Shown here piece by piece: positions 1-56,487 of a stretch of DNA of 56,487 nt. The stretch is from Candidatus Saccharimonadota bacterium. GTDB taxonomy: Bacteria; Patescibacteriota; Saccharimonadia; Saccharimonadales; UBA10212. The notes under the pieces are model-generated. The model saw nothing but the letters and a program-made list of their open reading frames with translations. It was not told the origin of the DNA and made no database searches. The translations under genes and the position numbers were made by a program. The stretch covers positions 94,138 to 150,624 of the forward strand of contig JACOWW010000003.1 of assembly GCA_016176605.1 (NCBI GenBank). The letters run 5' to 3'. Position 1 is the first letter of the stretch. Each line of letters opens with the position of its first letter.

Positions 1-340
1 CTTTTGGCCACAGTGGACGGATGGGTCGGTCAATCAACCGGCCGATTAATACGGCTTCGTCACTTGGGCGGCCTTCGCGCTTAATGAATCGGCTGCCGCT
101 GATTTTACCAGCGGCGTAAAATTTTTCTTCATAATCGATAGACAGTGGAAAGTAGTCTAGCCCTTCTACCTTGCTGTCGCTGACCATAGCCGTACCAAGT
201 ACCACAGTGTCGCCGTAGCGAGCTAAAACCGAGGCTGATGTGCGGAAACCAACACGATTAACTTCCAATGAAAGTTCGCGGCCACAAAAGTCCGTACTTA
301 CCTTAATTACTTTTTTACCGAACGGATTTATAGTACTCAT
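1..340 (-). CDS. pnp: Polynucleotide phosphorylase, N-terminal part (cut by window edge)
   Basis: The minus strand encodes 113 residues from an ATG at 340, running off the left edge. The protein begins [14 protein letters not shown] and contains the conserved first RNase PH-like segment of PNPase: [25 protein letters not shown], then REGRPSDEA and [12 protein letters not shown]. PNPase degrades RNA 3'-5' phosphorolytically in the cytoplasm. The gene follows rpsO, the classical rpsO-pnp order, separated by a 381-nt spacer with strong hairpins. Only the N-terminus is visible, so the KH and S1 domains cannot be checked. Confidence 0.95.
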
Positions 341-534
341 ACCAGCAATAGCCTTTCTACTGCGCAACTCCCTGAGAGCGCAGTACAATCACACCGCTTC
401 GTACCGTATCTTACTGATACACCTTGTTCGCCTGATAATTGCATCGCATCACTCAGGCGAGATGCTCGCACTTGAAAAAAGTTGATGCTATGAATACTGG
501 TTTGTCCCATTATTTGTTGTTCACCTTTCTTTTA

Positions 535-623
535 CCCGCAAAAATTTCTTCGAAATTTCGGCGGGCTTGGGTGACAAGGTCCAATCCGGTCGCCGCGGCG
601 ACTGAACTGTGCTCTATCACCCA
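535..623 (-). promoter_or_regulatory. Structured rpsO-pnp spacer (two hairpins)
   Basis: The 341-721 spacer has no gene. It carries two hairpins: 535-566 (CCCGC/GCGGG arms around an AT-rich inner stem) and 570-623 (outer GGGTGA/TCACCC arms, inner palindrome GTCGCCGCGGCGAC at 590-603). In many bacteria the rpsO-pnp spacer holds an RNase III processing or PNPase autoregulation structure; that role here is inferred from position only. The rest of the spacer (624-721) is AT-rich word-like repeat ('tctagaat', 'tctaaaatcc'). Confidence 0.5.
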
Positions 624-721
624 AATTAATTTACTCTAGAATGTAGATTCTAGATTATAGAATTTAGAATTATCGGTTTTTTATTCTAAAATCCAAAATC
701 TAAAATCCAACTTCTGCATTT

Positions 722-988
722 TTAGCGTCGAATCCCGAGTTTTTTTATCAGTTCTAAATAAGCGTCGCCGCTCTCATTAGCAACGTATTTAAGTAACCTT
801 TTACGCTTACCAACCAGCTGCAAAAGTGCGCGGCGGGCGGCAAAATCGTGCTTATTTTTCTTCAAATGATCAGTTAGCTCGGCAATTCGGGCCGTCATAA
901 TACCTACCTGCACCGCAGGCGAACCGCTATCCGTCTTGTGCGAAGCTAAATCTGAAGTGATCTTAGCCTTCTCCTCACTAGATATCAT
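722..988 (-). CDS. rpsO: 30S ribosomal protein S15
   Basis: uS15 family, a primary 16S rRNA binding protein. Conserved features are DSGSPAVQV, HLKKNKHDFAARRALL, KRKRLLKY and the C-terminus LIKKLGIRR. The start at 988 (MISSEEKAKI) gives 88 residues, about the normal length, and aligns with the E. coli N-terminus. A start at 997 (MARMISSEE) is in frame, but the promoter places the transcription start at about 992, downstream of it. The preceding gene in the usual order (ribF) is absent; an unknown gene at 1055-1594 lies upstream instead. Confidence 0.95.
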   Translation of the reverse strand: MISSEEKAKITSDLASHKTDSGSPAVQVGIMTARIAELTDHLKKNKHDFAARRALLQLVGKRKRLLKYVANESGDAYLELIKKLGIRR

Positions 989-998
989 TCTTGCCATG

Positions 999-1027
999 AT
1001 ACTAGCACACCAGAGGTGATTTGACAA
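999..1027 (-). promoter_or_regulatory. rpsO promoter
   Basis: On the minus strand, -35 TTGTCA (1022-1027) and -10 TAGTAT (999-1004) are separated by exactly 17 nt. The predicted transcription start is near 992, only about 4 nt before the ATG at 988, so the rpsO mRNA would have almost no 5' leader. Seen directly; activity is inferred. Confidence 0.6.
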
Positions 1028-1054
1028 CTATTTTAATGTATACCTCCGCTTTCG

Positions 1055-1594
1055 CTAAAAAGTATGTTCGGGCTTATCAGTTCTAAAAAGATTGGCTAAA
1101 GCACGACCTAAAATGGTCCGCTGAGCATGGCGGTTTTGATAATACTCATCGATTGCTTCTTGCCGCTGTTTTAACTCAGGGTTTGTGAGCCATAAATGTA
1201 GCGCTTGTATCCCATCAGCTGAGAGTTCAATTTCTGCTGTTTCTGGCTTAATAAAGTGATCAAGATAAGTTGTAATTTTATGAGTGACCCTGCCGTCTTT
1301 AAAATTTAAGTTCTGATCATGAACACTAATATGAGGATGCGTAAGAACCAGATCATAACCTGCCGCATCAGCTGACTCTCTCTTAGTCAGACTAAAAAAT
1401 GTGCCGTCTTCTGGGTCGGTCGCATATTTTGCCATATAGTCTTCAAACATTTTAGGATCCACAAATTCTACACGTGTCCACGGCCTAACAGTTGGCAGCC
1501 CACTCATAGAAAGCAGTAATCCTTCAAGTGCTTGTTGTAAATCCTCAGGAGACGCTTTTGCTTCCGCTTCTGCTCCTGTTTCGTGTGTTGTCAC
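1055..1594 (-). CDS. Hypothetical protein, 179 aa
   Basis: I do not recognise the family. It is a soluble, mildly acidic protein with no signal peptide or membrane segment. The centre has DLVLTHPHISVHDQNLNF and a predicted beta-rich stretch, and the C-terminus is helical with QRTILGRALANLFR. It sits 3 nt from the end of the next upstream gene (truB), so it is probably cotranscribed and translationally coupled. It occupies the position where ribF is found in the usual truB-ribF-rpsO order, but it shows none of the RibF nucleotide-binding motifs. Confidence 0.75.
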   Translation of the reverse strand: MTTHETGAEAEAKASPEDLQQALEGLLLSMSGLPTVRPWTRVEFVDPKMFEDYMAKYATDPEDGTFFSLTKRESADAAGYDLVLTHPHISVHDQNLNFKDGRVTHKITTYLDHFIKPETAEIELSADGIQALHLWLTNPELKQRQEAIDEYYQNRHAQRTILGRALANLFRTDKPEHTF

Positions 1595-1597
1595 TTG

Positions 1598-2338
1598 TCA
1601 AAGCTCCTTCATTAGGTCAATTATACTAGATTTACTTAATTTGTCAATATTAGAAGCGTTTTTAACATCGAACTTGCCGACTTTGGTACGGCGAAGAGCT
1701 GAAACGTAGGCGCCCGTACCGAGTTTTTGCCCAATATCTTCGGCCAGCGAGCGAATATACGTACCGCTGCTGACCTCTGTTACAAATCTCAATTTTGGAT
1801 ATTTATAGTCTGTAACCTGTAATCTGTGCACCGTAACCTGCCTGGACTTCAGCTCAGGCTTTTTGCCTGCCCTGGCTAACTTGTACGCACGCTGGCCACC
1901 GACTTTTACTGCGCTATGTGCATGCGGTACTTGTTTGATCTCCCCCACAAAACTCTCCAGTACTTTTTCGACTTTGCTTTTTGCTATTTGCTTATTGCTT
2001 TTTGCTGTTATTGGTCCCTCGGCATCCCCCGTTTTACTGCTATAACCCAGTGTTAGCTCAACCTCGTAGGTTTTATCTAGTTTACTAAACTCACTAGCCC
2101 GCTTGGTGTAGCTGCCCAAAACCAATATCAAAAGGCCGCTAGCAAGTGGGTCAAGTGTCCCCGTATGCCCAACACGCACCTTTAGTGAAGTAGAAACTAG
2201 CAATTTGGAATTAGGAATTAGCCTATTTTCTAATTGCTGATTACTAATTTCCCTGCGAAGGATGCTTCGTACCTTCGCCACGACGTCATGCGATGTCAAG
2301 CCTCTCGGTTTATCGACTAATAAAATTCCGTCCATCAT
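1598..2338 (-). CDS. truB: tRNA pseudouridine(55) synthase
   Basis: TruB isomerises U55 in the T-arm of tRNAs. The N-terminus GILLVDKPRGLTSHDVV and the catalytic loop GHTGTLDPLASG (Asp63) are intact, as is GTYIRSLAEDIG. About 247 residues with the ATG-ATG start at 2338/2335; no clear Shine-Dalgarno. Three low-complexity stretches interrupt the family pattern: residues about 30-50 (DNA 2191-2251), 110-122 (1971-2010) and 166-179 (1801-1843). Each is a translation of the word-like repeats found in nearby spacers. The first adds about 20 residues between helix 1 and the catalytic loop. The gene follows the DHH gene, as in the common nrnA-truB order. Confidence 0.93.
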   Translation of the reverse strand: MMDGILLVDKPRGLTSHDVVAKVRSILRREISNQQLENRLIPNSKLLVSTSLKVRVGHTGTLDPLASGLLILVLGSYTKRASEFSKLDKTYEVELTLGYSSKTGDAEGPITAKSNKQIAKSKVEKVLESFVGEIKQVPHAHSAVKVGGQRAYKLARAGKKPELKSRQVTVHRLQVTDYKYPKLRFVTEVSSGTYIRSLAEDIGQKLGTGAYVSALRRTKVGKFDVKNASNIDKLSKSSIIDLMKEL

Positions 2339-2413
2339 TAACAATAATCAATCAACAAATAACAAAAAGCAAAGATACCGGTTGTTCACTGTTCTCTGTT
2401 CACTGTTTACTGT

Positions 2414-3898
2414 TTACTGTTTTGGGGTTGGCATCATCGGTGGCGGCACTGGCGGCGGTGGATTGGCCGGAGCTTGGTGTAGCGACTGGCTCAGCGGCTG
2501 GGTGTTCAAGCCGATAACAGGCTGAGCGGCGGGGTCAAATGGCGTATTGGAGTAAGCATCGTCCACAGCGCTGCGGGCGCTGTCAAGCGGTTTTATTTCT
2601 TTTTCCCTGCCCATCAGCACATCGTCAGGTCTTGGTTCGGCACTTAGCGGGTCAGTTGGGACGGAGGACGACGGGTCATACCATGGCGGCTGGGTGTCAG
2701 CAGTAAAGGGAGAGCTAATAGCCGGCCGGTGATTGGTAGGGTCCAGCAGTGTATGCGGTCCTGGAATTGGTGCTCTATTTCCTTCATCCGTCACACTAGG
2801 CAGACCCGGCGCAACAATTTGTGGTTCATGTAAAGAGTCCCGGGAGGACTTAATAATTTTCGGCGGCTCCAACACCAACGGTTTTAGCGGTTCAAGTTTT
2901 GGTACAGGTGGTAGAGATGAGGGTGGCGGTTCAGCAGTTGAGCCTGACGAAATAATATTTCCTTGTTCATCTATATGGATTTCGCCGGCTTTTATTTCAA
3001 CTTCCGGACTGTCTTTTTCTTTGGCTTCGTGGGCAACGTTCAACACCCCAGTCGGGGGTGGGGGTGGGGGTGAAGGTGAAGGCGGTTTTTTAGCGACCGG
3101 CTTACCGGCTTCCGGCGGTTTTTTGGGCGGCGGGGGTGGAGGCGGCGGAGGTTCTAGCTTGCTGACAATCAATTGCTGGTTAGCACCGGCAGCCATTAGC
3201 TGGGCACTCATGGTCATCACTTTTGGTGAGGTCCTTTCATTGCTAAAGCGCTTGGTTTCGGCAACTATGCCTGTCAAAAAAGCGGTGGCTATCTGATTAT
3301 CAATCAAGCCGGTGCCAAAAGCTTCGGAAATGCTAACCAACATCTCTGATAAACTACTGGCAGTTGGCTCTTGCCAGTTTATCTGGCCTAATTCTGCAGC
3401 CTTATCGTTACCGGCATTTAGAGAAATAACGGTTGCGTCGTGCAAGATCCGTCCGTGGGCTGTTATAACCTTATCTAGCTGAGCACGGTCTTTCACACCA
3501 AGTGCAATTACTGCTTCGACGTTAAAATCACCTTGACTAAACATCAAATCTTTTTCGCTAAGTGATGTTCTGTACGGCGTAATAAAAATGCGCACCACAT
3601 CGTCCTCGACTTTATAGCGCAGTTTATCGGCCTTGTTTTTGTCGAGCGAAATTATAAAGTCCTGAAGACTATCGGTGTTAGTCTCTATAGTTTTTTCCGG
3701 CTGCAAAAATTCTATTGTCGAAGGAATCTCACCCGAAAACACAGCAGTGGCGTGCTTGTCCATCCTATTTAGCAGCAGTGTCAAACCGATACACGAAGCC
3801 AGTTGGTCAACGGAAGGGTTATTACTTACAGTAACTAAGATATTAGACGCTTGCTTAATCCGCTCGACTATCTGTTGTTTGGCCTGCGCCGTGTCCAT
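2414..3898 (-). CDS. DHH-like phosphoesterase homologue with degenerate active site and proline-rich tail
   Basis: About 494 residues. The N-terminal 250 residues follow the NrnA/DHH fold pattern, but the metal ligands are gone: the usual HxNPDGDAxGS motif reads NNPSVDQLASCIGL, the DHH motif position reads ISLNAGN, and the later Asp motif reads IVAETKRF. A DHHA1-like GG motif is not visible. The C-terminal half is disordered: proline runs with Lys around residues 255-290, then Pro/Ser/Asp-rich sequence to the end. Start at ATG 3898 (or GTG 3901) after a GGAGG site. Its place before truB is where nrnA sits in many bacteria, which supports the homology. It is likely a non-catalytic binding protein (inference). 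Confidence 0.7.
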   Translation of the reverse strand: MDTAQAKQQIVERIKQASNILVTVSNNPSVDQLASCIGLTLLLNRMDKHATAVFSGEIPSTIEFLQPEKTIETNTDSLQDFIISLDKNKADKLRYKVEDDVVRIFITPYRTSLSEKDLMFSQGDFNVEAVIALGVKDRAQLDKVITAHGRILHDATVISLNAGNDKAAELGQINWQEPTASSLSEMLVSISEAFGTGLIDNQIATAFLTGIVAETKRFSNERTSPKVMTMSAQLMAAGANQQLIVSKLEPPPPPPPPPKKPPEAGKPVAKKPPSPSPPPPPPTGVLNVAHEAKEKDSPEVEIKAGEIHIDEQGNIISSGSTAEPPPSSLPPVPKLEPLKPLVLEPPKIIKSSRDSLHEPQIVAPGLPSVTDEGNRAPIPGPHTLLDPTNHRPAISSPFTADTQPPWYDPSSSVPTDPLSAEPRPDDVLMGREKEIKPLDSARSAVDDAYSNTPFDPAAQPVIGLNTQPLSQSLHQAPANPPPPVPPPMMPTPKQ

Positions 3899-3904
3899 CA
3901 CAGA

Positions 3905-4060
3905 ATGCCTCCGGCGACGCCATTAACCGTTTTCCTTTTACCATTTACCATACATGTACCATTAACTATTAACCATTGATCACGGCTAACGGTAAACAGA
4001 TAACGCCTGGTGAACGGTGAATTGTGAACGGTGAATTGTTTCATGTTTTTTATTTTTATC
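3905..4060. repeat. Word-like repeat spacer upstream of the DHH gene
   Basis: The 281-nt gap between two divergent genes starts with imperfect reiterations of words such as 'taccattta', 'accattaac', 'gtgaacggtgaattg'. No ORF of note. The same kind of spacer recurs at 6840-6945, 19858-19979, 21780-21840, 30120-30300 and 43740-43860, each with its own local word. Confidence 0.7.
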
Positions 4061-4111
4061 GTTTATGCCAAAACAGTACCACAAGAGTTAAACATAAGCA
4101 ACCATTATGTG

Positions 4112-4140
4112 TTTACAAAAACACTTTTCACCTGTATAGT
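4112..4140 (+). promoter_or_regulatory. rpsT promoter
   Basis: -35 TTTACA (4112-4117), 17-nt spacer, -10 TATAGT (4135-4140). Predicted start near 4147, leaving a 33-nt AT-rich leader made of 'ctaatt/ctatttac' words with no Shine-Dalgarno. Confidence 0.55.
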
Positions 4141-4179
4141 TCCCTTTTGTACTAATTTCTAATTACTATTTACTAAATT

Positions 4180-4524
4180 ATGCCAATAATTAAATCCGCG
4201 AAAAAACGAGTGAAGCTGGCCGCTAAGGCGAATGTGCGTAATACCCGTACCCGAAGAGATATGCGCGAAGCTATCAAGGCTTTTAACAAAGCGCTGGAAA
4301 ACGGCAAATCTGCTCAAATTCTTAAACTTCAGACTAAAGCCACCAGCGCTATTGACACCGCCGCCAAAAAGAACGTCATCCATAAAAATAAGGCCGCCCG
4401 TTTTAAATCCCGCCTCGCTACTCAAATCAAATCTAAAGGTGTTAAAATCACTCAACCCGCTTCAAAGAAGACCGCCAAGCTCACACCCCAAAAACCCGCA
4501 TTAAGGAAATCAGTCAAAAAGTAG
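4180..4524 (+). CDS. rpsT: 30S ribosomal protein S20
   Basis: bS20 family; binds the 5' domain of 16S rRNA. The N-terminus MPIIKSAKKRVKLAAKANVR and the helical core with HKNKAARFKSRLA are diagnostic. At 114 residues it is longer than the usual ~87, with a Lys/Pro/Thr-rich C-terminal extension after about residue 90. It faces holA convergently, and rpsT next to holA is a common arrangement. Confidence 0.93.
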   Translation: MPIIKSAKKRVKLAAKANVRNTRTRRDMREAIKAFNKALENGKSAQILKLQTKATSAIDTAAKKNVIHKNKAARFKSRLATQIKSKGVKITQPASKKTAKLTPQKPALRKSVKK

Positions 4525-4531
4525 TTTTTGT

Positions 4532-4569
4532 GTTAGCTATCAGCTAATAGCTATTAGCTATAGGCTAAT
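4532..4569. repeat. TAGCTA-word repeat between rpsT and holA
   Basis: Reiterations of 'tagctat/cagctaa/tagctatag' between the convergent 3' ends. The last codons of holA (I-S-L-stop) are written in this repeat. The dyad symmetry could act as a weak bidirectional terminator, but no clear U-run follows. Confidence 0.55.
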
Positions 4570-5472
4570 TATGTAAGTCTTCAGGGCTTCGTCCATGTCT
4601 AAACTGGTAGTTTTGCCCCGCCAATCGATAACCAAAGCTTCGGAAACCATTTTTTTTAAGTCTTTATCACTCAACTTATCCGCCAACCTCCTAGCCTTTC
4701 GTAACGGGTAATCTTTTACGCCGCTTTGACGGCTGACCTCTGATATATCTTGTCCTTTCGAATATTTCGCAATCGCGATTATATTCAGCTGCCAGGCAAT
4801 CATCGCCAAAATAGCTTGTGGCTCAACTTTTTGAGCCCGCTGTTCATCATAAAGTTTTATGGCCCTACCTTTTTGTCCGGCAAAAGCGGCATCTAGCAAA
4901 TCAAAAACTCTACTTTGGGGGTTGGGTTCGGTCAAAAGTTCGATATTTTCTCTGGTGATTCGCGAATTATAAATAAGCAGCTTACCTAATTCATTAGCCA
5001 GTAAGGCCTGGTTTGTACCCAGCCGTTCCACGAGATAATTCGCATCAGCAAACGACAGCGTACCGCCGCTTTTTTTTGTTTCATCAACCAGCCATTGGGC
5101 CAAGCTCCGGGTATCCATTTCATTGAATTCTTCCAGCTGAGTATTGTTTTTTAACAGCTTAAAATAGGCTGTCCGCTTGTCTATTTGCGGTTCATAAAAA
5201 ATCACGTCTGTCGATTCACCAATTGAGCTAATTATTTGTTCAGCAGCTTCCACAAAATCTTTGTTTAGACTGCCGTTTCCAATAACCACCATTTTCCTTT
5301 TTGCTAGAAACGGCAGACTCTGTAGACCCTCAATAATCTCTTTTGCATCAGCTTCCTCGCCATCAAATTTTTCCAACGCCAAATCGCCATATTCTTTTAC
5401 AAATTTGGAAACTAGCTCATCTAACCTGCGCCTTAGAGCGAAACTATTATTGCCCGCAATAAAAACAGTCAT
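4558..5472 (-). CDS. holA: DNA polymerase III delta subunit
   Basis: 304 residues, the usual length for HolA, the clamp-loader subunit that opens the sliding clamp. The N-terminal AAA+-like domain starts MTVFIAGNNSFALRRRLDEL and includes LEKFDGEEADAKEIIEGLQSLPFLAKRKMVVI, a typical delta pattern without a functional Walker A; the C-terminal helical collar has QAILAMIAWQLNIIAIAK and KARRLADKLS. It overlaps the upstream 98-aa gene by 4 nt (ATGA), indicating translational coupling. Confidence 0.9.
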   Translation of the reverse strand: MTVFIAGNNSFALRRRLDELVSKFVKEYGDLALEKFDGEEADAKEIIEGLQSLPFLAKRKMVVIGNGSLNKDFVEAAEQIISSIGESTDVIFYEPQIDKRTAYFKLLKNNTQLEEFNEMDTRSLAQWLVDETKKSGGTLSFADANYLVERLGTNQALLANELGKLLIYNSRITRENIELLTEPNPQSRVFDLLDAAFAGQKGRAIKLYDEQRAQKVEPQAILAMIAWQLNIIAIAKYSKGQDISEVSRQSGVKDYPLRKARRLADKLSDKDLKKMVSEALVIDWRGKTTSLDMDEALKTYIISL

Positions 5473-5765
5473 TCCGAAGAATTTTTTTGACCGACTTCTG
5501 GCAGACCTTGGATCTCTAGTAAAGTTTCATGCATCGCCGGCGATCTTAGAGATTCTTCTCTGAGACCATTTTCGTATCTAAACTCTAAGTGTCTTGAGTA
5601 ACCTTGAATAAACTTTAGGTCTCTTTGGTCTAGGCCAGTAGGTACAGTAGGCTCATCATCAATCATACCAATTAGGTATTGTTCATATTGATCTAAATAT
5701 TCTTCAGCTGGCCCCCACGGCCAGGGTAGATCTGCATCCTTGGGCAAAGATTCAGGGTCAATCAT
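5469..5765 (-). CDS. Hypothetical protein, 98 aa
   Basis: Acidic, no recognised domain. It has an aromatic, proline-rich N-terminus (DLPWPWGPAEEYLDQYEQYL) and a helical middle. A good AAGGAG site lies before the ATG at 5765. It sits between mutM (3-nt gap) and holA (4-nt overlap), so mutM, this gene and holA probably form one operon. Confidence 0.75.
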   Translation of the reverse strand: MIDPESLPKDADLPWPWGPAEEYLDQYEQYLIGMIDDEPTVPTGLDQRDLKFIQGYSRHLEFRYENGLREESLRSPAMHETLLEIQGLPEVGQKNSSE

Positions 5766-5768
5766 CCA

Positions 5769-6743
5769 TCAACTCCTTATATCTCTAGTATAGATCATTT
5801 TTTGGCACTTGGGGCAGATGTGGGTGCCACGGCCGGCAACGCGGATTTTTTCGATTATGGTGCCGCAGCGCGGGCAGGGTTGGTTTTCTTTTCTAAAAAC
5901 TTGGGCAAATGTCAGGTAACTGCCTTTTTTACCCTTAGCATCGACATAATTTCGATCTGTACTACCGCCTTTAGTTATGGCCATGGTTAAAATTCGTCGT
6001 AGTTCACTGTAAAGTTTAATTAGTTTGGTCCGCGGAATCTGACCAGCTGGTATGGCTGGATGGATTTTAGCCGCCCAAAGCGACTCATCGGCATAAATGT
6101 TGCCGACACCGGCTAGCACAGTCTGGTCCAAAAGTACTGCCTTAATGGCGCTTTGCCTACGTCGCAAAATGTTGTTTATGAATTTATTGACTGTAAAATC
6201 GTCTTCCAGCGGTTCGGGGCCCATTTTCTTCATAAAATCTATCTGCGGTACTTCAATAGTTGGCAGCAGGCGCATCCAGCCGAACTTACGCTGATCATTG
6301 AAGAAAAGCTTGCTGTCATCTTGAAAGTCGATCACGACTCTTGTACTTTTATCAGGCAGGTTGTTAATAAGCGAATCCGTAGGATGCCCTCCACCAAACC
6401 GCGCTTCACGCGAGGAATTAGAAAATAGAAATTGGGAATTAATATTATTTACTAGTTTCTTATTGCTATTTTCTAGTTTCTGCTCATTTTTGTTTACAAA
6501 AACGAGTTGTCCGGTCATTTTTAAGTGAATAACTAGCGAATACCCGCTGGAGAGTTCAATAATCAGCACTTTGGCCCGGCGACGGACAGATTCTATTTTG
6601 GCATTAACCATAAAGCGCGCCACGTCTGCTGGGGCGTTGGGGAATGATTTTTGCCAGTCATGCCAGACATCAGCTATAACGCGCCCGGGCAGTAATTCAC
6701 TTAGGCCGCGTTTAATAGTTTCCACTTCAGGAAGCTCAGGCAT
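5769..6743 (-). CDS. mutM: Formamidopyrimidine-DNA glycosylase
   Basis: Bifunctional glycosylase/AP lyase removing oxidised purines. The N-terminus PELPEVETIKRGL supplies the catalytic Pro2 and Glu3; HLKMTGQLV, FNDQRKFGWMRL and GVGNIYADESLW follow; the C-terminal zinc finger CPRCG...CPKC is complete. 324 residues against a usual ~275. The extra length is an Asn/Ser/Lys-rich stretch at residues about 87-110 (DNA 6416-6484), which is a word-like repeat read in frame ('tagaaaatag', 'ctagtttctta'). A -10 box 6 nt before the ATG suggests a leaderless mRNA. Confidence 0.94.
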   Translation of the reverse strand: MPELPEVETIKRGLSELLPGRVIADVWHDWQKSFPNAPADVARFMVNAKIESVRRRAKVLIIELSSGYSLVIHLKMTGQLVFVNKNEQKLENSNKKLVNNINSQFLFSNSSREARFGGGHPTDSLINNLPDKSTRVVIDFQDDSKLFFNDQRKFGWMRLLPTIEVPQIDFMKKMGPEPLEDDFTVNKFINNILRRRQSAIKAVLLDQTVLAGVGNIYADESLWAAKIHPAIPAGQIPRTKLIKLYSELRRILTMAITKGGSTDRNYVDAKGKKGSYLTFAQVFRKENQPCPRCGTIIEKIRVAGRGTHICPKCQKMIYTRDIRS

Positions 6744-6749
6744 TTTTTA

Positions 6750-6755
6750 ATTATA
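6750..6755 (-). promoter_or_regulatory. mutM -10 box at leaderless spacing
   Basis: TATAAT on the minus strand, with exactly 6 nt (taaaaa) before the ATG at 6743. The expected +1 is at the A of the start codon. Confidence 0.55.
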
Positions 6756-6763
6756 CTTGAGGG

Positions 6764-6953
6764 TATAATGGTTGCTGATGGATTCCGTTAGGAAAAAGTT
6801 CACCTTCTACCGTTTACGGTCCACCATGCGTTATCCTTTTTCCCTTGTCCATGATCAACGGTTAGCGACTAATGGAAAACGGTTAAATGAAAATTCACTG
6901 AAAATTGTAAATTGTAAATTGAGAATTGCGGCCGACTGCAAGGAGGCTGCTTG
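6764..6953 (+). promoter_or_regulatory. Promoter and repeat-rich leader of the 6954 gene
   Basis: TATAAT at 6764-6769 is a plausible -10. The following leader consists of word-like repeats ('aaattgtaaattg', 'ccgtttacggtccacc') and ends in AAGGAGG 7 nt before the ATG at 6954. An open frame from 6778 runs through these repeats and overlaps the downstream start; I regard it as non-coding. Confidence 0.4.
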
Positions 6954-7196
6954 ATGGATAGCCTGCGAAAAATCTTAGGGTCACGCAAAATCGCCCAAGC
7001 GCCTAATGAGATAAAACAGATACAAGATTATGTTCAGCGTCGTTATAACAGCTCTTGTAGGGTAAAGGTTCAGCGCGGAGCGTTGATTATCAATGTGCCA
7101 AATTCCGGGCTGGCTGCTACTTTGCACTTAGAACGGCAATTAATGATAGATAAGTTAAAAATTACAGATAAATTAGTTATCCGCACCGGCAGATAA
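6954..7196 (+). CDS. Small protein, possibly DUF721/DciA-like, 80 aa
   Basis: Starts MDSLRKILGSRK after a strong AAGGAGG. The central and C-terminal part, VKVQRGALIINVPNSGLAAT then LHLERQLMIDKL, fits the second half of DUF721 (DciA, a loader of the replicative helicase), where a 'G.L.v.v.ns.la..L' pattern is typical. The family's N-terminal half is not evident, so the assignment is tentative. Followed by a repeat-rich gap of 62 nt before the convergent HAD gene. Confidence 0.55.
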   Translation: MDSLRKILGSRKIAQAPNEIKQIQDYVQRRYNSSCRVKVQRGALIINVPNSGLAATLHLERQLMIDKLKITDKLVIRTGR

Positions 7197-7285
7197 AAAA
7201 CAGGGTTATAGGGTGAGAGGGTTATAGCGTTATAGGTTTTTGTATTTAGACTACAACCCTACGACCCTACACCGCTACGACCCTT
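7197..7285. repeat. 'gggttatag / ctacgaccc' repeat
   Basis: Reiterated 'gggttatag' words followed by 'ctacaaccctacgaccctacaccg' type words. The last codons of the HAD gene on the minus strand (G-R-S-G-V-G-S-stop) are written in this repeat. A near-identical 'gggtcgtagggttgtag' block ends another unrelated gene at 34567-34600. Confidence 0.6.
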
Positions 7286-7849
7286 GAGGAGTTGTTCCAA
7301 CTCGGTTTCCATTTGCTCGAAGTCTTCGTACAAAATGGCCTGCATCCCGACTGCCCGCGCTCCATCGCAATAACGGACAATGTCATCTATCAAAACACAA
7401 TCTATTGGCTTAACTCCTAAACGTTGAGCGGCCAGTTCGTAAATTGCTGGATTAGGTTTAGTGATTCCGAATTTGAATGATAACACCACGTCATCCAGCA
7501 ATGCTAAGTCTTGAGACGAAAATAATTCGCTGAGCCAATCATCCCCGGCATTAGATAGCATTCCGATCTTATATTTCGGCTTAAGATCATCTCTAATGTA
7601 GTCAAATAAAGGTTCGTTTGGTTTGTTGCTATGTAAATAGTCCTTAACAGTTTCAGATTTCTGCCCCGCCAATTTAGCCAGACTATCAATAAACTCCTCA
7701 TAAGCCAGATTTCCCAGAGTATGAAGATCCATTAAGCTTTGGGCTTGGGCTCGCTTTCTTGGCTGATCTTTAAAATACTTGCCGCAAAATACCCTAAATC
7801 CCTCAGTAGACAAAACACCGAAGCAATCGAATATAACTGCCTTAATCAC
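7259..7849 (-). CDS. HAD-superfamily hydrolase, subfamily IA-like
   Basis: Motif I is VIKAVIFDCFGVL: the nucleophile Asp is present but the usual second Asp is Phe, as in haloacid-dehalogenase-type and some non-phosphatase HADs. Motif II is MLSNAG, motif III lysine is in GITKPNPAIYELA, and motif IV is CVLIDDI. A C1 cap is predicted from residues about 15-85. I take the GTG at 7849 as start because GGAG precedes it; the longer frame from 7885 would begin inside a palindromic repeat. The substrate cannot be told. The C-terminal tail is repeat-encoded. Confidence 0.8.
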   Translation of the reverse strand: MIKAVIFDCFGVLSTEGFRVFCGKYFKDQPRKRAQAQSLMDLHTLGNLAYEEFIDSLAKLAGQKSETVKDYLHSNKPNEPLFDYIRDDLKPKYKIGMLSNAGDDWLSELFSSQDLALLDDVVLSFKFGITKPNPAIYELAAQRLGVKPIDCVLIDDIVRYCDGARAVGMQAILYEDFEQMETELEQLLKGRSGVGS

Positions 7850-7873
7850 GTATGCTCCAAAACAACTTGCCCC

Positions 7874-7897
7874 GCCAGGTACCATTTGGTACTTGGC
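7874..7897. repeat. Palindrome GCCAGGTACC-N4-GGTACTTGGC
   Basis: A 10-4-10 inverted repeat in the 180-nt gap (7850-8029). The same arms occur at 26214-26237, inside a coding gene. It is followed at 7897-7914 by CCCCGTACTAAATCCTGA, which matches one arm of the palindrome at 30141-30208. The rest of the gap shows nothing else recognisable. Confidence 0.65.
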
Positions 7898-8029
7898 CCC
7901 GTACTAAATCCTGAATGAAGAAGAGAGAGAATACCCCTATTTCGCAATTTCAAGATTTTGGTACTGGGGTCAAAAATTATGGCTTTAATCACACCTTAAT
8001 TGTGACAAGTTCCTAGAAAAGGGGCAAAT

Positions 8030-8605
8030 TTACTGCTGAGGTTTATCAATAAACTCAATATTTTGTCGGCTTAGGGTCAGATCGACTTCAATTGCTTCTC
8101 CTGAATCTATTTTCTCCTTTGTAATATCTGCTAACAGCGTGTTCGTAAATTTAAACTCAAACCCAAAGGAATTAAACACATTGCTAATGGTGGCGCTTTC
8201 TTCATCGCCTTGCACCTCTGAATCAATACCACTCCTATGCAGTAAATAGCGGACGGCTTCAAGACTATCATGATAAAAAGACGCGTATTGAAGTGCTAAG
8301 CCGTCGGCTGGTTTTTTTTCCGCTTCTTCGATAGATATCCATTCGGACCATCCAATATCATAAAGCGCGACTCTTCCTTTCAGCCGAGCTGAAGCAACAA
8401 ATTTCCAGTCTTTTTCAGTACAAGCCATTTCCCATGCATTCGGAGCGACTTGTCTTCTTATCACGCCTCCAAATACATTAATATTAGCTGCCCTAAAAGC
8501 TAAATGATCAAGATTGCCAAAAAGCCTCCGAGGCAGTTTTTTTCGTTCAACAAAAATAGCCAGTTCCCCACCAAAGATAGCCGCTTCATGCTCTAAACTA
8601 TTCAT
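8030..8605 (-). CDS. Hypothetical protein, 191 aa
   Basis: No confident family. The N-terminal part has FGNLDHLAFRAANINVFGG, reminiscent of a vicinal-oxygen-chelate (glyoxalase-like) strand, and the middle has ARLKGRVALYDIGWSEWISI. No membrane segment. A TATAAT lies 19 nt upstream of the ATG. The gene stands alone between 60-nt and 180-nt gaps. Confidence 0.7.
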   Translation of the reverse strand: MNSLEHEAAIFGGELAIFVERKKLPRRLFGNLDHLAFRAANINVFGGVIRRQVAPNAWEMACTEKDWKFVASARLKGRVALYDIGWSEWISIEEAEKKPADGLALQYASFYHDSLEAVRYLLHRSGIDSEVQGDEESATISNVFNSFGFEFKFTNTLLADITKEKIDSGEAIEVDLTLSRQNIEFIDKPQQ

Positions 8606-8663
8606 CTCAGCTCACTTTACTAGAATTATAGCAATTTTGTGAATTCTGTTGGGTACTTAATAT

Positions 8664-9221
8664 TCACTCAATAAAGTGTTCTTCATAAAGTTTAGAGCTC
8701 GAGTGTCTTTTGTCGAATTTAGCCATCGCTTCATCAATTATTTTTATAGTTTTTGGCTTAATTTTATTTAAGTTTTTAAGAGCCTTGGCTACTTCCTCAA
8801 TATCTCCGCACACTATATCGCACGTGCTGTAGACGAACGGGTGCTTATAATCTGTTAAGGTTTGCCCGGCGATTTCTTTGGTTCCACCGTTAAACTTTCC
8901 GCCAAGTGGAGCTAACCCAATGACTGGTTTTTTAAGATACTTAGCTATCAATATTTCTTGGGATCCCCCAACGCTAATATCATCACTAAAATAAACAATT
9001 AAAACATCAACCTGAGATATCATGTGCACATCGCTACCAAAAACCATTTCAAGATTCTTATAGTCTTTACTGGCTCTAGTTGGATCGAAACTTATAAATT
9101 TTAGACCAGTCAGCTCACCAATCTCCTGCAGAAAATTATCTCTCCATTGATGTGAATCAAAATTCGAGTGTTTTGACATTTTACCTACCACATAAACTTT
9201 TATGGGTTTGTTATTAGCCAT
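8664..9221 (-). CDS. Nucleoside 2-deoxyribosyltransferase-like protein
   Basis: Residues about 45-95 carry the family pattern: VFGSDVHMISQVDVLIVYFS followed by S-x-G-G-S-x-E-I-x-x-A and KKPVIGL. These enzymes cleave or exchange deoxynucleoside bases. I start it at the ATG at 9221 (MANNKPIKVYVVGKMS); the frame extends to 9251. It overlaps the end of the NUDIX gene by 8 nt, so the two are coupled, suggesting a shared role in nucleotide clean-up (inference). Confidence 0.65.
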   Translation of the reverse strand: MANNKPIKVYVVGKMSKHSNFDSHQWRDNFLQEIGELTGLKFISFDPTRASKDYKNLEMVFGSDVHMISQVDVLIVYFSDDISVGGSQEILIAKYLKKPVIGLAPLGGKFNGGTKEIAGQTLTDYKHPFVYSTCDIVCGDIEEVAKALKNLNKIKPKTIKIIDEAMAKFDKRHSSSKLYEEHFIE

Positions 9222-9775
9222 CCTTTTCCTTCGACTGCTTACGGATAGCATTAATTACTTCGTTATAAAATTCCAGGCGGGTTGGTGTATATTGCTTAGA
9301 TTTTTCAGGGTCGTGGAGTTCGGCTTCAAATTCATCAACTGAGAGCCAGCGAATATCGCTAACCTCACCTGCTTCGACTTTTAATTTATCTAGATTGATA
9401 TCCATCATTGTTATGTAAGTCCAGTTAAAGACACGGTGATTCCAATCTTCCATAGGTTCGTCAACCTTTTTAATACCGATAAAAACAAAGGTCTTTGGGT
9501 CTACATCTAGATTCAGTTCTTCTTTAGCTTCGCGTATAGCTGTTTCTTCTGGTGTATTACCGGCTGTTATATGACCGGCTGCAAAACGTCCCAAACGTTT
9601 GGGCGAATGACTTTTGTTGGATGGCGAAGTTGAAGTAGGACTTCGCCATTTGAATTAAATATCCATAAATGCGCCCCGCTGTGCCAAAGACTTTTGGCAT
9701 GAGCTTCGGACTTAAGCATAGTCTGACTGGTTTTATTGCCCTGCTCGTCAAAATATCTACCGGCTCGTCTTTCAT
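9214..9775 (-). pseudogene. NUDIX hydrolase interrupted by two frameshifts
   Basis: Three successive frames together give one NUDIX protein of about 186 residues. Frame 1 from the ATG at 9775 gives MKDEPVDI; a second frame continues FDEQGNKTSQTMLKSEA, KSLWHSGAHLWIF and RPNVWDV; the third carries the NUDIX box region (AAGHITAGNTPEETAIREAK then EELNL) and ends at 9214. Both shifts fall in runs of four T on the coding strand (9750-9753 and 9583-9586) and both are repaired by one extra T. Either a real pseudogene, slippage-dependent expression, or two sequencing errors. Start overlaps the aldo/keto reductase stop (ATGA). Confidence 0.75.
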
Positions 9776-10590
9776 GGCACGTTGGTGGGGTCCCAACAGG
9801 TGCGGAAACCGCGGTCTAGTTTCTTAAGTTCGGCCATGTCGCCTATGTCGAGTTTGAAATCAAAGATATCAATGTTCTCTTTGATGCGGTCTTTGTGAGT
9901 TGATTTGGGCAATGGAACGGTGCCAATTTCCAGGCACCAGCGCAGCATAATTTGGGCAGTAGTTTTCCCATGTTTTTTGGCGATTTTTTGTAAAACAGGG
10001 TCGTCCATGCCATGCCCGTGGGCCAGTGGTGAATAAGCTTCGACGATAATCCCCTTCTTTTTGCAATAATCAACTAGCTCGGTCATTTGTAAAAATACAT
10101 GTAGTTCAACTTGATTCACCGCTGGTTTGACAGTGCATTCCTTCAATAGTTCTTCCAAGTGGCTAACCATGTAATTACTCACGCCGATGGCTTTGGCCCG
10201 GCCAGATTTGTGGATTTCTTCTAGTTTCTGCCAAGCCGCTTTTCGGGTTTCGGTGACCGGAAAATGAATGAGTAGTAGATCAACATAATCGGTCTGCAGC
10301 TTATCCAAAGATTTTTCGAAGCTAGGGATGATGTCATCAGAGCCCAGATTGGTTGTTCGGATTTTGGTAGTGATAAATACTTCACCGCGATCTATTCCGC
10401 TTTCTTTCAAGGCCGCGCCAAGATGCTGTTCGTTATGGTAGGCCTGAGCGGTATCAAAATGCCTGTAGTCTGCGTCCAGGGCTGAGCGAACCGCTTTTTT
10501 GGCCACAAAACCCGGCAAAACTATCCAAAGTCCCAGGCCCACCTGCGGGATTTTCGCCCCGGTGTTCATTTTCAAACTTGGTATTGCCAT
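9772..10590 (-). CDS. Aldo/keto reductase
   Basis: 272 residues, full length. The catalytic tetrad is visible: Asp and Tyr in HFDTAQAYHNEQ, Lys in FITTKI, His in LIHFP. NADPH-binding features KSTHKDRIKEN and the family motif GVSNY follow. It reduces carbonyl substrates with NAD(P)H; the natural substrate cannot be inferred. Good GGAGG site before the ATG at 10590. Its stop overlaps the start of the NUDIX gene. Confidence 0.92.
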   Translation of the reverse strand: MAIPSLKMNTGAKIPQVGLGLWIVLPGFVAKKAVRSALDADYRHFDTAQAYHNEQHLGAALKESGIDRGEVFITTKIRTTNLGSDDIIPSFEKSLDKLQTDYVDLLLIHFPVTETRKAAWQKLEEIHKSGRAKAIGVSNYMVSHLEELLKECTVKPAVNQVELHVFLQMTELVDYCKKKGIIVEAYSPLAHGHGMDDPVLQKIAKKHGKTTAQIMLRWCLEIGTVPLPKSTHKDRIKENIDIFDFKLDIGDMAELKKLDRGFRTCWDPTNVP

Positions 10591-10609
10591 AAAACCTCCG
10601 ATTTCTCTT

Positions 10610-11215
10610 CTATTTTACTCCGAACAAGCTCTTAATTTCGGCTACCTCTCTGGAGGGATTTCTTTTTATGGATATCCGAAAAATCTGTAATTTATCTGCT
10701 TTACAAACTTCTTGGCTAATTCGCTCATACACCATTGCTGCAAAGTCTAGGTGTTTGTGTATTTCATCTGAATTTGGAAAGTTAAGGACTCCTTTCATAG
10801 AATGCTCATCTTGGTGGACTAGCGCTTTATTGAGAAATTTATCATAATTACTATAGATTTTATCTATTTTAGCTTTCCATGTCTGCTTAGCGGGTGACTT
10901 GGTATAGCCAAGCACTAGTTCGCGGAGCGAACGCTTCCCTGACTTATCAAAAATTCTCCTTATCGAAATCATCAATGAAATTATAGCCATAAGATATATT
11001 GTATGAACGCCACTCCTTTTCTCACCTTTTTTCATCTTTTCTAAAGTCTCATATAAGTATCCGGCAACCGATAAATACATGTATGCATTGTTAATGTTGA
11101 AGCTTATTTTATGGAGAAAATTACGCAGCTTTTCTTGATCGGCAAGAGGAACTAAATCCTTAAACTCAAAGATATTCATATGCCCCAACTCAGCAACTGA
11201 TATTGAATTTTTCAT
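10610..11215 (-). CDS. Hypothetical helical protein, 201 aa
   Basis: All-helical, Lys-rich, no signal. It has a hydrophobic helix (TIYLMAIISLMISIRRIF) and the sequence KALVHQDEHSMKG, reminiscent of HEPN/AbiU2-type proteins in which a conserved Arg/His motif follows a long helix. I cannot confirm this without a profile search. A GGGGTGA precedes the ATG; 12 nt separate it from the 2H phosphoesterase upstream. Confidence 0.65.
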   Translation of the reverse strand: MKNSISVAELGHMNIFEFKDLVPLADQEKLRNFLHKISFNINNAYMYLSVAGYLYETLEKMKKGEKRSGVHTIYLMAIISLMISIRRIFDKSGKRSLRELVLGYTKSPAKQTWKAKIDKIYSNYDKFLNKALVHQDEHSMKGVLNFPNSDEIHKHLDFAAMVYERISQEVCKADKLQIFRISIKRNPSREVAEIKSLFGVK

Positions 11216-11227
11216 AGTTCACCCCAG

Positions 11228-11827
11228 TCATTCGACTCGCTTTGCTCGCTCATGATTATAATTTTTCCCGAGAGAAAATTTTTCAATAGTCCAGCTCTTC
11301 TTATAATTACTGTCGACTCCAATTAATTCAATCTGGGTCGCGGTGTAGTCCAGTTGGATATCTGCCTGCCGAACGTCCTCTAGCGCAGCTAAATAACTAA
11401 CTTCATCTAGCTTCAAAGCAGAAGGATCTTTCAAGTCATAGGCCGCTTCTTCTATGGCAAAATGCCCAATGGCAATGTGCGGAGAATATGGGATATCCTC
11501 TCTTAAAAATTTCCTAAGCTCTCCCTCATATAATTTTAAATACAGTCGCTCAAAATCTTTTTTTCCTTGTGATGGGTTAAGGAACAGCCATTGATCCCAA
11601 GACAGCTCTGTCGTGTGAGAATTAAATTGAACATGAAAGGGTTCTGTTGAAACGACAACTTTTTTAGCTTGGTTCTTGATGGCTTGTTCGGTAATCTCTA
11701 ATGCCGGCACTGGGAAAAGAAGAGTAACATGCGCTCCTACTAGTCCGTGATAGGGATCATATTTTGCATCAATTTCCTCAACTTTAGATACGTCTGCTTC
11801 TGGACGATGAATAATACTGTAAAACAT
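11228..11827 (-). CDS. 2H phosphoesterase (2'-5' RNA ligase/LigT-like)
   Basis: The two HxT/S-type motifs of the superfamily are GAHVTLLFP (residues ~31-39) and SPHIAIGHF (~120); the second has Ala instead of Thr/Ser, so activity may be altered. Start at ATG 11827, sharing an A with the stop of the upstream kinase gene (TAATG). The C-terminal E-R-A-K-R-V-E-stop is written by a 21-nt sequence (11232-11252) that recurs exactly on the other strand at 50294-50314. Confidence 0.7.
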   Translation of the reverse strand: MFYSIIHRPEADVSKVEEIDAKYDPYHGLVGAHVTLLFPVPALEITEQAIKNQAKKVVVSTEPFHVQFNSHTTELSWDQWLFLNPSQGKKDFERLYLKLYEGELRKFLREDIPYSPHIAIGHFAIEEAAYDLKDPSALKLDEVSYLAALEDVRQADIQLDYTATQIELIGVDSNYKKSWTIEKFSLGKNYNHERAKRVE

Positions 11828-12351
11828 TAGAGCTCGCCCCAATTTTTGCCAAGAGCTTTAAGCACTTTTTCTGTTGTCTCTTCTACAGTGTGGTTGGTTG
11901 AGTCGATTTTTATAAAGTCGTCGAAGAACTTATCTCCCGAAAAATATTTGTGGTGCCGGCTAACCATTTTTTCGCCGAGCTTAGCGTCATCATCACGTCC
12001 CGCATCCCTCTTATTTATTTCGCCTTTTTGGGGTAATAATAGAAATTTATGAGTCAGTTTTACATACTCCTGAACTTTATACCACTCCGGGTCGCCTAGA
12101 TAGCCATTGATGATAATGTTATATCCAGCTTTGCGAAAATTACTAGCAACTACGCCGATGTTGTTGCCCAATAGATCCCATTGTTCAAGGCCAGTCGGCG
12201 ATTCATCATAAACGAAACCGTTGACTATAAAGTGTTTCAAGCTATCAACTTCAATGTTGACGCATTTCTTAATTTTTTTAGCCAGAATCTTAGCAACAGT
12301 GCTTTTACCGGCTCCGCCAGGCCCAGTTATGGCAATGATTAACTGGCTCAT
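11827..12351 (-). CDS. P-loop kinase-like protein
   Basis: Walker A GPGGAGKST at residues ~9-17, then DSLKHFI and a possible LID Arg pair RDAGRDDD. 174 residues; probably a small-molecule or nucleoside kinase of the AAA_33/chloramphenicol phosphotransferase type; substrate unknown. Starts at ATG 12351 in an ATGA overlap with the upstream gene. Its last residues, GKNWGEL, match the ends of polA and of the neighbouring 12348 gene. Confidence 0.75.
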   Translation of the reverse strand: MSQLIIAITGPGGAGKSTVAKILAKKIKKCVNIEVDSLKHFIVNGFVYDESPTGLEQWDLLGNNIGVVASNFRKAGYNIIINGYLGDPEWYKVQEYVKLTHKFLLLPQKGEINKRDAGRDDDAKLGEKMVSRHHKYFSGDKFFDDFIKIDSTNHTVEETTEKVLKALGKNWGEL

Positions 12352-12602
12352 AGGCCGCCCCAATTTTTGCCGAATTTGCTGAGATTTTTTTCAAGTTCTG
12401 ACTCTTTCAAAATCGGCCGTTTTGTGTCCGCTGATATGTGCTGTATGATCATCGTAACCTCAGTTTTATTATCACCTACGACGTTAATGGGATCTTCGGT
12501 CCAGCCCTCGATATTGCCTTTTTCATCATAATAAACTTCGTGAACAGCAAAATACGCCGGCTTAGATTTATCATGTTCGATTATTCTATAATTCCAGTGC
12601 AT
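12348..12602 (-). CDS. Conserved hypothetical protein, 84 aa
   Basis: Begins MHWNYRIIEHDKSKPAYF, then a tyrosine-rich strand AVHEVYYDEKGNIEGWTEDP. This resembles a small family of uncharacterised proteins with a W-x-Y-R-I-I start. No Shine-Dalgarno; it begins 6 nt after the PIN gene stop and overlaps the kinase start by 4 nt. Ends GKNWGGL. Confidence 0.7.
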   Translation of the reverse strand: MHWNYRIIEHDKSKPAYFAVHEVYYDEKGNIEGWTEDPINVVGDNKTEVTMIIQHISADTKRPILKESELEKNLSKFGKNWGGL

Positions 12603-12607
12603 AATTT

Positions 12608-12997
12608 CTAATCTCTTGCATCGAGCACATAATTCAATCCAAGATCCAAAAGTATTACGTCGGAGGTAAGTAGTACCAACTGCTCGCTGAAGGCTTGGGC
12701 TAGAAGCATCCGGTCGAATGGGTCGTGCCGGATAAGGCTCGGGAATTTATTTATTACTTGAGCGTGCTCAGCCTTAAAATCCATAAGCAAAAATCCGTCA
12801 GCTAAAGCCCTTGCTACATCTGGTGCGTTTTTAAACTTGCCAGCTGTCGCCTTAATCTGTAATTCAGCTAGAGATATTGACGAGAAATAAACCAAGTCAC
12901 TATTTTTTATTATTCTCTGAGCCTGCTTGCCAAGTGATTTTATTCTACGTTCATCTAATGCCCACACCAACGTGTTAGTGTCGAGCAGCAGGTTCAT
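12608..12997 (-). CDS. PIN-domain toxin, VapC-like
   Basis: 129 residues. The acidic residues of a PIN ribonuclease are in place: LLLDTNTLVWAL (Asp6), SLAELQIK (Glu), RHDPFDRMLLAQA (Asp pair) and TSDVILL. Overlaps the upstream antitoxin by 4 nt (ATGA), the normal order for this toxin-antitoxin class. Expected to cleave RNA when free of antitoxin. Confidence 0.88.
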   Translation of the reverse strand: MNLLLDTNTLVWALDERRIKSLGKQAQRIIKNSDLVYFSSISLAELQIKATAGKFKNAPDVARALADGFLLMDFKAEHAQVINKFPSLIRHDPFDRMLLAQAFSEQLVLLTSDVILLDLGLNYVLDARD

Positions 12998-13245
12998 TTT
13001 TTATCCCAGTCTTTGCCGTAAACTAATTCTTGAATTTCGGGGTCAATACCTACCAGCTTTTCATCGGGAATGTCTATCATACCCGTCCAGGCACCGAATT
13101 TGATTTTGTTCTTTTTGGGCTGGTGAAGCTTGAGGTCAACTAAAGGTTCGCCATTTTTGGCGATTGAAATTTCTTTGCCGGCCTGTACTTCCTTAATGAT
13201 TTTGGACAGGTTGGTTTTGGCATCATAAATATTGTAAGTTTTCAT
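12994..13245 (-). CDS. Phd/YefM-type antitoxin
   Basis: 83 residues. The N-terminal MKTYNIYDAKTNLSKIIKEV with AGKEISIAKNGEPLVDLKL is the DNA-binding Phd/YefM fold; the C-terminal half with TGMIDIPDEKLVGIDPEI is the toxin-binding tail seen in antitoxins paired with PIN toxins. TATAAT lies one nt before the ATG, so the pair has its own promoter, probably autorepressed. Confidence 0.87.
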   Translation of the reverse strand: MKTYNIYDAKTNLSKIIKEVQAGKEISIAKNGEPLVDLKLHQPKKNKIKFGAWTGMIDIPDEKLVGIDPEIQELVYGKDWDKK

Positions 13246-13283
13246 GATTATATGGTATCAGACTAGACCAGACTTAGTCAACA

Positions 13284-13320
13284 CAGTAGTGAGCTCGCCT
13301 AAGACGAGTCTACTACTTGG
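13284..13320. repeat. AGTAGT...ACTACT palindrome
   Basis: Inverted repeat AGTAGT (13285-13290)/ACTACT (13312-13317) with inner CTCG/CGAG, in the 84-nt gap between the antitoxin and methyltransferase genes. A larger relative is at 55423-55512 and a half copy (GTAGTGAGCTC) at 26446-26456. Confidence 0.55.
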
Positions 13321-13329
13321 TCAAGCATA

Positions 13330-13995
13330 TTACAGCTGGCCCCGGTTTTGACCGGATTTTTTGGCTATACAGCGAAGGATATTTGATCTCTGTCCGTTAT
13401 ATTCTTCTTCAACCATGTCTAGATAGCCAATATCAAACATGCCTTCAAGCAATTCTCTTGTATATGGAATTGAGAATAGGTGTCTGACACGCCCTTTTTC
13501 AGAAACAAAGACATCTTTTTCCACTTCATCCCCTTTGCCATAATGAAAATCATCAACTGACTTACAGGCAAAGGCGAATATTCCATCTGGCTTGAGCACT
13601 TTTGCAACCTCTTTCACAATCTTGCGCGTTTTATCGTGGCTATAGTAATGAAGTGATAGATTGACATAAACGACATCGAAACTCTCCGGTTTATACGGCA
13701 AAGGCTTGCGCATATCCAGCACAGAAAATTTGACATCTGTGTTAGCAAAATGCCGTTTATTTTGTTCGACCACCACATCAGACACATCGGTCGCTATAAC
13801 TTTGTGGCCCTTGTCTGTAAAAAAGACTGCATCTCCACCAACCCCGCAGCCGAGCTCTAAGATTTTCGATCTTTTTGAAAGATACGGTTCGGCTAGCTTT
13901 GCCAATGGGTTAGGAGAGTGGCGCAACTTCTCATGGTCGCCTTCGGCATGTTTTCTGTCCCATATCGGCTTTTGATCAGGTATCTTGCGACTCAC
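13330..13995 (-). CDS. SAM-dependent methyltransferase, class I
   Basis: Motif I is ILELGCGVGGDAVFF and motif II region is FSVLDMRKPLPYKPESFDVV; post-motif LSLHYYSHDKTRKIVKEV and VLKPDGIFAF follow the UbiE/Methyltransf_11-like pattern. The substrate is not evident. The GTG start at 13995 overlaps the polA stop (GTGA), with no canonical Shine-Dalgarno. Ends SGQNRGQL, loosely like the other tails in this operon. Confidence 0.82.
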   Translation of the reverse strand: MSRKIPDQKPIWDRKHAEGDHEKLRHSPNPLAKLAEPYLSKRSKILELGCGVGGDAVFFTDKGHKVIATDVSDVVVEQNKRHFANTDVKFSVLDMRKPLPYKPESFDVVYVNLSLHYYSHDKTRKIVKEVAKVLKPDGIFAFACKSVDDFHYGKGDEVEKDVFVSEKGRVRHLFSIPYTRELLEGMFDIGYLDMVEEEYNGQRSNILRCIAKKSGQNRGQL

Positions 13996-16712
13996 AATTC
14001 GCCCCAATTCTTTCCTTGACTAATATCAACTTTGAGTTTTACAGGTAGTTTGTAGATGTTTTCCATCGTGGATTTGAGGATTTCGCCGACTTTTTTGGCG
14101 TTTTCTTTTCGGCATTCAATAAGTAGCGAGTCATGGATTTGCAGTAACATAGCCGGCTTTGCCGGAGTAATTAGTTTTTTACTAGTTGCTAATTTCTGTT
14201 TTCTAGTTTCTCCAAAATGGGAGTCAAACTCATTTTGGACTTTGACCATGGCCATCTTCATCAGATCCGCCGCTGTGCCTTGCAGTGGATGGTTGATGGC
14301 CGCGCGGTAGGCCGCTTCGCGCACCGCGAAGTTGGAGGATTTTACATCCGGCGTCGGCCGGCGTCGCCCAAGCAATGTTTCTACGTAACCCTGCTCTTCC
14401 GCCTGCTTCCGGAGTGAATCAATATACTTTTTAAGGGCCGGCCTAAGTTGGAAATACTTGGTGATAAATTCTTTGCTAGCGGCAAAATCCATGCCCGAGC
14501 TAACACTTAAACCATGCGGACCCAGACCGTACATAATGCCAAAGTTTACAGCTTTGGCGCTGTAGCGCTGGTCTTTGCTAACCTTATCCGCTGCAATGCC
14601 GTAAATCGCGGCGGCGGTTTCTACATGGATATCAGCGTCGCGGTTAAAAGCGTCTATCATACCCTTGTCGCCAGACAGCGCCGCCGCCAAGCGGATTTCG
14701 AACTGGCTGTAGTCGGCACTAACCAGCACGTTGCCCTTTTCGGCCACAAAAGCAGTACGGATATTTTTACCAAGTTCAGTCCGTATCGGTATGTTTTGCA
14801 AATTCGGGTCGCTGCTGGATAGCCGGCCGGTTTGGGCAATGGTTAGGTTAAAAGTGGTGTGCAGGCGGTTGTTTTCATCGACCATATCCGGCAGAGGATC
14901 GACATAAGTGTTTTTAAGTTTGATTGCTTCACGGTATTGGCTAATCAATTCGATAATTGGGTGCAAATCGCGCAGTTTTTCTAGCTCGCTGGCGGCTGTC
15001 GAGAGGCCGGTTTTACCTTTTTTAATCCCCTCACTTGGTAAGTTGAGTTTGGTAAACAGTACATCGGCCAGCTGTGAAGGTGAGCTGATATTAAATTCAT
15101 GGTCGGCATGGCCATAAATGTTTTGTTCGAGGTCGCTGATAGAATCTTCCAGTTGAATAGCAAACTTTTGCAGATATTTAACATCCAGCTTAATACCGCG
15201 GGTTTCCATAGCGGCTAGCACCGGAATTAGCGGCCATTCAATAGTAGAGGCTAGACGTTCGAGGTTAGACGTTCGAGCTAGCGCCATTTTTTGGGCTTCG
15301 TAAAGTTGACGGATAACGGCTATGAACTGCGCGCCATGGTCTAAAAAATCCTCTGTTGGTAAATCTTCAAACGGCAGGCCGTTGTAACCCAAGATCGTTT
15401 CAGCCAAGTCAGTCAGCGACTGGGCACGAAGCAATGGATCGATCAAGAACGCGCCGACTAGAACGTCGTGGGCAACAATCACGCCTTCGATGCCCAAGTT
15501 TTTGAGAAGTTTAATATCACTTTTGATGTCATAGCCGATAAAAGAGGTTACAGGTGACAGGTTACGGGTTACAGTATCACGGACTTTTTGAGGGTCAAGT
15601 TTGGTAAGGTCGAGGGTGTAGGATAGTTCGGCTGTGCCAATGTGCAAGACTTGCGGGTCGGCTCCTTGTTTTCCGGCCGCCCGCGAATGAACAAAGATCG
15701 GTTGCTCCCCTGTGTGAAAGGTCCGTCCTTTCACACTAAAGCTTATTTTGTTTAGTTTTTCACCCGAATCAACTAATACATGTTTTTGTAATTTTAATGC
15801 CTTACTTGCGCCTACAGCTGGTGTGCTTACTCTCATGTTTTCGGGCAAATTATTTAATAGACTTCGAAATTCCAGCTCCTGTAGTAAATTGCGGAGGTGT
15901 GAGGTGTCTAATTTGGAGCTGTCCATGGCTGGCAGATCCAATTTAACCGGCGCATCTGTCCACAGTTGGGCAATTTTTTTGCTCAAATAGGCCGACTTTT
16001 TACCAGCTTCCAATTTTTTGCGTAAAGTTTCTTTAATCACCGGCAAATGTTTATAAACTCCATCCAGAGTTTTGTATTGCTGCAGTAGCTGGGTGGCAGT
16101 TTTTTCGCCGACGCCGGGCACGCCCGGAATATTATCCGAACTATCGCCTTTTAGGGCCTTAAGGTCCAAAAATTGTTCCGGCCTAAGACCGTATTTGGCG
16201 GTAAAACTTTCCGGATGGAATTCTTCAATATTGGAAAAGCCGCGTTTTAGGGCGTAAACTTTGACGTGACCGTTTATTAGCTGTAGGGCGTCCAAATCAG
16301 AGGTAATTAGCAAGGTTTCGATATTTTTTTTACGGGCCTGGACGGCTAGGGCGCCCATAATATCGTCGGCTTCATAATCGTCCAACTCGTATAGCGGCCA
16401 ATGAAAAGCCTCCAAAAGCTCGTGCAAAATAGGGATTTGAGTATAAAAATCCGGCGGCGCCGGTTTACGGCCGGCTTTGTACTGCGGGTACATAGCCACA
16501 CGCTTTCGGATGTTGGTTTTGGGCTTGTCCCACGCTACTGCCACGTAATCGGGCTTGAGCTTTTTGATGAGTTCCAGGGCCATGGCCGCGAAACCATACA
16601 CCCCGCCGGTCGGCACGCCTTCTTTAGTCGATAGGTTCGGCATGGCGTAATAACCTCTGTAAAAAACAGATTTTCCATCTATAATTGCCAGCTTTTTCCT
16701 CGCTTCAGCCAT
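13992..16712 (-). CDS. polA: DNA polymerase I
   Basis: 906 residues. The 5' nuclease domain (1-~290) is intact: YRGYYAMPNLSTKEGVPTGG, DDYEADDIMGALA, ITSDLDALQL, GDSSDNIPGVPGVGEKTA. The 3'-5' exonuclease-like region (~300-470) has no DxE first motif, so proofreading is probably absent. The polymerase domain carries motif A DYSQFEIR (~669), motif B around NFGIMYG (~724) and motif C QIHDSLLIE (~860), where Asp is kept but the usual Glu is Ser. Four repeat-derived stretches are read in frame: 15712-15736 (V-K-G-R-T-F-H-T), 15547-15577, 15247-15281 and 14170-14212. TATAAT lies 9 nt before the ATG. Confidence 0.95.
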   Translation of the reverse strand: MAEARKKLAIIDGKSVFYRGYYAMPNLSTKEGVPTGGVYGFAAMALELIKKLKPDYVAVAWDKPKTNIRKRVAMYPQYKAGRKPAPPDFYTQIPILHELLEAFHWPLYELDDYEADDIMGALAVQARKKNIETLLITSDLDALQLINGHVKVYALKRGFSNIEEFHPESFTAKYGLRPEQFLDLKALKGDSSDNIPGVPGVGEKTATQLLQQYKTLDGVYKHLPVIKETLRKKLEAGKKSAYLSKKIAQLWTDAPVKLDLPAMDSSKLDTSHLRNLLQELEFRSLLNNLPENMRVSTPAVGASKALKLQKHVLVDSGEKLNKISFSVKGRTFHTGEQPIFVHSRAAGKQGADPQVLHIGTAELSYTLDLTKLDPQKVRDTVTRNLSPVTSFIGYDIKSDIKLLKNLGIEGVIVAHDVLVGAFLIDPLLRAQSLTDLAETILGYNGLPFEDLPTEDFLDHGAQFIAVIRQLYEAQKMALARTSNLERLASTIEWPLIPVLAAMETRGIKLDVKYLQKFAIQLEDSISDLEQNIYGHADHEFNISSPSQLADVLFTKLNLPSEGIKKGKTGLSTAASELEKLRDLHPIIELISQYREAIKLKNTYVDPLPDMVDENNRLHTTFNLTIAQTGRLSSSDPNLQNIPIRTELGKNIRTAFVAEKGNVLVSADYSQFEIRLAAALSGDKGMIDAFNRDADIHVETAAAIYGIAADKVSKDQRYSAKAVNFGIMYGLGPHGLSVSSGMDFAASKEFITKYFQLRPALKKYIDSLRKQAEEQGYVETLLGRRRPTPDVKSSNFAVREAAYRAAINHPLQGTAADLMKMAMVKVQNEFDSHFGETRKQKLATSKKLITPAKPAMLLQIHDSLLIECRKENAKKVGEILKSTMENIYKLPVKLKVDISQGKNWGEL
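15712..15736. repeat. In-frame palindrome in polA (VKGRTFHT element)
   Basis: GTGTGAAAGG-TCCGT-CCTTTCACAC, a 10-5-10 inverted repeat. On the coding strand it reads V-K-G-R-T-F-H-T. The same element, in the same frame and orientation, lies in tsaD at 49774-49796. It falls in the poorly conserved exonuclease-like region. Confidence 0.8.
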
Positions 16713-16776
16713 CTTGAGTCAATTATACGCCAAAGGTGTCAGTCAGATTATTTCTTGCGCTTTGATTCCTATCACC

Positions 16777-16818
16777 TACTACGTTTTTGACCTGATCGAG
16801 TCATTTTCGTGGTATTTT
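16777..16818. repeat. Structured 42-nt element, copy 1
   Basis: In the 133-nt gap upstream of polA. Outer TACTACG/CGTGGTA, T-rich internal loop, inner GAC...GTC hairpin around GATC. A 42-nt relative lies at 23281-23322, with paired changes that keep the inner stem. Function unknown; no U-run, so not a classical terminator. Confidence 0.55.
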
Positions 16819-16845
16819 AAAGCTTTAGAAATAATGCAGCGACCA

Positions 16846-17403
16846 TTATAGCTCATCACACAGTTTGGTTAGATCAACTTTGGTATTCGTTTGCTGTGCA
16901 ATATGAGCAATAGCATCGATGCCTTTCGAGAGAAAATACTCGTCAATATGTCTTTGTTCTTCGGTGGGAGTAAAACTTTTAATCCGTCTAGCATAGCCGG
17001 GCGTATCTTTGTCGAATATATCAGCGGCTTCATTTTTGGCGTCTATCAGATCATACGTTCTCTTAACAGCATCTTCTAATTTCCGATACAGCCTCGAGTA
17101 TACATCCATAAGCATTATTAGAACTCTCTCTAAACTGCCATTTTCGTATAGCGGTCCGTAAGCCTCTGCGGATTTTTCCAAATAATCTTGAGTAGTTTTG
17201 TGAATAACTGGGGGCCTTATATGTACCGCCAAAAGGTGACGTAAATTGTGAGTTACATGAATTTGGACTTTAACTCCCTCAATCTCTATCTCTGTCGTAC
17301 CAAATCCAGTATCGTTAGCTGGATCGAATGGAATGTCTTCAGTATCATCACCAGGAATTCTTTTTATCTCCCTGGTGTCCAATCTGTCTTCCGTTTCGTC
17401 CAT
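16846..17403 (-). CDS. Hypothetical protein, 185 aa
   Basis: Acidic N-terminus, then TTEIEIEGVKVQIHVTHNLR (strand-like) and a helical C-terminal half. No family recognised and no membrane segment. A TATAAT exactly 6 nt before the ATG suggests a leaderless transcript; this -10 box also contains the stop codon of a decayed kinase fragment. Confidence 0.7.
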   Translation of the reverse strand: MDETEDRLDTREIKRIPGDDTEDIPFDPANDTGFGTTEIEIEGVKVQIHVTHNLRHLLAVHIRPPVIHKTTQDYLEKSAEAYGPLYENGSLERVLIMLMDVYSRLYRKLEDAVKRTYDLIDAKNEAADIFDKDTPGYARRIKSFTPTEEQRHIDEYFLSKGIDAIAHIAQQTNTKVDLTKLCDEL

Positions 17404-17410
17404 GTTTTTA

Positions 17411-17500
17411 TTATAACTTGAGGGTTTCTTGGACGGCTGACTTGAAATCTTCTAAGGTGCTGTTGTTTTCCAAATGTGTAAAGTCAGAACTTCTCGTTTT
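17411..17500 (-). pseudogene. C-terminal remnant of a kinase like the 18111 gene
   Basis: A 29-codon open stretch with no start ends in D-F-T-H-L-E-N-N-S-T-L-E-D-F then K-S-A-V-Q-E-T-L-K-L-stop. It matches the C-terminus of the kinase encoded at 18111-18704 (LQNNGTLEEF...ALKK) in spacing and NN-x-TLE-F pattern. It begins inside the last codons of the membrane gene in another frame. Best read as the tail of a lost paralogue. Confidence 0.55.
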
Positions 17501-18050
17501 TGGGGAGGATGATAATTATTAATAAAAAAGCCAGCACGAAAAATATAGCCGAATATAATCCAATTGTTCCCCATAATTCTACTCTGTAAGACTCACCGTA
17601 GTTTTTAAAGAAATAACGTACAGAAACAGTTGAATAAGCAGCGGCGCTCACAGTCGTAACAGCTAATAATATGCTGCGGCTGCGGAGTGTAGCGGCTGCC
17701 ACTATTGGCACAGTAAACAACATTACCGATTTGCTGGCTAAACCCCTCTGCCAATAAACGTTATAGGCCGCAAAGATAATGTCGGTCAAGATTAGAGTCA
17801 TGACAAGAAAAGCATATATATTAGCATTCAGGTACTTAAGCCGTGACAGATACCATAAAACCGTGTTAATTACTAAAAGTATTCCAGCAGCTGTCCATAA
17901 CTGGCGAACTGCCTCATGGGTATATAAGTTCCATGAATCAAAAATAATCGTCGCCAGAATATAAAAGGCAATGAATACAAAATGTACACGGGTTACCCTT
18001 ACGGCGTTAGATTGCAGCCAATTTGAGGCGTTGGTGGACCTTTTAGGCAT
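17484..18050 (-). CDS. Six-helix membrane protein, sensor-kinase N-terminal type
   Basis: 188 residues with about six hydrophobic segments (e.g. VHFVFIAFYILATIIF, TAAGILLVINTVLWYL, AIFFVLAFLLIIIIL). The arrangement resembles membrane input domains of histidine kinases, but no kinase domain follows; the frame stops soon after the last helix. Could be a stand-alone membrane protein or a truncated sensor. Neighbours do not clarify its role. Confidence 0.65.
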   Translation of the reverse strand: MPKRSTNASNWLQSNAVRVTRVHFVFIAFYILATIIFDSWNLYTHEAVRQLWTAAGILLVINTVLWYLSRLKYLNANIYAFLVMTLILTDIIFAAYNVYWQRGLASKSVMLFTVPIVAAATLRSRSILLAVTTVSAAAYSTVSVRYFFKNYGESYRVELWGTIGLYSAIFFVLAFLLIIIILPKNEKF

Positions 18051-18110
18051 ATTTTATGCCCATTCAACCACACCACTTAGGCATAAGCAAGAAGCAAGCT
18101 GCCTGCCGGC

Positions 18111-18704
18111 CTAGAGCGTGTTAGTCTTTTTGAGGGCTGCCTCGGTAGCAATCCTGAATTCCTCTAAGGTACCGTTGTTTTGCAGAAAAATGTCGGCTTT
18201 GTTTTTCACGTACTTAGCGTCCATTTGAGCTTCAGCGGGAATGCCTGGTTGGGGCTGCCACTGTAGATTCTCTTGGGCGACAAACTCAGCCAAAGATATT
18301 TCGGCCTCGCCTTCACGTCGGCTGTCCTTGGCGCGCTGGTAGCGTACTTGGTCAGAAGCTTCTACCCAGATAAGTTTACCTCCGTTCTTATGAATAAAAT
18401 CCGCCTCTATGGGCGCCCGGACACTGTAAAGAACTAGTCCTTTGTGGTGTTTTTGTTTCTCTGCATCAAATTTAGCAACAGCTTCTTTGAGAACGAAATC
18501 CGCGCCCTTATTCTGCCGAAGCCAGTTAGCTGTTTCGGTCATATTAGCAATTGATATAGGGTCAGGCTTGTTGGTATGTCTTTTCCGCGCATAAAACCTG
18601 ACTATATTACCAAAGGACACGCCAAAATACCCTTGCTCAATCAAATACTCGGCCAGAGTATCCTTGCCACTTCTAGTAAGTCCGCCTACACCAATAATTT
18701 TCAT
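18111..18704 (-). CDS. P-loop nucleotide kinase-like protein
   Basis: Begins MKIIGVGGLTRSGKDTLAEY: a P-loop of the dephospho-CoA/dNMP kinase type. FGNIVRFYARKR, VLYSVRAPIEADFI and IWVEASDQVRYQRAKDSRR (LID-like Arg-rich region) follow. Probably a deoxynucleotide or dephospho-CoA-like kinase; the substrate is uncertain. Starts 3 nt from the rpoD stop, so it is coupled to rpoD. Confidence 0.72.
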   Translation of the reverse strand: MKIIGVGGLTRSGKDTLAEYLIEQGYFGVSFGNIVRFYARKRHTNKPDPISIANMTETANWLRQNKGADFVLKEAVAKFDAEKQKHHKGLVLYSVRAPIEADFIHKNGGKLIWVEASDQVRYQRAKDSRREGEAEISLAEFVAQENLQWQPQPGIPAEAQMDAKYVKNKADIFLQNNGTLEEFRIATEAALKKTNTL

Positions 18705-18706
18705 TT

Positions 18707-19846
18707 CTACTGGAGATATTCGTGGAGTTTGCGGGTATCTTTGTTCTTACGCAGTTTAGCCAAAGCTTTGGCTTCAATTTGGCGGATGCGTTCACGGGTT
18801 ACCGAAAATTCCTGGCCGACTTCTTCTAGCGTGTGGCTCTTACCATCGTCCAGGCCAAAACGCAGTCTGAGGATTTTTTGCTCACGCTCGGTCAGCGAGC
18901 TTAGAATTTGCTTCACTTGTTCCTTCAACAGCTGTTCGGAAGCTGACTCGGTCGGGGTTTTAGTGTCTTCGTCTTCAATAAAATCACCAAGGACTGAGTC
19001 TTCTTCGTCGTCGCGCACGGAGGCATCCAAGCTGGAAATGTCCTGCTTGATTTTCATAATATGCTCGACTTTATCGACGTCCATTTCCATGGCGGCGGCG
19101 ATTTCTTCGTTGGTCGGCTCGCGGTTAAGCTCCTGGGTCAAGCGGCGCTGGGTACGCAGCAGTTTGTTAATCGTTTCGACCATGTGCACCGGAATGCGGA
19201 TAGTGCGGGCCTGGTCGGCAATGGCCCGGGTAATGGCCTGGCGAATCCACCATGTAGCATAGGTGCTGAATTTAAAGCCGCGCTCTGGATCAAATTTTTC
19301 AACCGCCCGCAAAAGTCCAGTGTTGCCTTCCTGAATTAGATCGAGTAGATCCAGGCCGCGCCCGACATAGCGCTTAGCAATTGAAACCACTAGACGCATG
19401 TTAGCTTCGGCCATGGCGTCTTTGGCCCGCTTGTCACCGGAAACAACTTTCTTAGCCAGAGCTAGCTCTTCTTCGGCCGTTAGTAGCGGAATCTTGCCAA
19501 TTTCGCGCAGATAAAGCCGGACCGAATCGTCAGAAATATCGTCCAAATAAGAAGTATCTGGTACGACTTCAGCCTCTTCTTCCTCAACAGCCCAGGCATC
19601 ATTGATATCCTTGGGGTCAGGCTCGGCGACGGTGATTAACTCGATGTCATTTGCGGCTAGTTCAGCGTAAAGATGATCCAGCGCGTCAATGTTGGCCGGA
19701 GTGTCAGGGATTAAGGCAAAGACCTCACGCTGATCGAGTTTGCCCTTCTTTTTGCCGCGGGCTACTAAATCTTCAATCTCTCTTTCGAAAAATTTAGTTC
19801 GTGGTCTTCGCTTATTCTTTGGTTCTGGTTGGGCTCTTTTAGCCAT
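18707..19846 (-). CDS. rpoD: Primary RNA polymerase sigma factor
   Basis: 379 residues from ATG 19846, preceded by AAAGGAG. Region 1.2 is [17 protein letters not shown]; region 2 contains [20 protein letters not shown] and [20 protein letters not shown]; region 3 starts [16 protein letters not shown]; region 4 ends [20 protein letters not shown]. An acidic, Lys-rich N-terminus replaces a typical region 1.1. It directly follows dnaG, the widespread dnaG-rpoD order. A second sigma-70 factor with nearly the same -10-recognition helix is at 40009. Confidence 0.96.
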
Positions 19847-19857
19847 AAACACTCCTT

Positions 19858-19979
19858 TCAGTCGTAAATGGTCAATTATCAATGCTCATGGGTCAATGAA
19901 TATCCAATAATTAAATGCATTAATCCATTCTAACTATTATTACATTCATTGAGTATTGACACTTGAACATTGAGCATTA
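19858..19979. repeat. Word-like repeat spacer between dnaG and rpoD
   Basis: Reiterated 'aatgg/tcaat/cattgagtattg' words fill the ~130-nt gap. The dnaG stop is embedded in the repeat. No promoter motif stands out. Confidence 0.6.
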
Positions 19980-21767
19980 ATTAAGCAGTTTATTGAGTTT
20001 ATCAACTTTTTGCATTAGTTTCTGCAGTTCTTTTTCATTGGCAGTCGGCATCTGCTCGGCTAGTTTAGTATTTTCGGTTTTGACATACCTTTCAATAAGA
20101 CGGTGTTTGAGATTAGCCGCCTGCTCGGTTAAATCTTGAATCGAGAGGTCTTGATAAAGCTCCTCAAACTGTAACGCTATAATTTTAACATAATTACCAA
20201 TCGCCTGCAGTTCCTCCCTGACTTGCGGCTTAGCCGCCAAAGTCTCGATAAAATCTTTGGAGCGCTCACCCCTAAATTCCGGGTTCTTTTTCAAAAACTC
20301 CAACAAGGTTTTTGGTGGACCCTTGCTAAAAAATTCCGGTTCCATATTTTTAAGCAAATCTCGAACTTTTGGCTGCATCAGCGACATCGCCAAAAAATGA
20401 TCCTGTAGTTTTTGAAAATCAAGCTGGTTTTTATCCAGTGTCTCTTGCTTAACCGGTTTTTTGCGCGCAGCTGTCGTCATTTGTTCGCCGCCAGCCCGCG
20501 CTTTAGTCTTGACAGCCTCTAAACTAGTGTCAACCGCTTCAGCGACTGTTTTTAAGTAATGTTCCTGCTCGACAGAATCGGTCAAGCGCCGGATTGTAAT
20601 CAGCAAAGCGTCCGTGAAGGTGCGCTTACCCTGCGCTGTGCTTAGATCCAGGGCTTTTTTATAGAGTTCAATCAGCCAATCTGGCGCGTATTTGGCTGCT
20701 TCTATCGATTTTTGCCAGGCTTTAGGTCCGCCAGCTGGCGGATTTTTTGAGATAAGTTCGTCAGGGTCTTTAGCATCAATCGTAATAATGCTAAGGTTTA
20801 CACCTACTTTTTGGGCCAGCGGGATGGCCCGTTCGGTGGCGGTGATACCAGCTTGATCGGCGTCGAAACAGAGGCGTACGTCGCCGGTAAATCTTTTAAG
20901 CTCCCGTAAATGCCGGTCGGTTATGGCCGTACCGGCAGTGGCAACTACGTTGATAATACCGGCCTGATGGCTGGCAATTACATCCATGTTCCCCTCTACC
21001 ACCACTACGTAGCCTTTTTTGCGGATGGATTCTTTGGCCAAGTGCAGGCCAAACACATGCCGGCTCTTGTCATAAGCCACAGTTTGGGGCGTATTAATGT
21101 ACTTAGGTGCATCTTTGTCGTCGATTAACAACCGCGCTGTAAAGCCAATAACCGATCCGCGGCTGTCATGCAAAGGGATCATTATCCGACCCCGGAACAT
21201 ATCGCTCGGGCGGCGGTTGCGTTCCGTACTTAAGCCAGCCAGCCTGGTTTCGTCAGTCGTAAAGCCATGCTTGGACAAAAAATCGGTACAAGCAAAGCTG
21301 GTATTGGGCGCGTAACCCAGCTGCCAGCTAAGCAATGTCTGCTTGGTAAATTTGCGGTCTTTTATAAGATAGCTAAGCGCCGCTTTATTGACTGTTAGCT
21401 GTTTTTGGTAAAATTTGGCAGCCAGTTCTGACGCCTCGATAACCCGGTTTTTTTGCCGGCTTATGGCACGGCTTTGTTCTGGACGAAACTGTTCCAAATC
21501 TACACCAGCCTTGCGCGCCAGATGCTCAAGCGTGGCTCTAAAATCCAGACCTTCCATTTCCATCACAAAGCTGAACATATCGCCGCCTTTGCCACTGGAA
21601 AAGTCGTGCCAGATCTGTTTTTCCGGGCTGACCATAAAGCTTGGCGTACGTTCGTTGGTCCACGGGCTTAAACCCTTGAAGTTACGGCCCGAGCGTTTCA
21701 GCTGAACGTATTCAGAGATTACGTCCTCGATATTTAACCGGCTTTTTACCTCCGCCACTGCATCCAT
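19977..21767 (-). CDS. dnaG: DNA primase with degenerate zinc-binding domain
   Basis: 596 residues from ATG 21767. The order of domains is normal: N-terminal domain (1-~95), RNA-polymerase/TOPRIM core (VVVEGNMDVIASHQAG, LCFDADQAGITATERA), and a helical C-terminus for DnaB interaction. In the zinc domain the CHCC ligands are missing: the region normally LCPFH reads LSPWT and the one normally HCFGCG reads HDFSSG, although the surrounding NERTPSF...SPEKQIW is kept. A palindrome TCCGCCAGCTGGCGGA (20727-20742) is read in frame as part of NPPAGG. -10 box exactly 6 nt before the ATG. Confidence 0.94.
   Translation of the reverse strand: MDAVAEVKSRLNIEDVISEYVQLKRSGRNFKGLSPWTNERTPSFMVSPEKQIWHDFSSGKGGDMFSFVMEMEGLDFRATLEHLARKAGVDLEQFRPEQSRAISRQKNRVIEASELAAKFYQKQLTVNKAALSYLIKDRKFTKQTLLSWQLGYAPNTSFACTDFLSKHGFTTDETRLAGLSTERNRRPSDMFRGRIMIPLHDSRGSVIGFTARLLIDDKDAPKYINTPQTVAYDKSRHVFGLHLAKESIRKKGYVVVVEGNMDVIASHQAGIINVVATAGTAITDRHLRELKRFTGDVRLCFDADQAGITATERAIPLAQKVGVNLSIITIDAKDPDELISKNPPAGGPKAWQKSIEAAKYAPDWLIELYKKALDLSTAQGKRTFTDALLITIRRLTDSVEQEHYLKTVAEAVDTSLEAVKTKARAGGEQMTTAARKKPVKQETLDKNQLDFQKLQDHFLAMSLMQPKVRDLLKNMEPEFFSKGPPKTLLEFLKKNPEFRGERSKDFIETLAAKPQVREELQAIGNYVKIIALQFEELYQDLSIQDLTEQAANLKHRLIERYVKTENTKLAEQMPTANEKELQKLMQKVDKLNKLLN
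20727..20742. repeat. In-frame palindrome TCCGCCAGCTGGCGGA in dnaG
   Basis: A perfect 16-nt palindrome, identical to 23571-23586 in another gene. Both read P-P-A-G-G on the coding strand. Confidence 0.65.
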
Positions 21768-21773
21768 ACGTCC

Positions 21774-21779
21774 AGTATA
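21774..21779 (-). promoter_or_regulatory. dnaG -10 box at leaderless spacing
   Basis: TATACT with 6 nt (ggacgt) before the ATG at 21767, inside the palindrome GTCCAGT-T-ATACTGGAC. Confidence 0.5.
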
Positions 21780-21862
21780 ACTGGACAATTTACAATTTAC
21801 ATTTACAAATTTTCATTTAATTATCATTTTTCAATTTTCAACGACAGTGTATTTTACACAAT

Positions 21863-21890
21863 ATTCTTAAGTTCTGCAGAATATAAGAAT
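21863..21890. repeat. 28-nt palindrome centred on TTCTGCAGAA (copy 1)
   Basis: ATTCTTA...TAAGAAT arms around AGTTCTGCAGAATA, with two mismatched positions, between dnaG and maf. A second 28-nt palindrome with the same AGTTCTGCAGAA centre lies at 45218-45245. Could be an operator or a dispersed palindrome. Confidence 0.5.
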
Positions 21891-21940
21891 AATCAAACTC
21901 AGCGTACAGCGTAAGGAGAATTGTTTGTTATGATTGAGCC

Positions 21941-22516
21941 ATGAAACAACTTGTGTTAGCTTCTAGCTCGCCGGCGAGAAAAGAGGTTTTAGAAGCAATC
22001 GGCCTACCCTTTATCGTTGATCCCAGCAATTATCAAGAGGATATGGACCTTAAATTGGCACCTAAGGAACTGGCTAAGCACCTGTCAATAGGCAAGGCTA
22101 AGGACGTGGCTGCGCGCCACAAAACTGCAATTGTATTAGCTGCCGACAGTTTTGCCGTATTTCATGACAAGTTGCTAGGCAAGCCTCATACCCTAAATAA
22201 CGCTAGAAAAATGCTGAGCAAGTTGAGCAACCGGAAGCATTCCTTTATAACTGGTTTTACGATTATCGATACGGATACCCAGAAACAGTACTCTGAAGTA
22301 GTAGAAACAAAAGTTTATTTTAGAGAGCTTACACCAGAGGAAATTAATGGCTATTTACAAAAAGAGAATGTACTTAATAATGCTGGAGCCTACATAATTC
22401 AAAGATTAGGTGCTACTTTAGTCGAAAAAATAGATGGCGATTATAGTAACGTAATGGGGCTACCAATATCCCCCGTAATCGTTGCTCTCAGAGATTTCGG
22501 CATAAATATTTTATAG
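21941..22516 (+). CDS. maf: Maf-like nucleoside triphosphate pyrophosphatase
   Basis: 191 residues. The N-terminus LVLASSSPARKEVLEAIGLP, the middle AADSFAVFHDKLLGKP and the C-terminal GAYIIQRLGATLVEKIDGDY then SNVMGLP are diagnostic. These enzymes hydrolyse non-canonical or modified NTPs. The usual second-motif T-V-V reads A-A-D-S-F-A-V. TATGAT lies 6 nt before the ATG, which suggests leaderless expression. Confidence 0.9.
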   Translation: MKQLVLASSSPARKEVLEAIGLPFIVDPSNYQEDMDLKLAPKELAKHLSIGKAKDVAARHKTAIVLAADSFAVFHDKLLGKPHTLNNARKMLSKLSNRKHSFITGFTIIDTDTQKQYSEVVETKVYFRELTPEEINGYLQKENVLNNAGAYIIQRLGATLVEKIDGDYSNVMGLPISPVIVALRDFGINIL

Positions 22517-22587
22517 AAAATACTTGACTAGTTAAGCATTCCTTAGACCCTAGACCCTAAGCCCTATCCCCTGATACCATAAGGAGT

Positions 22588-23259
22588 ATGCAACCGAATG
22601 AATCTCAGAAATCTGGAAGTGGTCAGTACTACGCTAAAGTTTCGTCAGCCGATCCACTTGCTGGATCATCTTCAGGCCAGCCTTCTCAGTTCGATTTTAT
22701 GATGAAGGAGCCGCCGAAACCCCCTGGCCGCTTCAGCGGTTTATTTTCCTGGATGCCAAAACCGGCGAAAATAGTTTTAGCGGCAGTTGGCATATTATTT
22801 GTTTTAGTCATTTTCTACGCAATTTTTTTTGGCGGCAAAACTACTAATACGGACCAGCTTACTTCTGTTATGGCCCGCGCCCGGGAAATCGGCCGCGTCA
22901 GTGTCCTTGTCCAGCAACAGGCCAAAGATACAAGCACTAAAGACCTGGCAACCACGGCCGAGGCTGTTTTGAGCAGCCAGGAGCAGGAACTAAAGAGTTA
23001 TTTCAGCGACAGAAAAGTAAAAGTTAACCCTAAAAAACTAGCCGTGAGGTTAGATAAAAATACGGACACCAGCCTTGAAAAAGCCCTGCAAAATAATAAT
23101 TACGACCAAACGTATTTTTCTTATCTAAAAACCAACCTCGTTAGCTACCAAGGTGAATTAGATACTACCCTCAAAGGCTCTTCTGAAAGTCTGCAGTCAA
23201 TTTTGAGCGGGCAATATCAAAGTATTAAAACTCTCCTCACTGCCCCCCAACTGAAATAG
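22588..23259 (+). CDS. Membrane-anchored protein, 223 aa, function unknown
   Basis: A Ser/Pro/Gln-rich cytoplasmic N-terminus (1-~58), one membrane helix (KIVLAAVGILFVLVIFYAIF, ~60-80), and a helical extracytoplasmic domain of about 140 residues rich in Gln/Ser/Lys. No family recognised. AAGGAG is only 1-2 nt from the ATG, and TACCAT lies 7 nt upstream, so initiation may again be leaderless. Preceded by a 'gaccctaga' word repeat at 22545-22570. Confidence 0.7.
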   Translation: MQPNESQKSGSGQYYAKVSSADPLAGSSSGQPSQFDFMMKEPPKPPGRFSGLFSWMPKPAKIVLAAVGILFVLVIFYAIFFGGKTTNTDQLTSVMARAREIGRVSVLVQQQAKDTSTKDLATTAEAVLSSQEQELKSYFSDRKVKVNPKKLAVRLDKNTDTSLEKALQNNNYDQTYFSYLKTNLVSYQGELDTTLKGSSESLQSILSGQYQSIKTLLTAPQLK

Positions 23260-23280
23260 GCTACGAGTTACAGATGGTTT

Positions 23281-23322
23281 TACCACATTTTTGGTCCGAT
23301 CGGACAATTTTCGTGGTATTTA
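23281..23322. repeat. Structured 42-nt element, copy 2
   Basis: Between convergent genes. Same length and layout as 16777-16818: TACCACA/CGTGGTA outer arms and GTCCGATCGGAC inner palindrome. Relative to copy 1, two inner base pairs change on both sides (A-T to G-C, C-G to T-A). Confidence 0.55.
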
Positions 23323-23338
23323 GCATCTTAAAATCTCA

Positions 23339-23671
23339 CTACGATTTTGTAACTAGGTTATAGCTGTGTTTGATTAAATCTTGGACTTCTTCCCAACTCA
23401 GTTGGCCGGTGAGCAAAATGGTGTTCCAATGTTTCTTACTCAGATGATAACCAGGCAGGACTGTTTCATATTTTTGGCGCAAAGTTTCAGCTAGTGCTGG
23501 GTCGCATTTTAAACTAAGTTGCACCGGCTCTTTATTCTCCCGAATCAGAGCAAACATCTTTCCGCCAGCTGGCGGACCGACTTTATAAACCGCCACGTCC
23601 TCGCCAAATGGATATTCCAGCCGGGCTCCCGGCATACTTAGAATGTATTCCTCAACAGTTTTGTGATCCAT
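23339..23671 (-). CDS. MmcQ/YjbR family protein
   Basis: 110 residues with the family pattern: MPGARLEYPFGEDVAVYKVG, MFALI, LSLKCDPALAETLRQKY, GYHLSKKHWNTILL. A small DNA-binding-like fold of unknown role. The palindrome TCCGCCAGCTGGCGGA (23571-23586) is read in frame as G-P-P-A-G-G between two strands. Starts 5 nt after the msrB stop with no Shine-Dalgarno, so it is coupled to msrB. Confidence 0.85.
   Translation of the reverse strand: MDHKTVEEYILSMPGARLEYPFGEDVAVYKVGPPAGGKMFALIRENKEPVQLSLKCDPALAETLRQKYETVLPGYHLSKKHWNTILLTGQLSWEEVQDLIKHSYNLVTKS
23571..23586. repeat. In-frame palindrome TCCGCCAGCTGGCGGA in the YjbR-like gene
   Basis: Second exact copy of the dnaG palindrome, again read as P-P-A-G-G. 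Confidence 0.65.
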
Positions 23672-23676
23672 GGAAA

Positions 23677-24087
23677 CTATTTTTTAGCTTTAGCACCCTT
23701 TGGTTTGAAGCCCAGGCAGGCGGAGTTGATGCAGAAGCGCATGCCGGTTGGCTGGTTTGGCGCGTCATTAAAGACATGACCCAAATGACTGCCGCAATTG
23801 GCGCAAGAAACTTCGACACGACGCATACTTTGACTGCGGTCTTCGGTCAGTTTTATAGCCTTGGTATTAGCTGGATTATTAAAGCTCGGCCAGCCAGTGC
23901 CGGAGTTGAACTTAGTGTCACTGCTAAAAATCTCAGCGCCACAAACGGCACAAGTGTACATGCCATTTTCTCCGTGGTTCAAATATTTCCCGGTAAATGG
24001 TGCCTCTGTCCCCTTTTCACGCAGCACGTGATACTGCTCCGGCGTTAGCTTTTTCTTTATCTCGTCTTCTATAAATTGCTTCGGCAT
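23677..24087 (-). CDS. msrB: Peptide-methionine (R)-S-oxide reductase
   Basis: 136 residues. Both zinc CxxC pairs (CAVCG, CANCG) and the catalytic motif MRFCINSACL are present, with GTGWPSF and GHVFNDAP also conserved. Repairs oxidised methionine using thioredoxin-like donors. Starts 2 nt after the argS stop, so it is part of the argS-msrB-yjbR operon. Confidence 0.95.
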   Translation of the reverse strand: MPKQFIEDEIKKKLTPEQYHVLREKGTEAPFTGKYLNHGENGMYTCAVCGAEIFSSDTKFNSGTGWPSFNNPANTKAIKLTEDRSQSMRRVEVSCANCGSHLGHVFNDAPNQPTGMRFCINSACLGFKPKGAKAKK

Positions 24088-24089
24088 AG

Positions 24090-25712
24090 CTACATCTTTC
24101 CAGGTGCTGGGATGTTCAATATTTCAAGGCCGTTTTTTAGTACGTGGGCATAAGATTGTACAAGCTTTATCCTTTGGGCTTCGCGCGGATTGCCAACCAC
24201 GCGGTTGTTTTCATAAAAGCGGTTAAACACCTGCGCCAGTTCATACAAATATGTACAGATATGGTGCGGCATCAGTTCTACCACAGCCTTTTCTATTACT
24301 TCCGGGTATTCGCTGACTTTCCGCGCGAGATTTCTTTCGCCTGGTTCAAAAACTCCGACTTTCGACTCCTGACTTTCGACCTTCGACTTCTCCAATATGG
24401 CACGCGCTCGTGCATGCGCATATTGGAGATATGGCCCGCTGTTGCCTTCCAGGCTGACGGATTCTTCAACATCGAATATTACATCAGCTCCAAGTCGTTG
24501 TTTAAGCAACGAGTATTTTACGGCTGCAATGTAGGTTTTATCTGTAGATTCTGAATCTGGATAGCGTTTTTTGACCTCAGCCCGCACATTATCAAGCAAA
24601 GTTTTTGCGGCGAAGACATCGCCGGTACGGCTGCTCATTTTCCCAGTCGTAAGACTAACAAAGCCATGGGCTATATGCACAGTCTTGGTAGCGACTTCAG
24701 GGTTAATTTCTTTCAAGGCCGCCAACATAACCTTGAAATATTCTGCCTGTTCATGTGCAGTGATGATTAACGATTGGCTGGCATTAGGATAATCTTTGTT
24801 TTTTAGTTTTGTCAGTCCCAGGTCTTTGGTTTCATACGTCGGCAAGCCCTCTGAGTTCAAAAATACTCTGGTATGCAGTCCAACTTTTTCGCCTTTGTAA
24901 ACTACAGCACCCTCGCTTTTTTCGAAAACCTTGTCGATATTTTCTTTGACCATCGCCAGGCCAGCTTCCATGGCTTCGCTTTCCAAATAGCGTCCATTCG
25001 GGCTGTATTTAATGCCAAGCTCGCTAAAAATTTGGTCAAAATATTTAAAGCTGTGTTTTACGCCTTCGTCGTGCAATCGATTAATTTCCGTGTCGTCCTT
25101 GGCATAAATATGTTTGTTTACCTCACGGACTTGTGAAGCGGCCTGCTTGTCCTGCTCGTAGGCTTTTGCGCCTTTGGCATAATATTCTCCCAAGTCATCT
25201 TTGAGTTTGCCTGTTTCTTGGCGCATAGCCCAAATTGCTCTGGCAACATGCAGGCCGACATCGCCGTGGTAGCTTAATCGCCGGACATTTGCACCGCTGG
25301 CTTCCAAAATTCCGGCGATGCTGTCGCCGATAACGGCACTGTATAAGTGCCCAACATGCATCTCCTTAAAAGGGTTTGGGTCGCCGAATTCAGCCAATAT
25401 CTCTTTACCGGAATTCTGCTTCGGAAGTTTTTGAACGTTTTCAGTGGCCTTAGATAATGCCTTATCCGTAAGGGTGAAATTAATAAAGCCGGCCCCCGCG
25501 ACTTCGGCTTTTTCGATAGCCGGATGTTTAACGGATTCTGCCAGCTGTTTAGCAATTTGGCGCGGGCTCTTATTAAGCTTTCCGGCCAATTGCAGGGCGA
25601 TATTCGTAGAATAATCACCAAACTGTTCCTCCGGTCGCGTCAGCTCCGGTTTAATATCAACTCCAAAAAGATTTTTAGAGGCATTTTTGATTGCCTCTTT
25701 TAACTCCTGCAT
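24090..25712 (-). CDS. argS: Arginyl-tRNA synthetase
   Basis: 540 residues. The N-terminal Add1-like domain, the HIGH motif as HVGHLYSAVIGDSI, and the KMSK region GKMSSRTGDVFAAK identify a class I ArgRS; the C-terminal DALR domain ends VLKNGLEILNIPAPGKM. An insert at residues about 441-454 (DNA 24351-24392, reading KSKVESQESKV) is a repeat of 'cgaaagt' words in frame. TATATT lies exactly 6 nt before the ATG. Confidence 0.95.
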   Translation of the reverse strand: MQELKEAIKNASKNLFGVDIKPELTRPEEQFGDYSTNIALQLAGKLNKSPRQIAKQLAESVKHPAIEKAEVAGAGFINFTLTDKALSKATENVQKLPKQNSGKEILAEFGDPNPFKEMHVGHLYSAVIGDSIAGILEASGANVRRLSYHGDVGLHVARAIWAMRQETGKLKDDLGEYYAKGAKAYEQDKQAASQVREVNKHIYAKDDTEINRLHDEGVKHSFKYFDQIFSELGIKYSPNGRYLESEAMEAGLAMVKENIDKVFEKSEGAVVYKGEKVGLHTRVFLNSEGLPTYETKDLGLTKLKNKDYPNASQSLIITAHEQAEYFKVMLAALKEINPEVATKTVHIAHGFVSLTTGKMSSRTGDVFAAKTLLDNVRAEVKKRYPDSESTDKTYIAAVKYSLLKQRLGADVIFDVEESVSLEGNSGPYLQYAHARARAILEKSKVESQESKVGVFEPGERNLARKVSEYPEVIEKAVVELMPHHICTYLYELAQVFNRFYENNRVVGNPREAQRIKLVQSYAHVLKNGLEILNIPAPGKM

Positions 25713-25731
25713 GATAGAAATATAATAACAG

Positions 25732-26430
25732 TTAGCTTTGTCTGGTAGCTACCGGCTTAAGAAATAGCCAAATAGCTAGGTACATCACACTGATGACCAC
25801 AAAGAAAATGGCCGTCACATTAAAGGCTCGTGGGAAACCAAATGGGTTTATCAGTCGGTCGGTTATGCTTAAAATCAAACCGCTAGGATTAGTAAATATG
25901 TCCCAAGCGTTCCAGCGTAAGTCGCGGCCTAGATATATTGCGAAGCTGGCTAGCAAAATCACAATGCCGATAACAGCCCCACTGCTACCTGCCCCCAACC
26001 GTTTATAAATCTGCCGATGCACCATAAACAAACTGGTAAAACCCAGTAAAAAGCCGATTAAAGTTAAGGTGCTGATCATAGCGATGTCATAAATATAGCT
26101 AATTTCGCCTGTGTCAAAAACGTGGACAAAATCAGTCAGGACGTACCAAGCGTTGGGTAAAAACAGCAGCCATAAAACGGTTAGTGTTAACGCTCGCCAA
26201 TTTAGCCAGCCGCGCCAGGTACCAGACGGTACCTGGCCGCGGCGCTCTAGTTGCTGTACCAATACCCAGCCAAAGCCCAGGGCCAGCCAAGCCAGCAACA
26301 AGTTTTCCGGAACAAACCAGTAACGAGATACGCCCGTGGCGAGCAATCTGAAGCCAAAAAAGCCCAAACAAAGGGCGCTCAAGGTACTCAGCATCTGTAA
26401 ATATCTTTTTTCAACACCGCTTAGATGCAT
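25732..26430 (-). CDS. DUF1361 family membrane protein
   Basis: 232 residues with seven hydrophobic helices; LFLPNAWYVLTDFVHV and IYLGRDLRWNAWDIFTNP are the family's conserved cytoplasmic segments. Function unknown. A palindrome (26214-26237) is read in frame as G-Q-V-P-S-G-T-W-R-G between helices 2 and 3. TATAAT lies exactly 6 nt before the ATG. Confidence 0.85.
   Translation of the reverse strand: MHLSGVEKRYLQMLSTLSALCLGFFGFRLLATGVSRYWFVPENLLLAWLALGFGWVLVQQLERRGQVPSGTWRGWLNWRALTLTVLWLLFLPNAWYVLTDFVHVFDTGEISYIYDIAMISTLTLIGFLLGFTSLFMVHRQIYKRLGAGSSGAVIGIVILLASFAIYLGRDLRWNAWDIFTNPSGLILSITDRLINPFGFPRAFNVTAIFFVVISVMYLAIWLFLKPVATRQS
26214..26237. repeat. In-frame palindrome GCCAGGTACC-N4-GGTACCTGGC
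   Basis: Perfect 10-bp arms in the DUF1361 gene, shared with the spacer copy at 7874-7897 (one mismatch in the arm, different loop). Confidence 0.7.
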
Positions 26431-26507
26431 AACTGGATTATACCCGGTAGTGAGCTCTTTGACTTTACCAAACCCCCTTGCATCTCGGCCTCACCAAATT
26501 CTACTCC

Positions 26508-26565
26508 CTCTGTAGAAACATTTCTATATTCAAATATTGACATATTTCTGTAGAGAGAGTAGAGT
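26508..26565 (+). promoter_or_regulatory. Promoter with dyad operator for the ArsR/flavin-reductase pair
   Basis: -35 TTGACA (26537-26542), 17-nt spacer and -10 TAGAGT (26560-26565). A dyad, CTCTgtAGAAA (26508-26518) and TTTCTgtAGAG (26545-26555), overlaps the spacer and would suit a dimeric repressor such as the ArsR-like protein encoded next. Binding is inferred. Confidence 0.5.
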
Positions 26566-26638
26566 CTAATTTAAGTAAAAAGAAATTTAATCTAGAGGGT
26601 TATAAAAGATAGATATCGATCGGGAAGGAAGGTATAAA

Positions 26639-26907
26639 ATGGCGAATTTGACTCCTTTAGCAAAAGACCAAACTGTTAGGGTCTTAAAGTCTTTGGCTGA
26701 CAGCGCAAACTGGCTGCCTGCCCCAATGGTGAGAGCAGCGAGATTTTGTGCCAAAAAAGTTTGCTTAGCCAGCCGACCCTTAGCCACCACTTCCAGCGGC
26801 TAGTAGAGGCTGGCGTTGTGGCAGAATTAAAAATAGGCGTAGCAAAACGCTATAAACTAAACCGGTCTCTGCTGGAATGCAGTGGCATTAATGTAAATAA
26901 ATTGTAG
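26639..26907 (+). pseudogene. ArsR-family regulator with a frameshift
   Basis: Frame 1 from ATG 26639 gives MANLTPLAKDQTVRVLKSLAD; the sequence then continues in another frame as QRKLAACPNGESSEIL and LLSQPTLSHHFQRLVEAGVV, the typical ArsR recognition helix and wing, ending at 26907. One missing base near 26699-26701 explains the break. Combined length about 89 residues, normal for ArsR. Either a recent pseudogene or a sequencing error. It precedes a flavin reductase. Confidence 0.7.
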
Positions 26908-26916
26908 GAGAGTAGC

Positions 26917-27486
26917 ATGAAGTTAATGATAATTTGGGGCAGTTCAAGGACCGGACGCAAAGGCGGTATAGTAACTGATTGGGTTAAAGGTGAAGCGACT
27001 AAAGATAGCCGTTTTGAAGTTGATTTTGTTGACCTAAAGGAGCTGAACCTGCCGTTTTTTGACGAGCCTAAAAGCCCATTTATGATGCAAGGGTTAAATG
27101 AATATAGTCATCCTGAAGGCAAGGCTTGGGCCGAGCGCGTACAGACTGCCGACGCCGTCATTATTATTACGCCAGAATATAATCATGCGCCGCCCGGCGT
27201 ACTCAAAAATGCTCTGGACTGGGTTGGCAAACCATGGGTTGATAAACCTGTAGGGTTAGTCAGTTATGGCGGCGCCGTCGGTGGCGCCAGAGCTGTGGAG
27301 AAATTGCGTTCAATAACCATTGAACTGGGGTTAATCAATGTCGCGACACCGCTCCACTTTCCTTATTTTGAAGAAGCTTTTGACGCCCAGGGCCAGCCAA
27401 AGCGGCTAGACTATTACCAAGCCAATCTCAAAAAAATGCTTGACGAAATCCTCCGCCTCAGAACAGCAATGAGCAAAGAGCAATGA
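26917..27486 (+). CDS. NADPH-dependent FMN reductase family protein
   Basis: 189 residues with the flavodoxin-like pattern: MIIWGSSRTGRKGG (phosphate loop), ADAVIIITPEYNHAPPGVLK, ALDWVGKPW, GLVSYGGAVGGARA. Reduces FMN or quinone/azo substrates with NADPH. AGGAG before the ATG; 9 nt after the ArsR frame. The C-terminal RTAMSKEQ is written in a 'gagcaat/gagcaaa' word repeat that continues downstream. Confidence 0.88.
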   Translation: MKLMIIWGSSRTGRKGGIVTDWVKGEATKDSRFEVDFVDLKELNLPFFDEPKSPFMMQGLNEYSHPEGKAWAERVQTADAVIIITPEYNHAPPGVLKNALDWVGKPWVDKPVGLVSYGGAVGGARAVEKLRSITIELGLINVATPLHFPYFEEAFDAQGQPKRLDYYQANLKKMLDEILRLRTAMSKEQ

Positions 27487-27531
27487 GCAAAAAGCATGCT
27501 GTTTTCTGTTCTTTGTTCTCTGTTCATTGAC

Positions 27532-28203
27532 TTAGCCGTATTTAACTAGCCATTGGGGGCTTTGGACCAGGTTTTCGAGCCGGTACTGAAGATCGGTCAG
27601 CATCTTTGCCCGGCCCTCGTTGCCGGCGCCAAGAACATCAAGCGCCACAAATGGCTCATGCACGTCAAAGCCGCAAAAGGCCAGCGTGCCATGGTTGACT
27701 GGATGTAAAATTTGTGTCGGTGTGGCTTTATGCCGGCCATTTTCCTGATAATACTCAACTGGCCCGCCGGCCGCCATGATTAACATGGCCTGTTTGCCGC
27801 GCAGCAGGCCATTTTCATAAATTTTGCCACTATCCCAAGCCACGCCCATGGCCAGTACTCGGTCGAACCAGCCTTTTAAAATGGCTGGCGCGCTAAACCA
27901 CCACATAGGCGCTACGACCAGCACAATTTCGGCATCTTTTATTTTTCCAATTTCGGCAAGTATATCGGGCGAGAAAGCCAAGTCAAGCTTAGCGGCGTGC
28001 TTTTGTTCCAATATGTAGTTAAAGTGTCCGCCGCTAGTGGTTACAAAGTCCCATTTTTGGGCGACGGCATTAAATCCCTGCCCCCATAAATCACTAACGG
28101 CGACATTGTGTCCCTGGCTGTTCAAAACCTGCACCGCCAAATTTTTCATGGCCGCCGTAAAACTAGTCGGCTCATGATGTGCATAAACAACCAAGACGTT
28201 CAA
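27532..28203 (-). CDS. Flavodoxin-fold NAD(P)H:quinone oxidoreductase
   Basis: Begins (TTG start, AAAGG upstream) MNVLVVYAHHEPTSFTAAMK; LVVAPMWWFSAPAILKGWFD and GKQAMLIMAAGGP are typical of the Flavodoxin_2/NQO family. The frame continues upstream to 28239 without a better start. Convergent with the flavin reductase gene; both are probably FAD/FMN redox enzymes for xenobiotics. Confidence 0.87.
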   Translation of the reverse strand: MNVLVVYAHHEPTSFTAAMKNLAVQVLNSQGHNVAVSDLWGQGFNAVAQKWDFVTTSGGHFNYILEQKHAAKLDLAFSPDILAEIGKIKDAEIVLVVAPMWWFSAPAILKGWFDRVLAMGVAWDSGKIYENGLLRGKQAMLIMAAGGPVEYYQENGRHKATPTQILHPVNHGTLAFCGFDVHEPFVALDVLGAGNEGRAKMLTDLQYRLENLVQSPQWLVKYG

Positions 28204-28278
28204 GGTGTGCCTTTCTTGAACGTAAAGTTCAAACACCAAACATCAAAAACCAAAGAAGAACCAAAATTCAAAGTCCAA

Positions 28279-28313
28279 AAGTTTGAAGTTTGAAGTTTGA
28301 AGTTTGAAGTTTG
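28279..28313. repeat. Tandem 7-mer gtttgaa, about five copies
   Basis: Exact tandem array of gtttgaa just upstream of the quinone oxidoreductase gene, the cleanest tandem form among the word-like repeats here. Copy number is likely to vary between strains (inference). Confidence 0.8.
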
Positions 28314-28381
28314 CCAATTACCACCCATATAAATCTAGCTTAGCACTAAAGCGCTAAAGCATGTTATAGATGGAATCTTAC

Positions 28382-28816
28382 CTAGGCGGTAATTGGGCGG
28401 ACGGCTTGGTCTTGGAGTCTAAATATCATCTGGCTGATTTTCCACGTGCCGCCGGCCGTTTTAACCAAAATGTAGTCGATAGTTCCGCGCACCGTCCAGG
28501 CGTAGCGTTCGCCGCGGTCGGCCACGTAATGTATGTTCTTTACTTCGGTGGTAACTTTGGCGCGCCGCGAATTTAACATACGAACGGCCAAGCGGCAAAT
28601 GAAGTGGCGCGTGGAGTAAAAGTAGCTGCCAATCTCGCGACGCCAGCCATCGATTAATCGTTTTTTGGGAATCACGGCCGGCATTTCGCCACTAATAGAT
28701 TTATTGTCAACGAACGGTTTTTTTACAAAATAATTCTCTAGCCTCTCCCACTGCTTCATGTCCTGGAGCATGGCAACACTGTTAACAACCTCTTTTATCA
28801 TATCTTTATCAGTCAT
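28382..28816 (-). CDS. SnoaL-like (NTF2-fold) protein
   Basis: 144 residues. MLQDMKQWERLENYFV, W-R-R-E-I-G near the middle, then HFICRLAVRMLNSRRAKVTT and GTWKISQMIFRLQD match the NTF2-like SnoaL_4 pattern (helix-helix then curved sheet). Could be an enzyme or a ligand binder. AAGGA-type site before the ATG. Confidence 0.75.
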   Translation of the reverse strand: MTDKDMIKEVVNSVAMLQDMKQWERLENYFVKKPFVDNKSISGEMPAVIPKKRLIDGWRREIGSYFYSTRHFICRLAVRMLNSRRAKVTTEVKNIHYVADRGERYAWTVRGTIDYILVKTAGGTWKISQMIFRLQDQAVRPITA

Positions 28817-28833
28817 ATCTCGTCCTTTCCTTG

Positions 28834-28899
28834 CCCCGCTTTATTTCAGGGTGGAGCAGTCTGCAATCAGATTGCGGAACGTCCAGAAATTGTGCGGGG
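28834..28899. repeat. Palindrome with AGTCTGCAATCAGATT core, copy 1
   Basis: CCCCGC (28834-28839) pairs with GCGGGG (28894-28899); the core at 28858-28873 is the exact reverse complement of the 16-mer in copies at 29927-29942 and 30168-30183. Confidence 0.65.
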
Positions 28900-29027
28900 T
28901 TGTTTTTGTATGTTTAGCCTATCAAACAAAACTGAGAATAAGCTTGATTACATTTTAATTTTCACTCTTTTAGGCTATCAATGAAGTGGAATTTCTTACA
29001 CAGTAAGCAATTCGGTACAATTTAGAT

Positions 29028-29732
29028 ATGTATCAAGACCTCGCTGAATATTACGATGAAATATATAGCTACAAAGATTATGCTACCGAAGCAGAAAAAG
29101 TTGTTTCGTTAATTAAAAACAATCTGAAAAGTGGCGGTAACAAGCTCCTGGATGTCGCATGCGGGACGGGTAAACATATCGAATATCTTAAGCAGCACTA
29201 CGATGTAACGGGTGTCGATATAAGCAATAAAATGCTTGGTTTAGCCAAAGTAAGACATCCCAATGTGCAATTCCACCAAGCCGATATGATAGAAATGGAG
29301 CTAGGGAGAGATTTTGATGTTTTGGTATGCCTATTCAGCTCAATATCCCACCTAAAGACTTATGAGAATCTAAGTAAAGCTCTAAAAAATTTCTCGAAGC
29401 ACCTGAAAAAGAGGGGCGTATTAATTATTGAGCCGTTTATAGAGCCAGGCAAATATATATCAGGTGGCCTACATGGGGATATGGTCAATAAACCTGATTT
29501 AAAAATTGCCCGGATGAATATAAGTGAGCGTAAAGAAAATCTAGCTATTTTAGATTTTCACTGGCTAATTGGCACGCCCAAAAGCATTAACTATTATCGT
29601 GACAGGCATGAAGTGGGTCTTTTTGATATAGAAAAATTTAAATCACTAATGACTGATGCCGGATTTGAGGCAACTTTTCTTAAAAACGGACTTCTAAAAG
29701 ATCGAGGATTATATCTCGGTTTGAAGAAATAA
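29028..29732 (+). CDS. SAM-dependent methyltransferase, amino-sugar N-methyltransferase-like
   Basis: 234 residues. LAEYYDEIYSYKDYATEAEK and LLDVACGTGKHIEYL (motif I), TGVDISNKMLGLA, CLFSSISHL resemble the DesVI/TylM1 type of class I methyltransferase. The substrate is not proven. TACAAT lies exactly 6 nt before the ATG, so probably leaderless. Confidence 0.82.
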   Translation: MYQDLAEYYDEIYSYKDYATEAEKVVSLIKNNLKSGGNKLLDVACGTGKHIEYLKQHYDVTGVDISNKMLGLAKVRHPNVQFHQADMIEMELGRDFDVLVCLFSSISHLKTYENLSKALKNFSKHLKKRGVLIIEPFIEPGKYISGGLHGDMVNKPDLKIARMNISERKENLAILDFHWLIGTPKSINYYRDRHEVGLFDIEKFKSLMTDAGFEATFLKNGLLKDRGLYLGLKK

Positions 29733-29822
29733 TGGCGGAAGGAATGGGATTTGAACCCATGATACGGTTCCCCGTATACACGCTCTCCAAGCGTGCGCCT
29801 TAAACCACTCAGCCATCCTTCC
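29733..29822 (-). tRNA. tRNA-Ser(GGA), CCA encoded
   Basis: Minus strand: acceptor GGAAGGA pairs with TCCTTCC; D-arm GGCTGAGTGG; anticodon loop TTGGAGA (anticodon GGA); long variable arm typical of tRNA-Ser; T-loop GGTTCAAATCC; discriminator G and encoded CCA (29733-29735). Confidence 0.95.
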
Positions 29823-29906
29823 GCAACACTTTAATTTTAGCAAATTAACTCTTTATATTTTTTTATCCCACACTTTTTACGGAGCGTTTTTACTTTTTTA
29901 TCCCAC

Positions 29907-29960
29907 ACTTTTCCGCGGTATTCCATAATCTGATTGCAGACTACTCCATCCGGAAAAAGT
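29907..29960. repeat. Palindrome with AATCTGATTGCAGACT core, copy 2
   Basis: ACTTTTCCG (29907-29915) and CGGAAAAAGT (29951-29960) flank the 16-nt core at 29927-29942. The outer arms differ from copy 1, the core does not. Confidence 0.6.
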
Positions 29961-30119
29961 AAGGGACTCCATCGGCTAAAATTCTGTAGCCGATTTCGCA
30001 ACTTATTTTTGTTGGCTTAAGTGAATGGCTAAGCGTAAACTATGCTTAGAGAGATATAAACGGTCTTCCTGTGGGTGGTGGGCCGGTTTTTTATACTAAC
30101 TGGCTAAAACAAGGATTTT

Positions 30120-30300
30120 AAATGGTCAATGGTCAATGGTCCCCAGCACTAAATCTTGATGCTCCACAATCTGATTGCAGACTGCTTTGCTCAGGATTTA
30201 GTGCGGGGCAGGCAATGGTCAATGAATGCATAAATGGTCAATGTTCTCATGCATTGATTATTGTTCATTGTTCATTGTTCATTGCGACTCCTGAAGGAGG
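30120..30300. repeat. Repeat-rich leader of the ABC operon with palindrome copy 3
   Basis: 'aatggtc' and 'ttcattg' word arrays flank a palindrome at 30141-30208 (CCCCAGCACTAAATC / GATTTAGTGCGGGG, core at 30168-30183). Further upstream (29961-30119), CGGTC/GGCCG followed by TTTTTT at 30060-30096 may be a terminator or attenuator. No ORF of note in 29823-30306. Confidence 0.55.
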
Positions 30301-30306
30301 CGCGTT

Positions 30307-31182
30307 ATGGCCTTAATAGAATTGCAGGAAGTATCCAAAATTTTTGGCTTTGGCGAAGCAACAACCTTGGCGCTGGACGAGATTAATTTGAGCGTTGAAA
30401 AAGGCGAGTTTTTGGCCATCATGGGTCCCAGCGGCTGCGGTAAGACAACGCTTATGAACATTATCGGTTTGTTGGACCGCCCTAGCCACGGTAAATACTT
30501 ACTGGAGGGCAGAGATTCATCGCGCCTGCGCGCAGGCCGCCAGGCCAAACTGCGCCGCGACCGTATTGGTTTTGTTTTCCAATTTTATAACTTGCTGCCG
30601 CGTCTCAACGTTTTAGATAACGTCGCCCTGCCCCTGGCTTACCGCGGCATGACGCCGGTGCGGCGCGCTAAACGGGCCAGCGATATACTAGAACTTATCG
30701 GGCTGCGCGACCGCGAATATTTTTTGCCCAAGCACCTTTCCGGCGGCCAGACTCAGCGGGTCGCCATCGCCCGCGCGCTAATCAACAACCCCAGTATTAT
30801 TATCGCCGATGAACCAACTGGTAACCTGGACAGCCACGACAGCAAAGTTGTTATGGAACTATTTGCCGATCTCCACCGCTCAGGACACACCATTTTAATG
30901 GTTACTCATAATCCTGAACTGACGCGTTATGCCAGCCGGGTAATTTACATGCGCGACGGGATGGTTGTAGAGGAGGAATCTACTTCGATTGGCGCCATTG
31001 CCAAGGGCGCCCTGCGGACATATCTGCGCAAACGTAAAACCACCGAGGAAGACGTACTGGCTGGTGTCTCAGCCCTGCTAAAAGATGTCCCCGGTAAGGC
31101 TATGACCAGCGAACCTAAGGCAAAGCCTAAGTCTAAGTCCAAAAAACGTAGCCGGCGGGCCCTACGGAAGGCCAGAAGATGA
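30307..31182 (+). CDS. ABC transporter ATP-binding protein, MacB/LolD type
   Basis: 291 residues. Walker A GPSGCGKTT, signature LSGGQTQRVAIARAL, Walker B IIIADEPTGNLD and H-loop VTHNPEL are complete; FVFQFYNLLPRLNVLDNVALP is the Q-loop of the MacB/LolD family. A ~60-residue C-terminal extension ends in a Lys/Arg-rich tail, which is unusual. GAAGGAGG precedes the ATG. Pairs with the permease 102 nt downstream. Confidence 0.93.
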   Translation: MALIELQEVSKIFGFGEATTLALDEINLSVEKGEFLAIMGPSGCGKTTLMNIIGLLDRPSHGKYLLEGRDSSRLRAGRQAKLRRDRIGFVFQFYNLLPRLNVLDNVALPLAYRGMTPVRRAKRASDILELIGLRDREYFLPKHLSGGQTQRVAIARALINNPSIIIADEPTGNLDSHDSKVVMELFADLHRSGHTILMVTHNPELTRYASRVIYMRDGMVVEEESTSIGAIAKGALRTYLRKRKTTEEDVLAGVSALLKDVPGKAMTSEPKAKPKSKSKKRSRRALRKARR

Positions 31183-31284
31183 GCAATAAGCAATTTATTA
31201 ATGCATTGGGGCATTGTTGTATTGACCATTCATTGTTCATTGATCATTGTTCATTGATCATTGCGGCTCCGGAAGGAGGCGCGC
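31183..31284 (+). repeat. Word-like repeat between the two ABC genes
   Basis: Reiterated 'ttcattgatcattg' and 'gcaataagcaat' words, then GGAAGGAGG before the permease start. The same word and a matching 'gcgactcctgaaggagg' end lie before the ATPase gene, suggesting duplication of the whole leader. Confidence 0.6.
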
Positions 31285-32508
31285 GTGTTTAGCGGCAACG
31301 TCAAGACGGCTATCAACAGCCTGCGCAGCGCTAAGTGGCGCAGTTTGCTAACCATGCTCGGCATTATTATTGGCATCAGTTCGGTAGTAACCGTCGTCAG
31401 CTTGGGCGAAGGTCTTAAGCAGCAAGTTGTCGGCCAAATCAACTCCTTAGGAAGCGATGTTTTGACTGTACGCCCAGGCAAACTGGTCAGTGATGGCTCC
31501 GCCAAGGAAAAGTTGAACCTGCTGGCTTTTTTGAGTACCAGTACCCTGAGCGAACAAGATGTGACCAGTATTTCTAAACTGCCTTCAGTCGGCGCCGTGG
31601 TACCGATTGATTTTGTGACTAATAGCGCCAGCAACGGCGGGCAGCGGTTGGATAACGTATCAGTGCTCGGCACATCTTCTGAACTAAACGATATACTGCG
31701 GCCGAAAATGGATTTCGGCGGGTTTTTTACTAAAGATAACGCCGGCGACAATGTTGCAGTCATTGGTGCAGCAGTCGCTACCCAATTATTTGGCGGCGTT
31801 AACCCAATAGGGCATTCGGTGAATGTCCTGGGCCAGGATTTTGTCGTTCGGGGCGCGATAAATCCTTCGGCGGGCGGGCTGATTTCCGCTCAGCAAACCG
31901 ATCTAAATTATACTGTTTTCCTGCCTTTTGAACCGGCCAAGGCCTTAGTCGACGGCAAGGTAAATATCTCGCAGATACTCATCCGGGCCAAAACCGGTGT
32001 TAATCCCGATGCTGCTGTCGCCGACGTACAAAAAACCCTGCTACAAAACCGCAGCGGCACCGAAGATTTTACGGTCTTAAAACAAGACCAGCTGCTGGAG
32101 CTAACTGGTGGAGTAGTCAACACCGCCACTGGTTTTGTCACTGGCCTGGCAGCGGTAGCATTGCTGGTTGGCGGCATTGGCATCATGGATATCATGCTGG
32201 TCAGCGTCAGTGAGCGCACGCGCGAAATCGGCATCAGAAAAGCCATTGGCGCCACCAACCGCCAAATCTTGAGCCAGTTTTTAACTGAAGGCTTAGCGCT
32301 GACCATCGGCGGCGGATTTATAGGTATAATTGTATCGCTACTTATCTTTGTTTTACTACGCCTTTACACCGGCCTACACCCAGTAATTAACGCGCCGGTG
32401 ATGATTCTGGCCGTTGTTGTCTCAATTGTGGTTGGTATTATCTTTAGCGTGGCCCCCGCCCTAAAAGCTGCCCGCAAAGACCCAATTGTTGCTTTAAGAG
32501 GCGAATAG
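31285..32508 (+). CDS. ABC transporter permease, MacB/FtsX type
   Basis: About 407 residues from the GTG at 31285 (FSGNVKTAINSLRSAKWRSL). One N-terminal helix (LLTMLGIIIGISSVVTVVSL), a periplasmic-core domain of ~210 residues, and three C-terminal helices of the FtsX domain with ERTREIGIRKAIGATNRQIL and a final AARKDPIVALRGE. Such transporters export peptides or lipoproteins or act as mechanotransmitters; the substrate is unknown. Confidence 0.92.
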   Translation: MFSGNVKTAINSLRSAKWRSLLTMLGIIIGISSVVTVVSLGEGLKQQVVGQINSLGSDVLTVRPGKLVSDGSAKEKLNLLAFLSTSTLSEQDVTSISKLPSVGAVVPIDFVTNSASNGGQRLDNVSVLGTSSELNDILRPKMDFGGFFTKDNAGDNVAVIGAAVATQLFGGVNPIGHSVNVLGQDFVVRGAINPSAGGLISAQQTDLNYTVFLPFEPAKALVDGKVNISQILIRAKTGVNPDAAVADVQKTLLQNRSGTEDFTVLKQDQLLELTGGVVNTATGFVTGLAAVALLVGGIGIMDIMLVSVSERTREIGIRKAIGATNRQILSQFLTEGLALTIGGGFIGIIVSLLIFVLLRLYTGLHPVINAPVMILAVVVSIVVGIIFSVAPALKAARKDPIVALRGE

Positions 32509-32512
32509 GCTC

Positions 32513-32696
32513 GCCCCATCTTTTTTCGGACGCTGTCTCGCCGTGAGTAGCTGTTAGTCAAAGCCAAAGTTTGGCTGCAGAACTCCTCACCCCGACGGTA
32601 CCGTCGGGGCTCGTCTAACAACTGCAACCAGCCAAGCACATTTTGTTTTGACAACATCTAATCAGGACTCGTCAGATGCCCGAAAAAAGGTGGGGC
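32513..32696. other. 184-nt structured spacer element
   Basis: A 17-nt arm GCCCCATCTTTTTTCGG (32513-32529) pairs with CCGAAAAAAGGTGGGGC (32680-32696, one G-U). Inside are the palindrome CCCCGACGGTACCGTCGGGG (32590-32609), AGCCAAAGTTTGGCT and TGTTAG/CTAACA. It fills the space between convergent genes. May be a palindromic mobile element or a processed 3' structure. Confidence 0.55.
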
Positions 32697-32715
32697 TCGC
32701 TTGACAGCCAAAATG

Positions 32716-32736
32716 CTTAACTTGTTAAGTTTTTTT
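32716..32736 (+). terminator. Intrinsic terminator of the ABC operon
   Basis: CTTAAC-TT-GTTAAG (32716-32729) followed by seven T. Overlaps the last codon of the convergent isomerase gene. Confidence 0.6.
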
Positions 32737-33766
32737 ACTTGTCTAGTTCGGTTTTGAATTTTTCGACGAGGTCAACGGGAGCTGGATTAACATTATTCAG
32801 TAGTGCTAAATAAACACTAACGAAATCGCCAAAGGCGATCGTCCATAGCAATTGTTCTAACAGTGTTTCACCTTCTGCTTGCACAATATTTGGCGCTGGG
32901 CGGCGGCCGGAAAGTAGTTTCTCTGTAACTTCAAAGCGCTTTTGAACGCGTGGATGCTCAAGATTGCTGCGCAGATCTACTATAGCGTAAGGTTTTTGGA
33001 TGGGGTGAGATGACCAGCCAATCATTTCGTTATGGTTGAATTCCGGAAATTGGTTCCACCAAGCGACATTCTTGGCATTTTCGTTGAAGTTAATTTTCCA
33101 TTTATAGGCGGCCGGCGCCAGCAGCGGGCCAGCGTAAATAACAACTGATTTCCCAGCAAGCTCTTCAGCCAGTTTTTTAGTTGGGTTATCTTTAGTTGGG
33201 ACTGTGGCGACCCATTTTTTAACATTTTCAGCCAAAAAATTGGCCGCCTCGGACATAGCCGCGCCAGCCTGTTCTTGTTTAATTAAACCAGTGGTTTCCA
33301 ACACGGTAACTAAGGCTTTCAAGTTATATAAAACGGCATAACGTGGCTGCTCAACCTTGGGGATTTCTAAATATGGGTAGCTTTTGGCCTGTGCAATTTC
33401 TTGTAATTTGCCCCCTCCGGCAATAACAATAATTTTAGCGTCTTTTTTTTCGGCTTCTTCCAGCGCCGAGATTGTTTCTTCGGTGTTACCTGAGTAACTG
33501 GAGGCAATAAACAGCGACTTTGATGAAACATAAGCCGGTATGTGATAAGAACGGCAAATCTCAAAAGGTAGATGATAGTCAGGCCAACTATCACTTAGAT
33601 AAGCCGCCAAAGCTGATCCGCCCATACCGGCATAGACTATATTGTCGAATTTCCCCTCAATTTGGGGCCACGTAAATTCATAGGCTAATTGTTGGCACTG
33701 GCGCTCGGCAATCCCCAACGCATCCTGGCCGTCGCGTTGATGGATATATTTGAGATCGTCTAACAC
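32735..33766 (-). CDS. Bifunctional phosphoglucose/phosphomannose isomerase
   Basis: 343 residues with two SIS domains. VYAGMGGSALAA, ASSYSGNTEETISA, KINFNENAK and EFNHNEMIGW are the motifs of the short PGI/PMI family. Interconverts glucose-6-P or mannose-6-P with fructose-6-P in the cytosol. GTG start after GGAGG. No other sugar-metabolism gene is nearby. Confidence 0.9.
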   Translation of the reverse strand: MLDDLKYIHQRDGQDALGIAERQCQQLAYEFTWPQIEGKFDNIVYAGMGGSALAAYLSDSWPDYHLPFEICRSYHIPAYVSSKSLFIASSYSGNTEETISALEEAEKKDAKIIVIAGGGKLQEIAQAKSYPYLEIPKVEQPRYAVLYNLKALVTVLETTGLIKQEQAGAAMSEAANFLAENVKKWVATVPTKDNPTKKLAEELAGKSVVIYAGPLLAPAAYKWKINFNENAKNVAWWNQFPEFNHNEMIGWSSHPIQKPYAIVDLRSNLEHPRVQKRFEVTEKLLSGRRPAPNIVQAEGETLLEQLLWTIAFGDFVSVYLALLNNVNPAPVDLVEKFKTELDK

Positions 33767-33779
33767 AAGAACCTCCGGT

Positions 33780-34012
33780 TCAGTAATTAGTAAAAAGTAA
33801 CTGGTAATTAGTATAGCCGCAGTAAATGCTAGTTTCTAGTTGCTATTTTCTGCTTTTCCAGGGTGCCACCCTGGAATGTGGTTCTGTTTGCCATTAAACT
33901 TGTGCTTTTGAAGTTAAAAATGTAAATTGAGAATTGATAATTGTTAATTGATCATTCACAGAAAACTGTTAACTGATAACTGATAACTGCTCGCTCTAAG
34001 CGAGCACGGGGG
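33780..34012. repeat. Repeat- and hairpin-rich spacer upstream of the 34017 gene
   Basis: Words 'taattagtaaaaagtaactgg', palindrome CCAGGGTG-C-CACCCTGG region at 33858-33875, 'ctgataactg' words, and hairpin GCTCGCT-CTA-AGCGAGC just before the start. GGGGGTGG may serve as ribosome site. No ORF. Confidence 0.5.
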
Positions 34013-34016
34013 TGGA

Positions 34017-34577
34017 ATGTTCGGATTAGGCAACGATCAAAACCAAAATGCTGCTGCGCAAGTTCCAGTAACACCTGTTGACGCTGTTACACCAGCTGGT
34101 GTAACAGCGTCAGCACCTAGTGCGCCCACCATTCCGGACCCAATGGTTACGCCCGCTCCCACGCCAGCTACAGTGCCTGAGACTAACGGAACTGACAGCG
34201 TAAATATGGAAAATGCTTATATTGACCCGGGACCGCAAATTGGGGTGGCAAAAGCCAGTATGCCCGACACCGCTCCAACGGCCGCATCTATGGCCGCACC
34301 CAGCCCACCACAAGTAGCCAATGATGACAGCCTAGCCCAAGTTAGGCAACAAGCTATAAATAGCCTCCAGCCGCTGGTTGGGCATTTAGACCAAGTGCCC
34401 GAGGACAAGTTTAAGACCCTTATGATGCTTATCCAAACTTCTGATAATTCCAAGCTCCTAAACGATGCTTATGAAGCGGCGAATAAAATACCAGATGAAA
34501 AAACCCGCGCCCAAGCATTACTGGACGTCGTAAACGAAATAAATTACTTCAACCACCAACAAAAAACAGGGTCGTAG
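34017..34577 (+). CDS. Hypothetical protein with disordered Pro/Ala/Thr N-terminus, 186 aa
   Basis: Residues 1-~105 are Pro/Ala/Val/Thr-rich and disordered; ~105-180 form a helical domain (LAQVRQQAINSLQPLVGHLD, EDKFKTLMMLIQTSD) of unknown function. A perfect 34-nt palindrome (34079-34112) lies in frame in the N-terminal part. The last codons K-T-G-S-stop are written in the 'gggtcgtag' repeat also seen at 7252-7285. Confidence 0.75.
   Translation: MFGLGNDQNQNAAAQVPVTPVDAVTPAGVTASAPSAPTIPDPMVTPAPTPATVPETNGTDSVNMENAYIDPGPQIGVAKASMPDTAPTAASMAAPSPPQVANDDSLAQVRQQAINSLQPLVGHLDQVPEDKFKTLMMLIQTSDNSKLLNDAYEAANKIPDEKTRAQALLDVVNEINYFNHQQKTGS
34079..34112. repeat. Perfect 34-nt in-frame palindrome
   Basis: Arms TGACGCTGTTACACCAG (34079-34095) and its reverse complement (34096-34112) with no loop. 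Read as D-A-V-T-P-A-G-V-T-A-S in the disordered region of the host protein. Confidence 0.85.
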
Positions 34578-34614
34578 GGTTGTAGGGTCGTAGGGCTATA
34601 ACCCTTTAACCCTA

Positions 34615-35127
34615 TTACCCTCTTCTAAGGCTATATAAGTAATGAAGGCCGCCGACAACTATTGTGGTGCCAACAAATAGCGCGACCACATCGCCCGGGC
34701 CATTGTTAGGCAGCTGCCCACCTGCGGCTGGTTGGCCGCCTGGCGAAGGCGTTGTTGGTTGAGCAGGTTCGGGAGGCGCTGGGGCTTGACCTTGACCGGT
34801 ACCAGCTGGCGGTGCAGGTTTAGGTTTATTGTCCGTAATTTGTTGATATATCCAGCGGCCGGCAAAAACAACTGCCGTAGCCACTAAAAGAGCCAAGATT
34901 ACGTACAGCACAACCATGGGCCAGCGGCGTTTTTCTTCTTCATAAAAATCTTCCGGCGGTATTGGCGGCGGTATAACCGGCCGTTCCGGTGGCACCTCCG
35001 GCGTTGGCGGTTCCACTATTGGCAAAGGTGGCGCAGTTACGGGCGGTGCTTCTTTTTCCTCATGTGTAATCTGCACCTCTGTCTCCGGTGTGTCCGGCTG
35101 ATTGCGGCTATCTTCTCTTGGGCTCAT
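34615..35127 (-). CDS. Membrane protein with LPxTG-like C-terminal signal
   Basis: 170 residues: an acidic, proline-rich cytoplasmic N-terminus, a membrane helix (MVVLYVILALLVATAVVFAG, ~72-91), a Pro/Gly/Gln-rich loop, then LPNNGPGDVV followed by a hydrophobic stretch and the tail SLRRG. The end has the layout of a sortase signal (LPxTG, helix, positive tail) with Asn for Thr. No sortase gene is in the window. Starts directly after a palindromic leader element (35128-35239). Confidence 0.7.
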   Translation of the reverse strand: MSPREDSRNQPDTPETEVQITHEEKEAPPVTAPPLPIVEPPTPEVPPERPVIPPPIPPEDFYEEEKRRWPMVVLYVILALLVATAVVFAGRWIYQQITDNKPKPAPPAGTGQGQAPAPPEPAQPTTPSPGGQPAAGGQLPNNGPGDVVALFVGTTIVVGGLHYLYSLRRG

Positions 35128-35239
35128 CCCGTTAGAACCTCACCCTTGGCTTATGGTTGTCTTTGATCGATAAAAATAAAACACAGCTCCCACACGAAAG
35201 TAGGTTGAGAATTGCAGGCTGAGGTCTAACGGGACTCAT
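35128..35239 (-). promoter_or_regulatory. PVR palindromic leader element D with 35-codon small ORF
   Basis: Arms CCCGTTAGAACCTCA (35128-35142) and TGAGGTCTAACGGG (35220-35233) pair over 14 bp with one bulge. The minus strand has an ATG at 35239 reading M-S-P-V-R-P-Q-P and stopping with TAA 4 nt before the ATG of the membrane gene. TATAAT lies 9 nt before this small ORF. Both starts read ATGAG. Longest internal region of the four copies. Confidence 0.7.
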
Positions 35240-35330
35240 AGTCCGCATATTATATGACGAACTTGCAATAAAATCAAGCCCTCTAACCTCTTATGCTTGC
35301 CTTTTCCGAAAAGTACATCAATATATAATC

Positions 35331-35885
35331 ATGACGAGAGAAGTCAAACTCGGAGGCATCTATCGACCGGTAGCGGCAGACTCATGGACTAGCGAATTAG
35401 GATGGGAAGCTAATAGCCTAGGTAATTCCCTCACTTTATTACCAGAGGAGGACTGGCGCGTCTACCTCCTGACAGGCAGAGAAATAGCTAGAGTTGCATT
35501 TGCTGATGTGCAGCACGGTGTATCTGCTCGGAAGGCGTTAGTAGAGGATATGCCTCAGTCTTTTTTTGAAACAATTTCGGTTGCTGCCTCGGGTTTAGTA
35601 AATATACTTGAGAAATCCCGCCTCGTTGTTCTTGGACTTCGAAAAGATGATTTTCTTATTCAGGAAAGAGAGCATGCTAAACGTAGCTTACAGAGACAGC
35701 GGCAAAAGCTACGCGCCATGCCCACGCAGGGCTTTCGTTTCGGCATAGGTGTAGGCACAGTTTCTAACGTTAAAGAAGGCCGACAGTCATTAAGAAAACT
35801 GGTTGATTACTTCCCCGAGGAAGTGGAGCTTCGCCCCGGAGAAGTCAAATTGCGAACAATTAGACCGCAACGCGTGAGAGATTGA
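35331..35885 (+). CDS. Hypothetical protein, 184 aa
   Basis: No recognised family. Begins MTREVKLGGIYRPVAADSWT; the middle has TGREIARVAFADVQHGVSAR and a very basic helix (HAKRSLQRQRQKLRAM). AT-rich sequence TATATAATC immediately precedes the ATG. Overlaps the next gene by one base (TGATG), so the two are coupled. Confidence 0.7.
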   Translation: MTREVKLGGIYRPVAADSWTSELGWEANSLGNSLTLLPEEDWRVYLLTGREIARVAFADVQHGVSARKALVEDMPQSFFETISVAASGLVNILEKSRLVVLGLRKDDFLIQEREHAKRSLQRQRQKLRAMPTQGFRFGIGVGTVSNVKEGRQSLRKLVDYFPEEVELRPGEVKLRTIRPQRVRD

Positions 35886-36232
35886 TGGCAAGAGAAATAG
35901 GAAGCCTTGATTACCTACGAGAGCCTAGATTTGTGGGTTATAGTGCAGAAATGTTCGGGAGTGCTCTTCGTTTACCTGTTTGGGGAGCTATCTTCGAACT
36001 GACTCCTATTCCCGAAGAAGACACAATATACGCCCGACAAATAATTGCAGTTACTGATACCGATGCGGGTAATACGATGAAAGAGATTCAAAGAACAGAG
36101 CGCTTAATGATGATTAGGCGACTGGAAGAAACTAAGGTTAAAAAAACCGTTGATTACACTCGGTTACCGTCGCCTCGTTGGAGCATTGTAGAGATTGCTC
36201 TCAAGTCCGCTAAAAGCGAACTGGATCTTTAA
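35885..36232 (+). CDS. Hypothetical protein, 115 aa
   Basis: No recognised family. Begins MAREIGSLDYLREPRFVGYS; the middle is strand-like (LPVWGAIFELTPIPEED), the C-terminus is helical and basic. Start at ATG 35885, sharing its A with the stop of the preceding gene. Confidence 0.7.
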   Translation: MAREIGSLDYLREPRFVGYSAEMFGSALRLPVWGAIFELTPIPEEDTIYARQIIAVTDTDAGNTMKEIQRTERLMMIRRLEETKVKKTVDYTRLPSPRWSIVEIALKSAKSELDL

Positions 36233-36355
36233 TCTGGCATAAATATCTTTTATATGTTATAAATATGGCAGCTTTTCCAGTGCGTTAGCGGATGCAGATC
36301 CGCTTCCGCATCCCACGAATTCTCTTGGTCTAACCAAGAGAAAGGAGGCTCTTAC

Positions 36356-36475
36356 ATGGGCAGAGGCGGAACAAAGGCAGGTTCGACTCGAGCTAGGGGT
36401 CGGAAGCGCTTCAAGTTCAAGACGGCGCCCCACGGTCGTAACCGCAGAGCTCCTCAGGAGAAGGAAAAGAAGTAG
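36356..36475 (+). CDS. 39-residue very basic protein
   Basis: MGRGGTKAGSTRARGRKRF, then K-F-K-T-A-P-H-G-R-N-R-R-A and a Lys/Glu tail. About 14 Lys/Arg in 39 residues. A strong AAAGGAGG lies 7 nt upstream, directly after the hairpin CTCTTGGT-CTA-ACCAAGAG, and another hairpin (GGATGC/GCATCC) precedes it. Codons are GC-rich (CGC, AAG, TTC, GAG), unlike the neighbours. Size and charge suggest an RNA- or DNA-binding role such as a ribosome-associated peptide; it is not THX by sequence. Confidence 0.65.
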   Translation: MGRGGTKAGSTRARGRKRFKFKTAPHGRNRRAPQEKEKK

Positions 36476-36565
36476 ATCACTCACAAGAGCGATTAAAGAT
36501 TATTAACGGAAGCCTGCACATTGAATCAAAATCTATATCATATAGATCAACTTCACTGATGTTTT

Positions 36566-38998
36566 TCATTCTTGAGTCCCTTTACGGCTTTTTATCACCT
36601 CAAGGATTCTTAACCGATCAACTGGGCTAATTCCAGAAGATGTTCTTGTGGCAAATTTATAGGATTCTAACTGTACTCCGATTTCTGCAGCAATCTTCTC
36701 AACCGTATCTTTACTGACATTATTTCTTGTAGCAAAGTTATAAACGCTCACCCAGCCTTCGGGCGCTTGGTCTACCGAAAGTTTTGGATGCTGGCGGAGT
36801 CGTTCTTTTATCTCCGGGCTTAGAGTCAGCGCAACGCGGCCTTTGACTCTGTGTTTGGTGGGTATAACCCCCAATTCGTCGAGTGCACTTAATATAGTTA
36901 CCTCTCCAACTTTAAGTTCTCTTCTCAGAGATGGGATTGTATTGTATCCATCTGGTATATCTTCCAGCTTCATCCCAGGCATGGCATCAACCACCGCCTG
37001 TTGCTCATTTGTACCTAGCCCAACCGAAATCTTAGGACCAAATTTAAATCGTGGTAAATCCATGCTTAGATCGTCAATAACCTTACGTACTGTGGTTGGA
37101 CTTACTCCTAATTTGTCAGCCAGTTCATTGACGCTCACCCAGCCTTCGGGCGGGGGACCTACATTAATTTCAGAGTATTCAAGTAACTTCACTTCAAGGT
37201 CAGGACTTAAAGATTGTGCTCTAATACCATTAACTTTGTGTATCGGTAGGGTTATACCTAACTCGCCCAGTAATCTGTAAATTAACGAATATGTAACACC
37301 GTTCTTTTCGGCAAACTCTCTTAGTGTCTTCCATACTTCTGGAAGCGGTGGAGCCTGCAATAATGGATAATCAAGTAGCTTCTTAATTTGATCATCTGAT
37401 AAAGCATCACCTACCTTGCCTCCGAATTTAAGTTTCGTGGGCTTTATATCAAGTTCTTCCATCGCTCTATATATCAGTGGCCTTGAGATACTATTTTCCA
37501 ATGCAAATCTTCTAACACTCATCCAGCCGTCGGGAGCAGACTCATAAAATGTGGATTGTATTCTTCTAACTATTTCCAGAATTTTTCGAGTTGTTTCAGT
37601 AAATTCAAAATTTCCTAATCCTAACTCTCTAGCCGTTTCTAGTTCTTGCGTAACTGCATCAAAGCTCAGATCATAAATATCAATTTCTTCTTCGTCCTCT
37701 TCGATTTCCCCATCAACTACTCCTATCGCTTCGGCCGGCTCTCTCCCTGATCGATAGCTGGATATAGTTTCACGCAACAATTTTTCGATCATTACTAATC
37801 GATCGCAATTGGCCACGAAATCCAATACTAGAATGCTATCTTTACCTGGCAGTTTGCGTAAACCTCTTCCTAGTTGTTGGAGAAAAATGGTCTCAGATTG
37901 TGTAGACCGTAAAAAAACGATTGTGTTAGCGTCGGCAATATCCATACCTTCATTAAACATATCGACAGTTACCAAGCTTTCAAGCTGGTCTGAAGTAAAT
38001 CTTCTCAGTGCCTCCTTGCGTTCGTCGAGGGTCATATCAGAGTGATATGTAGCGGATCGGGGTAATAACTCTGCCATCCTGTGGGCGTGTGCAATTGAAG
38101 GACAAAAAACAATAGTTTTTGGGTTCTGGATATCAACGGTTCGCTCGCTAATTATGCGAGCAATTTCCTCGTCCCTTTTTGGTAGAAATATGGCTCTATT
38201 AATGTCTGCGAGACTTACATTCTCCCTCTCAAGAACGCCCCTAAGAATGTCTTGTTGTATGTCATCAAGAATCACACGATAATCTGGTCGTGCCAGCAAA
38301 CCTTCAGCTAATGCCTGAGCTAAGTTTTTCGAGTATTTTTCATGCCCAAATATATCCCTTATTTCTCTTAGATCTTGTCTGTCAGGAGTTGCTGTCATGC
38401 CCAGTAAGAACTTTGGCCGGAAATACTTAAGCGTAGGTTCATATGTTTCTGCTTTAGCGTGATGACTTTCGTCTACTACTACATAATCAAATTCATCGGA
38501 ACTAAAATATTGTCGCCAATTTTTCATTGTCTGGAAGGATCCAAATAAACAAGTTACTTCGTGCATAGCCTTCGATACACCTGTAAAGTTCCCATAAGTA
38601 TAGTCGTCGTGGCCTAAAATAAACTCAAATCGTTCGCGAGCTTGCTGTAAAATTTGGTTTTGGTGGCAAAGGAAAAGAACGCGGGCTCCTGGATTTTCTT
38701 CCAAGTATCTCTTGACATCAACAGCAACAACGGTTGTTTTACCTAAACCTGTAGCCATATGGATTAAGGCTTTTTTTCGATCTTCGCCTGTCCGAGTATG
38801 AGCCAAGATAGTAAGACAATCCGCTTGATATTTTCGCATCTCTATTTCTGGATGTTCTTTCTGGATGTCTGTTAATAAAGCTACTGTGGGATCTTCGCTG
38901 ACTTCAACTTCATCTGCGACAACACGAGCAGCAATCCCACCAACAATTTCTTGCTTGGGTCTCTCCTGTTTATCTCCATTCTTAAGCTCTGGTGACAT
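36566..38998 (-). CDS. SF2 helicase with five C-terminal HTH-like repeats
   Basis: 810 residues. Residues ~50-420 are a DEAD/H superfamily 2 core of the type III restriction/UvrB-like kind: MRKYQADCL, Walker A MATGLGKTT, DESHH, GMTATP, and FNEGMDIADA...QQLGRGLRK. After an acidic linker (EIEEDEEEIDIYDL) come five units of ~65 residues, each starting P-(E/D)-G-W-x-S/T-V or similar, with an HTH helix pair such as ELADKLGVSPTTVRKVIDDL, and ending near a L-S-P/x-E motif. No nuclease domain seen. Last gene of the sigma operon; TAGGAG before the ATG. Confidence 0.85.
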   Translation of the reverse strand: MSPELKNGDKQERPKQEIVGGIAARVVADEVEVSEDPTVALLTDIQKEHPEIEMRKYQADCLTILAHTRTGEDRKKALIHMATGLGKTTVVAVDVKRYLEENPGARVLFLCHQNQILQQARERFEFILGHDDYTYGNFTGVSKAMHEVTCLFGSFQTMKNWRQYFSSDEFDYVVVDESHHAKAETYEPTLKYFRPKFLLGMTATPDRQDLREIRDIFGHEKYSKNLAQALAEGLLARPDYRVILDDIQQDILRGVLERENVSLADINRAIFLPKRDEEIARIISERTVDIQNPKTIVFCPSIAHAHRMAELLPRSATYHSDMTLDERKEALRRFTSDQLESLVTVDMFNEGMDIADANTIVFLRSTQSETIFLQQLGRGLRKLPGKDSILVLDFVANCDRLVMIEKLLRETISSYRSGREPAEAIGVVDGEIEEDEEEIDIYDLSFDAVTQELETARELGLGNFEFTETTRKILEIVRRIQSTFYESAPDGWMSVRRFALENSISRPLIYRAMEELDIKPTKLKFGGKVGDALSDDQIKKLLDYPLLQAPPLPEVWKTLREFAEKNGVTYSLIYRLLGELGITLPIHKVNGIRAQSLSPDLEVKLLEYSEINVGPPPEGWVSVNELADKLGVSPTTVRKVIDDLSMDLPRFKFGPKISVGLGTNEQQAVVDAMPGMKLEDIPDGYNTIPSLRRELKVGEVTILSALDELGVIPTKHRVKGRVALTLSPEIKERLRQHPKLSVDQAPEGWVSVYNFATRNNVSKDTVEKIAAEIGVQLESYKFATRTSSGISPVDRLRILEVIKSRKGTQE

Positions 38999-39009
38999 AA
39001 CTAATGCTC

Positions 39010-40005
39010 CTATTTAGATGAGGTCGCATTCATCTGGGTAATTAGTTGCTCGGTGCTCTGTTTTTGGCCGTGAATTATTCCTCTAAGTCGACTTTTACTT
39101 TTCTTTTTGTAATTTTTGCCGTGCCTTCTGGGGTTGGCTATTCTTTTGGCTTGTTCTCTAGTTTTTTTAAGCTCAGGTGATTTACCAATCTTATTTAATG
39201 TTTTGTTAACTTCCTTATCAGTCATTGGCTTTTCTTTAACTAGCTCTCCATCAATCTCTGACGAAACCAAACCAATCTCAACTTCTGAGATATTGGGCTG
39301 TACTTGATCTTTACGAACACTAAAACTGCCATTTTCAAGCGGAATAATTTGTGGGTGACCTGCCACGAGGGCTAAGAAATAATCAACTTCGGCTCGAGTA
39401 AAATAGTCGCCGCTTTGTGATTTTGCTATACCTAGAATCTGGGATTCTGTGAATCGATTTCTCGGAGTCCCACTCATCACTGAAATCACATCAGCAAGCA
39501 GAGCATTAACATTTTCTTGGTCAACTTGGGGATCTTCATCAGGCCAGTAGGGATCTGCGGTGTCACCGCTTATGATTAAGTATTCACCGTGGCCGATGTA
39601 CTGAAGACGGGGATCAAGTTCTAAGGCGTTTTTGAAATCAGTAAACTCTCTATCGGGAACACGCTGTCCCCAGAACGCTGTTTCTGTAAGCTTCGCTATA
39701 GGAATTACTCTTTTCTTTGAACGCTGTAAGACATCGCTGACTGTTTTATTTGCCAGATCAATCGTAGCCGTTGGTATCTCATAAAACTCTACCGAACCAA
39801 TATCCACCGAATCTGACAGGGCGTCTCTAACTGCGTCCAAAATTTCGTTGGATAAAGCTACTTCTCCTACCCGAGGGGCTACTGGTGTAACACCCGCTTC
39901 TGTGCCACTAGTTTCTTCCAATACAGCATCGTCTAGGACGGCAAAATCTATGTCGTATACATTTTCGAACTCGATTTCGTACAAATCTGGATTTGGTTTT
40001 TCCAT
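39010..40005 (-). CDS. HARE-HTH-like winged-helix protein, 331 aa
   Basis: Residues ~88-150 fit a HARE-HTH/RNAP-delta-like winged helix: FTDFKNALELDPRLQYIGHG then EYLI. A second winged-helix-like unit is at ~185-245 (TRAEVDYFLALVAGHPQIIP). The N-terminus is acidic; the C-terminus is Lys/Arg-rich (ANPRRHGKNYKKKSKSRLRG). Lies 3 nt from the sigma gene stop and 11 nt before the helicase start. Likely interacts with RNA polymerase or DNA (inference). Confidence 0.65.
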   Translation of the reverse strand: MEKPNPDLYEIEFENVYDIDFAVLDDAVLEETSGTEAGVTPVAPRVGEVALSNEILDAVRDALSDSVDIGSVEFYEIPTATIDLANKTVSDVLQRSKKRVIPIAKLTETAFWGQRVPDREFTDFKNALELDPRLQYIGHGEYLIISGDTADPYWPDEDPQVDQENVNALLADVISVMSGTPRNRFTESQILGIAKSQSGDYFTRAEVDYFLALVAGHPQIIPLENGSFSVRKDQVQPNISEVEIGLVSSEIDGELVKEKPMTDKEVNKTLNKIGKSPELKKTREQAKRIANPRRHGKNYKKKSKSRLRGIIHGQKQSTEQLITQMNATSSK

Positions 40006-40008
40006 AGA

Positions 40009-41109
40009 CTACCTCTTGTAATAACCTTCTCGGATCTTTTTAAATCCGTCAGATTCTACTTGTCTAATTCGCTCACGAGTTACACCAAATAGTTCACCTA
40101 CTTCTTCCAAGGTGAGAGTACCATCATCCGAATTTTCCATCGCTGAAATAATATCCTCGTAGCTTACGGAACTTCCGTTACCAATTGTCAATTTAGTTCC
40201 TCTTAAGAAATCGACAGAATATCCAAGACGAGCACTTAGAATAAACTGCTCCCTAAGTTTCAAAGCCGGAGCAGAAAACATTCTTGTAACATAGGCTCTG
40301 CTATCTAGTTCCTCCATTCGCATGTCTATAGGACTTACCGGATTTTCTAGTACATCCTGCAGTGTGCCACCTTCTTCTGTTATCGGTTCATCTAGAGAAG
40401 CAAGCTCTCCGCTACCTCTAGCCATCAGCAGGTGTATAGTTTTAAGCGATTCGCCCATGTGTTCTGCGATCTCTTCTCGAGTAGGCTCGCGCCCTAATTT
40501 ATCATCAAGCTCTTTAAGTGCAGGCACTAGTTTTATCCATTTCTCGTGCATGTGTACCGGTATACGAATCGCACGTGATTTATCACCAATGGCTCTAGTT
40601 ATAGATTGTCGAATCCACCACGTGGCATATGTAGATAACTTATAGCCTTTACCTATATTAAATTTTTTTATAGCTATAGATAACCCGACATTACCTTCTT
40701 GTACCAAGTCCTCTGGCTGCATGATTTTAAGGTAAAAGTAGCGTTGAGCAATATCTATTACAAGACGAAGGTTGGATACATATATTGTCTGGTGAGCAAT
40801 CACTAAATTAATTAGTGCTTGTTCGTCTTCTGGCGATAGGCCTTCAAGAGTTCCCGTCCTTCGGTAAACTTCCAAACCATTTTCTATTACTCCAAACAGT
40901 CTTTGCTCGTCTAGTTCGTTAAGTAAATTGTATTGGCCAACCTCCTGGAAGTATCTACCAATCAGATTCTCAGGATCTTTGAGTACCTTACTGTTATTTT
41001 TGATCCTGTTTAGTGCTGCCCCAACTTGTGGGTGTTCCTTATATCTTTGAAGTATAGGTGCGAAAAGTTCTTCACGTCCGTTTGCTTCGGCTTCATCTTC
41101 GAACTCCAC
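40009..41109 (-). CDS. Second sigma-70 family factor
   Basis: 366 residues, GTG start. Region 1.2 LIGRYFQEVGQYNLLNELDE; region 2 LRLVIDIAQRYFYLKIMQPE and [20 protein letters not shown]; region 3 AIRIPVHMHEKWIKLVPALK; region 4 [20 protein letters not shown]. The -10-recognition helix is almost that of the rpoD product, so it may read similar promoters. Between regions 3 and 4 there is an insert of about 30 residues (SVDFLRGTKLTIGNGSSVSY...). It lies in an operon with two winged-helix proteins and a helicase. Confidence 0.92.
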   Translation of the reverse strand: MEFEDEAEANGREELFAPILQRYKEHPQVGAALNRIKNNSKVLKDPENLIGRYFQEVGQYNLLNELDEQRLFGVIENGLEVYRRTGTLEGLSPEDEQALINLVIAHQTIYVSNLRLVIDIAQRYFYLKIMQPEDLVQEGNVGLSIAIKKFNIGKGYKLSTYATWWIRQSITRAIGDKSRAIRIPVHMHEKWIKLVPALKELDDKLGREPTREEIAEHMGESLKTIHLLMARGSGELASLDEPITEEGGTLQDVLENPVSPIDMRMEELDSRAYVTRMFSAPALKLREQFILSARLGYSVDFLRGTKLTIGNGSSVSYEDIISAMENSDDGTLTLEEVGELFGVTRERIRQVESDGFKKIREGYYKR

Positions 41110-41138
41110 ACCTTCGCCATTATCAGACGAGGGCGAGA

Positions 41139-42011
41139 CTAGTTTTTTTTTACGTCAGTGCCGACTTCAACGGCTGCGTCTTCGTCGGTTCTAAGATCCT
41201 CAAGCACTAAATTGGGGTTAACAGCATATCTAGTCCCTCGAGTTTGACCGATCTTTTTGATTACTTCTAAACCAGCGGCGCCATTCAATTGAGCCGATAG
41301 GCTGTTCACTGCTTTGTTGAGGGCAATTTGCGCATTTCCATTGCTACTACCAGGAGCAAAGTTAAAGGCTCGTAGCTCTTCCGCGGTTCGAGCTTTATCT
41401 CTTAAGAGCATTAATGCATTAAAGAGATATAATTCGTGGCTACTCAACACTATACTTCGCCGGCCAACTCCTAATTTATTTCCATTCAATATGGAAACGG
41501 TAATGGCAGGAGCTCCTTCTTTAAGAGCCATAGTTGGTATACGGTCTAGATCTATAATTCCGGCATAGAGGTTGTCTTTATCGACATCCTCTTCTTGTTC
41601 AGCTGCACTTGCGCCATTATCAGCGGCCGTCCCAGCTTCTGGAGTCGGGACAGGCGATCTAACGACTGGCGGTTGAGGGGGGGGTGCGACGGGGCTATGA
41701 GGTCTTTGAGAGGCGGGTTCGACAGGAACGACTGGCCTTACGAATGCAGGAGCTTCTAGAACGGGGGTAGTTCCTAGCTCCGTTACTGTTACGGGTGGCA
41801 TACCACCCAATAAATAATCACTGCCTCTTGAAACTCTGATCAATTGCTCGCCCAGTTTGGCTATTCTTCCTCGATACTCTCCATCTAGCAAGTCAACATT
41901 CTGTGCTACTTCAGCCAGCTCTAATTCAACAGCATGCGCTACATCAGCCAAGGCGCGTTCTATAGCAACATCAATACTGGAGGGGCGTAATTCTCCTGAT
42001 TCTCCTGTCAT
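41139..42011 (-). CDS. OmpR-type winged-helix protein with Pro-rich linker, 290 aa
   Basis: N-terminal ~65 residues are helical (possible coiled coil); ~75-145 are Pro/Val-rich; ~175-275 resemble a transcriptional-regulator C-type winged helix: VLSSHELYLFNALMLLRDKA, RTAEELRAF, LNKAVNSLSAQLNGAAGLEV, GTRYAVNP. No receiver domain is present. First gene of the sigma-helicase operon; the sigma start is 30 nt downstream. Confidence 0.65.
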   Translation of the reverse strand: MTGESGELRPSSIDVAIERALADVAHAVELELAEVAQNVDLLDGEYRGRIAKLGEQLIRVSRGSDYLLGGMPPVTVTELGTTPVLEAPAFVRPVVPVEPASQRPHSPVAPPPQPPVVRSPVPTPEAGTAADNGASAAEQEEDVDKDNLYAGIIDLDRIPTMALKEGAPAITVSILNGNKLGVGRRSIVLSSHELYLFNALMLLRDKARTAEELRAFNFAPGSSNGNAQIALNKAVNSLSAQLNGAAGLEVIKKIGQTRGTRYAVNPNLVLEDLRTDEDAAVEVGTDVKKN

Positions 42012-42077
42012 ATCGTCCTAATTATTACACATTAACTGTAATTTAGCAAGACGTGAGCGCACAAGAGTAGCGGTTTC

Positions 42078-43724
42078 TTAGTAATCCATGCCCATCCCAC
42101 CTGAAGGTGGAACGGCGGGAGGGGTTTTTTCGGGGACGTCATTCACTAACGCGCCCATGGTCATGGCTGTGCCGGCGATAGAAACAGCGTTTTGAATAGC
42201 CTCTTTAATAACTCGAGTTGGGTCAACTATTCCTGAGACTTTTAAGTCTACAAGTTTGCCCGGGTTATTAACATCTATGCCAAAACCATCTTTTTTCTGT
42301 ATTTGAGGCAGCCATTCATCCGGATTGATGCCGGAATTGTCCATTAAAATACGGAATGGCTGCTCAAGAGCCTTAACAAGTAAATGACGGCCCGGGTCAA
42401 CATAGTCAACTATGCTCGATTTATCATCACCGAAAATTTTTCCAAGGTTAAGAAGGGTTACGCCGCCTCCGGCTACAACGCCTTCTTCAAGCGCTGATTT
42501 CACTGATGCCACAGCGTCGTCAACCCGAAACTTTTTTTCTTCAATTTCGGTTTCGGTAGCGCCGCCGACTTTAATAACGGCTACTTTGCCGCTTAGCGCG
42601 GCGCGGCGTTTTTCCAGATTTTCTTTGTCGTATTCGCTGGTGGCGGCCTCGATTTGTTTATTGATTTGATCAATACGCGCCTTGACGGCGGTGCTTGTAC
42701 CGGCGCCCTCAATAATGGTTGTTTCATCTTTGGTAGCAATGACCTTGCGGGCCGAGCCCAAAACACTGACATCGGCATTTTCGAACGTCAGGCCCCGCTC
42801 TTCGGTAATTACGTCGCCGCCGGTTAAAATAGCGATATCTTCCAAAATTTCGGCTCTTCGGTCGCCAAAAGCCGGGGCCTTGATGGCAACGGTATTAAAC
42901 ACGCCCTTTAGGCGGTTCAAGATCAATGTGCCAAGTGCTTCGCCTTCCACATCTTCAGCGATTAATACCAGGTCTTTCTTGCCTGATTGAGCCAGTTTTT
43001 CCAGCATCGGCAAAAATTCCTGGATGGAACTGATTTTTTGATCTGTAATCAAAATGGCTGGTTTATCATAGACGGCTTCCATGCGCGAAGTGTCGGTAAC
43101 CATGTAGGGGCTGACATAGCCGCGGTCCATGGTAAAGCCTTCCACTACTTCGCTTTCCAGCGCCAGGCCTTGGCCTTCCTCGACTGTTACGACACCGTCT
43201 TTGCCGACACTTTCCATTACCTCGGCAATCAAGTTACCGATTTCGCTGTCGCCGGCAGAAATTGTAGCCACTTCGGCGACGCGGCTCTTTTTACTGCCGA
43301 TGTTTTCGCTCATACCGCCCAGTTTAGCCAGCACGTCTTGCGCCGCTTTTTCCAAACCTTTGCGCAGCTGCATCGGGTTGTGCCCGGCGGCAATCAATTT
43401 GTTGGCTTCGTTCAAAATGTGGTAGGTCAGAATCGTAACGGTCGTAGTGCCATCGCCAGCGACGTCGTTCATTTTACTGGCGGCCTGTTTTATAAGTTCG
43501 GCGCCGACTTTGTAGCCCAGTGTTTCGTCATCGACATCATCAATGTCTACGCCTTTGGCCACGTTTACCCCATCATGTGTGACCGTCGGGTTACCATAGC
43601 TTTTGCTAAGTACTACGTTGCGGCCTTTGGGGCCCATGGTGGTCTTTACGGCGTTATATAAAATTTCGGCTCCACTCAAGATCCGGCGGCGGGCATCATC
43701 GTCATAAAAAACTTTCTTTCCCAT
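42078..43724 (-). CDS. groEL: Chaperonin GroEL
   Basis: 548 residues. TMGPKGRNVVLSKSYGNPTV, NDVAGDGTTTVTIL, GFTMDRGYVSPYM, VVAGGGVTLLN and a shortened GGM tail ending GGMGMDY identify GroEL. AAGGAG before the ATG at 43724. Follows groES with a 135-nt repeat spacer; under the CIRCE promoter upstream of groES. Confidence 0.97.
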   Translation of the reverse strand: MGKKVFYDDDARRRILSGAEILYNAVKTTMGPKGRNVVLSKSYGNPTVTHDGVNVAKGVDIDDVDDETLGYKVGAELIKQAASKMNDVAGDGTTTVTILTYHILNEANKLIAAGHNPMQLRKGLEKAAQDVLAKLGGMSENIGSKKSRVAEVATISAGDSEIGNLIAEVMESVGKDGVVTVEEGQGLALESEVVEGFTMDRGYVSPYMVTDTSRMEAVYDKPAILITDQKISSIQEFLPMLEKLAQSGKKDLVLIAEDVEGEALGTLILNRLKGVFNTVAIKAPAFGDRRAEILEDIAILTGGDVITEERGLTFENADVSVLGSARKVIATKDETTIIEGAGTSTAVKARIDQINKQIEAATSEYDKENLEKRRAALSGKVAVIKVGGATETEIEEKKFRVDDAVASVKSALEEGVVAGGGVTLLNLGKIFGDDKSSIVDYVDPGRHLLVKALEQPFRILMDNSGINPDEWLPQIQKKDGFGIDVNNPGKLVDLKVSGIVDPTRVIKEAIQNAVSIAGTAMTMGALVNDVPEKTPPAVPPSGGMGMDY

Positions 43725-43739
43725 CAATTTAACTCCTTC

Positions 43740-43858
43740 GTCGTTAATGTTAACCGTTTACCATTTACCGTTTCCCGTGCGTTTACCGTGATCCGTTTAC
43801 CATTAACAGCTAATGGATAATGTATGGTGAATTGTGAATGGTTCATGGTTAATGGCTG
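43740..43858. repeat. Word-like repeat between groES and groEL
   Basis: 'gtttaccattaac', 'ccgtttaccgt' and 'ggtgaattgtgaatgg' words. The same words fill 3920-4030, nearly 40 kb away, so this family is dispersed. Confidence 0.6.
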
Positions 43859-43859
43859 G

Positions 43860-44126
43860 CTACTTAACTGTAGCAAGCACGTCTTCTTCTTTTACTAAAA
43901 TATATTCGGTGCCGTCTACCTTCAGCTCAGTCGTGCTGTAGCTCTTGTAGACAATCCGGTCGCCGGCTTTGACGTCTTTGACCTTTTTGCCAACCTTTAA
44001 GACCTTGGCGATCATGGGTTTCTCTGCCGCCTTGTCAGGCAAATAAAGGCCGCTCGCGGTTTTAGTAACGGCTTCTTCTTGCTCGGCAACCACCCAATCA
44101 GCCAATGGCTGCAGTTTCACTGACAT
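43860..44126 (-). CDS. groES: Co-chaperonin GroES
   Basis: 88 residues, close to normal. KLQPLADWVVAEQEEAVTKT, the mobile loop SGLYLPDKA, and GDRIVYKSYSTTEL...EYILVKEEDVLA are diagnostic. AAAGGAG 8 nt before the ATG. Confidence 0.96.
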   Translation of the reverse strand: MSVKLQPLADWVVAEQEEAVTKTASGLYLPDKAAEKPMIAKVLKVGKKVKDVKAGDRIVYKSYSTTELKVDGTEYILVKEEDVLATVK

Positions 44127-44213
44127 AAAAAAACTCCTTTCAGTCGTTTTTAGCCTCTAGCCGTTAGCACTCAGCTCTTAGCTATGTGCTAGGAGCTACA
44201 CGCTATGCACTAT

Positions 44214-44251
44214 TTAGCACTCATAATACCCGAGTGCCAAAAGTAAATCAA
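44214..44251 (-). promoter_or_regulatory. CIRCE operator overlapping the groES promoter
   Basis: TTAGCACTC (44214-44222), 9-nt spacer, GAGTGCCAA (44232-44240): the HrcA-binding CIRCE element with one mismatch. On the minus strand, -35 TTGATT (44246-44251) and -10 TATTAT (44223-44228) are 17 nt apart, and the -10 lies inside the CIRCE spacer, so HrcA would block initiation. hrcA is not in the window. A second TTAGCACTC at 44164-44172 has no proper partner. Confidence 0.85.
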
Positions 44252-44265
44252 GATATTTTTTGACA

Positions 44266-44346
44266 AACAAAAAACCACCTTCAAAGTGGGAAAAATCCGG
44301 CAACAAGCGCGGATGGCGGGGGCGGCTGGTAAGAGCCGCCCCCGCC
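44266..44346 (-). terminator. Terminator(s) of the GC-rich 44415 gene
   Basis: On the minus strand a 13-bp GC hairpin (44315-44327 with 44334-44346) is followed by CCAC...GTGG (44275-44289) and a run of T. A two-step intrinsic terminator. Confidence 0.7.
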
Positions 44347-44414
44347 TGCTCACCCATTCAGCCGGAGCCAGGGAGGGCTCGACGACTGCGAGCCAGGAGG
44401 GTCGGGTGAGGACG

Positions 44415-44939
44415 TCAGGTCGCGATGAGCTGGTTGCTGACCAAGAGGTCGTTGAGTCCGAGTTCCACCGCTAGGTGGAAATCACCAACCTCGGGGTCAC
44501 TTGCGAGCTTCATGACATCAGCCGCGAGGAACTTGGGCTGACGAAGCACCTGACGCGCCCAACGCTCTTGGCTCATACCGTCAGCGATGATCGCGACCTG
44601 CCGGCGGGCATGTCGCTTGGTGAGCTCACGGGCGTCTTCGCCTGCACGCTCAGTGAGGTACTCGCTGATGTCGTCGCGATCCTCTCCCAGAAGAAGTTGC
44701 TCATCCGGATCGAGCTCGTCGCGTAGGGCTGCAGCGAGCTCAGCCGAACGAGGTGATCCGAACTTCTTCCTCGCGTGCGAGGGCTGCCACCACGGGCGCA
44801 CAGCGCGCTCGTTCCGTTCGCGAACGGTCTTACTCACGAACCGTCCGCGGTCCCGGCGGCTGCGCCGACGCCGGTCGTGCTTAACCTGCTTGGGGTAAAC
44901 CAGCACTTGCGGTGATGCAGCGATAGCCAAAGTGGCCAT
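44415..44939 (-). CDS. GC-rich basic/acidic two-part protein, 174 aa, unknown
   Basis: Start at ATG 44939 after AAAGGAGGG. The N-terminal 65 residues are Arg-rich (KHDRRRRSRRDRGRFVSKTV), the remainder is acidic and helical (LRDELDPDEQLLLGEDRDDI, AVELGLNDLLVSNQ). No family recognised. Codon use (CGC, CTC, GAG, GTC, AAG) and GC content far exceed the neighbours, consistent with acquisition from a high-GC genome such as an actinobacterial host. It has its own promoter, a ~160-nt structured leader and a strong terminator, so it is probably well expressed. Confidence 0.7.
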   Translation of the reverse strand: MATLAIAASPQVLVYPKQVKHDRRRRSRRDRGRFVSKTVRERNERAVRPWWQPSHARKKFGSPRSAELAAALRDELDPDEQLLLGEDRDDISEYLTERAGEDARELTKRHARRQVAIIADGMSQERWARQVLRQPKFLAADVMKLASDPEVGDFHLAVELGLNDLLVSNQLIAT

Positions 44940-44956
44940 CGTTCCCTCCTTTCGAG
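44940..44956 (-). promoter_or_regulatory. Shine-Dalgarno in a small hairpin
   Basis: CCCTC-gaaag-GAGGG holds the AAAGGAGGG of the 44415 gene in a 5-bp stem; could limit translation unless opened. Confidence 0.4.
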
Positions 44957-45108
44957 GGTTGGGGGATAGAAAACTTGTTGCCAGATTGTAATTCAGAGCA
45001 CTCAATCGCTTTTAAAGCGAAAGGGCTCCTACCTGGCCACGTGAATGGACAGATAGAAACCCTCTAGAATTTTTATTTCATAACTCTCGGTTCTTTAGTT
45101 CCTCTACA

Positions 45109-45136
45109 AGCTTACCATAAGTGCTTTCTTTGTCAA
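45109..45136 (-). promoter_or_regulatory. Promoter of the 44415 gene
   Basis: -35 TTGACA (45131-45136), 16-nt spacer, -10 TAAGCT (45109-45114) on the minus strand. Predicted leader of ~160 nt contains the hairpin TCGCTTTTAAAGCGA. The rest of 44957-45259 holds only this leader and a palindrome. Confidence 0.5.
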
Positions 45137-45217
45137 GAGGCTAACTTACTACAGCAGTACCCGCAAAAAATACAAAGCCTATTTTAGAATTCCGCAAGTC
45201 GGGCGGTGGCGTTAATT

Positions 45218-45245
45218 GTTCTGTAGTTCTGCAGAACTACAGAAC
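45218..45245. repeat. Perfect 28-nt palindrome centred on TTCTGCAGAA (copy 2)
   Basis: GTTCTGTAGTTCTG followed by its reverse complement, 15 nt after the ATPase stop. Shares the AGTTCTGCAGAA centre and the length with 21863-21890. Confidence 0.6.
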
Positions 45246-45259
45246 TTCATCTGATTCAT

Positions 45260-46393
45260 CTAATCAATGTGGCTAGGTAATGTTTTTTTGTTAAGGAGTT
45301 CTACCTCAATATCAGGGAACTTTTCACGGAAATATTTGGGCGCTGAAAATTTTCCGTCGTTCAATTGGCATTCGAAGGCCCGCCACTTCCCGGATTGGCT
45401 CTCGACCAAATCCACCTTACCGTATATTCCGCGCCAATAATACATATCAACAAATTCCTGATTATTAAAATGAAGCTTGCGGCGCTCGTTAATACAGAGG
45501 GATTCCCAAAGCGCCCCAACATCAGGCCGCAACGGGGGTTCATTAAAATTATTAATCAAAGCGTTACGTACCCCCAAATCGTAAAAATAAACCTTACGTT
45601 TTCGATTGCTGAGTTGTGTGCGCTGGTTGCCTGTCAGCGCCGGCATCCGCCAGACAACGAAAGATTGCTCCAGGAGTGTAATATAGCGCGCCACCGTCTC
45701 CAATTTGACCCCTAAAAGCACGCCCAGCTCGTGATATGAGACTTCATTTCCTGTCTGTAAAGACAGTGCCTGAAGCAAACGCGGCAACAATTGTTGTTGA
45801 CGCACCTCTACCAATTCCAGTGTATCTTTATAAACATACTGTGAGGCGATAGTCATTAGTTCTTGTTCAGCAGCTTTAGCGCTCATTTCAAAAATGTGAG
45901 GGTAGCCGCCGTAGCGCATCAGCTTTTCGTATACGCCCTCAAGCTGCCTGGGCTGATAGCCAAAGTGGTCTTTTACTTCGGTTAACGATAACGGCATCAG
46001 GTGCATTTCAATTGATCGACCGGTAAGCGGTTCCTTGATTTTGTTAGCCAAATCAAATGAAGAGCTGCCGGTAGCGATAATGTTAAGCTCCGGGTGAGCG
46101 TCAATTAGAATCTTTAAGGTCAGTCCGATGTTCTCTACTCGCTGAGCTTCATCGATCACAATCAATTTAGCCTGACCAACCACTTGTTCGAGACTGGCTA
46201 GGCTGTAAGGAGTAAGATCGCGCCTGGTTTGGAGCTCATCGCAGTTCAAATATAGCTGCTGGTTTTTGGGAGCGTCACTTAGGACTTTTTTCACCAGCGT
46301 TGTTTTACCTATCCGGCGCGGTCCGTAAACGATTATGACTCTTCCCCTGTTGAGTGAATCACGGATATTTTTCTCTAGTTTTCTAGGTATCAT
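45260..46393 (-). CDS. AAA ATPase with DUF4143 domain
   Basis: 377 residues. Walker A YGPRRIGKTTLVKK, Walker B KLIVIDEAQRV, sensor IIATGSSSFDL, then the DUF4143 C-terminal domain (VARYITLLEQSFVVWRMPAL, KVYFYDLGVRNALI). A widespread family of unknown function in accessory regions. TATTAT lies exactly 6 nt before the ATG. Confidence 0.9.
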   Translation of the reverse strand: MIPRKLEKNIRDSLNRGRVIIVYGPRRIGKTTLVKKVLSDAPKNQQLYLNCDELQTRRDLTPYSLASLEQVVGQAKLIVIDEAQRVENIGLTLKILIDAHPELNIIATGSSSFDLANKIKEPLTGRSIEMHLMPLSLTEVKDHFGYQPRQLEGVYEKLMRYGGYPHIFEMSAKAAEQELMTIASQYVYKDTLELVEVRQQQLLPRLLQALSLQTGNEVSYHELGVLLGVKLETVARYITLLEQSFVVWRMPALTGNQRTQLSNRKRKVYFYDLGVRNALINNFNEPPLRPDVGALWESLCINERRKLHFNNQEFVDMYYWRGIYGKVDLVESQSGKWRAFECQLNDGKFSAPKYFREKFPDIEVELLNKKTLPSHID

Positions 46394-46485
46394 GCAGGGA
46401 TAATAGCATAAATAATTCCACCGTGCAAGAGATATTTATGCAATTATCTCTATTATATTAGGGATAATTAAACGATTATCTACAT

Positions 46486-47982
46486 TTACTTCTTTAAGCT
46501 CTGACGTAGAGCTGCTTTGGTGATACCAATTTCGTCCCAGGGGTGTTCACCATCGGCCCGCTCAATCGTTTTTTCATGGCCTTTGCCCAGCAGCAAAACG
46601 GTATCACCTTTTTGGGCGCGCGAAAGGCTGAATTTAATCGCCTCCGTGCGGTCGTGGACTAAAAACAGGTCTTTGTCACGGACTTTGCCGGCTTTTTCCA
46701 CGCCAGCGGCAATAGAATCGAGAATTTCCACGCCCGGTGTATCACGATCGTCCTCCTCGGTTAAAACCACCTCGTCGGCATATTTACCAGCCAGCTCGCC
46801 CTGCACTGGCCGCTTGAGTTTGTCGCGCTGGCCGCCGGCCGAACCAAACATAACTATCAATTTCCCAGACCCGCGCATCGCCTTGCCCTGCCTGCCTGCA
46901 GAGCCGGCAGTACCGGCAGACTCTTGGCGCATTGCTGTGTCAGTAACGCTCTGTCGCTCGCTTACCGTACCATCTGCATGGCTCACTCGCTCCTCGCTAC
47001 TTCCTTGCACTGCATCCAAGTGCGAGGCTCTGGAACCTTTCATTACTTCTCTCAGGTCTTTGAACAATTTTTCGAAGCTGTCCGGGGTATGAGCGTAATC
47101 CACCACCACGCCAAAATCCTGGCCTTCGTCAATTGATGTCATGCGCCCCTCGACGCTGTCTAGCGCGGCAATGCCCTGCTCTATCTGCTTGGGCTCCAGA
47201 CCCAGTACCATGCCGACTCCTACCGCCGCCAAGGTGTTATAAACATTAAAACTGCCCGGCAAATTAGTCCTTACTTGCAAGGCTCGGCCTTGCAACAAGG
47301 CCGAGCCTTGCAAAGCCACTGTGAAATTGCTGCCTGATGGCGTCATTTTTATATCTTTTGCCCGCATGTCGCCCTTTTTTATTCCGTAAGTAATGGGTTT
47401 GGCAATATCAGAAATAAACAGTTCAGCACTTGGGTCCTCAGCATTGATAACCCCTGCTCGCAAGCCCTTTTTATTACGGTTTGCTATCTTGAAAAGCTGG
47501 CGTTTGGCGTCGCGGTAATTTTTGAACGTGTTGTGATAATCCAGGTGCTCGTGCGTCACATTGGTCATTACAGCTATTGAGTACGGCATGCCCCACACGC
47601 GGTTTTGGGCCAAGGCGTGGCTGGTTGTCTCCAGGACTAACCATTCAGCCCCTTCTCTCTTGAACCATTTCAGCCGCCTCATCAGTTCCGGCACAGTCAC
47701 ATTAGTCATGTGATGGATTTGCGGCCTGATGTTATTTCCTACCCCGTAGCCGACAGTCGTCATCAGCCCTACATTGTAGCCGGCCTCGACCATCATCCGA
47801 TGAATTAAAAAACAGGTTGAAGTTTTGCCGTTAGTGCCCGTAACACCGATAACTTTTAGTCCGCTGGCCGGAAAACCGTTCAAGGTATTAAAAAGCACTG
47901 CCTCACCCAAATGCCCGTATGGTTCAATTCTCCTAAAGAGTTTTTTAGGAATCAGCTTCTTGACTACCGTACGCAGGCCCAT
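46486..47982 (-). CDS. MurE-like Mur ligase
   Basis: 498 residues. P-loop VIGVTGTNGKTST, LETTSHAL, TNVTHEHLDYH and the Mur C-terminal domain (VDYAHTPDSFEKL, VMFGSAGGQRDKLKRP, VLLLGKGHE) identify a UDP-MurNAc-tripeptide synthetase relative. The N-terminal UDP-binding domain is reduced to ~40 residues. The DNPR specificity motif position reads TEEDDRDTPG, so the added amino acid is unclear. Two inserts: residues ~224-236 from an inverted repeat (47275-47313) and ~315-370 (Ser/Gly/Arg-rich). TAAAAT lies exactly 6 nt before the ATG. Confidence 0.85.
   Translation of the reverse strand: MGLRTVVKKLIPKKLFRRIEPYGHLGEAVLFNTLNGFPASGLKVIGVTGTNGKTSTCFLIHRMMVEAGYNVGLMTTVGYGVGNNIRPQIHHMTNVTVPELMRRLKWFKREGAEWLVLETTSHALAQNRVWGMPYSIAVMTNVTHEHLDYHNTFKNYRDAKRQLFKIANRNKKGLRAGVINAEDPSAELFISDIAKPITYGIKKGDMRAKDIKMTPSGSNFTVALQGSALLQGRALQVRTNLPGSFNVYNTLAAVGVGMVLGLEPKQIEQGIAALDSVEGRMTSIDEGQDFGVVVDYAHTPDSFEKLFKDLREVMKGSRASHLDAVQGSSEERVSHADGTVSERQSVTDTAMRQESAGTAGSAGRQGKAMRGSGKLIVMFGSAGGQRDKLKRPVQGELAGKYADEVVLTEEDDRDTPGVEILDSIAAGVEKAGKVRDKDLFLVHDRTEAIKFSLSRAQKGDTVLLLGKGHEKTIERADGEHPWDEIGITKAALRQSLKK
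47275..47313. repeat. In-frame 18-bp inverted repeat in the murE-like gene
   Basis: TTGCAAGGCTCGGCCTTG (47275-47292), 3-nt loop, perfect complement (47296-47313). Read as L-Q-G-S-A-L-L-Q-G-R-A-L-Q in the central domain. Confidence 0.85.
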
Positions 47983-48027
47983 ACGGCTATTTTAACAGCA
48001 GATTGAGTACGTCTGTTAAGTTAGCTG

Positions 48028-48951
48028 CTACTCAATTCTCATATCTTTTTGTATTTGGTCAGCTAGACGTAAGGAGTAGTAGGCCTGGCTCATGGCGCGA
48101 TTATATTGCTCATAATCAATTGATTCCCACTCATATCCGGCCTTCATTCTCTGTCGGGCTTCAATGTACTGGCGCATATAGCTGCTTAATTCCATGACGA
48201 TCATGTCTATAACTTCTTCGGATTTTAGTACTTTAGGCCTTTTTTTATTACCCTTACCTCCCAGAAATTCTCTTAGATCTTTCAGAGCCGGTTCCTCTTG
48301 CAACACATATGCCAACCGTATGATGTTTTGTTGCTTCGGCGTCGGACCTACCATCATCGAGAAAAGTTGGTCTTCGTCGATTTTTATACGCCTTAAATAA
48401 GCCAACCCTTCACTTTTCTGTTCAGTACGTAATTTATCTAGATCAACTCCTCTGGCTGGCTTGCTCGGATTGTCTGGAGGCTGGAGTTGCGCCATTAACC
48501 TAGCTGCTGTGACCGGTTCAGAGCCGAGTTTTTGCCACACTTTTTTCGCTGTATCAAAATACAGGCTTTCCGCCCTGTACTTATCGAGTTGTAAGAGAAC
48601 TTCTGGTCTTAGATTCTCTATTTGAGCTAAAGTGATATTTCTTGGATCTGCCAAACCCAGCCGAGCCCATACTGTCTTAAGACCACCAGCGAACGCTTCA
48701 AGGGACTGTTCGCTCAGTTCGGGCAAAATTCCTGCTTCACCGCCGGTTTCCGTCAGATACTGCTCTTCGACAGTTGGCGGTTCAAGCTTGCCTGTGCGTC
48801 TTAACTCTTGATCAAAACGTTCAAGATCAGCCAGAACATCCTCAACCGATGTTTCGTCCACCTCTTCTATTTCAGGAATGTCCGACCCTTCTTCCTCCGA
48901 AAAGTGCAAAAAGTCATCAGGTAGTTCGGGAAAATGATTGTGGTGGATCAT
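48028..48951 (-). CDS. Hypothetical acidic helical protein, 307 aa
   Basis: No recognised family. Very acidic N-terminus (FSEEEGSDIPEIEEVDETSV), then helices; a Lys/Arg patch GGKGNKKRPKVLKSEEVIDM and a C-terminal helical bundle with QYIEARQRMKAGYEWE. No membrane segment. TATAAT lies 9 nt before the ATG. Divergent from tsaD. Confidence 0.7.
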   Translation of the reverse strand: MIHHNHFPELPDDFLHFSEEEGSDIPEIEEVDETSVEDVLADLERFDQELRRTGKLEPPTVEEQYLTETGGEAGILPELSEQSLEAFAGGLKTVWARLGLADPRNITLAQIENLRPEVLLQLDKYRAESLYFDTAKKVWQKLGSEPVTAARLMAQLQPPDNPSKPARGVDLDKLRTEQKSEGLAYLRRIKIDEDQLFSMMVGPTPKQQNIIRLAYVLQEEPALKDLREFLGGKGNKKRPKVLKSEEVIDMIVMELSSYMRQYIEARQRMKAGYEWESIDYEQYNRAMSQAYYSLRLADQIQKDMRIE

Positions 48952-49011
48952 ATAAGAACTATTATATCACAATATTCTCTGTTAGGCAACGGCTAGTGCT
49001 ACAATAAGCCT

Positions 49012-50232
49012 GTGAAAGTCTTAGGAATAGAGACCTCTTGTGATGAAACTGCGGCGGCTGTAGTTGAAGATGGTTACAAATTACTCTCAAATGTTGTGGC
49101 CAGCTCGGTTGACCTGCACGCCGCCTACGGCGGCGTGGTGCCGGAAATCGCCGCCCGGTCGCACATCGAAAGCATCCTGCCAGTAATAGACCAAGCATTA
49201 ATAGATGCTTTCGCAGAAAATAGCAATCAGAAATTAGAAAATAGCAAAAAGACAAAGCTAATTCCCAATTCCCAGTTGCTAATTCCTCAATCTGACGACA
49301 TATGGTCGCAGATTGATGCCATTGCCGTAACTCAAGGCCCCGGTCTTATCGGCAGTCTGCTGATAGGTGTCCTGACCGCTCGGACGTTAGCTATAGCTAA
49401 GCAAAAACCCTTGTACGCTATCAACCACCTCGAAGCACATGTCTATGCCGCCTTCCTCACTTCGTTCGGAAATGAGCAAAAAGCAAAAAGCAAAAAGCAA
49501 AAAACATTAGAAATAAACTATTTATTCCCGAAAAAACAACCTGAATTTCCTCTGTTAGCTCTAATTATTTCCGGTGGTCATACCCAAATTGTGCTCTTCA
49601 ATAATCACTTTGATTACAAAATGCTGGGCCAAACAATGGATGACGCGGTTGGTGAAGCTTATGATAAAGTAGCCAAAATGCTAGGACTATCCTACCCCGG
49701 CGGCCCTTCTATCGCCAAAACGGCAAAAAAAGGTAATGCGTACTCTTTCAATTTTCCCAAAGCCAAATTCGATGTGAAAGGACGGACCTTTCACACTAAT
49801 GCTTATCCATTTAGTTTTTCCGGCTTAAAAACAGCCGTTTTAAGGGCCGCTCAAGATGTGACTGGCCATGATTACACCTTCCCTTCTACAAAACTGCCAG
49901 AAGCCTTAAATAAAGCCCAGAAAGCTGATATCGCCGCTAGTTTCCAGCGCACAGTTGTTGAAACCTTAGTAGATGCACTAAAAAAGGCCGAAGACGAATT
50001 CCAGCCCAAGTCTATCGTTATCGCCGGCGGCGTTGCTGCTAATCAAGAACTTAGAAAAGTGGCTTCCGAACAGCTCTCTAGCAAAGTTATTTATCCTGAT
50101 ATCAAACTTTGCACAGATAACGCCGCCATGGTAGCTACCCTTGGCTGCTTCAAAGCTAAATATAAACAGCCTAAAGCCAACTCTTATTCTCTAGAGGTAG
50201 CCCCAAGCCTCAAAATGCTTACCTCTCACTAA
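49012..50232 (+). CDS. tsaD: tRNA N6-threonylcarbamoyladenosine synthase subunit TsaD
   Basis: 406 residues, GTG start. GIETSCDETAAAVV, HAAYGGVVPEIAARSHIE, ISGGHTQIV, DDAVGEAYDKVAKMLGL, SGLKTAV and the final IVIAGGVAANQELRK are the ASKHA-fold motifs. Forms t6A37 with TsaB/TsaC/TsaE. Longer than the usual ~340 because of three in-frame repeat stretches: residues ~66-92 (49207-49285), ~154-167 (49471-49510) and the VKGRTFHT palindrome (49774-49796). TACAAT lies exactly 6 nt before the GTG. Confidence 0.95.
   Translation: MKVLGIETSCDETAAAVVEDGYKLLSNVVASSVDLHAAYGGVVPEIAARSHIESILPVIDQALIDAFAENSNQKLENSKKTKLIPNSQLLIPQSDDIWSQIDAIAVTQGPGLIGSLLIGVLTARTLAIAKQKPLYAINHLEAHVYAAFLTSFGNEQKAKSKKQKTLEINYLFPKKQPEFPLLALIISGGHTQIVLFNNHFDYKMLGQTMDDAVGEAYDKVAKMLGLSYPGGPSIAKTAKKGNAYSFNFPKAKFDVKGRTFHTNAYPFSFSGLKTAVLRAAQDVTGHDYTFPSTKLPEALNKAQKADIAASFQRTVVETLVDALKKAEDEFQPKSIVIAGGVAANQELRKVASEQLSSKVIYPDIKLCTDNAAMVATLGCFKAKYKQPKANSYSLEVAPSLKMLTSH
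49774..49796. repeat. In-frame palindrome in tsaD (VKGRTFHT element)
   Basis: GTGAAAGG-ACGGA-CCTTTCAC then AC. Same peptide and frame as the polA copy at 15712-15736. Sits between two conserved blocks of the second ASKHA half. Confidence 0.8.
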
Positions 50233-50655
50233 AACCCGAGCAGAGTAGTGCGCCTGAGGCGGATTACGGCCTTCGACTAGGCTCAGGCCGCCCTGAGCGA
50301 GCAAAGCGAGTCGAATAGGCGGAGCATCGAGTTTTTAGTGATGGGGTAGTAATTTCTACAATATTTAAGCACAGGAGTCAAGGTTGCTCGTCTGTCGAAT
50401 CGGGGTTATGCTTAAACCAAACAAACATTTACCCGCCGATCCGCCTCAGGCGGATGGCGGGCAAGGGTGGTAAAAATAAAAGCCAGTATTAGGTACTTCC
50501 TGTCTCATGGCAGGTAGTTTTGAGGGTCCCCTTTCGCGTGAAAGGCTAGTGTTTTAGTGCTAGTTTTTTTTTGTAAAAGCTATCAAATTAACAGCAGGCA
50601 GTTAACAGTAGTCAGTTTAAATTAAAACAGAAGTTTCTAAACTGTTAGCTGTAAG
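50233..50655. repeat. Palindrome-rich spacer between tsaD and valS
   Basis: About 420 nt without a gene. It has TCGACT...AGTCGA arms (50266-50315) containing a 21-mer shared with 11232-11252, a GCCTGAGGCGGAT / ATCCGCCTCAGGC pair (50253 and 50438-50452) with a hairpin CCGATCCGCC-TCA-GGCGGATGG, CCTTTCGCGTGAAAGG (50530-50545), and 'cagttaacag' words before valS. Confidence 0.6.
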
Positions 50656-50679
50656 TTGTTTACTGTATACTTGACCTCG

Positions 50680-53373
50680 ATGGGATTACCGAAGATTTAT
50701 GAGGCCTCTAAATACGAATCTGGTATCTATAAACTGTGGGAAAAGAGCCGGGTATTTATCGCCGACCCTAATAGTTCTAAACCGCACTTTTCGATGGCTA
50801 TGCCGCCGCCCAACGAAACAGGGACGCTGCACGTTGGCCATGCGCTTTTTTTGACACTACAAGACATCATTGCCCGTCATGAACGCCAAAGGGGCAAAGA
50901 CGTATTGTGGCTGCCCGGAACAGATCACGCTGCCCTAGCCACCAACGCCATCATCGAAAAGAAACTGGCAGAGCAGGGGACCGATAAACACACCATAGGA
51001 CGAGAAGAGTTTATCCGCCAGGTTAAGGTGTTTGTCGGTAATAGCCGCGACACTATAAACTCCCAAATACGGGCCATAGGTGCCAGCTGTGACTGGAGCA
51101 GGGGGCGTTACACCTTAGACGATGCTCTCAACCGCCTCGTCAACGAAACCTTTGTAAAAATGTACAATGACGGGCTGATTTACAGGGGTCATCGCATCGT
51201 AAACTGGGATCCGAATCTAGAAACTACCGTATCTGACGACGAGGTGGTCTATAAAGAACAGAAAGCGCCCTTTTACACCTTACAGTACGGTCCTTTTAAA
51301 ATCGGTACGGCCCGTCCAGAGACTAAATTCGGCGACAAATACGTGGTGATGCACCCCGATGATAAGCGCTATGTGAGGTACATGCACGGCGAGACATTTG
51401 AAGCTGATTGGATAAACGGCAAAGTGACAGCCACCATTATCAAGGACGAAGCCGTCGATCCCTCTTTCGGAACAGGGGTCATGACCATTACCCCGTGGCA
51501 CGACCGCACTGACTTTGAGATTGCTGAAAGGCACGGACTAGAGAAGGAACAGATCATTGGCTTTGATGGGCGTCTGCTGCCAATTGCCCATGAATTCGCC
51601 GGACAGACAATTGATGAAGCACGCCCCAAAATTGTCAAGAAACTACGCCACAAAGGTTTGTTGATCAAGGAGGAAGAATATACCCATAATGTGGCCCTAA
51701 ATGATCGCGGTAAAGGTGTTATTGAGCCGCAAATCAAACTGCAGTGGTTCGTTGATGTTAACCGGCCGGCTGTTGAGTGGAAAGGCCAGCTGCGTTCCCT
51801 GAAGGAAGTTATGCGCGCCGTTATCGAGGACGGTGATATTCAGATTGTGCCCAAGCGCTTTGAGAAAATTTATTACCACTGGATTGATAACTTGCGCGAC
51901 TGGTGCATCAGCCGCCAAATCTGGTGGGGACACCGCGTGCCTGTATGGTACAGGCACGCAAAGATCAAAAATCAAAGATCAAAGATCAAAAATGAGGAGA
52001 CATATGTTGGGGTGGTGCCTCCGGAAGAGCAGGGGTGGGAACAGGATCCAGATACGCTTGACACCTGGTTTTCTTCGGCGCTTTGGACCTGGAGCACGTT
52101 GGTAGACCAAGACTTGGCAAAGGATTATTCCCTGTCTCTGGAAGACTTGTTGGCCAAAAGTTTGGACTACAGAACCTACCATCCAACAGATGTTATGGAG
52201 ACTGGTTGGGACATCCTCTTCTTTTGGGTAGCGCGCATGATTTTGGCTACCACTTACGTCACCGGCGAAGTGCCGTTTAAGACTGTTTACTTACACGGTT
52301 TGGTGCGCACCGAGCATGGCAAAAAGATGAGCAAAAGTGATCCGGACAGCATTGTTGACCCAATGGAAGTCATCCCGCAATATGGCACTGATGCTTTGCG
52401 CTTGGCGCTGGTGGCTGGCACTTCGGCAGGCGCTGATCAGCGGCTAGGGAAGGCCAAAATCGTGGCTAATCGTAACTTTGCTAACAAGCTTTGGAACATC
52501 GCCCGCTACATTGACGACCTACGGGTACGACCCGTAGAGGGCGAAGAAAACAACAGAGGTAGAAGAAGTCTACGGGTCGTACCCGTAGGTCGAGAGATGA
52601 TGCCAAAATCAGTTGCGGATCATTGGATACTTAACAAGTTAAGTATTTCTACAGCTGTTATTAACAAAGCTCTGGACAGCTTCCGTTTTAGTGAAGCATA
52701 TGAACTTTTGTACCACTTTGTCTGGGACGATTTTGCCGACTGGTATGTGGAAGCCAGCAAGGTAGAACCGAATGTGGGCATGTTGAACCACGTGCTGGAA
52801 AGCACGCTCAAATTAGCCCACCCGTTCGCGCCGTTTATTACCGAAACCATCTGGCAGAATATGGGCAAAAAGAGCTTGCTGGCAGCGGAACTCTGGCCCG
52901 AAATCACCAATGCCGACAAAGCTCAGGCGCGGCAATTTGAGGAACTTAAAAAAATCATTACGGAAGCCAGGCAAATTTCCGTCAACGTTGGTGTTAGCAA
53001 GCCGTGGTTATTCAATAAAAACTCTAATCTGATAGAGCAGAATAAAGCACTGATTGAACGTTTAGGGCGTTTAGGAGGTGTTGAAACTAGTGCAAAACTA
53101 GGCACAGGAGTGCAACTTCACAGCTCTAAAACTCCTGCATGGCTCGCAATTGATATTAAGGATCTCAAAAGACATTCTAAGAAGTTAGAAGAGCAGGTGA
53201 GTAATCAGGAAAGCCTGATAAAGATGCTGGAGGGCAGGCTGGCTAACAAAGCTTACGTCGCCCGCGCCCCTAAGAAGCTCGTCGAAGAAACCAAATTCCA
53301 ATTGGCCGAAGAGAAGTTCAGACTTGAGACATTGAACTCCGAGCTAAAAACCTTCGAAAAATCCCTAACTTAG
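50680..53373 (+). CDS. valS: Valyl-tRNA synthetase
   Basis: 897 residues from the ATG at 50680; TATACT lies 8 nt upstream, which would leave a 1-2 nt leader, so I prefer this start to 50656. HIGH region PPNETGTLHVGHALFLT, editing domain with GTARPETKFGDKYVVMHPDD, WWGHRVPVWY, KMSKS as GKKMSKSDPDSI, and a C-terminal coiled coil (KKLEEQVSNQESLIKMLEGR). Two in-frame inserts: residues ~427-438 ('gatcaaa' words, 51959-51993) and ~613-637 (inverted repeat 52516-52591). Confidence 0.96.
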   Translation: MGLPKIYEASKYESGIYKLWEKSRVFIADPNSSKPHFSMAMPPPNETGTLHVGHALFLTLQDIIARHERQRGKDVLWLPGTDHAALATNAIIEKKLAEQGTDKHTIGREEFIRQVKVFVGNSRDTINSQIRAIGASCDWSRGRYTLDDALNRLVNETFVKMYNDGLIYRGHRIVNWDPNLETTVSDDEVVYKEQKAPFYTLQYGPFKIGTARPETKFGDKYVVMHPDDKRYVRYMHGETFEADWINGKVTATIIKDEAVDPSFGTGVMTITPWHDRTDFEIAERHGLEKEQIIGFDGRLLPIAHEFAGQTIDEARPKIVKKLRHKGLLIKEEEYTHNVALNDRGKGVIEPQIKLQWFVDVNRPAVEWKGQLRSLKEVMRAVIEDGDIQIVPKRFEKIYYHWIDNLRDWCISRQIWWGHRVPVWYRHAKIKNQRSKIKNEETYVGVVPPEEQGWEQDPDTLDTWFSSALWTWSTLVDQDLAKDYSLSLEDLLAKSLDYRTYHPTDVMETGWDILFFWVARMILATTYVTGEVPFKTVYLHGLVRTEHGKKMSKSDPDSIVDPMEVIPQYGTDALRLALVAGTSAGADQRLGKAKIVANRNFANKLWNIARYIDDLRVRPVEGEENNRGRRSLRVVPVGREMMPKSVADHWILNKLSISTAVINKALDSFRFSEAYELLYHFVWDDFADWYVEASKVEPNVGMLNHVLESTLKLAHPFAPFITETIWQNMGKKSLLAAELWPEITNADKAQARQFEELKKIITEARQISVNVGVSKPWLFNKNSNLIEQNKALIERLGRLGGVETSAKLGTGVQLHSSKTPAWLAIDIKDLKRHSKKLEEQVSNQESLIKMLEGRLANKAYVARAPKKLVEETKFQLAEEKFRLETLNSELKTFEKSLT
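52516..52591. repeat. In-frame 22-bp inverted repeat in valS
   Basis: A 22-nt arm at 52516-52537 (GACCTACGGGTACGACCC...) and its perfect complement at 52570-52591, loop 32 nt. Each arm is itself palindromic (CTACGGGT/ACCCGTAG). Adds about 25 residues rich in Arg and Val after RYIDD. Confidence 0.85.
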
Positions 53374-53654
53374 CTGTTATAAAACCAGAGCCATCCAATA
53401 ATTACTAAAGCTGGTGTGTACAAGATAAATACCGTAGAGCTCCTAAGAATTACCCTGTTAATAATTTTCTCTATTATCTTGATAAAAAGAGCAAGCCCAA
53501 GCGATGCAGCAAATGAAAAAAAGGCAAAAATCATACCAAATGCCCCAGACCATTGATCGGCTCCTGGGCTGCCGGGATAGAATCCGCTAAGAAGTACCAG
53601 CGGAATTAAACTATTTATAAATGAGTGTAGAAAAATTTTCTTAGTGGATAACAT
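53370..53654 (-). CDS. Small membrane protein, 94 aa
   Basis: Three predicted helices (FINSLIPLVLLSGF, GMIFAFFSFAASLGLALFIK, STVFILYTPALVIIGWLWFY). No family recognised. Ends overlapping valS by 4 nt on the other strand; starts 1 nt after the XRE-HAD stop, so it is coupled to it. Confidence 0.7.
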   Translation of the reverse strand: MLSTKKIFLHSFINSLIPLVLLSGFYPGSPGADQWSGAFGMIFAFFSFAASLGLALFIKIIEKIINRVILRSSTVFILYTPALVIIGWLWFYNS

Positions 53655-53655
53655 T

Positions 53656-54504
53656 TTAGAATTCGAGGTGTTGTTTGATGCGGGTGATGCTGTCTTCGGG
53701 GTTTTCCTCGTCGAACCACAGGACTTGCCAGCCGATGCGGTCAGCGGCAGTTAAGAATGGACGCGTGTCGTCTACCAGCATGATTTCGTTCGGTTCCATA
53801 GCAGCTAACTCTTGGGCTACCTCGTAAATCTTGGCCTCCGGCTTGACAGCACCAATTTTGCACGAATCAACTACGACCTTAAAGTCCATATCCGGGATAA
53901 GGCTTTTTTGCTTCAATTCTTCTATAAAACCCGGTGCGTTATTGCTTAAAATACCAATCTCGTAATGTTCGGCTGTCCAGAGCAGCAGTTCCTCCATACC
54001 GGGCATAGCTTGGACGTTATCCATATAGTATTTATGCCAATTAAAGCCTTTTACGCCCAGTTCTTCGGAGATTGTTTTATTAAACTCATCTAAACTCATG
54101 CGACCACTGCAGGCCGTGTCGTTGTGGCGCCAAAACAGTGTTTCAATAATATCTGCCGGCACGCCAAGTTCTTGTGAAGCGTCGGTAAAGCCGCGCTGGT
54201 AAAAGCGCACCAGCGTGCCGTTGACATCAAAATAGACGAACCTAACCCCTGTTTTGGAGCGTTTTTTAGCAGATGTTGGGGCAGGGGAGTTTACCTGTTC
54301 TACGCCCAGCAAATCTTCCAGCGTCGTGCCGGTAACGGTGGCAATATTGGCGACCGTAAAGACGCTGGGCGAGCGGATGGCCCCGCGCTCGATTTTGGCA
54401 AGGGTAGAGTAGCTGAGACCGGCTTTTTGGCAAAGCTGCTGCTGAGTTAAACCGGCTCTTTTTCTAGCCAGTTGAAGCCGCTTGCCTAAAGCTCTCTCGT
54501 TCAT
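53656..54504 (-). CDS. XRE-HTH / HAD fusion protein
   Basis: 282 residues. Residues 1-~68 are a Cro/C1-type HTH (LQLARKRAGLTQQQLCQKAG, LSYSTLAKIERG, VFTVANIATVTGTTLEDLLG). After a basic linker, ~85-282 form a HAD hydrolase: motif I VYFDVNGTLV with Asn for the second Asp, motif II ILSNNA, Lys in AVKPEAKIYEV, motif IV MLVDDTRPF. A DNA-binding HAD could be a metabolite-sensing regulator; the Asn suggests weak or no phosphatase activity (inference). Starts directly after a PVR leader element. Confidence 0.85.
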   Translation of the reverse strand: MNERALGKRLQLARKRAGLTQQQLCQKAGLSYSTLAKIERGAIRSPSVFTVANIATVTGTTLEDLLGVEQVNSPAPTSAKKRSKTGVRFVYFDVNGTLVRFYQRGFTDASQELGVPADIIETLFWRHNDTACSGRMSLDEFNKTISEELGVKGFNWHKYYMDNVQAMPGMEELLLWTAEHYEIGILSNNAPGFIEELKQKSLIPDMDFKVVVDSCKIGAVKPEAKIYEVAQELAAMEPNEIMLVDDTRPFLTAADRIGWQVLWFDEENPEDSITRIKQHLEF

Positions 54505-54581
54505 CCCGATTAGAAATCCAATCCACTGCCAGTGGCTTGGCAGATTTTAAATAAAATCTTATTTCTAACGGGATTTACCAT
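54505..54581 (-). promoter_or_regulatory. PVR palindromic leader element C with 23-codon small ORF
   Basis: Arms CCCGATTAGAAAT (54505-54517) and ATTTCTAACGGG (54561-54572), one bulged A; inner hairpins CCAA...TTGG with CCACT/AGTGG, and GATTTT-AAAT-AAAATC. A small ORF from ATG 54581 reads M-V-N-P-V-R-N-K-I-L-F-K-I-C and ends with TAA 5 nt before the ATG of the XRE-HAD gene. No Shine-Dalgarno. Confidence 0.75.
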
Positions 54582-54607
54582 AACACCTACTAAAACTCCA
54601 CCTTTGT

Positions 54608-54652
54608 CCTGTTAGAGGTAGGTCGCCTGTGGCGACCGTAAGCTTTAACGGG
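54608..54652 (-). repeat. Degenerate PVR palindrome (copy E)
   Basis: CCTGTTAGAGGTA (54608-54620) and AGCTTTAACGGG (54641-54652) pair with G-U and mismatches around GGTCGCC/GGCGACC. Lies just upstream of element C and has no gene start attached; looks like a decayed copy. The remainder of 54653-54771 has 'caacaaa' words only. Confidence 0.45.
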
Positions 54653-54771
54653 ATCATCTAGCACTATAATAACAGAAAACAATGAACAAACAACAAAAAA
54701 CAAGCAATAAATGGCTAGTTTTGAACAACTTTTTAAATGGGTGCTAGCGACTATCGACTATTTACTAATCA

Positions 54772-55155
54772 CTAAAAGCGCAGCTTTTTGGCTATTTTGG
54801 CCAGTTCTTTGTCTGATGCTTGATATGTGACTGCGCGGTACTCGTTCATATTGCCAAAGGGAAAAACGTGCACATGGGCATGATCCGGGATATGAACACC
54901 GACTACTTGTAACCCAATCCGTTTTGGCTTCAAAATATCATTTATTCTATTAGCCACCTTTTTTACAGTAGCCATAACTGCTTTATAATCTTCGTCTGGT
55001 AAGTTCCATAGATGTATCTGTTTTTTCGATATAACTAAAACATGTCCTGGTTGAATTGGATTAATCTCCATAAAAGCCAGGGTTTTATCGTCTTCATAGA
55101 CCTTGTGGCAGGGGATTTCGCCTTTGATAATTTTGGTAAAAATGCTATCGCTCAT
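54772..55155 (-). CDS. HIT family protein
   Basis: 127 residues. N-terminus SIFTKIIKGEIPCHKVYEDD, LAFMEINPIQPGHVLVISKK and the triad HAHVHVFP are diagnostic of HIT nucleotide hydrolases/transferases. C-terminus is shorter than usual. Begins directly after a PVR leader element and is probably translated after the 56-aa membrane protein and the small ORF. Confidence 0.93.
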   Translation of the reverse strand: MSDSIFTKIIKGEIPCHKVYEDDKTLAFMEINPIQPGHVLVISKKQIHLWNLPDEDYKAVMATVKKVANRINDILKPKRIGLQVVGVHIPDHAHVHVFPFGNMNEYRAVTYQASDKELAKIAKKLRF

Positions 55156-55237
55156 CCCGTTAGAGCTCCGCTTTACTGCCGGCAGTAAAGCGGCAGATTT
55201 TATCTTTGATAAAATACTTAGCTCTAACGGGACTCAT
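55156..55237 (-). promoter_or_regulatory. PVR palindromic leader element B with 25-codon small ORF
   Basis: Perfect 12-bp arms CCCGTTAGAGCT (55156-55167) and AGCTCTAACGGG (55220-55231); inner palindrome CCGCTTTACTGCC with its complement; ATTTTATC-TTT-GATAAAAT hairpin. A small ORF from ATG 55237 reads M-S-P-V-R-A-K-Y-F-I-K-D-K-I-C-R-F and stops with TAA 4 nt before the HIT ATG. Its start overlaps the stop of the upstream membrane gene (ATGA). Confidence 0.8.
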
Positions 55238-55404
55238 AGTATTAGACCAAGAATTATAAACGAAAATATAAAGATAACTACACCGGTTATGGCGACCGCT
55301 TTCAGCGACCTAACGGTATTATTGCCGCTGGTTTGTTGAAAATGAGAATAAAGCCACGTGCCGGCCCCGACCGCGAACATCAAACTAACCAAACCCTTCC
55401 CCAT
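55234..55404 (-). CDS. 56-residue two-helix membrane protein
   Basis: Begins MGKGLVSLMFAVGAGTWLYS and ends in the helix AVAITGVVIFIFSFIILGLI then L. Two predicted membrane helices joined by a short polar loop with Lys/Arg. Family not recognised. ATG at 55404; its TGA overlaps the ATG of the element B small ORF, giving a chain membrane gene - small ORF - HIT. Confidence 0.65.
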   Translation of the reverse strand: MGKGLVSLMFAVGAGTWLYSHFQQTSGNNTVRSLKAVAITGVVIFIFSFIILGLIL

Positions 55405-55422
55405 AAACTAATGATAGCAAAT

Positions 55423-55512
55423 CCAGTAGTTAGCTTTCGAGATTATTCGACTGTTGCATAGTCAAATAAAAACTCGTTGGGTCGACGAGCTGACTCGAAA
55501 GTCTACTACTGG
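55423..55512. repeat. AGTAGT/ACTACT three-arm palindrome
   Basis: CCAGTAGT (55423-55430) with ACTACTGG (55505-55512) and CTTTCGAG (55434-55441) with CTCGAAAG (55494-55501); inside are GACT...AGTC and CTCGT...ACGAG hairpins. Layout parallels the PVR elements but sequence differs. Lies just after the stop of the LURP-like gene; relative of 13284-13320. Confidence 0.6.
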
Positions 55513-55516
55513 GAAG

Positions 55517-56095
55517 CTAGCGGCTTTGCATGGCGTCGAGCAGGACGGCAAAGATCATCCAGGCCCGTTCGTCTAGCTCGTTTATATAGCTTTCGTTCAA
55601 TTCAAGGGCATAACGGTCGCGGAAAAGTGTCAACTTGGTATACTCCCCGACAATTTTGTCGCCGGCAAGAATAGAGAAATGAAATTTGAAAGGGAATGGG
55701 ATAAAATTTTCTACTGGGATCAGCTCCCAAATCCGGCGCAGAACAGCAATGGCAGTGCTTTTTTCGGTAACTTTGAATGCTGGTTTCTGTAACTGCGCGT
55801 CGTGATAAATACTCCATGTGCTGCTGACAAAGGATTTCTTAAACTCCTTCTTTATTGATGCTAAATGTTTTTCATCGCTGTCTGCTACATCGAAAACGGG
55901 CGCCAAATCCATAACCTTCCTGGCTTTGCTGGTGGCCAGGGTAGTTGATTGGTGTCCGTCATCATAAAGTATGAATTGCTCCCGCAGCGCGAATGGTTTC
56001 TGGCGAATATAGCCAACTAACTGATTGTCCTTTAGTATTCTGTATTCGTTTGTCCAAAAAGTTATCTTCTGGTGGACCTCAAACAGCTTCTTCAT
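55517..56095 (-). CDS. LURP-one/tubby-C-terminal-like protein
   Basis: 192 residues. FEVHQKITFWTNEYRILKDN, LVGYIRQKPFALREQFILYD, VFDVADSDEKHLASIKKEF and the repeated strand-helix pattern match the LURP-one-related/scramblase-like fold, a 12-stranded barrel around a central helix. Function in bacteria is unknown. Starts directly after a PVR leader element. Confidence 0.7.
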   Translation of the reverse strand: MKKLFEVHQKITFWTNEYRILKDNQLVGYIRQKPFALREQFILYDDGHQSTTLATSKARKVMDLAPVFDVADSDEKHLASIKKEFKKSFVSSTWSIYHDAQLQKPAFKVTEKSTAIAVLRRIWELIPVENFIPFPFKFHFSILAGDKIVGEYTKLTLFRDRYALELNESYINELDERAWMIFAVLLDAMQSR

Positions 56096-56175
56096 CCCGT
56101 TAGAAGTCCGATTCTGCCGAAGGCAAATCGGCAGATTTTATCTTTGATAAAATACTTACTTCTAACGGGATTCAC
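56096..56175 (-). promoter_or_regulatory. PVR palindromic leader element A with 27-codon small ORF
   Basis: Perfect 12-bp arms CCCGTTAGAAGT (56096-56107) and ACTTCTAACGGG (56158-56169); inner hairpins CCGATT...AATCGG and ATTTTATC-TTT-GATAAAAT. A small ORF from GTG 56175 reads V/M-N-P-V-R-S-K-Y-F-I-K-D-K-I-C-R-F and ends in a TGA overlapping the next ATG (ATGA). TATACT (56182-56187) lies exactly 6 nt before the GTG, so the small ORF would be the leaderless first cistron. Confidence 0.8.
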
Positions 56176-56200
56176 AGCTGAAGTATACACCAGAGTGGGG

Positions 56201-56206
56201 TATAAT
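56201..56206 (+). promoter_or_regulatory. -10 box of tRNA-Ser(CGA)
   Basis: TATAAT 12 nt before the tRNA; no good -35. Confidence 0.5.
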
Positions 56207-56218
56207 TACCTCTGTTGT

Positions 56219-56309
56219 GGAAGGGTCGCATAGCTGGTCTAGTGCGCTGCACTCGAAATGCAGTATTCGCGCAAGCGAATCGTGGGTTCGAATCCCACCC
56301 CTTCCGCCA
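56219..56309 (+). tRNA. tRNA-Ser(CGA), CCA encoded
   Basis: Acceptor GGAAGGG pairs with CCCTTCC; anticodon stem CTGCA/TGCAG with loop CTCGAAA (anticodon CGA); long variable arm TTCGC...GCGAA; T-loop GGTTCGAATCC; discriminator G plus encoded CCA (56307-56309). Confidence 0.95.
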
Positions 56310-56416
56310 GTTAGAAAATAGCTCGCCCGGTAAAAACTTGAAATCGTCATTCAGATGAATAAAGGTCGAAGAAAAGTCAAACGTCATAAAACGTCATAAG
56401 TAATGGAGGTGAAAAT

Positions 56417-56487
56417 ATGAAGACTATTATTAAGAAGAGTTTTACGTCCCCGGATGAAGTCTACAATCCAAAAGAAACGATGAAGCT
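56417..56487 (+). CDS. Unknown protein, N-terminus only (cut by window edge)
   Basis: ATG at 56417 after GGAGGTG. Visible residues MKTIIKKSFTSPDEVYNPKE then T-M-K. The start resembles small cupin proteins, but 23 residues are too few to decide. Confidence 0.55.
   Translation, partial: MKTIIKKSFTSPDEVYNPKETMK

Follow-up and report, generated by a model that had tools for sequence, protein, structure and literature searches.

Heptamer Arrays in the Window

The window, i.e., the whole stretch of 56,487 nucleotides that was analyzed, corresponds to C3:94138-150624 of a draft genome (G000) that comprises 728 kb in 7 contigs and is 89% complete. The closest valS relatives in a collection of named sequences (59-77% identity) mostly carry the label Saccharibacteria, and the organism therefore most likely belongs to the Saccharibacteria (Patescibacteria). 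A sequence-only reading had proposed that repeats are read in frame in truB, mutM, polA, argS, tsaD, and valS, and that they are of the same kind as the repeats that fill spacers. Both proposals were verified. The named sites (11/11) are inside open frames, and the gene arrays resemble the spacer arrays in kind; many relatives also have them in genes that are conserved and essential. The features are the following:

1810..1840, minus strand: truB, GTAACCT-type array, residues 169-179, length-neutral; G002 and G011 have the same word there
1973..2009, minus strand: truB, AAAAAGC-type array, residues 112-124, length unchanged versus relatives
2182..2251, minus strand: truB, TAGxAAx heptamer hairpin, residues 32-55 (EISNQQLENRLIPNSKLLVSTSLK), an insertion
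2255..2278, no strand assigned: palindrome adjoining the truB hairpin, 7-bp stem
3920..4035, no strand assigned: heptamer hairpin between genes (GGTxAAx/CCATT), representing a second dispersed family
6413..6484, minus strand: mutM, TAGxAAx hairpin, residues 87-110, an insertion with flanking palindromes at 6400-6412 and 6483-6506
14170..14212, minus strand: polA, TAGxAAx array, residues 834-848, an insertion with flanking palindromes at 14153-14165 and 14212-14238
15247..15281, minus strand: polA, period-14 (7x2) array, residues 478-489; segment length 22 in 30/30 orthologues
15543..15577, minus strand: polA, GTAACCT-type array, residues 379-390; G002 has nearly the same array
24351..24392, minus strand: argS, imperfect heptamer array, residues 441-454, below the strict threshold, followed by a palindrome at 24390-24428
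27462..27529, no strand assigned: inverted heptamer array pair (AGCAAxG / CxTTGTT type), overlapping the end of ORF 26917-27486
33917..33995, no strand assigned: spacer arrays including TAACTGA, a word known from Beggiatoaceae and cyanobacteria
49207..49287, plus strand: tsaD, TAGxAAx hairpin, residues 66-92, an insertion with flanking palindromes at 49194-49209 and 49287-49316
49466..49514, plus strand: tsaD, AAAAAGC array, residues 152-168, single-word direct array
51935..51959, plus strand: perfect palindrome adjoining the valS array, 11-bp stem, z -8.4
51959..51998, plus strand: valS, CAAAGAT array, period 7, in frame

Period and Abundance of the Arrays

All 11 named sites (11/11) have a period of 7. 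The identity at lag 7 was 0.57-0.89, and the highest value among lags 4-6 and 8-11 was 0.29-0.50. The words quoted in the sequence-only reading had 7 or 10 letters; the repeats are real, but the period is 7. With a strict threshold the window contained 21 lag-7 clusters, versus 0-3 at lags 4-6 and 8-13, and first-order Markov surrogates of the window (n = 8) contained none. With a looser threshold, 29 lag-7 clusters were found in the window and 0-1 in the surrogates (n = 8). The whole draft contained 131 strict lag-7 clusters, versus 0-9 at each of the lags 4-6 and 8-13, while the 83 clusters at lag 14 and the 15 clusters at lag 21 were expected because the period is 7. The looser threshold yielded 200 arrays in the whole draft. 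Two 50-kb stretches of E. coli K-12 (100 kb) had no lag-7 clusters at the same threshold. In 80 named loci from Saccharibacteria and others, mostly Patescibacteria, there were 70 clusters at lag 7 versus 1-8 at lags 4-6 and 8-13; the period-7 pattern extends beyond one species. The arrays consist of tandem 7-nt units beyond chance, as do heptanucleotide simple sequence repeats.

A general transient misalignment by 7 bases in coding DNA was rejected. Outside the arrays the values for lag 7 (0.2468) and lag 8 (0.2469) were nearly the same, and there was no residual excess. In spacers outside the arrays a slight excess was seen at lag 7 (0.2738 versus 0.2590-0.2697 at other lags). Period-25 clusters were also present in G000, and 18 of these 21 were on contig C7. 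Two period-25 rows detected with TRF (L104; one 20-kb stretch inspected) were composed of heptamer-like words.

Unit Anatomy and Hairpins

The units are imperfect, and in 32% of 148 arrays at least 80% of the mismatches are concentrated in two columns, versus 8% for shuffled arrays. In the largest family (unit TAGxAAx), TAG and AA hardly change, and the variation is at the x positions. Of 45 pairs of neighboring arrays (at most 60 bp apart), 26 matched each other in inverted orientation (random pairs, 9.6%) and 2 in direct orientation (random pairs, 10.3%). Therefore, many elements are hairpins, about 60-75 bases long, the arms of which consist of heptamers; for some arrays there is no inverted partner. 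Two features had been overlooked in the sequence-only reading: the TAG copies form inverted pairs, and perfect palindromes directly adjoin several sites. Palindromes with a stem score of at least 8 were found beside gene arrays in 29.6% of 54 cases; at 1033 control spots within these genes the share was 2.4%. After folding as single-stranded DNA, six of ten gene elements were better than shuffles (z -2.4 to -8.4), and the other four folded no better than shuffles (z -0.1 to -1.9). A palindrome in frame in a conserved gene, as in the Rickettsia elements, is present at the tsaD, mutM, truB, and polA 3' sites.

In hairpins of the TAG family (e.g., C7:251785-251851) the arms pair at the fixed TAG and AA, and one variable position is mostly mismatched. 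At this position C or A predominates in the 5' arm and A in the 3' arm.

Sharing of Words

The earlier claim that each site uses its own word was only partly borne out, since three words each serve several sites. TAGxAAx is common to truB 2182-2251, mutM 6416-6484, polA 14170-14212, and tsaD 49207-49285, GTAACCT to truB 1810-1840 and polA 15547-15577, and AAAAAGC to truB 1973-2009 and tsaD 49471-49510. The vocabulary of G000 comprises about 90 consensus words. At a similarity of 0.75, words were shared by 2.8% of the G000 array pairs that are more than 2 kb apart, versus 0.28% after column permutation; this test left out only pairs within 2 kb, and duplicated segments may contribute to the difference. 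Sharing between G000 and other genomes was weaker (0.65% versus 0.23% permuted). The number of arrays with a similar word elsewhere (180/204) was dropped, because that many comparisons would reach it by chance, and the permuted-word test was used instead.

The TAG words are dispersed over 39 places, some of them in genes and in frame. The identity of the TAG arms was 0.724/0.693 in register and 0.706/0.665 when slid by 7. This register test argues against copying of whole elements in the TAG family, except for a subgroup on C7, the members of which have common flanks and seem to be ordinary copies. With the same exception, the elements are not one sequence family that aligns end to end, as those of Rickettsia do. 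The shared words together with the poor register indicate that the word is shared and the sequence of the element mostly is not, which argues against purely local slippage and also against a classical element with fixed ends.

The Same Loops in Relatives

For each of the six genes 30 orthologues were compared, G000 included. The 180 orthologous ORFs contained 54 lag-7 arrays (8 of them in G000), versus 4 at lags 5, 6, and 8-13 pooled. The array sites coincide between genera, and the words mostly differ. The mutM loop had arrays in 8 of 30 genomes, with words of the TAGxAAx, AAAAAGC, AGCTAAA, and GAGTCTC types and others. Among the 30 orthologues each, arrays were found at truB 27-58 in 8, at polA 372-398 in 6, at tsaD 62-102 in 5, and in argS in 4, while the argS array of G000 is a weaker one. 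The same word at the same site was seen for tsaD in G000 and G006, for polA in G000 and G002, for mutM in G000 and G008 as well as in G002 and G006, and at the truB 3' site in G000, G002, and G011.

At several sites the carriers have longer loops. The mutM loop had 39-55 residues in the 8 carriers versus 25-29 in the 22 others, the tsaD 62-102 loop 40-42 versus 9-26, and polA 826-858 had 23-25 in 3 carriers versus 13-14 in 20 of 27 others. The truB 27-58 loop had 28-38 residues in carriers versus 13-24, with one array-free exception of 70; this exception, in truB of G014 (L237), is a 70-residue segment without heptamers. At truB 106-130 and 163-186, polA 372-398 and 474-495, and argS 444-472 the length was independent of arrays, and thus arrays replaced sequence there. 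A further long loop was seen in valS of G002 (L172), which at the array site has 132 residues versus 19-32 in the other 29 orthologues and is not a heptamer array.

The mutM genes of G002 and G006 are 87% identical outside the array. The AAAAAGC array of G006 contains an in-frame palindrome of about 30 bases that is missing from the array of G002. In five chosen pairs of shared-word arrays, pooled by hand, the third bases of unchanged codons agreed in 59/68 cases, versus about 832/1515 outside; two truB pairs (L217/L218 and L217/L221), the words of which differ, were left out of the pool and had 1/3 each. This agreement suggests homogenization or constraint at the DNA level, although the base choice inside the arrays is narrow.

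Arrays inside Genes

The arrays avoid genes: 34 of 200 array midpoints were in crude gene calls, which cover 86% of the bases. Four copies of the TAG arm in genes (truB, tsaD, C6:39060, and C7:237273) are in one phase and read LIPNS[QKE]LL[VI]. A plain TAG repeat would lead to TAA at the sixth codon, and the four copies have CAA, CAG, AAA, or GAA instead. These are three different base changes at one position, which speaks for selection after insertion.

The sequence-only reading had found the tolerance in essential proteins striking. The arrays are indeed present in essential genes, but there is an ordinary reason, namely that the insert sites are permissive, because they are absent from solved homologues and, in TsaD, modeled with low confidence. 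TruB residues 30-56 (versus 1sgv), MutM residues 83-131 (versus 1l1t), and TsaD residues 60-99 and 151-178 (versus 6nak) were unaligned, and these regions as well as PolA ~834-848, where the array coincides with a gap in the alignment with Taq polymerase, lack an equivalent in the solved homologues that aligned best. At the ArgS, ValS, and other TruB sites the alignments to solved homologues show small gaps at most. In an AlphaFold2 model of TsaD (36 sequences) the mean pLDDT was 88, with values of 50-59 for residues 71-90 and 64-72 for residues 151-170. Low values were also obtained for residues 251-260 (58) and for the end of the chain (61).

A role as terminators was rejected, as convergent spacers are not enriched (14 arrays observed versus 22.8 expected). 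The words of spacer arrays were richer in stop codons (open-frame fraction 0.343 versus 0.427 permuted; the lowest of 100 replicate means was 0.387), an excess of low weight because the arrays are not independent.

Search for Enzymes

A dedicated mobilizer was searched for as Y1 transposase and reverse transcriptase domains, and neither was found in G000. The Y1 transposase domain (PF01797), the gene for which characterizes REP/RAYT systems, was absent from the 89% complete draft and present in 18 of 41 genomes (G000 and G001-G040). The reverse transcriptase domain (PF00078), as expected for a diversity-generating retroelement or telomerase-like synthesis, was absent from the G000 draft and present in 4 of 41 genomes. 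The MutS_V domain (PF00488) was found in none of the 41 genomes, and the control search was positive in 11 of 14 well-known genomes.

Origin of the Arrays

Based on the period, the inverted arms, the sharing of words beyond chance, the reuse of the same sites by mostly different words, and the open frames, the best explanation, held with middling confidence, is that heptamer words able to form hairpins spread in trans, undergo reshuffling by steps of 7 bases, and are filtered in genes. Template switching or fold-back synthesis in the course of replication or repair would carry copies of words or hairpins to new places. The arrays would then expand, contract, and homogenize by 7-base slips, and the register would be lost thereby. 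In genes, selection would retain only variants that are in frame and free of stop codons, in flexible loops or replaceable segments. The absence of MutS may allow slipped or mismatched intermediates to persist; it does not account for the step of seven. The length-neutral sites need replacement, which is beyond simple slippage, and the sharing of words may stem partly from selection for function or from duplicated segments. A bolder version, which is quite unlikely, would be that the seven-base word itself is the replicating unit. Each genome would maintain a set of heptamers in which some positions are fixed and others free (TAGxAAx, GGTxAAx). A putative synthesis, templated or by fold-back, that advances in steps of 7 bases would write these words throughout the genome, also into essential genes, in the form of direct arrays or inverted arms, and would be a bacterial counterpart of word synthesis as at telomeres.

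The sequence-only reading had named local slippage or templated duplication as the mechanism. If slippage alone were at work, a local 7-base seed would be extended by a polymerase that favors 7-base slips, and selection would filter the arrays in genes. The exact period, the missing MutS, and single-word direct arrays like tsaD 49466-49514 fit this, and according to PMC4679880 and PMC4692102 heptamers are the commonest long repeats of many bacteria, with slippage as the proposed cause. However, purely local slippage is doubtful as the whole story because words recur in trans, neighboring arrays are inverted, and some arrays are length-neutral; the palindromes beside the arrays and the lack of a lag-7 excess in coding DNA outside the arrays also argue against it. 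A classical mobile palindromic element of the Rickettsia or MITE/REP type, moved by a transposase, could have produced the 39 dispersed TAG places with in-frame copies in genes and the 30-base palindrome that distinguishes the mutM arrays of G006 and G002, and Y1 transposase domains do occur in 18 of the 41 genomes. This is nevertheless unlikely, as the array-rich draft (89% complete) itself has no such domain, the register is hardly conserved, there are many words instead of one family, and no fixed ends or target duplications were recognized in flanks inspected by eye.

It is very unlikely that the arrays are functional sites under selection (RNA or DNA structures, regulator binding sites, or stop cassettes) with the gene copies as by-products. 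The division of the unit into two variable positions and five steadier ones, the conserved third bases in shared-word arrays, and the somewhat stop-rich spacer words would be in line with function, but relatives carry different words at the same site, and neither gene starts nor convergent ends are preferred. Chance low complexity or an assembly error might be considered for a draft in 7 contigs, but is practically ruled out for the class as a whole by the arrays in open frames of relatives' independent assemblies and by their absence from the Markov surrogates and E. coli at the same threshold.

Comparison with Known Systems

Heptamer repeats and in-frame palindromes in Rickettsia genes are already known. 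The combination of heptamer hairpins with the reuse of the same essential-gene loops by different words was not found in the open-licence literature searched, including that on Patescibacteria, Saccharibacteria, and the Candidate Phyla Radiation.

Direct repeats of the heptamer TAACTGA were described for Beggiatoaceae, Cyanobacteria, and some Bacteroidetes (MacGregor 2015, PMC4679880), and TAACTGA was also found in cyanobacterial plasmids. They are likewise imperfectly explained dispersed heptamer arrays, and TAACTGA itself is present in G000. In contrast to the one dominant word mostly upstream of starts reported there, about 90 words, hairpin arms, and essential genes are involved here. Long heptanucleotide simple sequence repeats with the G-rich unit GGGAATC are known from Xanthomonas and Nostoc (PMC4692102), and polymerase slippage has been proposed for heptamer repeats (Mrazek 2007, as cited in PMC4692102 and PMC4679880). 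In PMC4692102 the unit is also 7, the repeats are enriched outside genes, and slippage is proposed, but those repeats are G-rich and quadruplex-capable, whereas the arrays described here are mostly AT-rich, imperfect, and often inverted. The palindromic elements of Rickettsia (Ogata 2000, via the review PMC2229807) are fused in frame into conserved protein genes. They share with the present elements the in-frame palindromes and the apparent tolerance; they form families of 105-146 bp, whereas the elements described here have about 60-75 bp, are built from heptamers, differ in word by genome, and hardly conserve the register.

Although bacterial heptamer repeats have long been noticed, the size of their unit, seven, has lacked an explanation. 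The loops of tsaD, truB, mutM, polA, argS, and valS, which are filled with different words across genera, offer a natural assay by which the step size, the spreading of words, and the contribution of hairpins can be tested. In small genomes that lack MutS, short repeats reshape essential proteins, and insertions in the loops of Patescibacteria proteins may derive from repeats rather than serve a function.

REP and REPIN elements are short dispersed palindromes associated with Y1 transposases. The present elements are also short and dispersed, and GC-rich palindromes that look like REPs are found beside or inside some arrays; unlike in REP/REPIN systems, no Y1 transposase domain was found in G000, and the arms are heptamer arrays. 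In the window, GC-rich REP-like palindromes (CCTTCGACTAGGCTCAGG and its partner) are located at 50256-50330 in the spacer after tsaD, and a palindrome resembling them is present inside the mutM array of G006 (L276).

Follow-up and report, generated by a model that had tools for sequence, protein, structure and literature searches.

A 23-nt palindrome carried in frame by unrelated essential genes of this Saccharibacteria genome is, in all likelihood, a short untagged REP-type element that is recognised and spread by a Saccharibacteria RAYT/TnpA_REP transposase (HUH-Y1) and whose copies are renewed at permissive sites. In the window, meaning the whole stretch of 56,487 nucleotides that was analysed, the palindrome TGTGAAAGG-ACGGA-CCTTTCACA was found in frame in polA and tsaD:

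13992..16712, minus strand: polA, DNA polymerase I, 906 aa, host gene (NF004397 908 bits, PF00476 460 bits)
15713..15735, minus strand: REP-like palindrome TGTGAAAGGACGGACCTTTCACA in polA, encoding (S)VKGRTFHT in frame 0; a 24-bp insertion relative to genomes G001 and G003
49012..50232, plus strand: tsaD, tRNA threonylcarbamoyltransferase, 406 aa, host gene (TIGR03723 374 bits)
49773..49795, plus strand: REP-like palindrome TGTGAAAGGACGGACCTTTCACA in tsaD, encoding VKGRTFHT in frame 0; a 24-bp insertion relative to G001 and G003

Both copies had been described in a sequence-only reading. The polA copy, GTGTGAAAGGTCCGTCCTTTCACAC, was recovered at 15712-15736 on the minus strand and the tsaD copy, ATGTGAAAGGACGGACCTTTCACAC, at 49772-49796, where 49774-49796 had been given. 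The shared frame and peptide were confirmed, with both genes reading GTG AAA GGA CGG ACC TTT CAC AC(A/T), or VKGRTFHT, in gene sense. The shared orientation held for this pair but not as a rule: the frame-0 copies of the genome comprised four that encode VKGRTFHx and three that encode VKGPSFHx, and the suggested check for orientation bias showed none in this genome.

The core GTGAAAGG-N5-CCTTTCAC occurred twice in the window, where shuffles expect no copy, and eight times as an identical 21-mer in the whole assembly of the window's genome, G000 (728,033 bases, seven contigs). Chance origin of the repeat was ruled out by the shuffles, by a reversed control pattern, which had no match in the G000 assembly, and by base composition, which predicts 0.00016 genome copies. 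All eight copies were intragenic, in polA, tsaD, ligA, mpg (3-methyladenine glycosylase-like), trm (TRM11-like methyltransferase), rsmA and twice in uvrA, where they form a 78-bp inverted doublet. Host genes besides polA, tsaD, valS and murE were named from translations, without profile search. As in Rickettsia palindromic elements (RPEs), the palindrome thus lies in frame within unrelated ORFs: seven of the eight copies are read in frame 0, and the rsmA copy is read in frame 1, giving CERSVLSR.

Homologues from G001 and G002 (same genus label) and G003 (same family) were compared to distinguish native from inserted codons. The tsaD and polA genes of G000 exceed the G001 and G003 versions by eight codons, and these extra codons are the palindrome, a net gain of exactly 24 bp in each gene. 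This insert type was present in four of 14 tsaD sequences of the family (G000, G002, G006 and G011); G007 tsaD holds a longer, unrelated insert. A peptide of the VKGRTFHT type was absent from TsaD of ten other family members, and VKGRTFHT itself was absent from polA of G001 and G003 as well as from three aligned TsaD sequences of solved structure. A conserved native peptide, which had been named in advance as the finding that would speak against an insertion, was ruled out by these empty sites, and the insertion claim stands because relatives and solved TsaD sequences lack the insert. Nor does the element qualify as a MITE derived from a DDE insertion sequence. Such non-autonomous elements span 70-300 bp, end in inverted repeats and duplicate their target site, whereas the present one has 23 nt and its 24-bp gain leaves no space for a duplication of more than about 1 nt. 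Exact TTCCAGGG palindromes, which belong to another family, were observed in prfB (G000 C7:89460-89480) and tatD (C6:47613-47633). Their homologues align without gaps, so TTCCAGGG seems to have overwritten native codons there instead of adding to them. The palindromes of other families in prfB and tatD thus show no net insertion, which counts against the RAYT-REP explanation.

The anatomy of the element was taken from 75 copies, originating from nine genomes and one further locus. Conservation extends over 23 nt, TGTGANAGG-N5-CCTNTCACA; the element was set at this length because bases further out carry no information. As single-stranded DNA it folds into a 9-bp hairpin with a 5-nt loop. Neither a GTAG/GTGG nor a CGTC tag was present, positions outside the outermost stem pair holding at most about 0.15 bit across the 75 copies. 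A tetranucleotide guide beside the hairpin was likewise not found, and this counts against the RAYT-REP explanation. A larger element with the tail ACTAATGCTTAT was rejected: the 8-mer ACTAATGC occurred at only five of 150 outward flanks, three of which are orthologous tsaD sites, and was therefore left out of the element.

Read from its GTG, the 21-nt core encodes V-x-G-x-(T/S)-x-H in frame 0, is open in frame 1 in nearly all versions and begins with TGA in frame 2. The palindromes of some species have a frame-0 stop in one orientation (GGT TAG, GGA TAA), and their in-gene copies use the opposite one; in G002, G006 and G057, orientation is dictated by stop codons in one strand. By the author's reading of the copies, credible genes held 33 copies in frame 0, three in frame 1 and none in frame 2. 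Counted as distinct gene sites, frame 0 exceeded frame 1 by 16:2 (P=0.0013), an excess beyond stop avoidance. The frame-1 peptide (C/R-E-R-x-x-L-S) may be less well tolerated. The strong preference for frame 0 although frame 1 is just as open (33:3 by copies, 16:2 by distinct sites) and the retention of V-x-G-x-(T/S)-x-H across species could also be read as selection for VKGRTFHT as a functional peptide, such as a motif for targeting or interaction, to which the DNA palindrome would be secondary. This is very improbable, as flipped copies encode VKGPSFH, the rsmA copies of two species are read in frame 1, some copies lie between genes, every species has its own version and the residues are dictated by the GTG...CAC stem.

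Relatives of the window's genome carry an HUH-Y1 transposase of the TnpA_REP type. In G057 and G026, three palindromes of the same type, with another loop, lie around a gene of about 210 residues that matches Y1_Tnp. The relatives' transposase matched PF01797 (E 6e-10), and NF047646 REP_Tyr_transpos was the sole NCBIfam model matching every RAYT tested, at 34-53 bits and thus under its 80-bit cut-off. HUH (HxH) and YxHxN motifs were present in 22 of 22 RAYTs examined. A PDB search with a RAYT gave no match. Relatives of the G057 transposase were found in 78 of 393 genomes of the order; RAYTs occurred in seven of ten palindrome-positive genomes versus 71 of 383 others (P=0.0007), and G002, G006, G011, G026, G057 and G225 hold repeat and RAYT together.

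For 30 fetched RAYT loci, the same arm was sought within 150 nt on each side of the gene. Matched arms on both sides were present at 16 of the 30 loci versus none of 1000 random control segments; the test failed at the other 14, which counts against the RAYT-REP explanation. RAYT protein identity covaried with arm similarity among 22 RAYTs (Mantel r=0.43, reached in 0 of 10,000 permutations), with the limit that arms were assigned by eye from listed hairpins. After omission of one member of the closest RAYT pair, the value was reached in 3 of 10,000 permutations. The RAYTs nearest to that of G057 accompany TGTGAAAGG, TGTGATAGG and TGTGAGAGG palindromes. Because of the two-sided flanking and this covariation, the element was assigned to RAYT-cognate REPs. 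The initial likening to Rickettsia RPEs is supported, with a qualification: a repeated palindrome does lie in frame in unrelated essential genes, but it groups with RAYT-associated REPs and not with RPEs.

The window's own genome, 89% complete, had no PF01797 or RAYT match, and the RAYT of the exact ACGGA-loop version was consequently not seen, a further point against the RAYT-REP explanation. The G011 RAYT is accompanied by the same ACGGA loop with the arm GAGAGG. The missing RAYT of G000 would suit an RPE-type selfish palindrome with some unexplained mode of spread, for which RAYT genes are merely frequent targets; RPEs likewise spread without a known transposase. Such an element is nevertheless improbable, since it would not be expected to covary in its arm with the RAYT protein or to match on both sides of more than half of the RAYT loci and in none of the control segments. 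Spread by phages was considered and rejected, the pattern being present in only one IMG/VR contig.

Further palindrome families were present in the window:

33856..33876, no strand assigned: fourth family, intergenic copy TTCCAGGGTGCCACCCTGGAA, identical to the palindrome flanking the G001 RAYT (locus L070)
47275..47313, minus strand: third family, two adjoining palindromes, TTGCAAGGCTCGGCCTTG/TTGCAAGGCCGAGCCTTGCAA, read in frame within a murE-type ligase (VALQGSALLQGRALQV)
50656..53373, plus strand: valS, valine--tRNA ligase, 905 aa, host gene (NF004349 874 bits)
52518..52589, plus strand: second family, inverted doublet (REPIN-like) in frame in valS, CCTACGGGTACGACCCGTAGA (52518-52538) and TCTACGGGTCGTACCCGTAGG (52569-52589)

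With polA and tsaD, four housekeeping genes in 56 kb therefore carry in-frame palindromes of three families. The valS doublet belongs to the CTACGGGTACGACCCGTAG family and folds into one long hairpin; in related genomes it is shorter or missing, and a sister family was found at RAYT locus L074. The murE doublet is TTGCAAGGCTCGGCCTTGCAA, and its 21-mer recurs unchanged as the palindrome next to the G008 RAYT (L062). G001, the source of L070, belongs to the same genus as the window's genome. Inverted doublets were present in uvrA, valS, ileS, murE and on contig C18 of G011, and same-orientation doublets in G057. The rsmA gene of G000 (273 codons) contains palindromes of three families, TTACAGGG, TTCCAAGG and GTGAAAGG, at C5:806, 1168 and 1325 (L253, L003).

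Several other repeats were observed. The palindrome TACTTRACNNGTYAAGTA lies at 52628-52645 in the window (G000 C3:146765) and at about 17 places in G000. It occurred in 15 of 16 family genomes with 2-28 copies, genic and intergenic, and its reversed control gave zero. Its valS copy is conserved at the DNA level from G000 to G003, without insertion; a conserved DNA-binding protein seems to recognise this motif. Palindrome CCCCGACGGTACCGTCGGGG stands in a longer shared context (GAACTCCTC...GCTCGTC) at 32591-32608 and, elsewhere in G000, four to five more times; it may be a terminator or belong to a further repeat family. Perfect palindromes of 32-40 bp, for example TGTAACAGAAATCAGCGATCGCTGATTTCTGTTACA, were located between genes at four positions of G000, C3:21199, C3:41818, C5:29459 and C6:50085. 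Long diverged inverted repeats around GCAGTCTGCAATCAGATTG (28844-28898, 29902-29956, 30142-30186) border the stretch with ORF 29028-29732 and a tRNA gene. The repeat TTTGATAAAATACTTA..TCTAACGGGAYTCAYAG, possibly a promoter or leader element, lies in the same direction close to ORFs at 54546-54578, 55176-55239, 56114-56177 and 35219-35242. Degenerate arrays of 7-nt units (AGCAAAA, TGTTCAC and similar) were genic as well as intergenic, at 1973-2006, 2383-2421, 27465-27529, 30252-30284, 31229-31263 and 51959-51990, and in tsaD at 49212-49290 and 49471-49505. The two tsaD arrays are in frame and give, for example, NSNQKLENSKK; such stretches also occur in mnmA of G000 and G009.

Insertion sites were shared among genera, and orthologous sites carry each species' own palindrome. 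G000, G002, G006 and G011 have the tsaD insert at one and the same position. Inserts in ligA and trm were shared by G000, G002 and G006, those in argS by G002, G006 and G011, and those in mnmA by G002, G006, G011, G056 and G085. The polA insert was present in G000, G002 (decayed) and G011, the mpg insert in G000 and G011, and the rsmA insert in G000 and G002, both times in the unusual frame. Palindrome identity was 0.948 within a genome, 0.808 at the same site across genomes and 0.799 at different sites across genomes, so that shared sites showed no excess similarity across genomes (permutation 0.25). At one prmC site, unrelated families were found, TTCCAGGG in G000 and GTGAAAGG in G085, and at the valS site, G000 has CTACGGG, G002 a sequence diverged from it, and G003 TTACAGGG. 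A two-gene tree grouped G000, G002 and G006 (0.97) and placed G011 beside G014, which lacks the tsaD insert. For the clade of G000, G002 and G006, this topology fits an ancestral insertion that would have been followed by palindrome replacement; to account for G011, one would have to assume that this tsaD site was hit a second time or that the insert was lost several times elsewhere. A comparable case is recB of two Xanthomonas species, where different REPs occupy about one site (PMC3733652). Same-site turnover and the untagged Saccharibacteria version of REPs appear to be new.

Shared sites across species, together with the perfect dyad and the genome-wide sequence agreement, could alternatively reflect immobile sites to which a host protein binds, kept by selection and coevolving with that protein, and in TACTTRACNNGTYAAGTA these genomes do possess a palindromic motif that is clearly not inserted. 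Such sites would hardly produce clean 24-bp gains at variable loops, nor identical palindromes on both sides of transposase genes; the loops as well as the arms are species-specific, and both orientations and doublets occur. We regard the binding-site explanation as improbable.

The preferred explanation, a REP-type palindrome mobilised by RAYTs, would operate as follows. By analogy with known RAYTs, the transposase would act on the single-stranded hairpin and spread copies genome-wide. A palindrome entering a gene would add 24 bp, so that the reading frame would be kept, and the copy would survive only where the read-through frame is free of stops and a loop accepts eight residues (VKGRTFHT or flipped VKGPSFHx). 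The presence of species-own palindromes at shared sites indicates that copies are renewed, which may occur either through a new palindrome taking the place of the old one or through permissive sites receiving insertions more than once. Given eight identical copies and no detectable RAYT, the G000 copies were probably left behind by a transposase that is lost, missing or foreign. It is conceivable, though on balance doubtful, that Saccharibacteria RAYTs replace old palindromes in place. After fixation of a palindrome in a permissive loop of a housekeeping protein, the codon position would then stay available for docking, and its peptide would change with every new RAYT and palindrome of the lineage, leading to concerted peptide evolution across unrelated essential proteins.

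Protein-coding palindromes of the RPE kind, whose spread is unexplained, are hereby tied to a specific transposase family, and the link is made in a phylum outside the cited REP papers. As the same protein sites differ in their palindrome among genera, these genomes offer a natural experiment on site choice and renewal by RAYTs, and equally on the way in which essential proteins gain peptides from mobile DNA without being disrupted. The idea of intragenic REPs is not new in itself, since they were described in several phyla in 2013 (PMC3733652). Those REPs belong to GTAG and CGTC families, and many lie in DNA repair genes; uvrA, DNA ligase, PolI and tRNA synthetases are included (PMC3733652). 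RPE-4 and RPE-6 were assigned to the CGTC repeats, without transposase association (PMC3733652), and RPEs have been reviewed (PMC10969869). TnpA_REP classes, some with untagged REP-like structures, and in-frame REPs within tnpA_REP genes have also been described (PMC6006769); Saccharibacteria and candidate phyla are unmentioned there. REP/RAYT work on these groups was not found in the literature searched, which includes few subscription papers.

The GTAG REP/RAYT systems (REPtrons, REPINs) resemble the present one in their short hairpins, in a HUH-Y1 transposase per family flanked by copies, in the occurrence of singles and, at some loci though not in the same-orientation pairs of G057, inverted doublets, and in intragenic copies in DNA-repair and tRNA-related genes (PMC3733652, PMC6006769). 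In contrast to GTAG REPs, the Saccharibacteria palindromes have no GTAG/GTGG guide and reach a copy number of eight, where GTAG REPs often exceed 100; copies in the window's genome are mostly intragenic and a RAYT is absent there, Saccharibacteria RAYTs score under the NF047646 cut-off, and turnover at the same site occurs among genera. Rickettsia RPEs, including the CGTC-tagged RPE-4 and RPE-6, share the in-frame palindromes in unrelated housekeeping genes, but classical RPEs are about 150 bp compared with 23 nt here, and the CGTC tag is missing here (PMC10969869, PMC3733652). The present palindromes are also transposase-linked, whereas CGTC repeats are not, and differ in phylum and sequence. 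TnpA_REP subclass 2.6 and class 3 are alike in that RAYT-like genes are flanked by hairpins without GT[AG]G, with copies elsewhere in the genome (PMC6006769).
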